A stretch of 51,104 nucleotides of DNA. Origin: Negativicutes bacterium. GTDB lineage: Bacteria > Bacillota > Negativicutes > JAGPMH01. The stretch is from assembly GCA_018052945.1 (NCBI GenBank), contig JAGPMH010000010.1, positions 1 to 51,104 of the forward strand. The letters run 5' to 3'. A program made the position numbers and the translations under genes. Shown here one piece after another: positions 1-51,104 of the stretch (within the stretch, counting starts at the first letter, position 1; every line of letters starts with the position of its first letter). The notes under the pieces are model-generated. The model ran no database searches. It saw only the letters and a program-made list of their open reading frames with translations, and was not told the DNA's origin.

Positions 1-23
1 ATTTACGCCTTTCTTGCTGATAA

Positions 24-2486
24 TTACTGTTCAGTCTTTTTTGTTTTTTTAATTTCTTTATGATCTTTATCTTTTAATTTCCCTTTGGCCTCTTTAGCCA
101 TCTGGATAATTGCTTCATTATATTTATCTAATTTATCGACAATAGCACCGTGGAATGTTCCTTTTTTATACTTACCTTTAGCATTTGGTGTTCCTGCCAC
201 CACATCCGTTAATATCTCAATACCTTCATCAATTGTGGCTACCGGATATATATGAAATTTCCCCTTAGCTACTGCAGTTATTACTTCTTCATCTAATGAT
301 AATTCATTAACATTTTGTTTTGGTATCATTACCCCTTGTTCTCCAGTTAAACCTTGAGCTTTACAAACAGCAAAGAATCCTTCTACTTTTTCAGTTACTC
401 CGCCAATCGGTTGAATTTCACCTTTTTGATTAACCGAGCCCGTTACTGCAATATATTGTTTTAACGGAATATCTGCAATACTGGACATAATCGCATAAAG
501 TTCTGTACTGGAAGCACTATCACCATCAATACCGCCATATGACTGTTCAAAGGTAATGCTAGAAGTGATTGATAACGGTCGTTCTTGTGCATATTTTTGA
601 CCTAGATAACCACTGAGAATTAATACTCCTTTATTATGAGTTTTTCCACTCATGTCAGCTTCTCGCTCGATATTAATAATACCGCTTTTGCCTAGAAAAG
701 TATTAGCTGTTATGCGTGAAGGTTTACCAAAACTATATTGACCGGCACCAATAACCGCCAAACCATTTACTTGTCCAACTTTTCGGCTGGAAGTATCAAT
801 TAAGATTTTACCTTCAACAAACATTTCTTGATAATATTCTTCATACTTGTTATTACGATAGCGTTTTTCTTTAATAGCTTTATCAATATATTTTTTATTA
901 ACTAAATTTTCATTATCAAGTCTTGCCCAAGCATCAGCTTCACATAACAACTCCACAATTTCATTAAACTGCGTAGTTAACTTGTTTTGACTGGCCGCAC
1001 GACGACTGGCAAATTCGATAACTTTAGCCACCGCATCAACAGAAAAGTGTTTTAAGTTTTTTCGCTGTATAGTAGAAGTCACAAAACCAATTAATTTATT
1101 GATATTAACTTCATTGTTTTCCATTTTGTTATCAAAATCAGCATAGATTTTAAATAATTTACGAAAATCTTCATCATAGCTATAAAGCATATAATAGATA
1201 TAAGGGTTACCAATTAAAATAACCTTAATGTCTACTTCAATTTCTTGTGGTTTTAATGATGCCATTGCCAACGCACCATATTGTTCGCCAAGATTTTCAA
1301 TTAAAATTTTCTTTGTTTTTAAAACTCGTTTTAACGCTTCCCACGCCCCAAAATTAGTTAGTAAATCTCTAGCATTTAAAATTAAATATCCGCCATTAGC
1401 CCGATGAATTGCGCCCGCCTTAATCATCGAATATTCAGTGGAAACTACACCCATACGGTTTTCATATTCAACACGACCAATCAAATTATAATAAGTCGGA
1501 TTTATTTCATAAACAACCGGTGCTCCTTCGCAATCTTTATTATCAACTAATAAATTTACAGCATATTTATTTTTATTATTATCTTTACTAAACGCTTTAT
1601 AAAACGCTAATGGATTATTTTCTTCTTCTGGTGGTGCCGCTTTAAAGTCATTGATATTTTTTAAAACATCTTGTTTTACAGCTTCTAAGTATTTTATAAC
1701 ATCACTATAGGCAGAGTATTTTTCTTTTAATTCTTCAATAAAATGTCCAACTGCATATAATCCGACTTCACGATCCAATTTTTTTAGTTCTTCCCGTCCA
1801 TCGCGATCAAGTCGTTGTAATTTACGCATTATATCATTAGATTTTTCATGGACTTCGCGTAAGGCAATATCAATTCTTTCACGATCTTCTTTCGGTAATT
1901 GTTGATATTCTTCCGGTGTCATTACTTTATCATTTTTTAGCGGAATCCCCACAAAGCCATTCGCCGTCCATTGCGGTAAAATTAGATTTTCTTCAGAATA
2001 CTCATTGAATTCGTTAATTATTTCATTCTTTTTTTCTTTAATGGTACGCAATAAATTATTTTTAGCTTGTTCATAATCTTCGCTGTTAAATAATTTTTTC
2101 ACGCCATGTTTTAATGTTAAAAAAAGTTCATGAATATCGGTTTTAAATTTTTGCCCCGTCCCGCAAGGTAATTTTATTGATAACGGCTGGGCTGGGTTGT
2201 CAAAATTATTAACATAACACCAATCACTTGGTGCTGCTTCTTTTTTAGCAATTAATTTGACTGTTTTTTGGGCATAAGTACGCTTACCAGTCCCGACCAA
2301 ACCAGAGATATAAATATTATAACCGTTACTTTTGTTGAATAGTCCAAATTGGACTGCTTTTACGGCACGTTCTTGCCCTACAACATCGGTTATTGGCTCA
2401 AGATTTTCTGTCGTTTCAAAATCAAAACTACTAATGTTACAATTGTACTTTAATTGCTCTGCCGATAGCTCATTCCATTTCGCCAT
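24..2486 (-). CDS. Lon-like AAA+ protease (LonB/AAA_32 type)
   Basis: Predicted ATP-dependent serine protease of the Lon-related family with an AAA_32-type N-terminal half, distinct from canonical LonA. A Walker A loop (GLVGTGKRT, about residues 62-70) starts the ATPase part. The C-terminal third is an S16 Lon protease domain, with the catalytic Ser in GDSASS (about Ser657) and the partner Lys in GGVTEK (about Lys700), so the Ser-Lys dyad is intact. There is no LonA substrate-binding N domain. The C-terminal tail is very Lys-rich. The ATG start at 2486 has a good AAAGGAGAT ribosome site about 8 bases upstream. It lies downstream of gatB but is separated from it by a terminator hairpin, so it is probably transcribed alone. 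Substrates cannot be told from sequence. Family assignment is firm; the physiological role is unknown. Confidence 0.9.
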   Translation of the reverse strand: MAKWNELSAEQLKYNCNISSFDFETTENLEPITDVVGQERAVKAVQFGLFNKSNGYNIYISGLVGTGKRTYAQKTVKLIAKKEAAPSDWCYVNNFDNPAQPLSIKLPCGTGQKFKTDIHELFLTLKHGVKKLFNSEDYEQAKNNLLRTIKEKKNEIINEFNEYSEENLILPQWTANGFVGIPLKNDKVMTPEEYQQLPKEDRERIDIALREVHEKSNDIMRKLQRLDRDGREELKKLDREVGLYAVGHFIEELKEKYSAYSDVIKYLEAVKQDVLKNINDFKAAPPEEENNPLAFYKAFSKDNNKNKYAVNLLVDNKDCEGAPVVYEINPTYYNLIGRVEYENRMGVVSTEYSMIKAGAIHRANGGYLILNARDLLTNFGAWEALKRVLKTKKILIENLGEQYGALAMASLKPQEIEVDIKVILIGNPYIYYMLYSYDEDFRKLFKIYADFDNKMENNEVNINKLIGFVTSTIQRKNLKHFSVDAVAKVIEFASRRAASQNKLTTQFNEIVELLCEADAWARLDNENLVNKKYIDKAIKEKRYRNNKYEEYYQEMFVEGKILIDTSSRKVGQVNGLAVIGAGQYSFGKPSRITANTFLGKSGIINIEREADMSGKTHNKGVLILSGYLGQKYAQERPLSITSSITFEQSYGGIDGDSASSTELYAIMSSIADIPLKQYIAVTGSVNQKGEIQPIGGVTEKVEGFFAVCKAQGLTGEQGVMIPKQNVNELSLDEEVITAVAKGKFHIYPVATIDEGIEILTDVVAGTPNAKGKYKKGTFHGAIVDKLDKYNEAIIQMAKEAKGKLKDKDHKEIKKTKKTEQ

Positions 2487-2527
2487 AATATCTAATCTCC
2501 TTTGTCTCTGAAAATGTTTTTATTTTA

Positions 2528-2533
2528 ATTATA
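2528..2533 (-). promoter_or_regulatory. Possible -10 box of the Lon-like protease gene
   Basis: TATAAT on the minus strand, about 40 bases before the ATG at 2486. No convincing -35 lies 17 bases upstream because that stretch is simply AT-rich. The preceding terminator at 2577-2604 makes an own promoter likely, but the exact site is weakly supported. Confidence 0.4.
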
Positions 2534-2576
2534 CATATATTTTTATAAATAAACTACCATAATTATGAAAATAATT

Positions 2577-2604
2577 AAAACAGCGCACAGTAGCACGCTG
2601 TTTT
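2577..2604 (-). terminator. Terminator after gatB
   Basis: Inverted repeat with 9-base arms (AAAACAGCG / CGCTGTTTT) around a 10-base loop, 8 bases past the gatB stop. Its 3' arm on the minus strand ends in TTTTAATTATTTT, as expected of an intrinsic terminator. It would end the gatCAB transcript before the Lon-like gene. Confidence 0.75.
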
Positions 2605-2611
2605 ATAAATT

Positions 2612-4051
2612 TTATTGTAATTTTTGTTGTAATAATTCATTAACCATTGCAGGGTTAGCTTTACCTTTACTTTGCTTCATAACTTGCCCTACTAATGCCC
2701 CAATCGCTTTTGCGTTACCACCTTTATAGTCTTCCACCGCTTTTTGATTAGCGGCTAAAACAGCATCAACAATTGCTTCAATTTCTTTAGTATCAGTGAT
2801 TTGCACTAAACCTTTGTCTTGAACAATTTTAGCTGCATCATCTCCTGTTTTCCACATTTCATCAAAAACAGTTTTTGCGATTTTACTGGAAATAGTGCCT
2901 TTATTAATCAGTTCAATTAATCCTGCCAATTTTTCAGCCTTAACTGGTGAATTCGCAATAGCGATTCCTTCGGCATTAAGATTTTTCGCTAAATCACCCA
3001 TCATCCAATTTGCCGCCAGTTTAGGATCAGCCTTATGACTAATAACTTCGTCAAAATAAGTTGCCATTTCAATTGTAGAAATCAAAATATTAGTATCATA
3101 TTCTGATAAACCGCAATCTTCCATCAAGCGTTTTTTACGAGAATCCGGTAATTCCGGTAATTGTTTTCTAATTTCTTCAATCATTTCAGGTGAAGTGACA
3201 ATTGGTACTAAATCAGGCTCCGGTAAATAACGGTAATCATGTGCTGCCTCTTTGCTACGCATTGAAACTGTTATTCCTTTAGCTTCATCCCAGGTACGAG
3301 TTTCCTGAATTACTTTCCCACCATCATCAAGAATTTCTGTTTGGCGTTCAATTTCATATTCTAAGGCACTTTGAATCATTTTAAAAGAATTAAGGTTTTT
3401 CATTTCAGCTCTGATACCTAATTTAGTTTCGCCAACTTTACGCAATGAAACATTGACATCAGCTCTTAAATTTCCTTCTTCCATTTTACAGTGTGATACA
3501 TCAATATATTCTAATATTTGTTTGATTTTTTCCATATAAGCACGAGCTTCTTCTGGCGAACTCATATCAGGTTCTGAAACTATTTCAATTAACGGCACTC
3601 CAGTTCGATTATAATCAACACAAGCAGCATCAGAGTCGTTAATAGTATTGCCAGAATGCACTAATTTACCAGCATCTTCTTCCATATGAATTCTAGTGAT
3701 ACCAATACGCTTGGTTTTACCATCAACCTCAATGTCCAAATAACCATTTTCAGCAATTGGCAAATCATATTGCGAGGTTTGGAAATTTTTCGGCAAATCA
3801 GGATAATAATAATTTTTGCGATCAAATTTACTAAAACCATTAATCTGGCAATTAAGTGCCAAGCCAGCTTTAATTGCAAATTCTACTACTTTTTCATTGA
3901 TAACTGGTAGTACTCCCGGTAATCCTAAGCATACCGGACAAACATTTGTATTTTGTTCTCCACCAAAAGTCGTACTGCAACCGCAGAATATTTTAGTGTT
4001 AGTTTTCAGTTCACTATGAACCTCCAACCCAATAACTGCTTCATAACTCAT
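2612..4051 (-). CDS. gatB: Asp-tRNA(Asn)/Glu-tRNA(Gln) amidotransferase subunit B
   Basis: Subunit B of the GatCAB amidotransferase. It binds misacylated Glu-tRNA(Gln) or Asp-tRNA(Asn) and phosphorylates the aminoacyl side chain before amidation. The N-terminal half carries the GatB cradle motifs ([14 protein letters not shown] and a CxC...CxxC zinc-type site around residues 23-42). The C-terminal part is the helical YqeY-like tRNA-binding tail, and 479 aa is full length. The ATG overlaps the gatA stop by one base (TAATG), so the two are translationally coupled. It is last of gatC-gatA-gatB and followed by a terminator. Its presence suggests that Gln-tRNA and/or Asn-tRNA are made by the indirect route. 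Confidence 0.97.
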
Positions 4052-5514
4052 TATTTAGCCTCCCCTACTGGTGCAATACTTTTATGATATTCATTGTTTT
4101 GTTCAAAAGTATAAGCAGTACGAATAAGTGTTGCTTCATCAAGCGGTTTAGCAATAATTTGTAGTCCTACCGGTAATTCATTACTAAAGCCACATGGTAC
4201 GGAAATGGCCGGCACGCCAGCTAAGTTAATCGGAATTGTACATACATCTTGCAAATACATTTTAATCGGATCACTAATCATTCCGCCAATTTTAAAAGCC
4301 GGTGTTGGAACAGTTGGCGTAATTAACACATCTACTTTATCAAAAGCCTTGTCAAAATCTTGTTTAACTAATGTTCTTACTTTTAAGGCTTTTAAGTAAT
4401 ACGCATCATAATAACCGGCACTTAAAGCGTAAGTTCCTAACATAATTCTACGTTTAACTTCCGGACCAAACGCATTACTACGTGTTTTTTTGTACATATC
4501 AATAATATCAGTACCATCAGTTCTATGACCAAAGCTAACACCATCATATCGAGCTAAATTTGAACTCGCTTCTGCCGGCGCTAATAAATAGTATGCCGAA
4601 ACAGCATATTCGGTATGTGGCATAGAAACTTCGACAACTTCAGCCCCTAGGCTTTCTAGTTGTTTAACCGCATTACGAATAACCACTTCCACATCTTTAT
4701 CTAAACCGTTAAAATATTCTTTCGGTAAGCCAATTTTCAAACCTTTAACATCGTTTTTCAAGGCAGCTGCAAAGTTTTCTGTTTCAGCCTTTACAGAAGT
4801 TGAATCTTTAGCATCATGACCACAAATTGCATTCATAACATGCGCACAATCCGTAACATCACGAGTTATCGGGCCAATTTGATCTAAAGATGAAGCAAAC
4901 GCTACCAAGCCAAAACGCGAAACACGCCCATAGGTAGGTTTTAAGCCAACTACACCACAGTAAGAAGCCGGTTGACGAATAGATCCGCCAGTATCTGAAC
5001 CTAATGTCCAAATAGCACTACCTGCAGCCACTGCGGCGGCAGAACCACCACTTGATCCACCCGGTACATATTCTAAATTCCAAGGATTACGAGTAACATG
5101 AAACGCCGAATTTTCGGTAGATCCACCCATCGCAAACTCATCCAAATTAAGTTTACCTAGCATAACAATATCTTCAGCTTGTAGTTTTTCCATTACTGTA
5201 GCATCATATGGCGGAATAAAATTATCTAACATTTTGGAAGCACAAGTAGTAGTGATGCCCTTAGTACAAATATTGTCTTTGATACCAGCTGGAATACCGG
5301 CTAATACGCTAATACTCTCACCACGAGAAATTTTTTCATCAACAATCGCTGCTTGTTTTAACGCCAAGTTTCTTGTTTCGGTAATATATGACTGAACTTT
5401 ATCTTCGACTTCATCAATTCGATTAAAAACGCTTTGTGTTAATTCCATTGAAGAAATTTCTTTATTAACTAATAGTTCATGTAATTCATGTGCTGATTTT
5501 CTAAATAAATCCAC
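4051..5514 (-). CDS. gatA: Asp-tRNA(Asn)/Glu-tRNA(Gln) amidotransferase subunit A
   Basis: Glutaminase subunit of GatCAB, releasing ammonia from glutamine for transfer to the tRNA-bound acid. It is an amidase-signature enzyme with the complete Ser-cisSer-Lys triad: Lys79 (GIPAGIKDN), Ser154 (PGGSSGGSA) and Ser178 ([10 protein letters not shown]), at the same positions as characterised GatA proteins. The length, 487 aa, is normal. It starts with GTG at 5514 after AGGAGAATG. It sits 12 bases after gatC and overlaps gatB by one base. Confidence 0.97.
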
Positions 5515-5526
5515 TATTTCATTCTC

Positions 5527-5817
5527 CTATCCTTCAATTATTTTTGGAACTTTAAAATAACCATCTTCCTGATCCGGTGCATTAGATAACGCTAATTTAC
5601 GCTCTAGTGACGGTTGTAATTCATCTTTACGAAAGACATTTTTAATTGGCAAAACATGGGCCGTTGGTTTAATACCTTCAGTATCAAGCTTTGTTAATAA
5701 GTCTGCATATTCCAAGAAATCATTCAAATTCCCTGTATATTGTTCTAGTTCTGTTTCTGAAAATTCTAAACGTGATAATAAAGCTACATTTTCAACATCT
5801 TTTAATGTAATTTTCAT
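5527..5817 (-). CDS. gatC: Asp-tRNA(Asn)/Glu-tRNA(Gln) amidotransferase subunit C
   Basis: Small belt subunit that wraps GatA and GatB together. About 96 aa starting MKITLKDVENVALLSRLEF, with the typical GatC ending (DGYFKVPKIIEG). An in-frame ATG at 5832 would add five residues. I prefer 5817 because GGTGA lies 5 bases before it and the extra residues do not look like the family. First gene of gatCAB, preceded by an extended -10 promoter. Confidence 0.95.
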   Translation of the reverse strand: MKITLKDVENVALLSRLEFSETELEQYTGNLNDFLEYADLLTKLDTEGIKPTAHVLPIKNVFRKDELQPSLERKLALSNAPDQEDGYFKVPKIIEG

Positions 5818-5893
5818 ATTTTCACCATCCATTATTTATATCTAAATACTTTATATAAAGCATTTATCTTACACCGATAAATACATACCCTAT

Positions 5894-5899
5894 ATTATA
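5894..5899 (-). promoter_or_regulatory. Extended -10 promoter of gatCAB
   Basis: TGTTATAAT on the minus strand, that is TATAAT with a TGn extension, about 75 bases before gatC. The -35 region is poor, as is common with extended -10 promoters. It lies just beyond the end of the exporter permease gene. Confidence 0.55.
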
Positions 5900-5927
5900 A
5901 CATGATTTTGTCACAGCAAAAAAGTTT

Positions 5928-7064
5928 TTATGATAATTTTTTCTTGAAACGATGAATTCCTAACATAATAACAACTACTGCATATAGCATCAATAATAAC
6001 GTTTGTTGATATAAATAGCTAATGCCAACCCCTTTCATTATTATACCTCGTAAAATTTCCAAATAGTATGTTGCCGGAATCAAGTAGCCGATTAAATTAA
6101 AAAACAGTGGCATGGAATGACGGGGGAAAATAAAACCTGATAATAAAATTGTCGGCAATAAAATCCCAAAAGACATTAATAATGCTTGATCTTGAGTTTT
6201 GGCAATAGTTGAGATTAACATCCCCAGCCCTAGTGCCGCCAACATGAACGGAATGGTTAGAGCATATAATAACAACAAACTGCCAGTAATCGGCACATGA
6301 AAAATAAAATAGCCAATGATAATTGCTACTGTTATTTGAATGTAGCCGATAAAAATATAAGGAACGATCTTACCGAGCATTAATTCCCAAGTTTTTATCG
6401 GTGTCACAATTAATTGTTCAATAGTACCGCGTTCTTTTTCTCTAACTAATGCCATACTAGTTACGAGCACCATCGTCAAAGTTAAAATTATTCCTAATAA
6501 TCCCGGCACCATAAAATTACTCGTCACTAGATTAGGGTTATACCAAGGTCGTGGTTTAATATCAATTGGTTCATCCTTAAAAGAAACAGCACTGCCACTG
6601 CTTTCCAAACGACCTTGAATAATTCCAATTGAAAGCATCTTACCAATAGCTTGTGCGGCATTTAACGCACTCGAGGCAGTAGTCGGATCTGATGCATCCA
6701 AAACAACTTGTACTTCAGAGCTTTCATGGCGATATATTTTTCTAGCATAATCATGAGGAATAACTATTGCCGCTTTCACTTCTCCCTTATCAATTAACGT
6801 AGCAACGTCTTTCGCACTATCAACATTATATTTTATTGAAAAATACTGTGAATTTTGAAATTTAGTAATTAATGCTCTACTTTCTTGAGTCTTGTCACTA
6901 TCATAAATTGCTGTCGGCAAATTTTTCACATCAAGATTAATTGCAAAACCAAAAATGAGCAATTGAATAACAGGCAGAATCAACATCAAAATCAAGGTAC
7001 CCTTATCTCTTCGCATCTGAATAAATTCTTTTTTTAATAATGCTTTCAACCGTAACGGTATCAT
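5928..7064 (-). CDS. ABC-2 type exporter permease
   Basis: Membrane half of an ABC exporter of the ABC-2 family (YhhJ/YbhR-like), 378 aa. It has one N-terminal membrane segment (about residues 22-44), a large extracytoplasmic domain (about 45-175), then about five membrane segments. The cytoplasmic loop VREKERGTIEQL is the conserved ABC-2 coupling motif. The gene overlaps the ATPase gene by 4 bases (ATGA). With the ATPase and the HlyD-type adaptor upstream it forms an efflux cassette. Only one permease gene is present, unlike the paired YbhS/YbhR of E. coli, so a homodimer is inferred. The substrate is unknown. Confidence 0.9.
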   Translation of the reverse strand: MIPLRLKALLKKEFIQMRRDKGTLILMLILPVIQLLIFGFAINLDVKNLPTAIYDSDKTQESRALITKFQNSQYFSIKYNVDSAKDVATLIDKGEVKAAIVIPHDYARKIYRHESSEVQVVLDASDPTTASSALNAAQAIGKMLSIGIIQGRLESSGSAVSFKDEPIDIKPRPWYNPNLVTSNFMVPGLLGIILTLTMVLVTSMALVREKERGTIEQLIVTPIKTWELMLGKIVPYIFIGYIQITVAIIIGYFIFHVPITGSLLLLYALTIPFMLAALGLGMLISTIAKTQDQALLMSFGILLPTILLSGFIFPRHSMPLFFNLIGYLIPATYYLEILRGIIMKGVGISYLYQQTLLLMLYAVVVIMLGIHRFKKKLS

Positions 7065-7996
7065 TTCATCACCTGCTCTTTGCTAATTAAAGAAACAAAG
7101 ATTTCTTCTAAGCTCGGCTGAACAACCTTTATATCACTATTAAAAATGTTATTATCATTCAATAACTTTGCTGTAACAGCAATACCACTTTCAACACCGA
7201 TATAGTTAGCATGAATATAATTACCAATCTTATTAACACCGTTATAATATTCTTTCGAGTGCAGTAAATTAATAACTTTTAACATCTCAGGGCTATTAAT
7301 TTCCAGTAACTCACCCTTTAACGCATGTTGACGCAGATATGCTAAATTTCCATTAGCAATTATTTTTCCACCATAAATTACTACTAATTCATCACTTTGT
7401 TCGGCTTCATCCATATAATGTGTACTGACCATAATCGTTGTACCATTTCTTGATAAACTATAAATAATATTCCAAAAACTACGCCGCGCTACCGGATCAA
7501 CCCCCGCTGTAGGTTCATCTAAAAATAAAACTTTCGGATCATGTAAAATTGCACAACCCAAAGCTAACCTTTGCTTCGTTCCGCCCGATAAAGTTCCGGC
7601 TAAAGAATCTTTTATTTCACTTAAGAATAATTGTTCTAACAATTCATCTATTCTTAATTTCGCCGCTTCCTCATTTAAGCCATATACTCCGGCATAAAAT
7701 TTTAGATTTTCCAATACCGTTAGGTCTAAATATAAACTAAATCGTTGTGACATATAACCAATTTTGCTTTTAATTTCTTCAGCATCTGTTACAATATCAA
7801 GACCTAAAATTTGGCCTTGCCCCGCAGTCGGAGTTATTAGTCCACATAACATTCGTAAGGTTGTAGATTTACCAGCACCATTTGGACCTAAGAAACCACA
7901 TATTTGTCCCGGTTTTATCGCTAAGTTAACTTTGTCAACAGCCACTAGATCACCAAATTGTTTCGTTAGATTCTCTACTTTTATTGAAAAATCCAT
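7061..7996 (-). CDS. ABC exporter ATP-binding protein
   Basis: Nucleotide-binding subunit driving the adjacent ABC-2 permease. All motifs are present: Walker A GPNGAGKST (about 37-45), signature LSGGTKQ (136-142), Walker B VLFLDEP (156-162) and the switch His (about 193, STHYMDEAE). The 311-aa length with a C-terminal extension after the ATPase core matches CcmA/YbhF-type drug and lipid exporters. It starts at ATG 7996, 11 bases after the hlyD-like gene, and its last bases overlap the permease start. Confidence 0.93.
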   Translation of the reverse strand: MDFSIKVENLTKQFGDLVAVDKVNLAIKPGQICGFLGPNGAGKSTTLRMLCGLITPTAGQGQILGLDIVTDAEEIKSKIGYMSQRFSLYLDLTVLENLKFYAGVYGLNEEAAKLRIDELLEQLFLSEIKDSLAGTLSGGTKQRLALGCAILHDPKVLFLDEPTAGVDPVARRSFWNIIYSLSRNGTTIMVSTHYMDEAEQSDELVVIYGGKIIANGNLAYLRQHALKGELLEINSPEMLKVINLLHSKEYYNGVNKIGNYIHANYIGVESGIAVTAKLLNDNNIFNSDIKVVQPSLEEIFVSLISKEQVMK

Positions 7997-8007
7997 TACT
8001 AGTCCCC

Positions 8008-8976
8008 CTAAATCTCAACATCCGCTGGCATCCCTGGTTTTAAATTATGGTTACTTGTAGTAATTTGAACCTTAACACCATATACTAAACTAGCTCGCTC
8101 ATCTTTAGTTTGCACAAATTTCGGGGTATATTCAGCTTCATCAGCAATTTCCTTGATTTCTCCTTGAAAAATTTCTTGAGGAAAAGCATCCACTTTAATT
8201 TTAACCACTTGCCCTAAATAAATTTTACCAATATCATTAGTCGAAATATATATTCTAATCCATAAATCATTTAAATCAGCAACAGTTAAAACTTGAGCTC
8301 CAGTTGTTACATATTCACCATTATTATAATTTTTATCAATCACTACACCATCTAGCGGTGATTTTACTAAAGTTTCATCTTCTTTTACTTTTGCATTCAA
8401 TAATTGAGCTTGATTTTGCTCAACTTGGTTTAAAGCTATCTTTATTTGTTCCTCCCTAGCACCGGCTAAGGCTAACTTATATTTTTCTTGAATAGATTTA
8501 TATTGGTTTTGTGCTACGATAAAATTATTCTCATACTGCTCTAGTACGCTAATTGGTATTGCATTTTCATTATACAGTGCATGATAGCGTAATAAATCGT
8601 TGCTGGCTTTGCCCATAGTAGCTTCAGTTTCTGCTAATTGCCATTTTATCTCTGCTATTTCTTCCGGTCTCAAGCCATTTTTTAAGTCTTGTAAATTTGC
8701 TTGAGCAACTTTCACCAATGCTTCTTGAGCCTGTGTTTGTGCAATAATATCATTACGTTCTAAAACTGCAATCACTTGATTTTTATTAAGTTTATCTCCT
8801 TCTTGAACCTTTAGTTTAGCTAGCTGACCATAAGTTTTAGCATTTACATTTACTTTAGTTGTTTCAATAATACCACTAAAAGATAGGTGTTCTACTTTAG
8901 TAGAACTATATAGATATATTGCTACTATTATGACCAGTAAACTAATAATTGTTATTAGTTTTTTTAGTTTATCCAT
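8008..8976 (-). CDS. HlyD-family membrane fusion (adaptor) protein
   Basis: Adaptor subunit of the exporter cassette. It has an N-terminal uncleaved membrane anchor (about residues 7-24), then a split biotinyl-lipoyl-like domain (KVNVNAKTYGQLAKLKVQEG and KSPLDGVVID). Between these is an alpha-helical coiled-coil hairpin (about 70-200), and a beta-barrel region follows. This is the YbhG/EmrA pattern, 322 aa. In diderm bacteria such proteins bridge to an outer-membrane channel. They also occur in monoderm Firmicutes, so this alone does not prove an outer membrane. First of the three exporter genes; no TolC-like gene is nearby. Confidence 0.9.
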   Translation of the reverse strand: MDKLKKLITIISLLVIIVAIYLYSSTKVEHLSFSGIIETTKVNVNAKTYGQLAKLKVQEGDKLNKNQVIAVLERNDIIAQTQAQEALVKVAQANLQDLKNGLRPEEIAEIKWQLAETEATMGKASNDLLRYHALYNENAIPISVLEQYENNFIVAQNQYKSIQEKYKLALAGAREEQIKIALNQVEQNQAQLLNAKVKEDETLVKSPLDGVVIDKNYNNGEYVTTGAQVLTVADLNDLWIRIYISTNDIGKIYLGQVVKIKVDAFPQEIFQGEIKEIADEAEYTPKFVQTKDERASLVYGVKVQITTSNHNLKPGMPADVEI

Positions 8977-8995
8977 CTACTCACATCCTAAATTT

Positions 8996-9577
8996 TCATT
9001 TTGACAAAAATTTATTACCTTCAATATAAAAACGCCATTCAAACTCAGTCGCTTCTTCAGCATAATCAATATTAATCCGCTTAGACTTATCTATACTTTT
9101 AAACTCTTCAGTTCTTTTTTTTATATAAATTGGTGGCTTTAAAAGGGAAATACCATTTAATGCTCTGTTTATTCCAAAAGCTTGACAAAGTTTACCCGGA
9201 CCATTGCAAAGCATTTTAATCTTACTTTGTTTTCTATATTCCTGCATTATTTCAATTCCTTCCATTGGTTCTAGCGCTCTTATCAAAACAGCTTGGGCTT
9301 GATTATTCTTACCAGTTACAATATTAAAACAATTATACATTCCATAAATCAAATATATATAAGCCAGTCCTGCTTCACCAAACATCACCGCATTACGAGC
9401 TGTCACACCCTTAGCTGCATGTGAAGCCTTATCATCAATCCCGCCATAAGCTTCAGTTTCTACTATTTTCCCTGATAAAATCCCTCTCTTAGTTTCATAT
9501 GTTAAAATACAGCCTAATAATTCTTGAGCAACGACAACAGCTTCTTGTTCAAAAAATTTTTTATCTAAAATATGCAA
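8996..9577 (-). CDS. DNA-3-methyladenine glycosylase (AAG/MPG family)
   Basis: Base-excision repair glycosylase that removes alkylated purines such as 3-methyladenine. The family signature VETEAYGGIDDKASHAAKG, with the active-site Glu and the following RNAVMFGEAGLAYIYLIYGM motif, is intact, and 193 aa is normal for bacterial members. The start is TTG at 9577, preceded by GAGGTGAAATC; no ATG with a ribosome site is available nearby. It lies 19 bases upstream of the HlyD-like gene and could be co-transcribed with the exporter. Confidence 0.93.
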   Translation of the reverse strand: MHILDKKFFEQEAVVVAQELLGCILTYETKRGILSGKIVETEAYGGIDDKASHAAKGVTARNAVMFGEAGLAYIYLIYGMYNCFNIVTGKNNQAQAVLIRALEPMEGIEIMQEYRKQSKIKMLCNGPGKLCQAFGINRALNGISLLKPPIYIKKRTEEFKSIDKSKRINIDYAEEATEFEWRFYIEGNKFLSK

Positions 9578-9601
9578 GATTTCACCTCATACTTTAATAC
9601 C

Positions 9602-9628
9602 CTGTAACTTAACTTATAGCTGTTACAG
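9602..9628. other. Small hairpin between the GGDEF-EAL gene and the glycosylase gene
   Basis: Inverted repeat CTGTAAC / GTTACAG with a 13-base spacer. There is no clear U-tract, so it could be a weak terminator, a processing site or an operator for the glycosylase gene. Confidence 0.4.
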
Positions 9629-9636
9629 AATATCGG

Positions 9637-12090
9637 TTATTTATTATATGTTATTAATAATTTAGTCATTTCAGCTTCAGCCAAAGGCTTAAAGAAATAA
9701 TAGCCTTGAATTTCATCGCAATTATGATTTTTTAAAAACTCTAATTGTTCTTTTGTTTCTACACCTTCGGCAATAACATTCATCCCAATACTCTTAGCTA
9801 GCACTATAATTCCTTTTGCTAAAGCTTCATCTTTGTGATCAATGCCTATCCCTCTAATAAATTGCATTGCAACTTTGAGTCGGTCCACCGGCAGGTGTTT
9901 CAAATAACTCAGGGAGGAATACTCTGTCCCAAAATCATCAATAGCGATACTAACACCAATTTGCCTAAATGCATTTAAAGTATTTATAATATAGCTTTTT
10001 TCTTTCATGGCAATCGTCTCAGTAATCTCTAATTCCAAGTATTGTGGTGCTAACTTTGTCTCCTTTAACACCGCTTCTACTAAGTTTAATAAATCATTAT
10101 TATGGAATTGTCTTAACGACAAATTAACACCCATCCGAATTTTCGGTAGCCCTTGTTCTTGCCACTTTTTATTTTGTTGACATGCAGTTCTTAACACCCA
10201 TTCACCAATCGGTAAAATCAAGCCAGTTTTTTCAGCAATCGGAATAAACTTAGCTGGTGATATTAACCCCATTACAGGATGTCGCCACCTTATTAACGCT
10301 TCTACGCCCATAATTTGATTATTATGACAACTAAGTTGCGGTTGGTAATAAAGCTCAAGTTCATTTTTTTCAATCGCTCGATATAAGTTAGTACTTAATT
10401 CCATCGTCTCATTCGCAACATCTTTCATTACCGGTGTGCAAAATAAGTATTGGTTTTTTCCGTTTTCTTTCGCTTTATACATAGCAATATCCGCATTTTT
10501 AATTAGCATATCAGGAGTTTGTCCATCAGCCGGATAGACAGCAACACCAACACTTGTTGTCAAAAAATAATCTTGGTTTTCCAAATGAAATGGTTCTTGG
10601 AAACAATTAACGATTTTATTGGCAATAAGTTCTACCCCTGAACAATTATCTAACTCTTCAATGATAACAATAAATTCATCACCACCATGTCTGGCAATAA
10701 CATCAGATTTCCTTAAAGTTTTCAGCAATCTTTCTGCTACTTCTTGTAAAATCTGATCGCCCATCCCATGGCCTTTACTGTCATTAATCATTTTAAACCC
10801 ATCAATATCTAAAAACAAAACAGCCATACACTTATTATTTCGTTCTGCCAAAGTTATCGAGTGCACTAGTAATTCATTTAATAAATTACGATTAGGCAGT
10901 CCTGTTAAAGTATCATGGTAAGCAATATATTTTATTTGTTCTTGAGTTTTTTGATGCTCTAAAACTTCATCTTGTAATTTTTCAATGGATTTTTTAAGGG
11001 CACTTTCACTTTTACTTAAAAATAGTTGTGACCGTTCCAAAGCTCCTAGCATCCCATTTATTTCATTAGAAACGTCGGTTAACTCATCATCAATATTTTG
11101 TCTTTTTAACCTTACACTTAAATCTTTGCCTTCACCAATTTTCCTAATATCATTACTTAATTCTTGAAAGCGTAATAAAATTCCTCGGTCTAAGATAACC
11201 GTGATGATAATAGCAAAGAGAAAAAACAATCCTAACAACAGCCACAACGTTGCTTTTATCCCCGCCTCCCCAATATTATTAATATCGCGGTTTTTCTCGA
11301 TGCTAAGCAATAATAAGTGTTTACCATCTATATCATCTAAAAAAGCTCGCCCGATTATTTTTTGATCACTAACCGCATCAATTTGAATTTTATCATCTTT
11401 TAAATCAAAAATTTTTTGATCATATTCAAAATCTTTTAAAAAAGTCAGCTTAATTTCTGAGCTTAATTCTTCTCCGATATCAGCAATCTTTTTTTCAGTA
11501 AAATTTGCTCCTAACACAATATAGCCATTAATCGGACCTTCACCAGCACTAGTTAAAATTGGACAAATTGATAATAATATCAAATCTTTTCCGTTTAAAG
11601 TTACAATACCAGATTTACGATATTTGACATCATTATTTTGTAATAAACTATGATCTTTTATATACTTTAGTAAAGCTTCATCGATAGGAACACTTTCTTT
11701 TTTTTGTAAATCATAACCTTCGCCATGTACCAAATTACCCTTATTGTCAATGAATAACATTATATTTATTTTTAAGTTATTTAAGGTATCTTCTGATAAA
11801 TTTGCTTTAATATATTCTGGATTTTTGTCTATCATAAATTGATAGCTATTATCCCAAACAGCCCAATCCATTACGATAGTATCAAGCACTTCAATTTCCT
11901 TGAATATTTCCTTTTTTGTTCTTTCAACATTTTCTATAATATATTTATCTTCGAGTATATTAATTTTATCTTGCATTACAGTATGTAAAATAAGATAAAC
12001 CATTCCAGTCGTTAAAATTAACATAACCGCCATGATTCCAATAAATCTAGTGCGGATTGATTTAAACCATTTAGATTTTTTATTCATCAT
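9637..12090 (-). CDS. CHASE4-HAMP-GGDEF-EAL c-di-GMP signalling protein
   Basis: Membrane sensor making, and perhaps degrading, cyclic di-GMP. Order in an 817-aa protein: TM1 (about 15-37); an extracytoplasmic CHASE4 domain with the typical MDWAVWDNSYQF stretch; TM2 (about 279-299); HAMP; coiled coil (about 350-388); GGDEF; EAL. The cyclase motif GGDEF (about 469-473) is intact and preceded by an RxxD product-inhibition site (RKSD). The EAL domain keeps EALIR, NLS, EITE, DDFG, EGVE and QG. However, the usual DDFGTGYSS reads DDFGTEYSS, and the KxD motif reads KVA, losing the Asp. I infer a cyclase with a weak or dead phosphodiesterase. Start: ATG 12090, or 12087, 5-8 bases after GGGG; an ATG at 12105 precedes that site and is unlikely. 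Confidence 0.93.
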   Translation of the reverse strand: MMNKKSKWFKSIRTRFIGIMAVMLILTTGMVYLILHTVMQDKINILEDKYIIENVERTKKEIFKEIEVLDTIVMDWAVWDNSYQFMIDKNPEYIKANLSEDTLNNLKINIMLFIDNKGNLVHGEGYDLQKKESVPIDEALLKYIKDHSLLQNNDVKYRKSGIVTLNGKDLILLSICPILTSAGEGPINGYIVLGANFTEKKIADIGEELSSEIKLTFLKDFEYDQKIFDLKDDKIQIDAVSDQKIIGRAFLDDIDGKHLLLLSIEKNRDINNIGEAGIKATLWLLLGLFFLFAIIITVILDRGILLRFQELSNDIRKIGEGKDLSVRLKRQNIDDELTDVSNEINGMLGALERSQLFLSKSESALKKSIEKLQDEVLEHQKTQEQIKYIAYHDTLTGLPNRNLLNELLVHSITLAERNNKCMAVLFLDIDGFKMINDSKGHGMGDQILQEVAERLLKTLRKSDVIARHGGDEFIVIIEELDNCSGVELIANKIVNCFQEPFHLENQDYFLTTSVGVAVYPADGQTPDMLIKNADIAMYKAKENGKNQYLFCTPVMKDVANETMELSTNLYRAIEKNELELYYQPQLSCHNNQIMGVEALIRWRHPVMGLISPAKFIPIAEKTGLILPIGEWVLRTACQQNKKWQEQGLPKIRMGVNLSLRQFHNNDLLNLVEAVLKETKLAPQYLELEITETIAMKEKSYIINTLNAFRQIGVSIAIDDFGTEYSSLSYLKHLPVDRLKVAMQFIRGIGIDHKDEALAKGIIVLAKSIGMNVIAEGVETKEQLEFLKNHNCDEIQGYYFFKPLAEAEMTKLLITYNK

Positions 12091-12109
12091 AAAATCCCCG
12101 TTCATTAAA

Positions 12110-12196
12110 GGATATAATTACTTTATAAATTCTGGATTAAATCATGATATCCTGCAATTAATATCATTTGTTAAAAGTCTTTATATTTTACAAATG
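12110..12196. promoter_or_regulatory. Divergent intergenic region with two inverted repeats
   Basis: Between the GGDEF-EAL gene (minus) and the KTSC gene (plus). GGATAT (12110-12115) can pair with ATATCC (12147-12152). A second hairpin has arms CATTTGTTAAAA and TTTTACAAATG (12165-12196). Promoters for both genes must lie here, but no clear -35/-10 pair stands out. I see none of the conserved core of a c-di-GMP riboswitch. Confidence 0.3.
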
Positions 12197-12249
12197 AAGG
12201 ACTTTCGACCTAAATGTAGTATTTATACACTAGAAAGAGGTGATTGCTA

Positions 12250-12456
12250 ATGAAAATGACTCCTATTGAATCAACTTATGTCAATGCGGTCGGCTATCAA
12301 GATGAAATTTTAGCAATTTATTTTACTAATGGATCACTTTATTATTATTTAGCAGTACCTGAACTAATTTTTAATAATTTATTAGAAGCAAGTTGTAAAG
12401 GATTATTTATTATGCAGAATATTAAGAACAAATTCGTAGCAAAACAGATACTATAA
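12250..12456 (+). CDS. KTSC domain protein
   Basis: Small protein of 68 aa, the only plus-strand gene in the window. It matches the KTSC domain: a two-strand start (STYVNAVGYQ), the LAIYFTNGSLYYYLAVP core and a closing EASCKGLFIMQNIK segment where many members have KGxFFNxxIK. KTSC domains occur alone or fused to RNA-related proteins and have no firmly established function. The ATG at 12250 is preceded by AGAGGTGA with 6 bases spacing. An in-frame TTG at 12244 is too close to that site. It converges on the signal peptidase gene and shares its terminator. Confidence 0.8.
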   Translation: MKMTPIESTYVNAVGYQDEILAIYFTNGSLYYYLAVPELIFNNLLEASCKGLFIMQNIKNKFVAKQIL

Positions 12457-12502
12457 TAAAAAAATGCTAACTCTAATTTTGAGTTAGCATTTTTTTATTA
12501 TA
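12452..12502. terminator. Bidirectional terminator shared by the KTSC gene and lepB
   Basis: Perfect inverted repeat: 9-base GC-containing core (TGCTAACTC / GAGTTAGCA) with a 7-base loop, flanked by A7 and T7 and then by further complementary bases. It reads as an intrinsic terminator on both strands. The repeat includes the TAA stop of the KTSC gene (12454-12456) and the stop of lepB (12498-12500). Confidence 0.9.
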
Positions 12503-13022
12503 AAGTTTTCAACTCATTAAAAGGCCAAAAGACAACCATTGCTTTTCCTTTTATTAGTTTGTACGGCACAAAGCCGACTGACTTTGAGCGACTGTCATCT
12601 GAATTATTACGATTATCACCCATTACAAAAAGGTGTCCCGCCGGAACTGTTGCTAATTCATAAGAGCCTCTAGTTTCGCGAGAAAGGTACTCTTCTTTTT
12701 GTAATTGATTATTAACAAAAACTTTACCATCTTTAATTTCAATAGTATCACCAGGAGTTGCGATAACTCTTTTGATATAATCTTTTTGCGGATCTGCCGG
12801 TGATTGGAAAATTAAAACTTCACCTTTGGCCGGCTCTTTAAAACGATAAATAAACTTATTAACGACCAGTCTTTCATCACCCATTAATGTTGGTTGCATA
12901 GAAGGTCCGGATACTTTATATAATTCCACAATGAAATATCTTATGAAAAATGCTAAAACAACTGCTATGGTAATAGCAATAACCCAATCTTTTATTTCTT
13001 CAAATATTGATTCATTACTCAT
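12498..13022 (-). CDS. lepB: Signal peptidase I
   Basis: Membrane serine peptidase that cleaves signal peptides of exported proteins. 174 aa with one N-terminal membrane segment (about 12-30). The catalytic Ser lies in VSGPSMQPTL just outside it, and the general-base Lys in DYIKRVIATPGD. The C-terminal GDNRNNSDDSRSKSVGFV box is also conserved. I set the start at ATG 13022 (MSNESIFEE) because a near-perfect AGGAGGT lies 7 bases upstream. A longer reading to 13058 has no ribosome site and would run into the terminator-like repeat. It follows rplS. Confidence 0.95.
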   Translation of the reverse strand: MSNESIFEEIKDWVIAITIAVVLAFFIRYFIVELYKVSGPSMQPTLMGDERLVVNKFIYRFKEPAKGEVLIFQSPADPQKDYIKRVIATPGDTIEIKDGKVFVNNQLQKEEYLSRETRGSYELATVPAGHLFVMGDNRNNSDDSRSKSVGFVPYKLIKGKAMVVFWPFNELKTL

Positions 13023-13046
13023 AATAGTACCTCCTAAAATAAGTAA

Positions 13047-13075
13047 TAGGGACTGCACCAGAAATACAGTCCCTA
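13047..13075 (-). terminator. Terminator-like hairpin after rplS
   Basis: Inverted repeat TAGGGACTG / CAGTCCCTA with an 11-base loop, 10 bases past the rplS stop. On the minus strand it is followed by TTACTTATTTT. Because lepB begins 25 bases further on with no obvious promoter, read-through or attenuation between rplS and lepB is likely. Confidence 0.65.
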
Positions 13076-13084
13076 CTTTTTCTA

Positions 13085-13426
13085 CTAACGTCTTTCTTTA
13101 ATACGAGCAGCTTTACCAGTAAGATTACGTAAATAGTAAAGTTTTGCACGACGTACAATACCTTTACGAACTACTTCAATTTTATCAAGTCTTGGGGAAT
13201 GTACAGGGAATGTACGTTCTACGCCAACACCATAAGATACACGTCTAACTGTGAAAGTTTCACGAACTCCACCGCTTTGACGAGTGATTACTACGCCTTC
13301 AAAAGCCTGAATACGCTCACGAGAACCCTCTACTACTTTTACATGAACACGTACAGTATCTCCAGGTCTAAATTCAGGGATATCACTACGTAATTGTTCT
13401 TGTTCTAAAGCTTGAATAATATTCAT
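13085..13426 (-). CDS. rplS: 50S ribosomal protein L19
   Basis: Large-subunit ribosomal protein at the 30S-50S interface, 113 aa. The conserved [25 protein letters not shown] and [11 protein letters not shown] stretches are all present. ATG 13426 follows AAGGAGGAATTATA. It has its own strong promoter and a leader resembling the Firmicutes L19 leader, so it is probably autoregulated and partly uncoupled from the trmD genes upstream. Confidence 0.98.
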
Positions 13427-13435
13427 TATAATTCC

Positions 13436-13488
13436 TCCTTATATTAGACGTTCATAGCGAATAATCGCAGAGGACCGTCCACATGCAC
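13436..13488 (-). ncRNA. Probable L19 (rplS) mRNA leader
   Basis: The short 5' untranslated region contains GTGGACGGTCCTCTG, flanked by pairable segments. From memory this matches the conserved core of the Rfam L19 leader found before rplS in Firmicutes, where it is thought to bind L19 for feedback control. Position immediately before the rplS ribosome site supports the call; I could not run a covariance search. Confidence 0.65.
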
Positions 13489-13494
13489 TTAAAT

Positions 13495-13523
13495 ATTATA
13501 ACACTTAAAATTAAGTATTACAA
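13495..13523 (-). promoter_or_regulatory. Promoter of rplS
   Basis: Minus-strand -35 TTGTAA (13518-13523), 17-base spacer, -10 TATAAT (13495-13500) with a TGn extension. It lies between the SPOUT methylase stop and the L19 leader. Confidence 0.8.
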
Positions 13524-13533
13524 CAATATTTTA

Positions 13534-14106
13534 TTATTTTTTCCACCAAGTTTCGCCTAACAATCGGTCTAAAATAATCGCCACTGCCGAACGCACCGGT
13601 AAATGGTTATAGTCACCAGGTCCATAAATAGGTTCTAAAATATAATCAAAGTTTTCCATAACCTCATTTTTTATCCCCCATCCAGTACCAAACAAGACTA
13701 AGCAAGGTCTATTATCATTTGATATTTTATCACGTAAATTATTGTATGAAATGGTATTAGGAAAAACCCTTGCATCAGTCGTAACAACGATTGGTCGTTC
13801 ACCTTCTTGGATCGTTATTTCCTCAATACAATCTTCAATCGAATCTTTTAAATTGACAATACTAAATGCTTCTTTGCGATCAACATTATAAGTACTGCCA
13901 AAACCTTCTTGCCAATATTCCAAAACTTTACCAACTAGATCTTGTTGAATAGCATGCGGATGAATAATATAGTAATTGCTAATATTATACGTCCGTGCCG
14001 TTCTGGCAATATCGTGAATATCAAAATTAGTAACGGCGGTAGTAACAATTTCATTGTTTTTATTATAAATAGGATAATGTACTAATCCTATATAGACATT
14101 GGACAA
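13534..14106 (-). CDS. SPOUT-type RNA methyltransferase (TM1570-like, Methyltrn_RNA_4)
   Basis: Predicted SAM-dependent RNA 2'-O- or base-methyltransferase of the alpha/beta-knot superfamily, about 190 aa. The C-terminal knot is visible as CLVLFGTGWGIKNEVM followed by LEPIYGPGDYNHLPVRSA. The family has a structural representative in Thermotoga (TM1570), where it also neighbours trmD. Its RNA target is not established to my knowledge. Start: TTG at 14106, 8 bases after AGGAG, rather than the in-frame GTG at 14115, which abuts the ribosome site. It directly follows trmD. Confidence 0.85.
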   Translation of the reverse strand: MSNVYIGLVHYPIYNKNNEIVTTAVTNFDIHDIARTARTYNISNYYIIHPHAIQQDLVGKVLEYWQEGFGSTYNVDRKEAFSIVNLKDSIEDCIEEITIQEGERPIVVTTDARVFPNTISYNNLRDKISNDNRPCLVLFGTGWGIKNEVMENFDYILEPIYGPGDYNHLPVRSAVAIILDRLLGETWWKK

Positions 14107-14107
14107 A

Positions 14108-14839
14108 TTATTCACTCCTATGTTTAAGCGTTGCTAGATATTTTTTGTCATCAGCACTTAAAGTGGTTTTTTCCAATAAATCTGGTCGATTTAAGAAGGT
14201 CTTTTTCAGACTTTCGTTATGTCGCCATTTTTTTATTTTAGCATGATCACCTGATAGTAGTATTTCCGGCACTGACATTCCTCTAAACTCGCGTGGTCTA
14301 GTATATTGTGGATATTCTAATAATCCATTATAAAAAGAATCGCCAATAGCCGATTCTCCTGAACCTAAAACACCATTTAGCATTCGAGCTACAGCGTCAA
14401 TAACAACCATTGCCGGTATCTCGCCCCCGGTTAAAACATAGTCACCAATTGAAATCGCTTCATCTACCAGATTATCGGTTATTCTAGCATCAAAGCCTTC
14501 ATAATGGCCACAAAGAAAAATCAGTTCATCATATTGTGCTAATTCCTTCGCTTTTTCTTGAGTAAACGGTTGACCACTAGGACACATTAAAAGCACTCTT
14601 TTTTTTCCTGATGTTTTAAGACTCTCAACAGCTGCAAACATTGGTTCAGGTTTTAAAACCATCCCAGCTCCACCACCAAACGGATAGTCATCGACCATTT
14701 GATGCTTATCTTGTGCAAAATCCCTTGGATTAACAGTTTCAATCGTTAAAAGTTTTTTTTCTTGAGCTCTTTTCATAATGCTATGATTAAATGGTGCTGT
14801 AAACATATCAGGAAAAATCGTTATTATATTGATTTTCAT
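14108..14839 (-). CDS. trmD: tRNA (guanine-N1)-methyltransferase TrmD
   Basis: Methylates G37 of tRNAs reading CNN and related codons, preventing +1 frameshifting. 243 aa. The deep-knot SAM site is intact (LCGHYEGFDARI and SIGDYVLTGGEIPAMVV), as is the N-terminal FPDMFTAPFNHSIMKRA. Its ATG overlaps the rimM stop by one base, the usual rimM-trmD coupling. Confidence 0.98.
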   Translation of the reverse strand: MKINIITIFPDMFTAPFNHSIMKRAQEKKLLTIETVNPRDFAQDKHQMVDDYPFGGGAGMVLKPEPMFAAVESLKTSGKKRVLLMCPSGQPFTQEKAKELAQYDELIFLCGHYEGFDARITDNLVDEAISIGDYVLTGGEIPAMVVIDAVARMLNGVLGSGESAIGDSFYNGLLEYPQYTRPREFRGMSVPEILLSGDHAKIKKWRHNESLKKTFLNRPDLLEKTTLSADDKKYLATLKHRSE

Positions 14840-15327
14840 TAATCTAATTCCTCTAATAACTCAACTTTCATGAAGCCATCCACAAGGTTTATTTCTTTTA
14901 CTACTTTTTTTAGTGCAGGCACCAGTATTTGTTTCTTGCCCTCAACAACATAAACATCATTGCTACCAGTCTTTAAAACTTCAGTAATCTTACCTAATTT
15001 AGAACCTTTATCATCAATAACTTCTAAACCAATTATATCAAAGTTATAATATTCACCTTCAGGCAATGATGGTATATCACTGCGATTGAGCATTAATAAT
15101 TTCCCGTTAAAAATTTCAATATCATTTCTGCTATTAATATTTTTAAATTTAGCTATAATAAATTTATTACTAAATTTTACAGATTCCAGTTCCATTTTTG
15201 AATCATCTTCTAGAAAAACAGTTTTTAAATTTTCAAATCGTTCCGGAAAATCAGTTAACGGCACAATTCTAACTTCACCCCGCACGCCGTGCGGGGCTGA
15301 TATCTTACCTATAACAACTTTTTTCAT
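14839..15327 (-). CDS. rimM: 16S rRNA processing protein RimM
   Basis: Assembly factor for the 30S head that binds ribosomal protein S19. 162 aa: N-terminal RimM barrel (GKISAPHGVRGEVRI, about 6-80) and a C-terminal PRC-barrel (EYYNFDIIGLEV onward). It overlaps trmD by one base and starts one base after the ylqD stop. Confidence 0.96.
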   Translation of the reverse strand: MKKVVIGKISAPHGVRGEVRIVPLTDFPERFENLKTVFLEDDSKMELESVKFSNKFIIAKFKNINSRNDIEIFNGKLLMLNRSDIPSLPEGEYYNFDIIGLEVIDDKGSKLGKITEVLKTGSNDVYVVEGKKQILVPALKKVVKEINLVDGFMKVELLEELD

Positions 15328-15328
15328 A

Positions 15329-15736
15329 CTAATTCCTAAACGCCAGAATTTTACCGTCTTCCAGTAAAACTTCAGAATTCATAATTTGAGGCAATTCATC
15401 CCCTACTTTTAATTCCACAATACGTTCAAATGTTCCTTGAACAATTTCCGACCCAATTTCTAAGTCTGATGTTTCTTTTAGTTTTTCTAATAAATGATTT
15501 TTCAGATCTAATCTTTTTTGTTTTTCCATCTCAACTTGTTGACGAATCGCCACTAGCCCTTGAGCATCTTGTTTAGCTTGTTCTGCCATAACACGTTTAG
15601 CATGAAAATCAATTTGTTGTAATTCTAAGTCAGTTTTTTTAAGGTTATCTTGTAATTCATTTGTTAATTGTTTTTTAAGATTTTCTGTTACTTTTGCTTT
15701 AATAGTAATTGGACATTTTATAGTTATACTTTCCAT
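15329..15736 (-). CDS. YlqD-family protein
   Basis: 135-aa protein of the YlqD family, which in Firmicutes sits between the KH protein gene and rimM. It is mostly charged, with a central alpha-helical, probably coiled-coil segment rich in Gln, Lys and Glu (about 40-95), between short beta-rich ends (SITIKCPITIKAKVTE; EGTF-type turn near residue 110). No catalytic motif is visible and function is not established. The assignment rests on position and general features. Confidence 0.75.
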   Translation of the reverse strand: MESITIKCPITIKAKVTENLKKQLTNELQDNLKKTDLELQQIDFHAKRVMAEQAKQDAQGLVAIRQQVEMEKQKRLDLKNHLLEKLKETSDLEIGSEIVQGTFERIVELKVGDELPQIMNSEVLLEDGKILAFRN

Positions 15737-15774
15737 TTGAGTCCACCTTCATATTATTATTTTATAAACAAGTA

Positions 15775-15808
15775 GCGGCAAGACTTTCTAAATAGAAAAT
15801 TTTGCCGC
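15775..15808 (-). other. Intra-operon hairpin between khpA and ylqD
   Basis: Two-tiered stem: outer arms GCGGCAA / TTGCCGC and inner arms TTTCTA / TAGAAA. It lies 8 bases past the khpA stop. There is no proper U-tract, so it looks more like an mRNA processing or stabilising element or a weak attenuator than a full terminator. Confidence 0.55.
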
Positions 15809-15815
15809 GTAAACA

Positions 15816-16043
15816 CTAGACTATTTCAACAGTAACTTTTTTATTTTCAATAGTTGCTGCTGCTTTAACAACAGTTCGTAACGCTTTTGCAATACGACCT
15901 TGTTTACCAATAACCTTACCCATATCTTCTGAAGCTACACTTAGCTCATAAACTATGATGTTAGAGTCATTTTTTTCAGTTACTACTACTTGTTCAGGAT
16001 TACTAACCAAGGCTTTGGCGATAACTTCAATAATTTTCTTCAT
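15816..16043 (-). CDS. khpA: KH-domain RNA-binding protein KhpA
   Basis: 75-aa single KH-domain protein with the GxxG loop in IGKQGRIAKALRTVVKAAA. It belongs to the YlqC/KhpA family, an RNA chaperone-like partner of KhpB (EloR/Jag) in Gram-positive bacteria, linked to cell division and elongation. It sits in its usual place directly after rpsP (5-base gap). Confidence 0.92.
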   Translation of the reverse strand: MKKIIEVIAKALVSNPEQVVVTEKNDSNIIVYELSVASEDMGKVIGKQGRIAKALRTVVKAAATIENKKVTVEIV

Positions 16044-16048
16044 CGATA

Positions 16049-16330
16049 TTATGCCTCTTTCTTAGCTTTTTTTTGCTCATCCCATTTTTGCATGATACCA
16101 GCTTTACTAAATAAAGATTTTACAGTATCAGTAGGTTGAGCACCATTTTTCATCCAGTTGATTGCTTTTTCTTCATCAATTTTGATTACTGCAGGTTCAA
16201 CAGTGGAATCATAGTGTCCTAAAATTTCAATAAAACGTCCATCACGTGGAGAACGTGAATCAGCTACAACCACACGATAGAACGGATTTTTTTTAGCACC
16301 CATACGGTTTAAACGAATTTTAACTGCCAT
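16049..16330 (-). CDS. rpsP: 30S ribosomal protein S16
   Basis: Small-subunit assembly protein, 93 aa, beginning [26 protein letters not shown], a stretch nearly invariant in S16 (given here by its first residues). ATG 16330 is 6 bases after AGGAGGTG. An in-frame GTG at 16339 overlaps that site and is not used. First of the small translation genes after ffh. Confidence 0.98.
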
Positions 16331-16357
16331 TAATTTCACCTCCTTATATTATTATAG

Positions 16358-17707
16358 TTATTTCATAAATGGTAATTTAAAACCACCTAAGCCTTTACCA
16401 AACTTTTGTAAGCCCTTCATTTTTTTCATCATTTTCTTGGCTTCAACAAATTGTTTAATTAATTTATTAACATCCTGCACACGAGTTCCACTACCAGTAG
16501 CAATCCTCTTTCGTCTACTACCATTAATAATATTAACATCACGACGTTCTTTAGGCGTCATCGCATAAATAATAGCTTCAATGCGTTTGACTTCCTTCTC
16601 ATCTATTTTAACATCGCCAATTTGCTTCTTCAAATTACCCATACCGGGAATCATATTTATAATCTGCTCAAAAGAACCTATTTTTTTAATTTGTTGCATC
16701 TGCGTTAAAAAATCATCTAACGTAAATTCATCTTTTAATAATTTTTGTTCTAAATCTTTAGTCTTTTCCAAATCAAAATTAGTTTGAGCTTTTTCAATCA
16801 AAGTGAGCATATCACCCATGCCCAAAATTCTTGAAGCCATTCGATCAGGATGAAATGGTTCTAACGCATCCAGTTTCTCGCCCATACCAACATATTTTAT
16901 CGGGCAACCAGTTACCGCTTTAACCGATAAAGCCGCTCCACCTCTAGCATCGCCATCAAGTTTTGTTAAAATAACACCATCTAAGCCTAAATCAGCATTA
17001 AATGATTCTGCAACATTAACCGCATCTTGTCCTGTCATCGCATCAACAACCAACAATATTTCATGTGGTTTAGCAGTAGCTTTAACATCTTTTAGCTCTT
17101 GCATTAACTCTTCATTAATATGAAGACGACCGGCAGTATCAATTATAACAATATCATTAGCATATAAGCTAGCATGTTCCAACGCTTTTTCTGCAATTGT
17201 TATCGGATTATTACCCTCCGGTAAAGAAAACACCGGTATCTCTAACTGTTCGCCTAAAACCTGCAATTGCTTTATCGCCGCTGGACGATAAATATCAGCT
17301 GCAACCAACAACGGACGCTTAGATTGCTTTTTAAAATTCATTGCTAGTTTACCGGCAGTGGTAGTTTTCCCGGCACCCTGTAAACCGACAAGCATAATAA
17401 CTGTTGGCGGTCTTGATGAAATGGCAATACGACTTTGAGTGCCACCCATTAAATCCGTTAACTCATCATTTACTATTTTTATGATAAATTGCGCTGGCGT
17501 TAAACTCTCTAAAACCTCTTTACCAATAGCTTTTTCTTTAACTTTAGCAATAAAATCTTTTACTACTTTAAAGTTAACATCAGCTTCTAACAACGCCATT
17601 CTTACTTCGCGCATAGCTTCATTGATATCTGTTTCAGTCAATTTACCTTGACCACGCAATTTTTTAAATGTTTCTTGCAGCTTATCAGCTAAGCCCTCAA
17701 AGATCAT
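16358..17707 (-). CDS. ffh: Signal recognition particle protein Ffh
   Basis: SRP54 GTPase that binds signal sequences of nascent membrane proteins and, with 4.5S/6S RNA, delivers ribosomes to FtsY. 449 aa. N domain (1-90); G domain with GLQGAGKTTTAGKLA, DTAGR, TKLDGDARGG; Met-rich M domain with a basic, glycine-rich end. ATG 17707 follows AAGGAGGAATAAA; a reading starting at 17728 would precede the ribosome site. It follows ylxM directly. I saw no SRP RNA gene in the window. Confidence 0.97.
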   Translation of the reverse strand: MIFEGLADKLQETFKKLRGQGKLTETDINEAMREVRMALLEADVNFKVVKDFIAKVKEKAIGKEVLESLTPAQFIIKIVNDELTDLMGGTQSRIAISSRPPTVIMLVGLQGAGKTTTAGKLAMNFKKQSKRPLLVAADIYRPAAIKQLQVLGEQLEIPVFSLPEGNNPITIAEKALEHASLYANDIVIIDTAGRLHINEELMQELKDVKATAKPHEILLVVDAMTGQDAVNVAESFNADLGLDGVILTKLDGDARGGAALSVKAVTGCPIKYVGMGEKLDALEPFHPDRMASRILGMGDMLTLIEKAQTNFDLEKTKDLEQKLLKDEFTLDDFLTQMQQIKKIGSFEQIINMIPGMGNLKKQIGDVKIDEKEVKRIEAIIYAMTPKERRDVNIINGSRRKRIATGSGTRVQDVNKLIKQFVEAKKMMKKMKGLQKFGKGLGGFKLPFMK

Positions 17708-17708
17708 T

Positions 17709-18077
17709 TTATTCCTCCTTGTCATCACTTATTAAGCTTGACAACTTATGTATAACAATTTCCAGTTGATATTTTTTTTTGATATCATCCGGCAAATTTT
17801 TCATTATAGAAAAGATATCTTGGATACATTCCTGTTCTGTTTGATATCTTCTAACTAACCCTAATTTTCCTTCATAATCAACCAACATTTGTCTGGTACG
17901 ATTTATAATGTCATATATCGCTTGACGTGAAACGCCAAATTCATCGGCAATTTCCGATAAAGAAAAATCATTAAGAAAATGCATCTCAATACACTTTCGT
18001 TGCTTATCAGTTAACAACGCACCATAAAAATCATAAAGTAAACTAACTTGTAAAAAAGATTCTAACAAATTTCTCAC
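17709..18077 (-). CDS. ylxM: YlxM/UPF0122 family HTH protein
   Basis: About 122 aa. A sigma-70 region-4-like helix-turn-helix (FSLSEIADEFGVSRQAIYDII, about 45-65) is followed by helical segments. In streptococci YlxM binds Ffh and modulates SRP GTPase activity. The invariable position before ffh suggests the same here. Start is uncertain: GTG 18077 or TTG 18080, both very close to AAGGTGA. It has its own promoter upstream. Confidence 0.9.
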   Translation of the reverse strand: MRNLLESFLQVSLLYDFYGALLTDKQRKCIEMHFLNDFSLSEIADEFGVSRQAIYDIINRTRQMLVDYEGKLGLVRRYQTEQECIQDIFSIMKNLPDDIKKKYQLEIVIHKLSSLISDDKEE

Positions 18078-18126
18078 CAACTCACCTTATGCTTATAGCG
18101 ACAAGTATTTTTCCTTTACCTTGTTT

Positions 18127-18155
18127 AGTATATAGATTGCCGATTAGTTTGTCAA
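18127..18155 (-). promoter_or_regulatory. Promoter of ylxM-ffh
   Basis: Minus-strand -35 TTGACA (18150-18155, perfect), 17-base spacer, -10 TATACT (18127-18132). It lies immediately after the ftsY stop and probably drives ylxM-ffh and the downstream ribosomal genes. Confidence 0.85.
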
Positions 18156-18160
18156 GCTTT

Positions 18161-19078
18161 TTACTTGTCACCAAATAATGCTTTTGAAAACTCTTCGGGG
18201 TCAAACGGTCTTAAATCATTAACACCCTCACCGATCCCAATCCACTTCACCGGTATCTCTAGTTCAGATTTTATTGCTACAACAACTCCACCTTTAGCCG
18301 TACCGTCAAGTTTAGTCAAAACTACCCCGGTTAGCGGTGTTGCTTGCGAAAAAAGCTTTGCTTGATTAATAGCATTTTGTCCGGTAGTAGCATCTAACAC
18401 TAACAATGTTTCATGTGGCGCTCCAGTAATTTCACGCTCTACAATACGATTAATTTTCTTTAGTTCTTCCATTAAATTAAATTTAGTATGAAGTCTACCA
18501 GCAGTATCAATTATTAAAACATCAGCCTCTTTAGACTTTGCTGATTTTAAAGCATCATACACAACGGCTGCTGGATCTGACCCTTCAGTATGTTTAATAA
18601 CATCAACGCCAATTCTCCCACCCCAAATTTCTAACTGGTCAATTGCCGCCGCCCTAAAGGTGTCGCCGGCTGCTAAAACAACTTTTAAACCTTGTTCTTT
18701 ATAATAGTTCCCAAGTTTTCCAATGGTAGTAGTTTTACCGACACCATTTACACCCACAACTATAATTACCGTTGGACCTTGCTTCGCATAATTAATTTTA
18801 TAGTCACCATTGCTTAATAATTCTTTCAACTTAGCTTCAAGAAATGGTCTTAAATCTGCTGGTTCATTAATTTGCTTAGCTTTAATCCCATCTCTAACAT
18901 CCTGCATTAAAATTGAGGTTGTTTTTATTCCAACATCAGCCATGATCAAAACTTCTTCTAATTCATCTAAAAAATCATCATCAATCGTTGCATAACCTAT
19001 AACCAGTTTTTCTATTTTCTCTGTTAGTGTTTTTCTTGTCTTTTCTAGTCCTGATTTTAGTTTGTCAAAAAAGCCCAT
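18161..19078 (-). CDS. ftsY: Signal recognition particle receptor FtsY
   Basis: Membrane-associated SRP receptor GTPase. 305 aa: short charged N-terminal helix region, then the NG domain with GVNGVGKTTTIGKLG, DTAGR and TKLDGTAKGG. The acidic A domain seen in enterobacteria is absent, as usual in Firmicutes. It follows smc by 17 bases and probably shares its transcript. Confidence 0.97.
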   Translation of the reverse strand: MGFFDKLKSGLEKTRKTLTEKIEKLVIGYATIDDDFLDELEEVLIMADVGIKTTSILMQDVRDGIKAKQINEPADLRPFLEAKLKELLSNGDYKINYAKQGPTVIIVVGVNGVGKTTTIGKLGNYYKEQGLKVVLAAGDTFRAAAIDQLEIWGGRIGVDVIKHTEGSDPAAVVYDALKSAKSKEADVLIIDTAGRLHTKFNLMEELKKINRIVEREITGAPHETLLVLDATTGQNAINQAKLFSQATPLTGVVLTKLDGTAKGGVVVAIKSELEIPVKWIGIGEGVNDLRPFDPEEFSKALFGDK

Positions 19079-19095
19079 AAGGCACCTCCGCTTAT

Positions 19096-22000
19096 TTAAA
19101 AGTCATCAATTTTTACTGATATAACCTTTGATACTCCCGAATCCTCAACTGTCACCCCATGCATAACATCAGCAGCTTGCATCGTTCCTTTGCGATGTGT
19201 TACAACGATAAATTGAGTATTGCGCGCATATTCTTGTAAGAAATTTGAAAACCTATCCAAATTAGCTTCATCTAATGGCGCATCTATCTCATCAACAACA
19301 CTAAAAGGGGCTGGTTTGTATTTAAGAAAGGAAAATAGTAAGGCAATTACCGTTAATGCTCTTTCTCCACCTGACAATAAAACTAAGTTTTGCATTTTTT
19401 TATCGGGGGGCTGAACAATTATTTCAATACCTGTTTCCAATAAATTTTCTTTATCAGTTAACTTAATTTTAGCTTCGCCGCCGCCAAATAAACGCTTAAA
19501 GGTCTCGGCAAAATAAATATTAACCTTTTCAACCGCCTCCGCAAACTGCTTTGCCATATTAGCATCAATTTCAGCAATGACACTACTTAAATAGTCTTTA
19601 GCTTTGATTAAGTCATTAGATTGTTCTTGCAAAAAAACATAGCGTTCTTTAGCAGTTTTAAATTCCTCAATAGCATTATGATTGATTAAACCTAATTCTG
19701 CAATGTTTTTCTCCAACTGACGAAGCTTATACTTTACTTCAGATGTTGGTATTGCTAAAACACAAGCATCTACCTCAGTCAGCTTAAGTTGATGAATTTC
19801 CGTCAATTCTTCAGCACAACGATTCAACTCATATTCATATTTGGTCTTAAGCAATTCTAACTCATGTAAGTTATTTTGGCTTTCATTTAATTTTTTCCGT
19901 AATAATTTAATGTTTTTTTCAAACTGTTGTTGCTTATTAAGCAACTCCAACTTTGTTGCTTGTAGTAATGATTTCTTTTGCTCTAAATCAACTTTTTGAG
20001 TAATAGCACTATCGCCTTCTTGTTGACATAAATTTATCTGACCTTCTAATGTAAAATTGTGTTCTTCCAGTTGCTTGATAATATCACAATTTTGTTTAGA
20101 TTTCGTTACTAATTCAAGCATACTATTTTGATATATCTCTTTTAATTCGTTATGACGGTTAAGTTTTGCTTCAAGCGCTTGTCTGAAAAGCTTGTTTTCA
20201 TTGTATAAAATATTCAACTTTGCTAACTCTTGCTTTTGTTTTAACAAAAGCTCATTAACAGTTTTTGCTTTTTCTTCAACATCTTGATCATTATTTTCCA
20301 ATATGTCAATTTCAGCTTTTAACTGGGTCAAGTTATCTTGAAGTTTTTTTATCGCTTGCTCATTAGGTAAATTACTTTCAGTGACAGCAACTATTTCCTG
20401 CTTGAGCCTTAACAATGCTTGAGCCTTATTATCAAGATAAACTTTTCTTTCGGCTAGTTCTACTGTTTTTGTCTTAGCTTGCTCTTGGACTAAAGTGGAA
20501 TTTTCTTCAACTTTTGCAATATTTTTTTGCACCAATTGCTCAGCTTTAGTTTGCTGTAAAATTAATTGTTGCAATTGTTGAATCTCATCCTCTAACTTTG
20601 AAATTTCTGCTTCTCTATTTAAGAATGAGTTTTCTTGATTATACTTACCACCACCGCTTAAAGCTCCACCCGGCGTTAAAATTTCTCCATTTAAAGTGAC
20701 AATTCTAATATTGTAATTCATCTTTCGTGCAAGTTTCATCGCACTATCAATATTATCAGCAATAATAGTTCGTCCTAACAAAAACCGTATTATATTTTTA
20801 TATTGCTCATCACAACTTACGACTTTATCAGCAAAATCTATTATCCCAGTTTCTTGTAATATTTTTTCATCTTGCTTAATATTTTGTTTAATGTTCGGTA
20901 TTGGCAAAAATGTAACGCGCCCTAACTTTTCTTCTCTTAAATAATTGATTGCACTTTTAGCAGTGTTTTCCTCTAAAGTTATTACATTTTGCAAAGAGCT
21001 CCCCAAAGCTATTTCAATAGCAGTAATGTATTCTTTCTTTACTTCAATAACTTCAGCAACAACACCACAAATGCCGTGAGACCAACTTTGATTAGCCTTC
21101 AATACCTCTTTTACACCTTTTCCAAAACCTTCATATGAATGTTGCATATGACTTAATACATTAAGTTTACTATTGTGAGAACTCAACAAATTATTATTTT
21201 TACTAAGATTGTTCTTAAGTAAATTATTCTCAGTACTATATTTTTGATGCAAAGTTTCCATTTCTTTAAGTTTTTCTGTTAAGGTATTGAGTTCCTTTTG
21301 CAAAAGTTCAAAATTAGTCTTATCCTGCTCTATCTCATTAACAAGAATTTCTTTTTGGGAAAGTTGCATTTTTAAATTTGCTTGTTCTTTTTCATTACTT
21401 TCAATTTTATTTTTTAAATCGGCTTCCAACAGCGATAATGAATTTTTAGAATTCAAAAGATTATAAGTATGTTTTTGGATTTTTTCATTAATATTTAAAA
21501 GTTCAATTTCAGTACTACTAATATTTTCTTGCAACATTACTATTTCGCCTTCTTGATGTTCCAATAAATAATTAGTTTTATCAAAATCAGCTAAGTCTTC
21601 ACTGTGATATGTTATAATTTCGTCGATTTTTTCTTGTAAATCAATTTCTTTCTGCTTACATTCAACATTTTCCTGCGCTATTCTTTCAATATTGCTACAA
21701 TTCTGATTAATTCTCTCTTGAAATAATGCCTGCTGGTTCTTAGCCGTATCAATTTTAGCACTAACAGTTTGCAATTCCTGTAACAAACTCTGGACATTAG
21801 TTTCAAGTTCAAAAAGTTCTATAGTAAGACGCTCTTGCGCAACTTCTTGCAAATTTATATTAGTTTCAATATCAATATTAGTACTTTTACCCTCACTAAT
21901 TTTTTGTTCAGCTTCTACTAAAATTTTTTGATATTTCAAATATGAATCTGCTAATAGCGCGACCTGATACTTTTTATAATCAGTTTGAATTTCATTGTAT

Positions 22001-22641
22001 TGTTGAGTTTTTTGAGCGTTGAGCTCTAAATTTTCTAGCTGACTTTCAATTTCAGCGATAATATCATAAACTCTCGTTAAGTTTTGTTGAGTTTCTTCAA
22101 GTTTTTTTAGTGATTCCTTTTTGCGATTACGAAATTTAGTTATTCCGGCAACCTCTTCAAAAATCAAACGACGTTCTTCCGGTTTACTATTTAGAATTTG
22201 GTCAACTTTATTTTGGCTGATAACACTCATTGCATCACGGCCAAGTCCACTATCAGCAAATAATTCATGAATATCTTTCAAGCGACAAGCTGCTTTATTG
22301 ATATAATATTCACTATCACCCGAGCGAAATAGTCTACGCGTTACTTTTACTTCGTTAAAATCAATTGGTAATTTCCTATTAGTATTATCAAACAACAATG
22401 ATACCTCAGCGACGCCTAGAGCTTTACGCCCTACTCCACCGGCAAAAATAATATCCTCCGCTTTGGCACCTCTTAAATTTCTGATGTTTTGTTCACCTAA
22501 CACCCATTTGATCGCATCAGTAATATTACTTTTACCGCTACCATTAGGACCGACTATTGCCGTCACACCTTTACCAAATTCAATTTCCAACTTATCCGCG
22601 AACGATTTAAAGCCATATGCCTCTAATTTGACTAATTGCAA
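19096..22641 (-). CDS. smc: Chromosome segregation protein SMC
   Basis: Core ATPase of the SMC-ScpAB condensin that organises and segregates chromosomes. About 1181 aa: N-terminal head with GPNGSGKS (31-38); long coiled coil; hinge around 510-650 (GFGKGVKEVL to EILTPGGALSGG); second coiled coil; C-terminal head with signature LLSGGERALT and Walker B SVVDEIDAPLD. I place the start at TTG 22641 (MQLVKLEAYGFKSF), 6 bases after AAAGGTG. The in-frame GTG at 22650 is part of that ribosome site. Followed by ftsY. Confidence 0.97.
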   Translation of the reverse strand: MQLVKLEAYGFKSFADKLEIEFGKGVTAIVGPNGSGKSNITDAIKWVLGEQNIRNLRGAKAEDIIFAGGVGRKALGVAEVSLLFDNTNRKLPIDFNEVKVTRRLFRSGDSEYYINKAACRLKDIHELFADSGLGRDAMSVISQNKVDQILNSKPEERRLIFEEVAGITKFRNRKKESLKKLEETQQNLTRVYDIIAEIESQLENLELNAQKTQQYNEIQTDYKKYQVALLADSYLKYQKILVEAEQKISEGKSTNIDIETNINLQEVAQERLTIELFELETNVQSLLQELQTVSAKIDTAKNQQALFQERINQNCSNIERIAQENVECKQKEIDLQEKIDEIITYHSEDLADFDKTNYLLEHQEGEIVMLQENISSTEIELLNINEKIQKHTYNLLNSKNSLSLLEADLKNKIESNEKEQANLKMQLSQKEILVNEIEQDKTNFELLQKELNTLTEKLKEMETLHQKYSTENNLLKNNLSKNNNLLSSHNSKLNVLSHMQHSYEGFGKGVKEVLKANQSWSHGICGVVAEVIEVKKEYITAIEIALGSSLQNVITLEENTAKSAINYLREEKLGRVTFLPIPNIKQNIKQDEKILQETGIIDFADKVVSCDEQYKNIIRFLLGRTIIADNIDSAMKLARKMNYNIRIVTLNGEILTPGGALSGGGKYNQENSFLNREAEISKLEDEIQQLQQLILQQTKAEQLVQKNIAKVEENSTLVQEQAKTKTVELAERKVYLDNKAQALLRLKQEIVAVTESNLPNEQAIKKLQDNLTQLKAEIDILENNDQDVEEKAKTVNELLLKQKQELAKLNILYNENKLFRQALEAKLNRHNELKEIYQNSMLELVTKSKQNCDIIKQLEEHNFTLEGQINLCQQEGDSAITQKVDLEQKKSLLQATKLELLNKQQQFEKNIKLLRKKLNESQNNLHELELLKTKYEYELNRCAEELTEIHQLKLTEVDACVLAIPTSEVKYKLRQLEKNIAELGLINHNAIEEFKTAKERYVFLQEQSNDLIKAKDYLSSVIAEIDANMAKQFAEAVEKVNIYFAETFKRLFGGGEAKIKLTDKENLLETGIEIIVQPPDKKMQNLVLLSGGERALTVIALLFSFLKYKPAPFSVVDEIDAPLDEANLDRFSNFLQEYARNTQFIVVTHRKGTMQAADVMHGVTVEDSGVSKVISVKIDDF

Positions 22642-22682
22642 AGAAATCACCTTTCCAATTTTAAAAATCTATCATTACTTAA

Positions 22683-22706
22683 AAAGACCACCATCCGGTA
22701 GCCTTT
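22683..22706 (-). terminator. Terminator between the nuclease-like gene and smc
   Basis: 10-bp stem (AAAGGCTACC / GGTGGTCTTT, two G-U pairs) with a GGAT tetraloop, followed on the minus strand by TTTTTAAG. It begins 7 bases past the stop of the upstream gene and 42 bases before the smc start. Confidence 0.7.
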
Positions 22707-22712
22707 AATCTT

Positions 22713-23468
22713 TTAATTTAAGCTTTTGCCAACAGCAAAATTAGCAATATTTCTAATAATCTCTTGTGGATCATATTGTGGAGCACTGATAAATTCTAAA
22801 TCAAAATTAACACTCTTAATTTTGATTTTATCAATAATATGATGATTTGTTGTCAAAAACATATCTTCCGCAAAAGTATGGTTTATGTTTTCACTACTTC
22901 CATCTTTATGCTCTGCTTCTTTTATATATTTATTAAAAATTGCTTCTAATGACTCCAAACAATTACCGGCAGCATCATAAATAAATAAATGTTTTGGATC
23001 GCTGCTCGTTTTTATATTTTCATTTTCTAAACCATTTTCTTTTTTGACTGCAGTAACCCACTCTTTATCTATATCGATTTTAACATTGCTAATGTGTGGT
23101 TTTGCAATAATTTCTTCTGCAAAATCCACTTCATAAAGAAAAATACCGGCATCCTTAGCGACATTTTGAATAATTTTATTATATACCGGTTTAGTAAAAG
23201 TTACTCCGGTAACAAAGCCTGAAACATCATTAGTGAGATTTACAAAATTAAACAGTTCATTTTGCGGTAATTGCTTATTAATATTTTTGAAATCAATAAT
23301 TATTTTATACTTATTGCTGTTATAGAAAAATTCCCACAGCAAATCAACATCATATTCTCCAGTGCGTCCCTCTACTGTCGCATTTTTTTCAATATTAACA
23401 GTTTCAATTACTGTTTTTTCTTCTTGTGCCATGATTATTATTTCGTCAATCAACTTCTGATAATTCAT
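22713..23468 (-). CDS. PD-(D/E)XK (Mrr-like) nuclease candidate
   Basis: Not a gene I recognise by name. In the N-terminal half of its 251 aa there is a pattern like an Mrr-type restriction-endonuclease fold: GEYDVDLLW (Asp40/Asp42), a beta strand KYKIIIDFKN with Asp59-x-Lys61, then QNELFNF helix and SGFVTGVTFTKPVYNKII as the next strand-helix. This corresponds to D...(D/E)xK...Q...strand/helix. The C-terminal half (about 125-251) matches nothing I know. Neighbours are recN upstream and smc downstream, both chromosome maintenance genes, and it is probably co-transcribed with recN (12-base gap). A DNA-processing role is inference. It might also be a non-catalytic member, since Asp replaces the usual Glu. 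Confidence 0.55.
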   Translation of the reverse strand: MNYQKLIDEIIIMAQEEKTVIETVNIEKNATVEGRTGEYDVDLLWEFFYNSNKYKIIIDFKNINKQLPQNELFNFVNLTNDVSGFVTGVTFTKPVYNKIIQNVAKDAGIFLYEVDFAEEIIAKPHISNVKIDIDKEWVTAVKKENGLENENIKTSSDPKHLFIYDAAGNCLESLEAIFNKYIKEAEHKDGSSENINHTFAEDMFLTTNHHIIDKIKIKSVNFDLEFISAPQYDPQEIIRNIANFAVGKSLN

Positions 23469-23480
23469 CTATATACCCCT

Positions 23481-25178
23481 TTATATTATCAAATTTTTCT
23501 TTTCTTGAGCAACTTGTAGCATATGTTTAGCATTGTCAAGGGCAATTTTACTGACCTCATCACCTGAAGCCATTCTAGCCAACTCTGCTAGTCTTTCCTT
23601 ATAATTTAATGAGCTAACTTCAGTTACCGTCTTATCTTCTTTGACATTTTTACTAATATATATATGCAAATCAGCCATACAAGCAATTTGCGGTAAATGA
23701 GTAATACATAATACTTGTTTATGCTTTGCAACAATAGCAATTTTATCCGCTACCATTTGTGCAGTTTTCCCACCGATGCCAGTATCAATTTCATCAAAAA
23801 TCATTACACCGTTAGAATCAATTTGTGCATCAATCGTTTTTAAAGCTAACGCAATTCTCGAAAGTTCGCCCCCAGAAGCAACTTTACTTAACGGCTTTAA
23901 TTCTTCACCTTTGTTAGCCGAAAATAAAATTTCGACTTTGTCAACTCCAGTATTGTTAAATTTATCAGTAGAAATCACATTCATTCTAACTAACGAATTA
24001 GGCATTCCTAATTCAGTTAAATGTTGCTGAATTTCCTGAGCTAAGGCTTCTGCCGTAACTTTACGTAACTTTGTTAAAATTACACTTGATTTTAACAAAT
24101 CTTTTTCAAGTGCAGCCAACTCTTTATTTAAACTTTCAATATCTTGATCGTAATTTTCAATATTAGTTATTTCAGTTTTCGCATCATTATAATAATTTAA
24201 AATATCAGTGATTGTAACACCATATTTTTTTCGCAATTTATAAATTAAATCCATCCTGGTTTGTAATTGATTTAATTTATCAGGATTAAATTCTAACTGA
24301 TAACAATAATCTCGTAGTTCTAAACTACATTCTTGCAATTGAATTGAAACATCATTAATCAATTCTAAGTATTGTTTAAACTTTTCTTCAAAACTCACAA
24401 TATATTCTAAATTCTTTTTAACTTCTGCTAAATAGGCATTAATTCCTCTTTTGCCACTGTCACCTTTTTCTAATAAATCATGCGACCGCTGTAGAGCCTC
24501 GGATATTTTTTCACTATTTGATAAAAGTTTAATTTCGGCCTCATGCTCTTCTTCTTCACCTGGCTTTAATTTTGCTTGATAAATTTCATCAACTTGCCAT
24601 TTTAGCATATCAATTCTTTGAGCATATTCACTAGCCTTTTCTTTATAATCTAACAGTTTTTTGGTTGTTTGCTGATATTTACTATAATATTCTTTATATA
24701 TTTTTAACCTATCTTTAATTTCTTCATTATGTGCATCCACTAAATTAAGATATGTATCTTTTTTTAGTAAAGCCTGATTTTCATGTTGTCCATGAATATC
24801 AATAAGTTTGTGCCCTAAAAGTTTCAAATTGCTTAGAGTAATCTGACAACCATTAATTGTTATAACATTTTTATTTTGCACAGTATATCTTCGACTAACA
24901 ATAATTTCATCTTCTTCATAAACAATATCCATTGTTTCCAACAAATCTTTGATATCGCTATTTTCAGCGCAATCAAAGACTGCCTCAACCTTCATCCATT
25001 CTGCACTTTGACGAATGTTATCAGCTGAAGCTTTAGCCCCTAAAATAATACTGAGCGCATCAATTAAAATAGACTTACCCGCACCGGTTTCTCCGGTTAA
25101 AATATTTAAACCACTACTAAATTCAATATTAATAAATTCAATTAACGCAAAATTCCAAACTGTTAAAGTTTTCAGCAT
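23481..25178 (-). CDS. recN: DNA repair protein RecN
   Basis: SMC-like ATPase acting early in double-strand-break repair. 565 aa: head with Walker A GETGAGKS (29-36), two central coiled-coil arms (about 150-380), C-terminal head with VASGGELSRIALALK and the Walker B VMIFDEIDTGIGG. It follows argR by 15 bases, the conserved Firmicutes order. I saw no clear LexA-type operator upstream, but the gap is very short. Confidence 0.97.
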   Translation of the reverse strand: MLKTLTVWNFALIEFINIEFSSGLNILTGETGAGKSILIDALSIILGAKASADNIRQSAEWMKVEAVFDCAENSDIKDLLETMDIVYEEDEIIVSRRYTVQNKNVITINGCQITLSNLKLLGHKLIDIHGQHENQALLKKDTYLNLVDAHNEEIKDRLKIYKEYYSKYQQTTKKLLDYKEKASEYAQRIDMLKWQVDEIYQAKLKPGEEEEHEAEIKLLSNSEKISEALQRSHDLLEKGDSGKRGINAYLAEVKKNLEYIVSFEEKFKQYLELINDVSIQLQECSLELRDYCYQLEFNPDKLNQLQTRMDLIYKLRKKYGVTITDILNYYNDAKTEITNIENYDQDIESLNKELAALEKDLLKSSVILTKLRKVTAEALAQEIQQHLTELGMPNSLVRMNVISTDKFNNTGVDKVEILFSANKGEELKPLSKVASGGELSRIALALKTIDAQIDSNGVMIFDEIDTGIGGKTAQMVADKIAIVAKHKQVLCITHLPQIACMADLHIYISKNVKEDKTVTEVSSLNYKERLAELARMASGDEVSKIALDNAKHMLQVAQEKKNLII

Positions 25179-25193
25179 AAGAAAATACCTCTA

Positions 25194-25646
25194 TTACATA
25201 CTTAAATTTTTAAGTCTTTGCACAATATCTTCGACCGCCTGGATAGGCTTGATAACTGCTAAAATATTATCATCACCAGCTACTGTTCCTATTATTTCAG
25301 GCCATTTTGCATAATCCAAAGTTGAAGCAACTGCATTAGCTGCTCCTGGCAAAGTTTTGATTACAATGATATTTTCACTGTAGTCAATAGAAGTAACCGA
25401 ATCTTGAAACATTCTTACCATTCTCGATTGAGAGAAAACAACATTTTTTTCTAAAGGAAAAGCATACCGATATCTACCATCACCGGTTGGTAATTTTATC
25501 AGCATTAATTCTTTAATATCTCTAGAGACTGTTGCCTGAGTGACATCAATAGATTTTTTCCGCAATTCTTCAGCTAACTCTTCCTGCGTCTCAATAACTT
25601 TATTTTCAATAATATCTTTTATTCTGGTATGTCTGATTGATTTCAT
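25194..25646 (-). CDS. argR: Arginine repressor ArgR/AhrC
   Basis: Hexameric arginine-dependent regulator, 150 aa. The N-terminal winged HTH includes VTQATVSRDIKELMLIKLP (about 35-53). The C-terminal oligomerisation and arginine-binding domain includes PGAANAVASTLDYA and GTVAGDDNILAVI, with the paired Asp residues typical of the arginine site. No arg biosynthesis genes are nearby; position between nadK-type genes and recN is typical. Confidence 0.96.
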   Translation of the reverse strand: MKSIRHTRIKDIIENKVIETQEELAEELRKKSIDVTQATVSRDIKELMLIKLPTGDGRYRYAFPLEKNVVFSQSRMVRMFQDSVTSIDYSENIIVIKTLPGAANAVASTLDYAKWPEIIGTVAGDDNILAVIKPIQAVEDIVQRLKNLSM

Positions 25647-25652
25647 ATCTCG

Positions 25653-26219
25653 TCAACCCCTAACCTTTTCTATAATGTAAAATACCGGAGCTTTATCGGA
25701 ATGATTTATCATTTTAAAACTAGCCACTGTAAAATATTTTGAGGACAAAGTTTGTAATTGATCTTGGAGAATAAGATTTTCTGCAAAGCCCTCATTATGA
25801 CCGGGATATGATGTTATAGCAACTATTCCGCCAACATTAAGTTTTATTAATAATTTTTCCAATAACAATATTGTCGTTGGTGCGGTTGTAGTAATGTTTT
25901 TATCACCATTCGGTAAATAACCCAAATTTAATATTACAACATCCAGCTTATTTTTAATATAATCCGAAAAATTAATATGATTATCACAAAACCAGCTAAC
26001 CTTGTGCTCAACACCTTGCTCTTTTAAAAGTTTTTTACTATTAGCAATCGCTTCAGGTTGAATATCAAAAGCATAAATTTCAGCTTGTGAAAGTGAGTTC
26101 TTACTCAAAAACAATGTGTCAAAACCGTTACCACAAGTTGCATCAAGCATTATCTGTGCCTGTTTAACCTTATCTAGCAATAAAGTATGTGCTACATTAA
26201 TCATATTAAAACTTTGCAT
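25653..26219 (-). CDS. Class I SAM-dependent methyltransferase, YtqB/rRNA_methylase family
   Basis: 188 aa with a Rossmann SAM-binding start LDATCGNGFDTL (25-36), then VVILNLGYLPNGDK (motif IV region, NLGYLP), typical of the family annotated as putative rRNA methylases (PF06962, YtqB). Related proteins have been implicated in tRNA wobble-uridine side-chain methylation (MnmM), so the rRNA label may be wrong for this member. It sits between nadK and argR with 1- and 6-base gaps. Confidence 0.85.
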   Translation of the reverse strand: MQSFNMINVAHTLLLDKVKQAQIMLDATCGNGFDTLFLSKNSLSQAEIYAFDIQPEAIANSKKLLKEQGVEHKVSWFCDNHINFSDYIKNKLDVVILNLGYLPNGDKNITTTAPTTILLLEKLLIKLNVGGIVAITSYPGHNEGFAENLILQDQLQTLSSKYFTVASFKMINHSDKAPVFYIIEKVRG

Positions 26220-26220
26220 C

Positions 26221-27072
26221 TTATTCGCTCCGCAACAATTTCTTTTTGATAGTTTTATAATAATTTTTATCAGTAAATCTAATAAAATCAGCTGTCAATA
26301 GCGATTTTTTAATTGTTATTAAATCGCCCGGTAACAACGGATAAACAATCTGTCCGTCGACGGTTAAACCAATATCATTATGTCTGGCACTGACCTTTAA
26401 TTTAATTTCTTCATTTTCATCAATTATTAGTGGTCTAGCATTAACCGAATGTGGGCAAATTGGTGTTATTAACATAACCTTCAGACTCGGATTAATGATT
26501 GGTCCGCCAGCTGATAAAGAGTATGCTGTCGAACCGGTCGATGTTGCAAAAATAATACCATCAGCCTGATATTCTGCCGTTAAAATATCATCAATTAATA
26601 ATTTTAGTTTTATCATTCTCGATAACCCACTTTTAGTTACCACTATATCGTTAATTGCCTCTGCTGAAAATATTTTTTCACCATTGCGATACACAACGCC
26701 TTCTAGCATCAATCTTTTTTCAATAAAATAGTTATTGTTTATTATTTTTGTTAACTTATCAATTATTTCATCAGTTTCGATTTCTGCTAAAAACCCTACT
26801 CTACCTAAATTTATGCCACACAGTGGAACACCTTTACTGGCAAACTTTCGACCGGTACTAAGTAAAGTCCCATCGCCACCTAAAGTTAAAGCTATGTCAA
26901 TGTTGCTATACAAGAAATTATTATCAACAATAAATTTATTAAATTTACCAATCACTCTGACCTTTTCCGGCAAAAAAACTTCTACATTTTGAGTTTGTAA
27001 AAAATTTATCATTTTCTCTAAAATATTTTCAATTTCTTTTTTTGCCATATTGGGAAATATGCCAATTCTCAA
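26221..27072 (-). CDS. nadK: NAD kinase
   Basis: Phosphorylates NAD to NADP. About 283 aa with the diagnostic GGDGT motif (about 65-69), a conserved NDIVVTK region, and GSTAYSLSAGGPI. Start uncertain: ATG 27078, TTG 27075 or TTG 27072 are consecutive codons. Given AAGGGGTG just upstream, TTG 27072 has the best spacing. Between tlyA and the YtqB-type gene, a common clostridial order. Confidence 0.95.
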   Translation of the reverse strand: MRIGIFPNMAKKEIENILEKMINFLQTQNVEVFLPEKVRVIGKFNKFIVDNNFLYSNIDIALTLGGDGTLLSTGRKFASKGVPLCGINLGRVGFLAEIETDEIIDKLTKIINNNYFIEKRLMLEGVVYRNGEKIFSAEAINDIVVTKSGLSRMIKLKLLIDDILTAEYQADGIIFATSTGSTAYSLSAGGPIINPSLKVMLITPICPHSVNARPLIIDENEEIKLKVSARHNDIGLTVDGQIVYPLLPGDLITIKKSLLTADFIRFTDKNYYKTIKKKLLRSE

Positions 27073-27092
27073 CAACATTCACCCCTTTACTA

Positions 27093-27896
27093 CTATAATT
27101 GTTCGTGCGATTTTGTTACTATACTTTGAATCAACTCAGCATCAATCTCAACTGAGACTACTTCTTCATTTCGAAGATATAGTAAGTATTCAATATTACC
27201 TTCCGGTCCTTTTACCGGTGAATAAGTTAGTGCTACTGGATTTAATTCATGTTCCACACAAAAATTCACAATATCAGTTATAACCTTAAGATGAATGTTA
27301 GAATCACGAACAACACCCTTTTTACCAACATTCTCTTTCCCAGCTTCAAATTGCGGTTTAATCAGCGCTACTATTTCTGCCTTTGGTGCCATTAAGACTT
27401 TTAATGGTAACAATACTTTTGTTAAAGAAATAAAAGCTACATCAATACTGGCAAACTCAATAAATTCACCAATATCCTCAAATTTCACATTTCTAATATT
27501 AGTTCTTTCCATATTTATTACTTTATCACTAGTCCGCAACGACCAAGCAAGCTGTCCATAGCCTACATCTATCGCATAAACTTTTTTTGCTCCATTTTGC
27601 AATGAACAATCAGTAAATCCACCGGTTGATGCACCAATATCAGCAACAACCTTATCCTTCAATTCGATCTGAAATTCTTTAATCGCTTTTGCTAACTTTA
27701 GACCGCCTCTACTAACATAACCAATATTATCACCAGTAACAACAATATTAGCTGTTGTTGGAACCAATGTACCGGCCTTATCAATTTTTTTATTGTCCAC
27801 AAATACTAAGCCAGCCATAATGGAACTTTTAGCTCGTTCCCTGCTAGAAACAAGATTTTTTTCTACTAACAAGACGTCTAAGCGCTCTTTTTTCAT
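27093..27896 (-). CDS. tlyA: TlyA-family rRNA 2'-O-methyltransferase
   Basis: 267 aa: an N-terminal S4 RNA-binding domain (RLDVLLVEKNLVSSRERAK) joined to an FtsJ-like methylase domain with the SAM motif DIGASTGGFTDC. Mycobacterial TlyA methylates ribose in 16S and 23S rRNA. Firmicute members (YqxC) are usually annotated as hemolysin-like, probably wrongly. It follows dxs by 9 bases, as in Bacillus. Confidence 0.92.
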   Translation of the reverse strand: MKKERLDVLLVEKNLVSSRERAKSSIMAGLVFVDNKKIDKAGTLVPTTANIVVTGDNIGYVSRGGLKLAKAIKEFQIELKDKVVADIGASTGGFTDCSLQNGAKKVYAIDVGYGQLAWSLRTSDKVINMERTNIRNVKFEDIGEFIEFASIDVAFISLTKVLLPLKVLMAPKAEIVALIKPQFEAGKENVGKKGVVRDSNIHLKVITDIVNFCVEHELNPVALTYSPVKGPEGNIEYLLYLRNEEVVSVEIDAELIQSIVTKSHEQL

Positions 27897-27905
27897 ATAT
27901 TCACC

Positions 27906-29777
27906 TTAATCTTTTAAAAACTCTATAGCCTTCTCTACTATTTTTTCTACTGACAAATTATAATTATCAAGCAGTTCTTGGCGTTTACCTTGCTCAATAA
28001 ATTTATCCGGTAGCCCTAACCTTAAAACTCTAACATCAAACATATTATTATCATTTATATATTCTAAAATAGCTGAGCCAAAGCCCCCTGCTAAAATATT
28101 ATCTTCTACTGTTATTAATTTTTTTGTTTGTTTACTGATATCATTAATTATTTTTTCATCTAACGGTTTAACAAATCGAGCATTAATAACCGAAGCATTA
28201 ATTCCTCTGGCAGCTAAAAGTTGACTAGCCTTGATACAATTATCTACCATCGCTCCAATGGCAAAAAAAGCTACATCAATGCCTTTACTTAAGATTTCGC
28301 TACTACCGATTTCAATAAACTTAGGTTTATCCGGTACTTCCACCCCAATTCCACAGCCTCTTGGATAACGAATAACAACTGGGGACTGATATTTTAATGC
28401 CGAATATAACATATCATTTAATTCACTTTCATCTTTTGGCGCCATAATTGTTACATTAGGCATATGCCTAATAAAGCTGAAATCAAAAACACCATGATGA
28501 GTAGGACCATCTTCACCAACTATCCCTGCTCTATCAAGCATTAAAACAACCGGTAAGTTTTGCAAGCAGACATCATGAATAATTTGATCATAGGCTCTTT
28601 GTGCAAAAGTTGAATATAAGGCCAAGACCGGCTTTTTCTTTTGACTAGCCAAGCCTGCAGCAACTGTTACTGCATGTTGTTCGGCAATTCCAACATCAAA
28701 AAATCGTGTTGGAAAAATTTCACCAAATTTTTTCAGGCCGGTTCCCTCAGGCATTGCTGCGGTAATTGCAACAATATCTTCATCTTCCATCGCTAAATTA
28801 ACTAAAGCTTTGCTAAAGACCGCAGTATAAGTTGGCTTTGAATTAGTTTTGATAATTTCTCCTGATTCAATACAAAACGGTCCCACACCATGAAATTTAT
28901 TAGATTTGTTTTCTGCCGGAACATACCCTTTTCCCTTTTGGGTTAAAACATGGATTAATACCGGTCCATTAATTGCTTTAGCTTTCTCTAAAACTTCACT
29001 TAATAATTCTATATTATGTCCATCAATTGGTCCTAAATAAGTAAAACCAAGATCTTCAAATAATTCTCCCGGAATTAATAAATAGCGCAAACTATCTTTT
29101 ACTCTTTCCACTGCATTAGCAACACTATCACCAATTGAAGGTATTTTTCTCAATAAAAATTCTAAATCATGTTTAACTTTATTATAAGTTGGTGCAGTAC
29201 GCATTTGTGATAAGTATTCCGATAAGGCCCCTACATTTTTATCAATTGACATCTCATTATCATTTAAAATGACAATCATATTTGTCCCTAAGTGTCCAGC
29301 GTTATTCAATGCCTCAAAAGCTTGTCCACCTGTTAAAGAGCCATCGCCAATCACTGCAATCACTTCATTATTCTGTCCCGAAATATCTCTAGCTAGCGCC
29401 ATTCCTAACGCAGCTGAAATGGATGTGCTAGAATGTCCGGTTCCAAAGCTATCGTATTCACTTTCACTGATTTTTGGAAAACCACTGAGACCATTTTTTT
29501 GTCTTAAAGTGTTAAATTTTTTTCTTCTACCGGTTATTATTTTGTGACAATAAGCTTGATGCCCAACATCCCAAATAATTTTATCTTCAGGCATATTAAA
29601 AACTTTATGTAACGCTAATGTTAATTCAACTACTCCTAAACTAGGTGCTAAGTGACCACCAGTTTTGGCAACAGTTTTAATAATTGTTTGTCTTATTTCT
29701 TCCGCCAAAACAATTAACTGCTCTTTTGATAGAGCCTTTAATTTGCTTGGCAAATCAATAGTATCAAGTATGCTCAA
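27906..29777 (-). CDS. dxs: 1-deoxy-D-xylulose-5-phosphate synthase
   Basis: First enzyme of the MEP isoprenoid pathway, condensing pyruvate and glyceraldehyde 3-phosphate with thiamine diphosphate. 623 aa, with VGHQAYCHKIITGRR, the TPP/Mg motif GDGSLTGG...NDN, and GIAEQHAVTVAAGLA in the pyrimidine domain. The start is TTG at 29777; AGGGAAGTG lies about 8 bases upstream. Its product feeds IspA, encoded just upstream. It has a probable own promoter. Confidence 0.97.
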   Translation of the reverse strand: MSILDTIDLPSKLKALSKEQLIVLAEEIRQTIIKTVAKTGGHLAPSLGVVELTLALHKVFNMPEDKIIWDVGHQAYCHKIITGRRKKFNTLRQKNGLSGFPKISESEYDSFGTGHSSTSISAALGMALARDISGQNNEVIAVIGDGSLTGGQAFEALNNAGHLGTNMIVILNDNEMSIDKNVGALSEYLSQMRTAPTYNKVKHDLEFLLRKIPSIGDSVANAVERVKDSLRYLLIPGELFEDLGFTYLGPIDGHNIELLSEVLEKAKAINGPVLIHVLTQKGKGYVPAENKSNKFHGVGPFCIESGEIIKTNSKPTYTAVFSKALVNLAMEDEDIVAITAAMPEGTGLKKFGEIFPTRFFDVGIAEQHAVTVAAGLASQKKKPVLALYSTFAQRAYDQIIHDVCLQNLPVVLMLDRAGIVGEDGPTHHGVFDFSFIRHMPNVTIMAPKDESELNDMLYSALKYQSPVVIRYPRGCGIGVEVPDKPKFIEIGSSEILSKGIDVAFFAIGAMVDNCIKASQLLAARGINASVINARFVKPLDEKIINDISKQTKKLITVEDNILAGGFGSAILEYINDNNMFDVRVLRLGLPDKFIEQGKRQELLDNYNLSVEKIVEKAIEFLKD

Positions 29778-29817
29778 AATAAGTCACTTCCCTAAAAAAT
29801 CTAAAAGCTATCATTAC

Positions 29818-29823
29818 ATTATA
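29818..29823 (-). promoter_or_regulatory. Possible -10 box of dxs
   Basis: TATAAT (in GATATAATG) on the minus strand, about 40 bases before the dxs start. The matching -35 (ATGAAA at 17 bases) is poor. Confidence 0.5.
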
Positions 29824-29845
29824 TCATGCTAATAATTATTTTTCA

Positions 29846-30292
29846 TTATTTAACAAAAAAACATCCTACAACAAAGCCCAACACTGCTCCGGCAATTACT
29901 TCTAGTTGAGTATGCCCTAATAATTCTTTTAAACTTATGTCATCGATAGTGTGTTCTACCCTTAATTGTCTAACAATCCGATTTATTGCTTTAGCATGCT
30001 TACCGGCTGCTTGTCTTACCCCAGTCGCATCATACATAACAACTAATGTAAACACAACAACAATTGCAAAAAGTTCTGAATTAACTCCTGCCTTTTTTCC
30101 AACTGCCGTTGCCAAGCCTACAACTAAAGCTGTATGAGAACTCGGCATTCCGCCAGAGCCCACTAACCGTTCAATATTAAACTCTTTGTACTTGTAACAA
30201 TCGTACACGGTTTTTAAAAATTGCGCTATCGCCCACGCTAAAATAGCCGCCATAAAAACCTCATTATTAATCAGATCTGTTAAAAAGTCCAT
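29846..30292 (-). CDS. Divergent PAP2 family protein (YuiD-like, DUF212)
   Basis: 148-aa membrane protein with about four hydrophobic segments and the family motifs GGMPSSHTALVVGLATAVG (about 46-64) and HTQLEVIAGAVLGFVVG. Members are distant relatives of acid phosphatase/vanadium haloperoxidases. The SGGMPSSH box corresponds to a phosphatase motif. A role in polyprenyl-phosphate or phospholipid dephosphorylation is plausible because it lies between ispA and dxs, but this is inference. Confidence 0.85.
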   Translation of the reverse strand: MDFLTDLINNEVFMAAILAWAIAQFLKTVYDCYKYKEFNIERLVGSGGMPSSHTALVVGLATAVGKKAGVNSELFAIVVVFTLVVMYDATGVRQAAGKHAKAINRIVRQLRVEHTIDDISLKELLGHTQLEVIAGAVLGFVVGCFFVK

Positions 30293-30301
30293 ACTGCACC
30301 T

Positions 30302-31177
30302 CTATTTATCTCTCACTAATAATTTTTCCGCAAAGTTTTTTAACAATTTGGCATTATCTCCAAAATCAGCTAAACATTCAATCGCATTGTTAACTGCTAC
30401 TTGTGCCATCTTCTTTGCTTCTTCGACCGAGTATAAGGTAACAAACGTAGCTTTATTATTTTTTTCATCACTGCCTACCGGTTTACCAATTTTTTCTTGT
30501 TCGCCGACTGCATCTAAAATATCGTCTGTTATCTGAAAAGCCAGACCATAGAATTTCGAAAATTGTACTAACATTTCAAGTTGTTTAGGATTTGCTCCGG
30601 CAATCATTCCACCAGCTTTTATAGCCGCTGTAAATAAGGCTCCGGTTTTGGCATTATGCATCAACTGTAATTTTTCCAAAGGAATGTTTTGTCCTTCAGA
30701 TTGCATGTCCAAAACTTGACCACCAACCATCCCACTCGGCCCTGCTGCTTTTGCAATTTCTGCAACAACAGCTACCAAAGTTTGAGGTTGAACATCTTTT
30801 TGTGCCAACATTACTTCAAAGGAAAGCGTCAATAAAGCATCACCAGCCAAAATTGCAATTGCTTCATCATAAACTTTATGATTGGTAAGCTTCCCACGAC
30901 GATAATCATCATTGTCCATTGCCGGCAAATCATCATGGATTAAAGAATAAGTATGAATCATTTCCATTCCACAAGCAATATTTAAGTAATTTTCCCCTTG
31001 TTTACCTAAAGCCTCTACTGCAGCCATCAATAATAGCGGTCTTAATCTCTTACCGCCGGCAAAAATACTATACCGCATTGACTCATATATTATCGGCGCT
31101 AATTCACTCTCTACCGGAATGAATTTATCTAAAGCCGCATCAATTACTGCAATTTTTTCATTATAACTAGTATTCAT
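30302..31177 (-). CDS. ispA: Geranylgeranyl/farnesyl diphosphate synthase
   Basis: Short-chain polyprenyl diphosphate synthase, 291 aa. First Asp-rich motif DDLPAMD (82-88, DDxxxxD type), second motif QITDDILD (about 215-222), plus GGKRLRP. Makes C15 (possibly C20) precursors for undecaprenyl phosphate and quinones. xseB lies 2 bases upstream. Confidence 0.93.
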   Translation of the reverse strand: MNTSYNEKIAVIDAALDKFIPVESELAPIIYESMRYSIFAGGKRLRPLLLMAAVEALGKQGENYLNIACGMEMIHTYSLIHDDLPAMDNDDYRRGKLTNHKVYDEAIAILAGDALLTLSFEVMLAQKDVQPQTLVAVVAEIAKAAGPSGMVGGQVLDMQSEGQNIPLEKLQLMHNAKTGALFTAAIKAGGMIAGANPKQLEMLVQFSKFYGLAFQITDDILDAVGEQEKIGKPVGSDEKNNKATFVTLYSVEEAKKMAQVAVNNAIECLADFGDNAKLLKNFAEKLLVRDK

Positions 31178-31179
31178 TG

Positions 31180-31416
31180 TTATTCCTCACTAAAATTTAA
31201 TTTATTTTGCACCAATCCAGTTTTATCTTCTTTTAAGATTATATCAATTTCCTGCTCTGCTATTTCTAATTTTTCAATGCAGTTTTTTGCTAACATCATA
31301 CCTTCACCGTATTTTTTCACCATATCTTCTAATGAAACATTGCCTTGTTCTAATTCTTTAATTATTAGCTCCAATTGCTCCATATTATTTTCAAAAGTAT
31401 TCTTTTTCTTACCCAT
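31180..31416 (-). CDS. xseB: Exodeoxyribonuclease VII small subunit
   Basis: 78 aa, all-helical: TFENNMEQLELIIKELEQGNVSLEDMVKKYGEGM is the family core (the first part is shared by nearly all XseB). Binds XseA to form the single-strand exonuclease. 15 bases after xseA. Confidence 0.95.
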   Translation of the reverse strand: MGKKKNTFENNMEQLELIIKELEQGNVSLEDMVKKYGEGMMLAKNCIEKLEIAEQEIDIILKEDKTGLVQNKLNFSEE

Positions 31417-31431
31417 TTATTTTTCCACCTA

Positions 31432-32625
31432 CTATTTTTTTATTATTTTTCCCAAAACACAACCATCTTTAAAAGTAATTTTTATCATTTGATTATCTAA
31501 AATTCGTTCTTTACTCTTTATAATTTCACCTGTTTTTTCATCATTAATGATTGAATATCCGCGTTGTAAAATATTTAAAGGATTTAAAATACTCAACTTT
31601 TCCAAATCATTAGTAATATTATTTTTATAATCAGTAATAATTTTATCTTTAATTGTTGTTATTTTTTCTAATTGTCGATCAAGTAATAATCTTTTTTCTT
31701 CGATACTTTTTAGCGGATATTTAAAATAATTATTTTCAAGCAATAAATTTAATTTATTTTTTTTATCTTTGATATTTTTTTCTGCTATCATTTGTAAGTT
31801 TTTTTCTAAACTATTAATATAGCGCGACAATTCTTTGACATCAGGGACAGCAATTTCAGCAGCATTAGAAGGTGTAGCTGCTCGAACATCTGCAACAAAA
31901 TCTGTTAAGGTAAAATCAGTTTCATGACCAACCGCCGAAATAGTAGGGATTTTAGATTTAAAAATTGCTCTTACCAGTTTTTCGTCATTAAAGGCCGCTA
32001 AATCTTCAATTGAACCGCCACCCCTTGCCACAATAATTAAGTCGACCGGAAATTTTGTATTAAAGATTTCTAACGCTTTAATAATTTGCTGTGGTGCTTC
32101 ATTTCCTTGAACTTGAACGGGGTATAAACAAATTGCAGTAGATTGACATCTTGCTTTTAATACTTTCATAATATCCTTTATTACTGCACCCGTAGCCGAA
32201 GTAATAACGCCAATTTTCTGTGGTAAAAACGGTAATTTTTTCTTATATTTCAGGTCAAAAAGCCCTTCTTTAGTGAATTGTTCTTTTAATCTATTATAGG
32301 CTAACGCTATTTCACCAATGCCTTCAGCAAATAAACTTTCAATATAAAGCTGATACTGTCCGTCTCTTTCAAAAACAGTAACATAACCACTAGCTACAAC
32401 TTCCATCCCATTTTGTGGAATGAATTTTAAAAATTGAGCATTACCTTTAAACATTACAGCCTTAATACTAGCACTATTGTCTTTTAAGGTTAAATAACAA
32501 TGACCAGAAAAATGTTTTTTAAAATTTGAAACTTCACCTTTTATTAGTACTCTTTGTAGTATTTCATTATTATCAAAACAACTTTTTATATATTTTGTTA
32601 TTTCAGTTACACTTTGAATGCTCAA
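31432..32625 (-). CDS. xseA: Exodeoxyribonuclease VII large subunit
   Basis: Catalytic subunit degrading single-stranded DNA from both ends. 397 aa: N-terminal OB fold (RVLIKGEVSNFKKH, about 20-100), a nuclease domain with RGGGSIEDL and AVGHETDFTLTDFVAD, then a coiled-coil tail that binds XseB. The start is TTG at 32625, 6 bases after AAGGAGGAGC. In Bacillus folD lies between nusB and xseA; here it is missing and replaced by a terminator. Confidence 0.96.
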   Translation of the reverse strand: MSIQSVTEITKYIKSCFDNNEILQRVLIKGEVSNFKKHFSGHCYLTLKDNSASIKAVMFKGNAQFLKFIPQNGMEVVASGYVTVFERDGQYQLYIESLFAEGIGEIALAYNRLKEQFTKEGLFDLKYKKKLPFLPQKIGVITSATGAVIKDIMKVLKARCQSTAICLYPVQVQGNEAPQQIIKALEIFNTKFPVDLIIVARGGGSIEDLAAFNDEKLVRAIFKSKIPTISAVGHETDFTLTDFVADVRAATPSNAAEIAVPDVKELSRYINSLEKNLQMIAEKNIKDKKNKLNLLLENNYFKYPLKSIEEKRLLLDRQLEKITTIKDKIITDYKNNITNDLEKLSILNPLNILQRGYSIINDEKTGEIIKSKERILDNQMIKITFKDGCVLGKIIKK

Positions 32626-32663
32626 AATGCTCCTCCTTATTATGTTTTATCTTATAATAACAT

Positions 32664-32693
32664 ATAAAAAAAAACTAGAGCAAACGTCTAGTT
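32664..32693 (-). terminator. Terminator after nusB
   Basis: Stem AACTAGA / TCTAGTT with a 7-base loop followed by about nine T on the minus strand. It starts about 10 bases past the nusB stop. xseA therefore needs its own promoter; TATTAT/TATAAG sequences just downstream could serve as its -10. Confidence 0.85.
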
Positions 32694-32702
32694 TCTATTA
32701 GA

Positions 32703-33110
32703 TCATTTATCCTTTTTTATCAAAGCCCCTAAAATTCCATTGACAAAGCGACTTGATTCATCAGAGCCAAAAATCTTTGCTATCTCAATAGCTTCATTTA
32801 TGATAATTTTGGGAGCAGTATCTTCTGAATTAAATTTCAATTCATATACTGCCATTCTTACAATATTACGATCAACAGCAGCCATACGCTCTATTTTCCA
32901 ATCATTAGAAACCGTTTTAATAGTTGCATCAATCGCCTCAAGATTAGCAATTGTTCCCTTTATAATTTCCCTAGTAAATAAAATTGATTGTTGATTCAAT
33001 CCTTTAGTTTCTTTTATTAACATCTCAATTAAATTTTCATCATCATTTTTTGTAAAATCAAATTGAAATAATGCTTGCAACGCAATCTCTCGAGCTTTTC
33101 TCCGACTCAT
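32703..33110 (-). CDS. nusB: Transcription antitermination factor NusB
   Basis: 135-aa all-helical protein that with NusE (S10) binds boxA RNA in rRNA operons. Begins MSRRKAREIALQALFQFDF and ends with the conserved INEAIEIAKIFGSDESSRFVNGILGAL-type region (only partly quoted elsewhere). Downstream of the Asp23/AmaP genes, matching the yqhY-nusB neighbourhood of Bacillus. Confidence 0.96.
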   Translation of the reverse strand: MSRRKAREIALQALFQFDFTKNDDENLIEMLIKETKGLNQQSILFTREIIKGTIANLEAIDATIKTVSNDWKIERMAAVDRNIVRMAVYELKFNSEDTAPKIIINEAIEIAKIFGSDESSRFVNGILGALIKKDK

Positions 33111-33141
33111 ACATGTTCCTCTTTTCTCATTACACTTTCAT

Positions 33142-33180
33142 AAGATAAACCTTTAAGGAATAACCTTAAAGGTTTATCTT
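33142..33180. terminator. Perfect hairpin after the DUF2273 gene
   Basis: Perfect 17-base arms (AAGATAAACCTTTAAGG and complement) around a 5-base loop, starting one base past the DUF2273 stop. The minus-strand 3' arm is U-rich (GGTTTATCTT) but the tract is short. On the plus strand it is followed by TTTAAC. It probably terminates or attenuates the asp23-amaP-DUF2273 message before nusB. Confidence 0.75.
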
Positions 33181-33181
33181 T

Positions 33182-33409
33182 TTAACGCCAAAAATTATTA
33201 GGTAATATTTTTTGTAGTATTTCCATAAAGTCTTCACTTTTATCAAATTTACGTCCTAAGATATAACCGATAAAACCACAAATAGCAATAAATAAAGTGT
33301 TAAAAAAGCCAAATAAAATTATCATTATCGCCATTAAAACACCAAAGAAAGCCCCTGTTATTTTACCGCAATGCTGTTGCCAAACCTCTTTGAAATATTC
33401 CCAATTCAT
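33182..33409 (-). CDS. DUF2273 small membrane protein
   Basis: 75 aa with two hydrophobic segments (about 18-34 and 36-52) separated by a short turn, then a charged tail (GRKFDKSEDF). Matches DUF2273, which regularly occurs next to Asp23 and AmaP genes in Firmicutes. In Staphylococcus the corresponding small membrane proteins are in the asp23 operon; function is unknown. Last gene of the three-gene module here. Confidence 0.85.
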   Translation of the reverse strand: MNWEYFKEVWQQHCGKITGAFFGVLMAIMIILFGFFNTLFIAICGFIGYILGRKFDKSEDFMEILQKILPNNFWR

Positions 33410-33429
33410 AACTTTCTCCTCTTTTCAGA

Positions 33430-33993
33430 CTAAACGACCCGACTTTTTTGTATCGTCACATTAGAAATATTAACTACAAAAACGTCAATATCAACATCAC
33501 TAATTCCCACAATATCTTTTAATGAAGTTCTGATTTTAGTCTGGATTTTATCAGAAATATCAACAACATTACACTCAGGACTAACAACCAATTTAACACT
33601 AATTTTCAGTGTATCAGACTCATTTTTCTTTAGTTTAACATTTTTAATTTTTACTTTCACTTCTTTGATGCCACTAATATGTTTTATTAACTTCTCCAAC
33701 ATATTTTTAAGTCCATCTAATGCAATATTAACTTTTCCAAACTCCGAAAATAATATTAATGCATCTTTAGACTGCTCTGATGTTGAAGAAAAAAAACTAA
33801 AAAATAGTCCAAAAGAAATAATCAAAGTTAACACTGCTGAAATTAGCAGTTCCCAGCCATTAAGTAAATATAAAAAGTTTGACCATAACAAGTCAATGGG
33901 TAAAACTCCAGTATAAACAAATAAAATGCTACCTGCCTCAACCATAATAAATAGTGTAAACACCATTAAAATGATTTTTTTAATGATTGTCAT
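33430..33993 (-). CDS. amaP: Alkaline shock response membrane anchor protein AmaP
   Basis: 187 aa: two N-terminal membrane segments (about 6-28 and 47-69), then a cytoplasmic domain (about 85-180) with a DUF322-like pattern of alternating beta strands. AmaP anchors Asp23 at the membrane in staphylococci. Its position between the Asp23 gene and DUF2273 supports this. The start at ATG 33993 is 16 bases after the asp23-like stop. Confidence 0.85.
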   Translation of the reverse strand: MTIIKKIILMVFTLFIMVEAGSILFVYTGVLPIDLLWSNFLYLLNGWELLISAVLTLIISFGLFFSFFSSTSEQSKDALILFSEFGKVNIALDGLKNMLEKLIKHISGIKEVKVKIKNVKLKKNESDTLKISVKLVVSPECNVVDISDKIQTKIRTSLKDIVGISDVDIDVFVVNISNVTIQKSRVV

Positions 33994-34009
33994 CTAAAAA
34001 ACTCACATC

Positions 34010-34396
34010 CTAACGAACTCTTACATCTTCAACTTCTTCACTTACAAAGCCAACACCTTGGACATGAACATTTACTTCTACCACTTCTAAGCCAGTCATA
34101 TTTTCAATTGCCGATTTAACCTTTTCTTGAACTGTTAAAGCAATATCAGGAATCCTAACGCCATACTCTACAATTATATATAAGTCTACTGCCGCTTCTT
34201 TTTCTCCAACTTCCACTTTAACACCTTTAGAAAAATTCTTTTTGCCAAGCATTTCAGCAATTCCGCCAACTAATCCGCCACTCATACCTGCAATACCATT
34301 AACTTCAGTTGCTGCTAAACCTGCAATAGTACCCACAACTTCATCAGCAATACGAACTGTACCAATACCAAATTTTTCTACTTTTTTATTATCCAT
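34010..34396 (-). CDS. Asp23/Gls24 family envelope stress protein
   Basis: 128 aa with the family pattern GTVRIADEVVGTIAGLAATEVNG (about 13-35, only its first half diagnostic) and GVRIPDIALTVQEKVKSAIE. Asp23 coats the inner face of the membrane via AmaP and is linked to alkaline and cell-wall stress. In Bacillus the relative next to nusB is YqhY. First gene of the module, with a good promoter and GGAGG ribosome site. Confidence 0.92.
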   Translation of the reverse strand: MDNKKVEKFGIGTVRIADEVVGTIAGLAATEVNGIAGMSGGLVGGIAEMLGKKNFSKGVKVEVGEKEAAVDLYIIVEYGVRIPDIALTVQEKVKSAIENMTGLEVVEVNVHVQGVGFVSEEVEDVRVR

Positions 34397-34449
34397 GATA
34401 ACAACCTCCAGAATTAATATAGTCTTGCAAATACCTCTTGTTTGAATTA

Positions 34450-34478
34450 ATTATAGCAAATTCAATTATACATTACAA
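34450..34478 (-). promoter_or_regulatory. Promoter of the asp23-like operon
   Basis: Minus-strand -35 TTGTAA (34473-34478), 17-base spacer, -10 TATAAT (34450-34455) with TGn extension. Both hexamers and spacing equal those of the rplS promoter. No SigB-type sequence (GTTTAA...GGGTAT) is visible here, so vegetative expression is inferred. Confidence 0.8.
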
Positions 34479-34514
34479 ATAAATAATTTCTAATTACTTA
34501 CAATAGCTGCATAC

Positions 34515-34551
34515 AATGTAAAACACCCTTTTTTCAAGGGTGTTTTACATT
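34515..34551 (-). terminator. Terminator of the pur operon (after purD)
   Basis: Perfect 16-base arms (AATGTAAAACACCCTT and complement) with a 5-base loop, 9 bases past the purD stop. The 3' arm itself ends in TTTTACATT on the minus strand. Confidence 0.85.
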
Positions 34552-34559
34552 AAAAAATA

Positions 34560-35834
34560 TTATTTTAAACGCTGTAACGCTCTTTGTGCAATATCTTTGC
34601 GATAATGTCTGCCTTCAAAATTAATTTTTTCAACTCCAGCATAAGCTTTTTGAACCGCCGCTTTAATATCAGTATCATAAGCTGTAACCCCAAGGACTCT
34701 TCCGCCATTAGTAGTAAAGCCTTCTGGGGTTTTTGCTGTACCAGCATGAAACACTAACGTCCCAGCAGCTTCCGCTGCGTCAATCCCTGTAATTAAATCA
34801 CCTTTTTTGTATTCACCAGGATACCCACCAGCTGACATTACTACACAAACAGCAGCACCATTTTTCCATAAAATGTTGCAATCTGCCAACTTGCCATCAA
34901 TACAAGCTAACATAATCTCCACTAAATCGCTATCTAGTAATGGTAAAACAACTTGCGTTTCCGGATCACCAAAGCGAGCATTAAATTCGATTACTTTAGG
35001 CCCCTCGGCAGTAATAATTAAGCCAGCATATAAGCACCCGCAGTACTTACGGCTTTCGGCCTTCATTGCCATAATAGTTGGATTTAAAATTGTTTTTTGA
35101 ACTTCTGCTAATAATTCAGCCGTAATAATTGGGGCTGGGGCATAAGTACCCATGCCACCAGTATTTAAACCTTCATCATTATCAAAAATTCTTTTATGAT
35201 CTTGCGCTGAAATCATTGGTACAATTGTTTCACCATCAGTAAAGGTTAAAATTGAAGCTTCTTCCCCTACTAAAAATTCTTCAATAACTACTTTATGACC
35301 AGCACTACCAAAAGCTTTGTCGCACATAATGCTATCAATTGCTTCAGTCGCTTCCGCTATTGTTTGTGCAATAATAACACCTTTGCCGGCAGCCAAACCA
35401 TCAGCTTTAATAACTATTGGTGCACCTAATTCATTGACATATTTTTTAGCAAGTTCCGCTTCTTCAAAAACCTCAAACCGTGCTGTTGGGATATCATATT
35501 TTTTCATTAACCATTTTGAAAAAGCTTTCGAACCTTCAATTTCAGCCGCAACTTTAGTTGGACCAAACGCTTTTAACCCAACTTCAGCAAGTTCATCTAC
35601 CAAACCATTAGTAAGCGGAACTTCAGGGCCAACAATAGTCAAGTCTATTTTATTATCTAGTGCAAATTTTACAATTTCTTGATTATTATTAATATCAAGG
35701 TTAATACAATCTGCTAACAATGCAATGCCAGGATTACCTGGAATTGCATATATTTTTTCCACTTTTGAGTTTTGCGATACTTTCCATGCTAAAGTATGTT
35801 CACGACCGCCACTACCAATTATTAAAACTTTCAC
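34560..35834 (-). CDS. purD: Phosphoribosylamine-glycine ligase
   Basis: ATP-grasp enzyme joining glycine to phosphoribosylamine (GAR synthetase), step 2 of purine synthesis. 424 aa; begins MKVLIIGSGGREHTLAWK; contains EEFLVGEEASIL and EFNARFGDPETQ. The start is GTG 35834 after AGGGGTGG. Last gene of the purECFMNHD operon and followed by its terminator. Confidence 0.97.
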   Translation of the reverse strand: MKVLIIGSGGREHTLAWKVSQNSKVEKIYAIPGNPGIALLADCINLDINNNQEIVKFALDNKIDLTIVGPEVPLTNGLVDELAEVGLKAFGPTKVAAEIEGSKAFSKWLMKKYDIPTARFEVFEEAELAKKYVNELGAPIVIKADGLAAGKGVIIAQTIAEATEAIDSIMCDKAFGSAGHKVVIEEFLVGEEASILTFTDGETIVPMISAQDHKRIFDNDEGLNTGGMGTYAPAPIITAELLAEVQKTILNPTIMAMKAESRKYCGCLYAGLIITAEGPKVIEFNARFGDPETQVVLPLLDSDLVEIMLACIDGKLADCNILWKNGAAVCVVMSAGGYPGEYKKGDLITGIDAAEAAGTLVFHAGTAKTPEGFTTNGGRVLGVTAYDTDIKAAVQKAYAGVEKINFEGRHYRKDIAQRALQRLK

Positions 35835-35850
35835 ACTGCCACCCCTATTT

Positions 35851-37395
35851 TTAATGTTTAAAGTGTCTCATATTTGTAAATACCATTGCAATACCATGCT
35901 CATCTGCCGCTTGAATTGATTCTTCATCGCGTACTGAACCACCTGGCTGAATAATAGCCGTTATCCCTGCTTTAGCAGCTGTATCAACACTATCTCTAAA
36001 TGGGAAGAAGGCATCTGATGATAATACTGCTCCTTTAGCTTTCTCTCCAGCTTGCTCCAACGCAATTGCCGCAGAACCAACTCGATTCATTTGACCCGCA
36101 CCTACACCATAAGTTTGATTGTCACCGGCTACAACAATCGCATTTGATTTAACATGTTTAACAACTTTCCATGCTAATAATAATTGTTGCCACTCTTCTT
36201 TTGATGGCTGGCGTTTAGTAACAACTTTCATATTTTCTATCAGTGCATCTTCAGTATCAGCTTCTTGTAGCAACATTCCACCTGAAACTTTTTTGGTATC
36301 AAGACATTTATCACGACCACTTTCTGGCATATCTAACGTTAATAATCTAATATTTTTCTTTTGTGTCAAGATTTCAATGGCTTCAACAGCGTAACTTGGA
36401 GCTATTACTGCTTCAATAAAAATTGCACCAATTTTTTCAGCAGTAGCTTTGTCAACAGCTCTATTAAGTGCAACAATTCCTCCAAAAGCAGAAACCGGGT
36501 CAGCATCATAAGCTTTCGTATAAGCATCAAGAATATTGCTACCGATTCCAGTACCACATGGGTTAGTATGTTTGATAATTGTTGCAGCCGGTTGTTCAAA
36601 TTCAGCAACAATAGCATAAGCTGCTTCTACATCAACAATATTGTTAAAGGATAATTCTTTGCCATGTAATTGTTTAGCATTAGCAACACCAATTCCATCA
36701 TTAAATTTTTCGCGATAAAATGCGGCATTTTGATGAGGATTTTCACCATAACGTAAATCTTGAACTTTCTCCAAAACAACATGAACTGTTTCCGGGAACT
36801 GACCTTCGCCTAATTCCTTACTTAAATATTGATTAATACAAGCATCATATTCAGCAGTATGACCAAAAGCTTCTTTAGATAAGCTCATTCTTAATTTTTC
36901 AGTAATTCCTTCAGCTGAAGCTAATTGAGCTGCAATTTCATTATAACGGTCAGGATTAACAACAACTGTTACATATTTAAAATTTTTAGCCGCAGCTCTA
37001 ATCATCGCCGGACCACCAATATCAATATTTTCAATTGCCAATGCTAAATTAACATCAGGTTTTTTAATAGTATCACGGAAAGGATATAGATTAACTACAA
37101 CCATATCAATACCAGTAATATTATGTTTTTCCATCGCCGCAATATGATCTTGGTTATCGCGAATCGCTAAAATACCACCATGAATATAAGGATTTAAAGT
37201 TTTGACTCTACCATCCATTATTTCCGGAAAACCTGTTACTTCGCTAACGTATGTTACTGGAATTCCAGCTTCTTTTAATGTTTTCATCGTACCACCAGTT
37301 GATATAATATCAACGCCGGCAGCATGTAGTTTTTGAGCAAATTCAACTAAGCCTGTTTTATCTGATACACTAATAAGTGCGCGTTTTATCTTCAT
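35851..37395 (-). CDS. purH: Bifunctional AICAR formyltransferase / IMP cyclohydrolase
   Basis: Last two steps to IMP. About 514 aa: N-terminal cyclohydrolase (RALISVSDKTGLVEFA; STGGTMKTL), C-terminal formyltransferase with LRYGENPHQNAAF, KHTNPCGTGIG and DAFFPFRDSVD. Of two tandem ATG codons, the second (37395) has the better spacing from AGGTAGGG; the first (37401) abuts it. Confidence 0.97.
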   Translation of the reverse strand: MKIKRALISVSDKTGLVEFAQKLHAAGVDIISTGGTMKTLKEAGIPVTYVSEVTGFPEIMDGRVKTLNPYIHGGILAIRDNQDHIAAMEKHNITGIDMVVVNLYPFRDTIKKPDVNLALAIENIDIGGPAMIRAAAKNFKYVTVVVNPDRYNEIAAQLASAEGITEKLRMSLSKEAFGHTAEYDACINQYLSKELGEGQFPETVHVVLEKVQDLRYGENPHQNAAFYREKFNDGIGVANAKQLHGKELSFNNIVDVEAAYAIVAEFEQPAATIIKHTNPCGTGIGSNILDAYTKAYDADPVSAFGGIVALNRAVDKATAEKIGAIFIEAVIAPSYAVEAIEILTQKKNIRLLTLDMPESGRDKCLDTKKVSGGMLLQEADTEDALIENMKVVTKRQPSKEEWQQLLLAWKVVKHVKSNAIVVAGDNQTYGVGAGQMNRVGSAAIALEQAGEKAKGAVLSSDAFFPFRDSVDTAAKAGITAIIQPGGSVRDEESIQAADEHGIAMVFTNMRHFKH

Positions 37396-37407
37396 TTTCA
37401 TCCCTAC

Positions 37408-38022
37408 CTATTCTTTTATAATTACTTTTCGACCAATTATCTTTAATTTATTTTCCATCACTAAAGAAATCGCTTTTGGATAAAGCGTATGCTCTAAATA
37501 AAGAATTCTTTTTGCTAGAGAGTCTTCGGTATCATTATCAAGAACCGGTATTGATTCTTGTAAAATGATTGGTCCACTATCCATTCCTTCATCAACAAAA
37601 TGAATAGTGCACCCAGAAACCTTTGCGCCATAAGCTATAACTTGTTCATGCGCATTTTTCCCTGGAAAAGATGGTAATAACGAAGGGTGAATATTAATTA
37701 TTTTTTCTTTAAATTCTTGTATAAAATACGGACTTAATATTCTCATAAAGCCTGCTAAAACAACTAATGAAACATTATGTTTTTTTAATGCTACAACAAT
37801 TTTTTCTTCAAAGTCTTGTTGATTACTGCATTCTTTACGATCAACACAAATAGCTATAATATTGTTTTCTGTGGCAATATCAAGTGCCTTCGCATTAGGT
37901 TTATCAGATATTACAACGCCAATTTCGACATTTAAGAGTCCTTTGTTTATCGCTTCAATTATTGCCTGCAGATTACTTCCTCTACCGGATGCTAACACAC
38001 CAATTACATTATTTTGCATCAT
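37408..38022 (-). CDS. purN: Phosphoribosylglycinamide formyltransferase (folate dependent)
   Basis: Transfers a formyl group from 10-formyl-THF to GAR. 204 aa with VLASGRGSNLQAII, the INIHPSLLPSFPG motif (His of the catalytic triad) and FVDEGMDSGPII with the catalytic Asp. The start is ATG 38022 (or 38019), after GGGGGCG. It overlaps the purM end by about 14 bases, so translation is coupled. Confidence 0.96.
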   Translation of the reverse strand: MMQNNVIGVLASGRGSNLQAIIEAINKGLLNVEIGVVISDKPNAKALDIATENNIIAICVDRKECSNQQDFEEKIVVALKKHNVSLVVLAGFMRILSPYFIQEFKEKIINIHPSLLPSFPGKNAHEQVIAYGAKVSGCTIHFVDEGMDSGPIILQESIPVLDNDTEDSLAKRILYLEHTLYPKAISLVMENKLKIIGRKVIIKE

Positions 38023-39082
38023 CAAAAGCGCCCCCTTTTAGGACAACCTCCTGTTCTCCTGCTGTAACTTTTCCGATAATAAAGCTTTGTTCATTTTGTT
38101 CTGCTAAAAATGCTTGTATTTCTTCTACAGCATCTTCTGCTACAACTAAAATCATACCAATACCCATATTAAAAGTGCGATACATTTCAGGCCAAGCAAC
38201 ATTACCCCACTCTTTTAACAAGTTGAAAATTGTTGGTCTTGCCCAAGCATTAGTATCAATTTCCGCACCACAATTTTTCGGTAAAACACGCGGAATATTG
38301 TCATAAAAACCGCCCCCGGTAATATGAACCATTCCAAAAATATCAAATTTTTCAATCAACGGTAGACAAACCTTTGGATATAATCTAGTCGGTGTTAATA
38401 GTTCTTCACCAATAGTTTTATCAAGTTCCGGAATAAACTCAGACCCATTAAAACCTTTTAAATCAAAACAAATTTTTCTAACTAGAGAGTAACCATTAGA
38501 ATGAACCCCTGAAGATGGTAACCCAATAATAACATTGCCCGGTTTAATTTTTTCACCGGTAATAATATTTTCTTTTTCTACAACCCCGACTGAAAAACCA
38601 GCAATATCATATTCGCCATCAGGATAAAAGCCTGCCATTTCTGCAGTTTCCCCACCAATTAGTGCACAGCCAGATTCTTTACAAGCTTTCGCTACCCCAC
38701 TAACAATATCAGCAACTTTTTCTGGTTCTAATTTTCCTACCGCCAAATAATCTAAAAAGAATAAAGGCTCAGCACCTTGTACCAAAATATCATTTACGCA
38801 CATCGCCACTGCATCTTGACCAATTGTATCATGTTTATCTAACATAAACGCTAAGCGTAACTTAGTTCCGACACCATCAGTACCTGAAACCAACACCGGC
38901 TCTTTATATTTTGTATTTAGAGCAAATAACCCCCCAAATCCGCCTAAATCACCTAAAACTTCTGGGCGATAAGTAGCTTTAACATGATTTTTCATTAATG
39001 ATACAGCATGATTTCCAGCATCAATATCAACACCGGCATCACGATATGTCAATTGCTTGTTATCTTTATTTTCTAAACTCAT
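38009..39082 (-). CDS. purM: Phosphoribosylformylglycinamidine cyclo-ligase
   Basis: AIR synthetase, 357 aa. Contains LTYRDAGVDIDAGN, VSGTDGVGTKL, ALIGGETAEM and HITGGGFYDNIPRVLP. I place the start at ATG 39082 (MSLENKDN), 7 bases after TAGGAGGAT; the longer reading to 39106 lacks a site. A hairpin separates it from purF. Confidence 0.97.
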   Translation of the reverse strand: MSLENKDNKQLTYRDAGVDIDAGNHAVSLMKNHVKATYRPEVLGDLGGFGGLFALNTKYKEPVLVSGTDGVGTKLRLAFMLDKHDTIGQDAVAMCVNDILVQGAEPLFFLDYLAVGKLEPEKVADIVSGVAKACKESGCALIGGETAEMAGFYPDGEYDIAGFSVGVVEKENIITGEKIKPGNVIIGLPSSGVHSNGYSLVRKICFDLKGFNGSEFIPELDKTIGEELLTPTRLYPKVCLPLIEKFDIFGMVHITGGGFYDNIPRVLPKNCGAEIDTNAWARPTIFNLLKEWGNVAWPEMYRTFNMGIGMILVVAEDAVEEIQAFLAEQNEQSFIIGKVTAGEQEVVLKGGAFDDAK

Positions 39083-39120
39083 TGAAATCCTCCTAAAATT
39101 AATCAAATTACAATAGCAGA

Positions 39121-39152
39121 TTAAGACTCCGCTTTTTACAGAGGAGTCTTAA
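39121..39152 (-). other. Intra-operon hairpin between purF and purM
   Basis: Inverted repeat with perfect 10-base arms (TTAAGACTCC / GGAGTCTTAA) and a 12-base loop, 2 bases past the purF stop. No U-tract follows on the minus strand. It is more likely a 3'-end stabiliser or processing site that sets unequal expression of purECF and purMNHD than a terminator. Confidence 0.6.
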
Positions 39153-39154
39153 AT

Positions 39155-40603
39155 TTAGCATTTACATTGATTATCTTTTCTCTTTTCAAACATGTATTTT
39201 GCAGAATCATTACCATCTTCTTCACATGGTGTGCCACCGCGATAATCACTATTAAAACAAGCGAAGCACAGGTCGTCACTATTAATTTTATTAACAGATT
39301 TCATTAATCCATCAATTGATAAAAAGTGTAGTGAATCCGCTCCGATATATTCTCTGATTTCTTCAACAGTTTTTGTTGCCGCAATAAGCTCTTTGCGAAT
39401 AGATGTATCAATTCCATAATAACAAGGATAAATTATTGGAGGTGAGCTAATACACATGTGTACGGCAGTAGCTCCAGCCGCTTTTAACATTTTTACAATT
39501 TTCCCACTGGTTGTTCCTCTAACAATAGAATCATCAACCATAATAACAGACTTGCCTTCAACCACTGATTTCACTGCATTTAATTTTAGCTTAACGCTAT
39601 TATCACGTTTCTTTTGAGATGGCTGAATAAAAGTTCTGCCAATATAACGATTTTTCATCAACCCTTCACAAAATGGTATCCCTGATTCTGCACTAAACCC
39701 AATAGCCGCTGTTGTTCCTGAATCTGGCACAGAAATAACAATATCGCCAGTAAACTTACTTTCTCTAGCTAGCATTTTTCCCATTTCAAAACGAGCAGCA
39801 TGAACACTTTGTCCATCAATGACACTGTCTGGTCTTGCAAAATAAATATATTCAAAAACACAGGCCGCTTTAGCAATATTTTCAGCAAACATTATAGACT
39901 TAACACCATTGTCATCAATAACAACCATTTCACCTGGTTCAATATCTCTAACAAATTCAGCGCCAATAGTATCTAACGCACACGACTCTGATGAAAGAAC
40001 ATACCCTGAGTCAAGTTTCCCTAAACAAAGCGGTCTAAAGCCTTGAGGATCTCTTGCCCCAATTAGTTTGTCTTCCGTCATGATTGTGAGACAGTATGCA
40101 CCTTTTATTTTATTTAAACTTTCGACAATTTTATCTTCAACACATTGTTTGCGTGAGCGAGCAATCAAATTAACAAACACTTCTGAATCAATCGTTGTTT
40201 GGAAAACCGTTCCGCAATCTTCCAATTCAGCTCTAATTTCATGAGCATTAGTCAAATTCCCATTATGAGCCAAACTAATCTTACCGCCAGAATAATTAAC
40301 CATTAGCGGTTGTGTATTTGCTAATAAACTTGATCCGGTAGTTGAGTACCGAACATGACCAATTGCAATATACTGTCCATCCATATGCGGTAATTGATGA
40401 CGAAAAACTTCATTTACTAAACCCATACCTCTGTGAACATCCATCCAGGAACCGTCTGTAATTGCAATGCCAGCACTTTCCTGACCTCTATGCTGCAATG
40501 CATATAAGCCTAAATAAGTATTAAGTGCGACATCATCTTCACGAGAATATATTCCAAAAACTCCGCACTCTTCTTTTAACTTATCCAGTTCTAAATCTAG
40601 CAT
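39155..40603 (-). CDS. purF: Amidophosphoribosyltransferase
   Basis: Committed step of purine synthesis: PRPP plus glutamine to phosphoribosylamine. 482 aa. A short propeptide (12 residues, ending KEE) precedes the nucleophile Cys13 (CGVFGIYS), as in the Bacillus-type proenzyme. The PRPP-binding loop [17 protein letters not shown] is intact. Scattered cysteines including ACVFEY, YPCYYG and CFAC match the [4Fe-4S] ligands of the Bacillus enzyme, implying oxygen sensitivity. ATG 40603 overlaps the purC end by 7 bases. Confidence 0.97.
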
Positions 40604-41310
40604 ATAACCTCTCCTGTTAATCTATGTAGTACTTCTTTATAGGCATCTTCAATGTTTCCAAGGTCACGACGGAATCTATCTTTATCTAGTTTTTCACCGG
40701 TTTTACTATCCCAGAATCGGCAAGTGTCAGGAGAAATCTCATCACCTAACAATACCATTCCTTTATGTAAACCAAATTCTAATTTAAAATCAATTAATTC
40801 AATATCTTTTGTTTTTAAATATTGTGTTAATACTTCATTAACTTTTAAAGCGATACTTTCCATTTCAGCAACTTGTTCTGGTGTTGCTAAATTTAATGCT
40901 GCAACATGGAAATCATTAATAATCGGATCTCCTAAATCATCGTTTTTATAATAAAGTTCAACAACAGTATTCGGTAATTTAGTCCCTTCAGCCCAGCCTA
41001 ATCTTTTTGCTAAGCTACCGGCTGCAATATTTCTTGTTACAACTTCTACTTGAATAATTTCCAATGATTTAACTAACATTTCACGATCACTTGGCATATC
41101 AATAAAATGACTTTCCACACCATTTTCTTTTAATAATTTAAAGAAAAAAGATGATATTTTATTATTCATAATACCTTTATTTAAAATAGTGCCTTTTTTA
41201 GCACCATTGCCAGCAGTTGCATCATCTTTGTAATATACTAAAACTTCATCTTGGTTATCAGTAGCAAATATTTGTTTTGCTTTACCTTCATACAACATTT
41301 CTTTTTTCAT
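40597..41310 (-). CDS. purC: SAICAR synthetase
   Basis: Phosphoribosylaminoimidazole-succinocarboxamide synthase, 237 aa. Contains [24 protein letters not shown] and IDFKLEFG, then [18 protein letters not shown] 41310 is 6 bases after GGAGGGG; an in-frame TTG at 41325 lies before that site. 21 bases after purE. Confidence 0.97.
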
Positions 41311-41331
41311 TAGAAACCCCTCCAAAAAATA

Positions 41332-41826
41332 TTATTTATCATTAATCATTGCCGAAACTTTAGCTGCTTTTGCCTCAACTTCGTCAACCATTTTTTCACG
41401 TTGTTTCGCTAATTTACCCTGTAATTCTTTATCAGAAATTGATAGTATTTGTGCAGCAAAAATACCGGCATTTTTCGCACCATTTACTGCCATTACACCA
41501 ACCGGAATACCAGATGGCATTTGAACCATGCTTAATAGTGCATCCATACCGTTTAAAGGTGTTGCATTAATAGGTACTCCAATAACCGGTAATGTTGTTA
41601 AACTTGCAACAACACCCGCTAAGTGAGCTGCTGCTCCAGCAGCCGCAATAAAGAGATTAACGCCTCTTTCACTTGCTGTGCTAACAATATCATGAACTTT
41701 AGCCGGCGTACGATGTGCTGAAGCAACAACAACTTCAGTCTCAACACCCACCCCTTCTAAAAAATCAGCAGCCGGTCTTAAAATCGGCCAGTCAGAGTCG
41801 CTTCCCATTAAAATACAAACTTTCAT
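41332..41826 (-). CDS. purE: N5-carboxyaminoimidazole ribonucleotide mutase
   Basis: Class I-like PurE, 164 aa: MGSDSDWPILRPA, ASAHRTP, a glycine/alanine-rich AAGAAAHLAGVVAS loop and LSMVQMPSGIPVG. Class I PurE normally works with PurK, which supplies N5-CAIR, but no purK lies beside it. First gene of purECFMNHD. The ATG at 41826 is preceded by GGGAG about 9 bases upstream and by a 250-base structured leader. Confidence 0.96.
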   Translation of the reverse strand: MKVCILMGSDSDWPILRPAADFLEGVGVETEVVVASAHRTPAKVHDIVSTASERGVNLFIAAAGAAAHLAGVVASLTTLPVIGVPINATPLNGMDALLSMVQMPSGIPVGVMAVNGAKNAGIFAAQILSISDKELQGKLAKQREKMVDEVEAKAAKVSAMINDK

Positions 41827-41930
41827 TCACTACATCTCCCTATTATATAATAAATTTTATTTGGTTAATTTTTTCACTTAAGCTTTAGACAATAATTCAT
41901 ATTTTTCCATTAAAGGATAATTTTAAAATG

Positions 41931-42009
41931 CAAAAATAATAACCGGGCAGGCTATTTTGTATATTATACTACACAAAATTTCCCACCCGGGTCTTTTCTC
42001 TATCCGGGT
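41931..42009 (-). ncRNA. Attenuator of purE: terminator and competing antiterminator stem
   Basis: Terminator: CCGGGTGGG (41982-41990) pairs with CCTGCCCGG (41943-41951) through 9 bp with two G-U pairs. An upper 10-bp stem based on ATTTTGT / ACAAAAT continues it, and TTATTATTTTTG follows. Competitor: ACCCGG (42004-42009) can instead pair with CCGGGT (41985-41990), consuming the 5' arm of the terminator. The two structures exclude each other, the hallmark of transcription attenuation. What selects between them is not visible. Confidence 0.7.
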
Positions 42010-42021
42010 TAGTTTTTTTTA

Positions 42022-42054
42022 CTAGCTCCGAGCATATCCCTTTTCATAATACAT
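42022..42054 (-). CDS. Possible leader peptide of the pur operon (10 codons)
   Basis: ATG to TAG encoding MYYEKGYARS, located between the promoter and the attenuator and ending 12 bases before the antiterminator arm. That spacing is suited to ribosome-controlled folding. Three of ten codons are Tyr. The ribosome site is weak (no AGGAGG-like sequence within 12 bases), so it may be chance. Confidence 0.3.
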   Translation of the reverse strand: MYYEKGYARS

Positions 42055-42084
42055 AAACTTGTCTTTGTAACTTATCTTCAACTA

Positions 42085-42114
42085 ATGATAACAAAAACAA
42101 TAAAACTATGTCAA
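42085..42114 (-). promoter_or_regulatory. Promoter of the pur operon
   Basis: Minus-strand -35 TTGACA (42109-42114, perfect) and -10 TTATCA (17-base spacer) or TATCAT (18-base spacer) at 42085-42091. It lies 39 bases past the plsC stop. Confidence 0.75.
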
Positions 42115-42152
42115 CGAAATTCGTTTTAATATAAAAATAATCAACTTAAAAC

Positions 42153-42728
42153 TTATCGCGACATTAATTTGCCAATTTCTCTCATGATTTCATCAGTAAA
42201 TTCTTGCATTACAATTTTGCCGTCTTCATTAGGTTGATATTTTATCGGTTTTCCAAATATAAGCTTTATTTCATTACCCCAGAATTTATTTTTTTTAATT
42301 ATTACTGCTGTGGGAACTACCGGTACATCAGCTTTTATAGCAATTAATGCCATTCCAGCTTCAGCTTCGCCCAGTTTTCCATCTTTACTTCTTGTCCCTT
42401 CGGGAAATAAACCTAAGCACTCTCCACTTTTTAATAAGCTAATTGCTTTTTTTATAGCAACTCGATCTGCCGTTCCCCTTTTAACCGGAAAAGCATTTAA
42501 CCTTTTGATAATATAGCCAATTATTGGAATGTCAAACAACTCTTCTTTGGCCATAAAATTAATTTTTCGGGGCAAAAAAGTACCAATAAGCGGTGGATCC
42601 CATAAACTAATATGATTTGCGGCAATAATTACCCCTTTAGTACTAGGGATATTTTCAACGCCAACAATTTGGCACTTGAAAAAATTTTTAAAAATAAATT
42701 TGAATAAAATAACTCCTATATTATACAT
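42153..42728 (-). CDS. plsC: 1-acyl-sn-glycerol-3-phosphate acyltransferase
   Basis: Adds the second acyl chain in phosphatidic acid synthesis. 191 aa with HxxxxD (His39-Asp44 in ANHISLWDPP), FPEGTR (108-113) and an N-terminal hydrophobic segment (about 3-16) for membrane attachment. Last gene after cmk, a pairing common in Firmicutes. Confidence 0.93.
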   Translation of the reverse strand: MYNIGVILFKFIFKNFFKCQIVGVENIPSTKGVIIAANHISLWDPPLIGTFLPRKINFMAKEELFDIPIIGYIIKRLNAFPVKRGTADRVAIKKAISLLKSGECLGLFPEGTRSKDGKLGEAEAGMALIAIKADVPVVPTAVIIKKNKFWGNEIKLIFGKPIKYQPNEDGKIVMQEFTDEIMREIGKLMSR

Positions 42729-42737
42729 TTTATCTCC

Positions 42738-43379
42738 TTATTGGCAGAGTTTTATAATTTCAGCAACAGCTTCTTCAATACTTAAGGCTGTAGTGTCCAA
42801 TAAAATTGCATCAGGCGCTTGCTGTAATGGTGCAATTTCACGCTCCATATCCATTTTATCTCGAGCAGCTATTTCCTGCTGAATTTGCGCTAGATCAATA
42901 TCATAGCCCTTTTTTGATAACTCAAGCCATCTTCTACGTGCTCGCTCGGCAATAGAGGCTGTTAAAAAAATTTTAACATCAGCATTTGGCAAAACATTAG
43001 AACAAATATCACGACCATCCATTACAACTCTTCCATTTTTCGCCATTTCTCTTTGGATTGCGATTAACTTTTCACGAACCTTAGGTTCTTGAGCAATACT
43101 TGAAACCAACTTAGTAACTTCTGGTGTTCTAATTTCTTCCGTAATATTTTCATCGTTTAAATACACTTTTGTTATTCCATCAACATATGTCAAAGATAAT
43201 TTTATATTATCAATTGCTGTTAAAATACCTATTTGGGAGTGTAATGACAAATACGCTATCGCACGATACATTGCTCCAGTATCAATATATAAATATTCTA
43301 ACTGTTGTGCAACTAACTGAGCGACAGTACTCTTTCCGGCTCCTGCCGGTCCATCAATTGCAATCACTAAATTCTTCAT
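42738..43379 (-). CDS. cmk: Cytidylate kinase
   Basis: Phosphorylates CMP and dCMP. 213 aa: P-loop GPAGAGKST (10-18), YIDTGAMYRA, VMDGRDIC and the lid region FLTASIAERARRR. Between aroA and plsC, the order often seen in clostridia (aroA-cmk). Confidence 0.96.
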   Translation of the reverse strand: MKNLVIAIDGPAGAGKSTVAQLVAQQLEYLYIDTGAMYRAIAYLSLHSQIGILTAIDNIKLSLTYVDGITKVYLNDENITEEIRTPEVTKLVSSIAQEPKVREKLIAIQREMAKNGRVVMDGRDICSNVLPNADVKIFLTASIAERARRRWLELSKKGYDIDLAQIQQEIAARDKMDMEREIAPLQQAPDAILLDTTALSIEEAVAEIIKLCQ

Positions 43380-43386
43380 GTTAACC

Positions 43387-44685
43387 TCAATTACATTTAA
43401 TTTTTTCTAAAGTTTGATAAAAAGTAGGATAAGAGATACAAACACAATCCGGATTTTCAATATTTACGCCCTCAGCCGCTGCTCCTGCTACGGCTAATGC
43501 CATAGCAATACGATGATCGTGGTAAGAATAGCAGTTGGCTTTATTTAATTTTCCTGTCCCCTCAATAATCAATCCATCTTCTGTGCCAACAATATTTCCA
43601 CCCATTTTTGAAAACTCGTTTACTACAGCACTTAATCTATCGGTTTCTTTAACTCTTAACTCCTCAGCTCCGGTAATAATGGTTTTGCCCTCAGCAAACA
43701 TTGCAGCCACCGCAATGACAGGAATTTCATCAATTAATCTCGGCATTATTTCTGCTCCAAAGCTAGTTCCTTTTAATTTTGCCGATTTTACAATTAAGTC
43801 TGCCATCGGCTCTTTGCCACTCATTCTTTCATTAACAACCTTAATATCAGCACCCATATTTAGTAAAACATCAATTATGCCAGTTCGAGTTTTATTTACG
43901 CCAACATTTTTTAGAGTAAGGTTACTATTGGGAATAATGCTAGCCGCCACTAGCCAAAACGCCGCTGAACTAATATCTCCAGGAACTTCTAAGGTCTCTG
44001 GCGAAATTAACTGTTCAACTTTTTGGATGCCAACACTTGTTCCCTCTTTATAAAGTTCAACACCAAAAGTTTCAAACATTTTTTCAGTATGATCTCTTGA
44101 AACATATGGTTCCGTAACAATAGTCTTACTATCGGCATACATCCCTGCTAATAATATCGCAGATTTTACTTGTGCACTAGCCATCGGCATTTCATAATTA
44201 ATTGCTTTTATCTGTTCTACTGGCAATATTGCTAATGGTAATAACCGAGAGTTTTCACGAGAAACAAACTGTGCTCCCATTTTAGAAAGAGGTTTAATAA
44301 CTCTAGCCATTGGTCTTTTTCTTAAAGAGTCATCGCCTGTAAAAGTTACAAAAAAGTTTTGCGCTGACAACATCCCCATTAACAAGCGTAAGGTTGTTCC
44401 TGAGTTTCCTGCATCTAAAACATTTTCCGGTTCTTTTAAGCCATTTATCCCAACACCATGGACAACTAACTCATTGTCATTTATTTTTTCAATTTTTACG
44501 CCTAACGCTTCCATACAAGAAACTGTTGATAAGCAATCCTGAGAATTTAAAAAGTTTTTAATTGTAACAGCTTTATCACCTAAACTAGAAAACATTACAC
44601 TGCGATGTGATATTGATTTATCACCAGGAATAAAAATTTCTCCTTGTAAACCTTTAACAGCATTAACTTCTAAATTATCTCTCAT
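43387..44685 (-). CDS. aroA: 3-phosphoshikimate 1-carboxyvinyltransferase (EPSP synthase)
   Basis: Sixth shikimate-pathway step. 432 aa: PGDKSISHR with the PEP-binding Lys (Lys23), DAGNSGTTLRLLMG, RPMARVI, KETDRLSAV and DHRIAMALAVAG. In the phosphate-binding loop the segment is GNSGTTLR, and an Ala lies near the class-II-type RPMAR motif. I do not assign a herbicide-sensitivity class. Other aro genes are elsewhere. Confidence 0.96.
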   Translation of the reverse strand: MRDNLEVNAVKGLQGEIFIPGDKSISHRSVMFSSLGDKAVTIKNFLNSQDCLSTVSCMEALGVKIEKINDNELVVHGVGINGLKEPENVLDAGNSGTTLRLLMGMLSAQNFFVTFTGDDSLRKRPMARVIKPLSKMGAQFVSRENSRLLPLAILPVEQIKAINYEMPMASAQVKSAILLAGMYADSKTIVTEPYVSRDHTEKMFETFGVELYKEGTSVGIQKVEQLISPETLEVPGDISSAAFWLVAASIIPNSNLTLKNVGVNKTRTGIIDVLLNMGADIKVVNERMSGKEPMADLIVKSAKLKGTSFGAEIMPRLIDEIPVIAVAAMFAEGKTIITGAEELRVKETDRLSAVVNEFSKMGGNIVGTEDGLIIEGTGKLNKANCYSYHDHRIAMALAVAGAAAEGVNIENPDCVCISYPTFYQTLEKIKCN

Positions 44686-44706
44686 TTTAGCACCTCTATA
44701 AATATT

Positions 44707-45948
44707 TTATTGCATTGCTACAGCTTTTCCAGCAATATATCCCATGGAAAAAGCAGCTTGTAAATTGTAACCGCCAGTATAACCATCAACATCAACAATT
44801 TCTCCGGCGAAATACAACCCTTCTATTATTTTTGATTCCATAGTTTTAGGGTTAATTTCTTTAATGCTAACGCCACCGGCTGTTACTATCGCTTCAGCTA
44901 CCGGTCTAGTTTTAGTAATTGTTAATCTTAAATCCATAATTTGCTCAACTAGCCGCAATCTTTCTTCCTTAGTTATCTGATTAATCATTTTATCTGGATT
45001 AATATATGATAAATCAATAATAATATCAATCAATTTACTTGGTAACAACTCATTTAAGGCATTCTTTATTTGCTTTTTTGAAAATTTTTCAAAGTCTCGT
45101 TGTACTCGATTATGAAGTTTTTCAAAACTAAGAGCTGGTTTTAAATTTATTGCAAGTTCCACTATTTTATTCTCAGTTAGGTTTTCAGCAACAATTTTAC
45201 TTAGTGATAAAATAATTGGCCCTGATACTCCATAATGCGTAAATAACATTTCTCCAAAATCTTCTGCTACTTTTTTATCATCTACGATAATACTTGCTTT
45301 TACATTTTTAAGTGATAAACCTTGAGCAATTTTCACCCAATCTTCTTCTGTTTCTAACGGAACTAAAGATGGTTTTATCGGAGTAATAGTATGTCCTAAT
45401 TTTTCGGCAATTACATAGCCATCACCACTTGAACCTGTTGCTGGATATGAAGCCCCTCCGGTTGCAACAATAATCTTATCTGCTTGATACACTAAACCTT
45501 TTTTATCTACTACCGCAGTAACTTTATTATCTTCCTTGATAATATTTTTGACAGCTACATCTTTTAAAATTCTTATCTCCAAGCTATCCATTTTTCTTAG
45601 TAAGGCATCGACAACATCAATAGCTTTGTCGCTCTCCGGAAAAACTCTACCGCCACGTTCAACCTTTGTTTTAACTCCTAAATTTTCAAAAAAATCTATC
45701 AAATCATTATTACTGAAATTATGGAAAGAACTATACAGAAAACTCCCATTACCATGCATATTCTTTATTAATTCCTTAATATCTGCAATATTTGTTATAT
45801 TACAACGACCTTTTCCGGTAATTAACAGCTTTTTACCGACCCGTGGCATTTTCTCAAGAATGGTCACACTTGCTCCATTTTCAGCCGCAATAATTGCCGC
45901 CATCATTCCGGCGGCACCAGCACCAATTACAATAACATTATTGCCCAT
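44707..45948 (-). CDS. NAD(P)/FAD-dependent oxidoreductase, HI0933/BaiN family
   Basis: 413 aa flavoprotein: N-terminal FAD-binding VIGAGAAGMMAAI (5-17), then KMPRVGKKLLITGKGRCNITN. A second nucleotide-contact segment follows, VATGGASYPATGSSGDGY, and the C-terminal FAGEIVDVDGYTGGYNLQAA closes the FAD site. The family includes BaiN and the uncharacterised HI0933/YhiN/YtfP. The substrate is unknown; some members reduce C=C bonds of steroids. Between rluB-type and aroA genes. Confidence 0.88.
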   Translation of the reverse strand: MGNNVIVIGAGAAGMMAAIIAAENGASVTILEKMPRVGKKLLITGKGRCNITNIADIKELIKNMHGNGSFLYSSFHNFSNNDLIDFFENLGVKTKVERGGRVFPESDKAIDVVDALLRKMDSLEIRILKDVAVKNIIKEDNKVTAVVDKKGLVYQADKIIVATGGASYPATGSSGDGYVIAEKLGHTITPIKPSLVPLETEEDWVKIAQGLSLKNVKASIIVDDKKVAEDFGEMLFTHYGVSGPIILSLSKIVAENLTENKIVELAINLKPALSFEKLHNRVQRDFEKFSKKQIKNALNELLPSKLIDIIIDLSYINPDKMINQITKEERLRLVEQIMDLRLTITKTRPVAEAIVTAGGVSIKEINPKTMESKIIEGLYFAGEIVDVDGYTGGYNLQAAFSMGYIAGKAVAMQ

Positions 45949-45966
45949 AAAGTCTCCTTAAAATAT

Positions 45967-46683
45967 CTATTTCATTCTCTGTAACGCTTCAATTTCATTT
46001 TCCGATAAATAACGATATTTACCACGCGCTAATCCATCAAGATTAAGTGAAGCAAACTTTATGCGTTTCAAGCTTCTAACCGGACAGCCAATCGCTTCAA
46101 ACATTCTTCTAACTTGACGATTTTTCCCTTCGTGAATAACGATCTCTATTTTAGCACTATCAGTACTTTTATCAATTTCGATTATATTAACTTTAGCAGG
46201 CGCGGTAATTCCATCTTCCAGCCTAACCCCTACTCTTAAAATATCAAGTTTTTCCTCTGCCGGAATTCCTTTCACCTTGGCAATATACGTTTTATAGATT
46301 TTAAAGCTAGGATGAATTAATTTATTAGTTAACTCACCATCATTGGTTAAAATTAATAATCCTTCAGTATTATAATCTAATCTACCAACCGGATAAACTC
46401 TTTCCGGTACATCCTTTATCAAATCGATAACGGTCATTCGACCTTTCTCATCCTTCAGTGTGGTTACTATTCCTTTAGGTTTATGTAAAATTAAATAAAC
46501 CATATTTTCTATCGCAATTTTTTTATTATCAACAAAAACTTTATCTTTTTTTATGTCAATTTTAGTTCCAAGTTCAGTGACAACTTTTCCATTTACACTA
46601 ACTCTTCCTTCGACTATCATTTTCTCTGCTTCTCGTCTTGAAGCAAGTCCAGCTTTACTAATTATCTTTTGTAAACGTTCCAA
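45967..46683 (-). CDS. RluB/RsuA-type pseudouridine synthase
   Basis: 238 aa: N-terminal S4 domain (RLQKIISKAGLASRREAEKM), then the catalytic domain with GRLDYNTEGLLILTNDGE (catalytic Asp in GRLDYN) and EGKNRQVRRMF. Modifies a uridine in 23S (RluB) or 16S (RsuA) rRNA. Firmicute members next to such neighbours are usually RluB. 18 bases after the carboxypeptidase gene. Confidence 0.92.
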   Translation of the reverse strand: MERLQKIISKAGLASRREAEKMIVEGRVSVNGKVVTELGTKIDIKKDKVFVDNKKIAIENMVYLILHKPKGIVTTLKDEKGRMTVIDLIKDVPERVYPVGRLDYNTEGLLILTNDGELTNKLIHPSFKIYKTYIAKVKGIPAEEKLDILRVGVRLEDGITAPAKVNIIEIDKSTDSAKIEIVIHEGKNRQVRRMFEAIGCPVRSLKRIKFASLNLDGLARGKYRYLSENEIEALQRMK

Positions 46684-46701
46684 TATATTTCTCCTTAAAG
46701 T

Positions 46702-47835
46702 TTATATTGCCTTTCTCACATTATCAAATAAGAATGATAACGAGTTGAAAATAGTCAATATAAATGATTTTTTTTCTACATTTTCATTTGCCAACAAGTC
46801 AATCTGTTCAATGCTTTTGTCGCCATAAAAAACATTAATACTCCCAACTTTTTCGCCCTTTTTAATCGGTGCCTTTACAGTTGGAGGCACCTCAACAACG
46901 ATATTATAAGCCTCTTGCTCATTATTAATTATCGGTAGTAGTACATCCTCATTAGCAACAACATTAACATTATCGGCATAGCCTTCTTTAATTTTTAAAT
47001 TTTTAACAATCTCACCTTTGTTAAAAACTTTCTTTGTATTAATTTTTTCAAAGCCACTATTTAAAAGCTTGATAGAATCATCCCACATTCTTTCACTATC
47101 AAGTACCACCGCTATTAATTGTACTCCATTGCGATTAGCTCCTGAAACTAAACATCGCCCCGCTAATGACGTATAACCAGTTTTAACACCATTCCCACCA
47201 TCTACTAAACTTAAAATTCTATTTTCATTAAATAATTCTCGATTAAATTCTTTTCCTGCCCACGGTATTATTTTATGATTTGTTCCAACAATTTCAGTAA
47301 ATTGAGGATTTTTATACCCGTATGCTGCTATTTTTGCTAAATCATAAGCAGTAGAAAAATGCTCAGGATCAGGTAATCCACTAGAATTAACAAAGTGCGT
47401 ATTATTAGCACCAATTTCTTTTGCTTTCTTATTCATCAATTTTGCGAAATCAGTTACACTTCCTGCAATATGCTCTGCAACAGCAACAGTAGCATCATTT
47501 CCTGATACTAAAATTATTCCATATAACATATCCCTCATACTAAGTTGTTCGCCCGGTGCGAGCCACAATGTTGACCCTTCAGTTTGTGATGCTACAGTGC
47601 TGGCCGTAACAATTTCATCTAATTTGCTATTTTCTAGTGCTACAATTAACGTCATCATCTTAGTTGTACTGGCCGGATACATCATTTTTTCAGCATCTCG
47701 TTCAAAAATTATTTTTCCAGTCTTAGCCTCTATCAACACAAAGGACTTTGCTGTTATGTCTGTTACTGGCATTGCATATACCGGTAAATAAATATTAAAT
47801 ATAATCAAAGTTAAATATAAAATCCGCTTAAACAT
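46702..47835 (-). CDS. D-alanyl-D-alanine carboxypeptidase (DacF/PBP5 type)
   Basis: Trims the fifth D-Ala from peptidoglycan stem peptides. 377 aa: signal peptide (1-21, cleaved near VYA); SxxK Ser56-Lys59 in PASTTKMM; SGN 111-113; KTG 218-220; then the PBP5_C beta domain (about 270-345) and a C-terminal amphipathic helix for membrane association. All active-site motifs are intact. First gene of the operon running down to plsC. dacF is part of sporulation loci in Bacillus, but this copy has a vegetative-type promoter. Confidence 0.93.
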   Translation of the reverse strand: MFKRILYLTLIIFNIYLPVYAMPVTDITAKSFVLIEAKTGKIIFERDAEKMMYPASTTKMMTLIVALENSKLDEIVTASTVASQTEGSTLWLAPGEQLSMRDMLYGIILVSGNDATVAVAEHIAGSVTDFAKLMNKKAKEIGANNTHFVNSSGLPDPEHFSTAYDLAKIAAYGYKNPQFTEIVGTNHKIIPWAGKEFNRELFNENRILSLVDGGNGVKTGYTSLAGRCLVSGANRNGVQLIAVVLDSERMWDDSIKLLNSGFEKINTKKVFNKGEIVKNLKIKEGYADNVNVVANEDVLLPIINNEQEAYNIVVEVPPTVKAPIKKGEKVGSINVFYGDKSIEQIDLLANENVEKKSFILTIFNSLSFLFDNVRKAI

Positions 47836-47874
47836 CTTAAAACCCTTTCACTGTTGATACCACGCAATGTTTTT

Positions 47875-47903
47875 ATTATATAAACGTTTTTGCAAACTTG
47901 CAA
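47875..47903 (-). promoter_or_regulatory. Promoter of the carboxypeptidase operon
   Basis: Minus-strand -35 TTGCAA (47898-47903), 17-base spacer, -10 TATAAT (47875-47880), about 40 bases before the ATG. Likely drives the carboxypeptidase gene through plsC. Confidence 0.8.
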
Positions 47904-47917
47904 TAAAATAAAAGAAA

Positions 47918-47967
47918 TTACTATATAAAGCTCAAATACTGCAATGTATTTGAGCTTTATATAGTAA
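47918..47967 (-). terminator. Terminator of spo0A
   Basis: Perfect inverted repeat with 22-base arms and a 6-base loop (TGCAAT), starting 5 bases past the spo0A stop. On the minus strand it is followed by the T-rich TTTCTTTTATTTTATTG. The longest perfect hairpin I found in the window. Confidence 0.9.
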
Positions 47968-47972
47968 TATTA

Positions 47973-48767
47973 TTAACTTTTCATTTCCATTCTTAACTTG
48001 TCAGCTATCATCGCCATAAATTCCGAATTGGTCGGCTTGCCTTTTTCAAATTTAACAGTAAAGCCAAAAATCTTGTTAATAGTATCTGTATTACCTCGCG
48101 CCCACGCAACTTCAATTGCATGTCTAATTGCTCGTTCAACTCTACTTGGGGTCGTAACATGTTTTTCTGCAATCATCGGATAAAGAATTTTTGTAACAGC
48201 CCCTAATAATTCAATTTCGTTAACAATCATCATAATCGCATCACGCAAGTATTGATAGCCTTTAATGTGTGCTGGAATACCAATTTCTCTGATAATATTA
48301 GTTACCTCTACATCAATCGAATGCGGTTTGGTAATAGTACTAACGCTGTTAGCCGTACTATTAGTTTTCATTCCTAATTCACTAGTATTATTAACTACTT
48401 GTCTGATTCTACTAACAATAACATTCATATTAAAAGGCTTTAAAATATAGTAGTCAGCACCTAATTCTACAACTCTTTGTGTTGTTATCTCCTTGCCAAT
48501 TGCCGAAAGCATTATAATTTTAGGACGTTTTAATTCAGGAGTAATGTTTAATTTTTCAAGAACACCAATTCCATCAAGGTGTGGCATTATAATATCTAAA
48601 ATAACAACATCCGGCTCTTTCTTAGCGATTAAATCTAAAATCTCTTCACCATCATATGCAACACCTACAACCTCAATATCATCCTGTTCATTTAGAAATT
48701 CTTCAATAATACTAACAAAACAACGATTATCATCAGCTATTGCAACTCTAATACTTTCTTTATTCAC
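47973..48767 (-). CDS. spo0A: Sporulation master response regulator Spo0A
   Basis: Response regulator at the end of the sporulation phosphorelay. About 264 aa: receiver domain with acidic pocket IADDNR, phosphoacceptor Asp58 ([13 protein letters not shown]) and Lys in ILKPFN; C-terminal Spo0A domain with [17 protein letters not shown] (recognition helix) and NKIFGF...[15 protein letters not shown]. All key residues look intact. Start GTG 48767 ([10 protein letters not shown]), about 10 bases from AGGAG; an upstream GTG at 48776 is too close to that site. It is not next to recN/spoIVB as in Bacillus. Its presence suggests an endospore former, or a lineage that recently lost sporulation. Confidence 0.95.
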
Positions 48768-48838
48768 AAAATACACTCTCCTGTCTTTATCAAAAGCTAT
48801 TAACGTCCTAAAAGTGCTATTTCAAAAATCCAATTCTT

Positions 48839-48844
48839 ATTATA
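48839..48844 (-). promoter_or_regulatory. Possible -10 box of spo0A
   Basis: TATAAT (in CAGTATAATAAG) on the minus strand, about 70 bases before the start. No good -35 at 17 bases. I did not find a convincing SigH site or a TTGTCGAA-type 0A box. Confidence 0.4.
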
Positions 48845-48874
48845 CTGCAAAAGCAAGATAAATACATCTAACAA

Positions 48875-50722
48875 TTACCGCTTTTTAGAATTTTTTTTAC
48901 TTTTTGTAATATTAATCTTGCTATTATTATCTTTGGCTCTAGGGCGAATTAAGCAATTTTTGCCAAACCCTACTAAATCCAATCTATGCGCTTTTTTTAA
49001 AGCTTCATATACAATATCATAATTTTTAGGATCACGATATTGTAACAACGCTCTTTGCATTTTTTTCTCGTAAGCACCTTTTGCAACATACACCTTTGCT
49101 CCCGTTAAAGGGTTGATCCCCGTATAATACATACAAGTTGATAAACTACCCGGAGTAGGAATAAAATCTTGAACTTGCTCCGGACGATAATTTAAATCTC
49201 TAATAAATTCAGCGATTTCTATTGCTTGCTTTAAATTAGCACCAGGATGACTTGACATAAAGTAAGGTACTAAATATTGTTTTTTACCGATCTTTTCATT
49301 CATTTTTTTAAATGATTCGGCAAATTTTATATAAACATCTTTTCCTGGTTTACCCATTAGCGTTGTAACTTCACTAGAAACATGCTCCGGTGCCACTTTT
49401 AATTGTCCACTAACATGATGTTCACATAACTCCTGCAAAAAATTATCCTTTGCAGCTAATAAGTAGTCATATCTAATACCTGATCTGATAAAAACTTTTT
49501 TTACTTTTGGTAAATTTCTCAGTTTTCTTAATAATGAAATATATTCTTTATGATCAGCTTCTAATTTATTACAAGGATTAGGGAATAAACATTGTCTGTT
49601 TTTACAAGTTCCTTCCATTAACTGCTTCTTGCACGATGGTTGACGAAAATTTGCGGTCGGACCTCCAACATCATGAATATAACCTTTAAAATCATCCATT
49701 GTCGTCAGTAATTTTGCTTCCTTTATAATAGAATCACTGCTTCGACTTTGAATTATTCGCCCTTGGTGCGAAACTAATGCACAAAAGCTACAACCACCAA
49801 AACAACCTCGTTGACCGACAATACTAAATTTAATTTCTTCAATAGCTGGTACACCACCAAGTTCTTCATAGCTTGGATGATATGTCCGTTGATATGGTAA
49901 GTCATAAATTTCATCCATTTCACTGGTTGTCAAAGGCAGCGCAGGTGGATTTTGTACTAAAAACACATCACCTGATTTCTGAACTACTTTTTGCCCGCGC
50001 AATGGATCTTGCTCTTGATACTGAATCTTAAAAGCTTGGGCAAACTTAGGCTTACTTTCTATAACTTCTTCATTCGTAGGTGTAAGTACATAGTTGTCAA
50101 TACCGTCAAGCGTACTAGTTAAATAACATGTTCCATTAATATTAGTTAAGTCTTTAACATCTACACCGTTAGACAAGTTCAATGCAATTTCTTTTATTTG
50201 TTTCTCGCCCATTCCATATATTAATAAGTCTGCTCTACTGTCAATTAAGATAGATCGTCTCACCTTATCTGACCAATAGTCATAGTGAGCAAATCTCCTT
50301 AAACTCGCTTCAATTCCGCCAATTATTAGCGGAGTCTTCTTCCATATTTCCCTGATTCTATTGCAATAAACTATTGTTGCACGTTCCGGACGCATTTCCG
50401 GTTTTCCTCCAGGAGAATAGTTATCAGTACTACGAAATTTTTTTGCCGCAGTAAATTTATTCAACATTGAATCCATATTACCAGCTGATACTAAGATTCC
50501 TAGTTTTGGTTTACCTAGTTTTTTAAAATCATGAGTTGATCGCCAATCCGGTTGACTAATAATACCAACTTTAAATCCCATTTTTTCTAAAATTCTACAG
50601 ATTATTGCCGGACCAAAGCTAGGATGATCAACATAAGCATCTCCACTGACAAATAAAAAGTCAAGTTGCTCCCAGCCTCTTTTTTCCATATCTTCTTTAC
50701 TTATGGGTAAAAAATCACTCAT
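48875..50722 (-). CDS. YgiQ-family radical SAM protein
   Basis: 615 aa. N-terminal cobalamin-binding-like region (about 20-230); radical SAM core with the [4Fe-4S] ligands Cys307, Cys311, Cys314 (GCFGGCSFC); then further cysteines ([14 protein letters not shown]) and a C-terminal DUF3362-type part ending in a Lys-rich tail. The CxxxCxxC motif is intact. YgiQ proteins are widespread in anaerobes; the reaction is not established. Upstream of spo0A and downstream of a RodZ-like gene (15-base gap). Confidence 0.92.
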
Positions 50723-50737
50723 TAAAAATCTCCTAGT

Positions 50738-51104
50738 TTAATTTATCTTATCTTTAGTAAAAGTTTTATCTATTACTTCGCCATTCTTTCCTAAAGAACC
50801 TAAATCCTTATCATTTAAATTAAGTTTTACGGCACCAGCATTACCTATTTTGAGGCTAAATTCATTTTCTGCTAACCATTCAAATTTATCTTTATTTTTA
50901 GCCATTCCTTCAAAAACAACCTTATTATCACTTAAAACTTGAATCCAACAATCTCCTACAAACTCAGCTTTTAACGATAATTTTTTATTGACCTCATTCA
51001 CCGGTTTAGTACCTTCATTTTTAACAATTGCTTTCGATGAAACTTTTGCTACTGGTTCATTATTAATTTTAGCATTAGAAGCACTATTGGAATCATTGTT
51101 CATA
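50738..51104 (-). CDS. RodZ-like protein, C-terminal part (cut by window edge)
   Basis: Partial gene; the 5' part lies beyond the window end, so the ATG at 51103 is probably internal. The visible 121 residues are a Ser/Asn/Lys-rich linker followed by a DUF4115-type domain (SLKAEFVGDCWIQVLSDNKV ... VFEGM), the periplasmic or external C-terminal domain of RodZ. RodZ links MreB to the elongation machinery; the expected N-terminal HTH and membrane segment are not visible. Call rests on this domain alone. Confidence 0.7.
   Translation of the reverse strand, partial: MNNDSNSASNAKINNEPVAKVSSKAIVKNEGTKPVNEVNKKLSLKAEFVGDCWIQVLSDNKVVFEGMAKNKDKFEWLAENEFSLKIGNAGAVKLNLNDKDLGSLGKNGEVIDKTFTKDKIN

Follow-up and report, generated by a model that had tools for sequence, protein, structure and literature searches.

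The window, by which we mean the whole 51,104-nt stretch of DNA analysed here, is a contig from a 1.64-Mb genome and carries on its minus strand a purine biosynthesis operon in which purE is followed by purC, purF, purM, purN, purH and purD (Table 1). Two of these genes, purC and purF, were identified with NCBIfam, and the other four downstream genes by gene order and by reading their translations. Upstream on the same strand lies plsC, which ends at 42153, and between it and the start of purE at 41826 are found a promoter and a leader whose attenuator elements lie about 90 nt into the expected transcript. Touching the -35 element of this promoter is a perfect 13-nt palindrome (AACGAATTTCGTT, window positions 42113-42125), a possible repressor site that yields no regulon because it occurs as a single copy in the whole genome. 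Separately, a TATAAT hexamer at window positions 41842-41847, directly before the purE ribosome-binding site, makes a second start within the leader conceivable; no good -35 element was seen for it.

Table 1. Features of the pur operon and its leader in the window
Feature	Positions	Strand	Basis or remark
Sigma-70 type promoter of the pur operon	42085..42114	-	TTGACA, 18-nt spacer, TATCAT, TG before -10; 11/12 consensus positions
Leader RNA, expected transcription start to end of terminator tail	41930..42079	-	Start site inferred from promoter
ACAAAG, possible 5' strand of a closing helix (PRPP P0 position)	42063..42068	-	Weak; could pair with UUUUGU 41978-41973
UAGU-A7-ACUA hairpin at PRPP P2 position	42011..42025	-	Only four pairs, weak
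ACCCGG, 5' strand of antiterminator hairpin (PRPP P3 position)	42004..42009	-	Sequence and folding
CCGGGU, shared: 3' strand of antiterminator or start of terminator stem	41985..41990	-	Sequence and folding
Intrinsic terminator hairpin	41943..41990	-	Lower stem 41990-41982/41951-41943, upper stem 41979-41970/41963-41954
U-rich tail of terminator, UUAUUAUUUUUGC	41930..41942	-	Sequence
Segment probably homologous to PRPP 3' third and expression platform	41923..42016	-	R3, 30.1 bits
purE, first gene of operon downstream of leader	41332..41826	-	TIGR01162, 192 bits
purC, purF, purM, purN, purH, purD after purE	34560..41325	-	Same strand as purE

The leader can adopt two folds that draw on the same segment. 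In the terminator, CCGGGTGGG pairs with CCTGCCCGG in a lower stem of nine pairs (two of them G-U), topped by an upper stem of ten pairs (one of them G-U) formed by ATTTTGTGTA and TATACAAAAT and then followed by TTATTATTTTTGC. In the antiterminator, the upstream ACCCGG, an exact complement of the CCGGGU with which the terminator stem begins, captures that segment instead. In RNAfold, the minimum-energy structure of the 86-nt segment is the terminator (-29.0 kcal/mol, z -4.7, with none of 200 shuffles equally stable); in transcripts truncated at 100-115 nt it is the antiterminator hairpin, which yields to the terminator after CCTGCCCGG is transcribed. Over the full length, the ensemble energy is -36.3 kcal/mol with the antiterminator enforced versus -41.0 kcal/mol with the terminator enforced, a difference of 4.7. 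A perfect 6-nt complement to the 5' strand of the terminator arises within the upstream 90 nt in 1.2% of dinucleotide shuffles, so that the antiterminator by itself is suggestive rather than overwhelming. The six possible pairs between ACAAAG and UUUUGU are part of the minimum-energy fold in a single truncation, that at 120 nt, and recur in the alignment to the aptamer model R1 described below. Internal bulges interrupt the stem of the terminator hairpin, which for this reason was missed by a simple terminator scan. No second ACCCGG...CCGGGTGGG arrangement was found elsewhere in the genome.

These observations bear out the original prediction that CCGGGT (in the DNA) pairs either with the upstream ACCCGG or within a terminator, that the two folds are mutually exclusive, and that both lie between a good promoter and purE; all of the minus-strand elements are present. 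Both the sequence and the folding calculations give good support to attenuation ahead of purE, its function being predicted from them. A plain, unregulated terminator, serving either to end read-through from the plsC operon or as a fixed brake, is conceivable in that plsC lies upstream in the same orientation and the interval from its end to purE showed no further terminator. This we regard as very improbable, given the strong promoter that stands between plsC and the terminator and the antiterminator that competes with the latter, perfectly paired, where PRPP P3 would lie.

The same prediction had stated that the cores of the known riboswitches are absent, and this too held: the Rfam search of the window and of the leader region was negative and the PRPP core is missing. 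No Rfam family reached its gathering threshold in the whole window, and nothing credible appeared in the region up to an E-value of 10. Purine, ZTP, preQ1 and the other Rfam 15 families stayed below their gathering scores, the best local match being at chance level, and the genome yielded no purine riboswitch, no ykkC riboswitch and no PurR above cut-off, the last of which led us to reject control of the operon by PurR. Leader-peptide attenuation was likewise rejected, on a reading of the sequence in which the short frames MYYEKGYARS and MKRDMLGASKKN are without a Shine-Dalgarno sequence at a useful distance. The stretch GCUAGUAAAAAAAACUAA bears what we take to be a resemblance to preQ1-I, to which Rfam lends no support. 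The reach of these negative results is limited for one class in particular. Rfam 15 showed no separate model for the PRPP riboswitch, and canonical-looking PRPP riboswitches upstream of purE in two loci of relatives (L024 and L030) match RF00442 only, at 42-44 bits against a cut-off of 63. Annotation at gathering thresholds therefore misses PRPP riboswitches, and a negative Rfam result cannot exclude one.

Across much of the class, the pur operon is preceded by a canonical PRPP riboswitch, in many cases in tandem with a guanine aptamer, and the PRPP-type aptamers sit either upstream of purE or upstream of a purine permease gene that is then followed by purE. In L030 the PRPP aptamer comes after a guanine aptamer, a tandem arrangement that has already been published (PMC5912903). 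Among the relatives identified through PurE, those with names are Selenomonas, Pelosinus, Mitsuokella and Anaerovibrio, from which we read the class as Negativicutes. Most PRPP-bearing relatives carry the riboswitch before the permease gene, not directly before purE, and since this gene is absent here, a rearrangement has to be assumed, or else a direct arrangement as in L024 and L030. A covariance model built from 21 PRPP-type aptamers of the class (R1) matched 71 of 380 genomes at E<=1, the genome of the window not being among them, the E-values of this and the following models resting on a shortened calibration. In a tree of PurE and PurC, the lineage of the window branches off first (98/94) within a clade that lacks PRPP riboswitches (G016, G004 and Selenomonadaceae), and this clade is sister to G031 and G017, both of which have PRPP riboswitches (100/99). 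A search with R1, filters off, found no PRPP remnant in the G004 and G016 loci. One tip, G036 (L023), was entered in the tree as being without PRPP and is better termed degenerate.

As a whole, the leader is no recognisable PRPP riboswitch. R1 gives mostly 100-143 bits to canonical pur members and 5.3 bits to the leader (42069-41971), which is the best place within 601 nt (E 0.088) and chance level across the whole window (E 7.5); the whole-aptamer score of the known members is not reached. The P1/P1a strand CUAGGGUUCC, invariant in alignment A2, is absent from the leader, as is the 3' P1 strand (G)ACC(A/G)AGUGGUACA. The ACACCG that precedes P3 in PRPP riboswitches has become AACCCGG, the (A/G)G before UUUC after P3 has become AA (GGGAAAUUUU), and in place of the canonical P3 (CCG..GGG-loop-CCC..CGG) there is a hairpin with a longer loop, in which ACCCGG and CCGGGU form six uninterrupted pairs. 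Found in the leader, on the other hand, are the location ahead of purE and the following pur genes of purine biosynthesis, and a platform in which the 3' strands of P3 and P0 are shared with the terminator, as seen in the folds and in the full-length match reported below. The crystal structure of the PRPP riboswitch has identified the residues that contact the ligand (PMC6031431), and on our reading several of the positions changed or missing in the leader would map onto them.

A PRPP sensor that still functioned would have rebuilt its P1/P1a/P1b core beyond recognition, and PRPP would stabilise the P0/P3 fold and turn the operon on; the operon itself, the layout of promoter and terminator and the positions of P3 and P0 all match a PRPP ON-switch, and the leader retains AAAG ahead of P0 as well as the GGG that follows P3. 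This reading nevertheless appears quite unlikely in view of the missing conserved strands CUAGGGUUCCG and GACCAAGUGGUACA and of the replacement of ACACC by AACCC and of (A/G)G before UUU by AA, several of these mapping, as we read the numbering, onto residues reported to contact PRPP (PMC6031431).

While the ligand-binding core is missing, the 3' third of the leader resembles that of PRPP riboswitches. R3, a covariance model of 16 PRPP riboswitch 3' thirds with their terminators, from which the window was left out, matches the leader at 42016-41923 over its full length, all 95 positions, on the right strand, with E-values (on the same shortened calibration) of 1.2e-7 in the 51-kb window with filters off and 3.9e-6 in the genome. 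The next best place on either strand of the window, at 16.5 bits, is this hairpin read on the complementary strand, and across the 1.64-Mb genome the leader is the clear best at 30.1 bits, with the next independent place at 16.2. In a control on 380 genomes, 30-34 bits were also reached by a small number of terminators that look unrelated (G252, G260 and G051), in about 1 of 100 genomes; the R3 score alone is therefore no proof, and the position ahead of purE carries much of the weight. The chance of an accidental match exactly at the pur leader and on the right strand is far smaller.

A model derived from the leader alone (R2) points in the same direction. Its best matches across 232 kb of fetched loci include the expression platforms of PRPP riboswitches, aligned in register, and in the 380 genomes its matches at E<1 include about a dozen such platforms. 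The best non-self match of R2 (G161, 41 bits) falls in an unrelated cluster whose neighbours look nitrogenase-associated, and we judged it and the next ones to be chance matches. The mean local-alignment score of the leader against PRPP leaders lies above that of 1,000 out of 1,000 dinucleotide shuffles, and in a comparison with 16,800 natural non-PRPP windows it shares the highest mean similarity to them with a single GC-rich window; among 4,000 shuffles that preserve the terminator and the antiterminator, 15 reached the same similarity. No copy of this leader was found among the purE leaders of 60 relatives, at 80 loci of the genome collection or at 30 loci of family f15 of the class. We conclude, from a single instance, that the leader probably descends from a PRPP riboswitch.

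The likeness of the platform could also have arisen by convergence, in an attenuator without PRPP descent that joins a C/G-rich terminator to a complementary upstream segment. Chance terminators do reach similar R3 scores at the frequency given above, the aptamer core is absent, and family f15 has terminator-only purE leaders of other sequence. We nonetheless consider convergence improbable: the R3 match is full-length, in register and on the right strand exactly where relatives carry PRPP riboswitches, and few of the structure-preserving shuffles equalled the observed similarity. The original prediction left a choice between a distinct regulatory RNA and a divergent form of some known class. 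The evidence favours the latter, with a 3' third and platform homologous to those of PRPP riboswitches and a ligand-binding core that is missing.

Two other leaders of the class, those of G036 and G324, show a parallel decay of the PRPP riboswitch. In G036 (L215 134-392), a permease-purE pair is preceded by an intact guanine aptamer and, after it, a degenerate PRPP aptamer (R1 35.7 bits, R3 31.7). In G324 (L222 600-780), upstream of a purine permease gene, an intact guanine aptamer is followed by GAGTGAAAAG and then by a P3-like and terminator part; the PRPP P1/P2 core is gone, the P0 strand and the platform are kept (R1 8.3 bits, R3 30.3), and the whole has the appearance of a natural truncated tandem riboswitch. 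Nine purE leaders of family f15 (L164, L168, L169, L171, L176, L029, L179, L181 and L184) share the conserved promoter TTGACAC...TTGGTAAAATT and are terminator-only, with a conserved CCCGAGAAAGATT...CTTGGGTTTTGTTTTTT and no PRPP aptamer. R3 scored at chance level when these leaders were tested as the same element, and they could represent either a relative in which erosion has gone further or an independent attenuator. As a separate observation, a degenerate PRPP/ykkC-like leader (R1 29.7 bits) lies in G012 (L221 557-712) before a gene that reads as an xpt-type phosphoribosyltransferase.

The 5' half of the window leader, 42 nt that have been remodelled, could in principle form a compact new aptamer for another purine-related ligand, with the old platform kept in place. 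Its layout is not random, since it comprises a potential P0 strand, an arm folded as a hairpin and, ahead of P3, a stretch rich in A, and ykkC RNAs are known to switch ligand (PMC6031431). Such a re-purposing seems quite unlikely all the same, given that this 5' half was seen in one instance, with no sign of conservation, and that its predicted structure before P3 forms is weak, at about -7 kcal/mol.

The reading that we favour, with a probability of about 0.58, is that the leader is a PRPP riboswitch (ykkC subtype 2b) in a derived and partly eroded form, in which it continues to attenuate transcription of purECFMNHD. Under this model, the P3-derived hairpin ACCCGG:CCGGGU would form first during transcription and act as an antiterminator, and the later-emerging terminator would capture the same CCGGGU and stop transcription before purE unless the first fold persists. 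The balance of the switch would no longer be set by PRPP through the known pocket; instead, it would be set mainly by folding kinetics and the speed of RNA polymerase, or by another input acting through the remodelled 5' half. Because the six pairs are stable without a ligand and the PRPP pocket is unrecognisable, a kinetic attenuator is the simplest reading, that is, an attenuator sensitive to polymerase speed or to some factor, with the controlling input at present a guess. A rebuilt PRPP sensor or a sensor of another ligand is possible and less likely than a kinetic attenuator.

The value of the eroded PRPP riboswitch proposed here lies in a rare intermediate state of a decaying or re-purposed RNA sensor rather than in a new class. 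Intermediates between a working riboswitch and none have seldom been documented, and the window leader together with G036 and G324 makes up a graded series of intact riboswitch, degenerate core, deleted core, platform only and nothing. With such a series at one operon in one class, the order in which the parts of a riboswitch are lost becomes testable. The analysis also illustrates that a leader without an Rfam match can be assigned when its expression platform is modelled instead of its aptamer.

Among known systems, the Guanidine-I riboswitch (RF00442), parent of the ykkC class, is a distant structural parent by way of the PRPP subtype; the genome contains no match to it, and the leader region yields none at E-values up to 10. 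The purE leaders of family f15 resemble the window leader in having an intrinsic terminator between promoter and purE and no recognisable aptamer, but differ from it in sequence (CCCGAGAAAGATT...CTTGGGTTTTGTTTTTT). Closer are the eroded PRPP riboswitches of G036 and G324, which also lead purine genes and have likewise kept the platform while the aptamer core is degenerate or deleted; both retain an intact guanine aptamer upstream, whereas the window leader is without one. The PRPP riboswitch itself differs from the leader, which has no P1/P1a/P1b core, has several ligand-contact residues altered, has P3 rebuilt as six contiguous pairs and has no guanine aptamer adjacent to it. The two share control of purine synthesis genes, predicted in the case of the leader, in both the 3' strands of P3 and P0 double as the 5' strand of the terminator, and over 94 nt the leader is probably homologous to the PRPP riboswitch in sequence.
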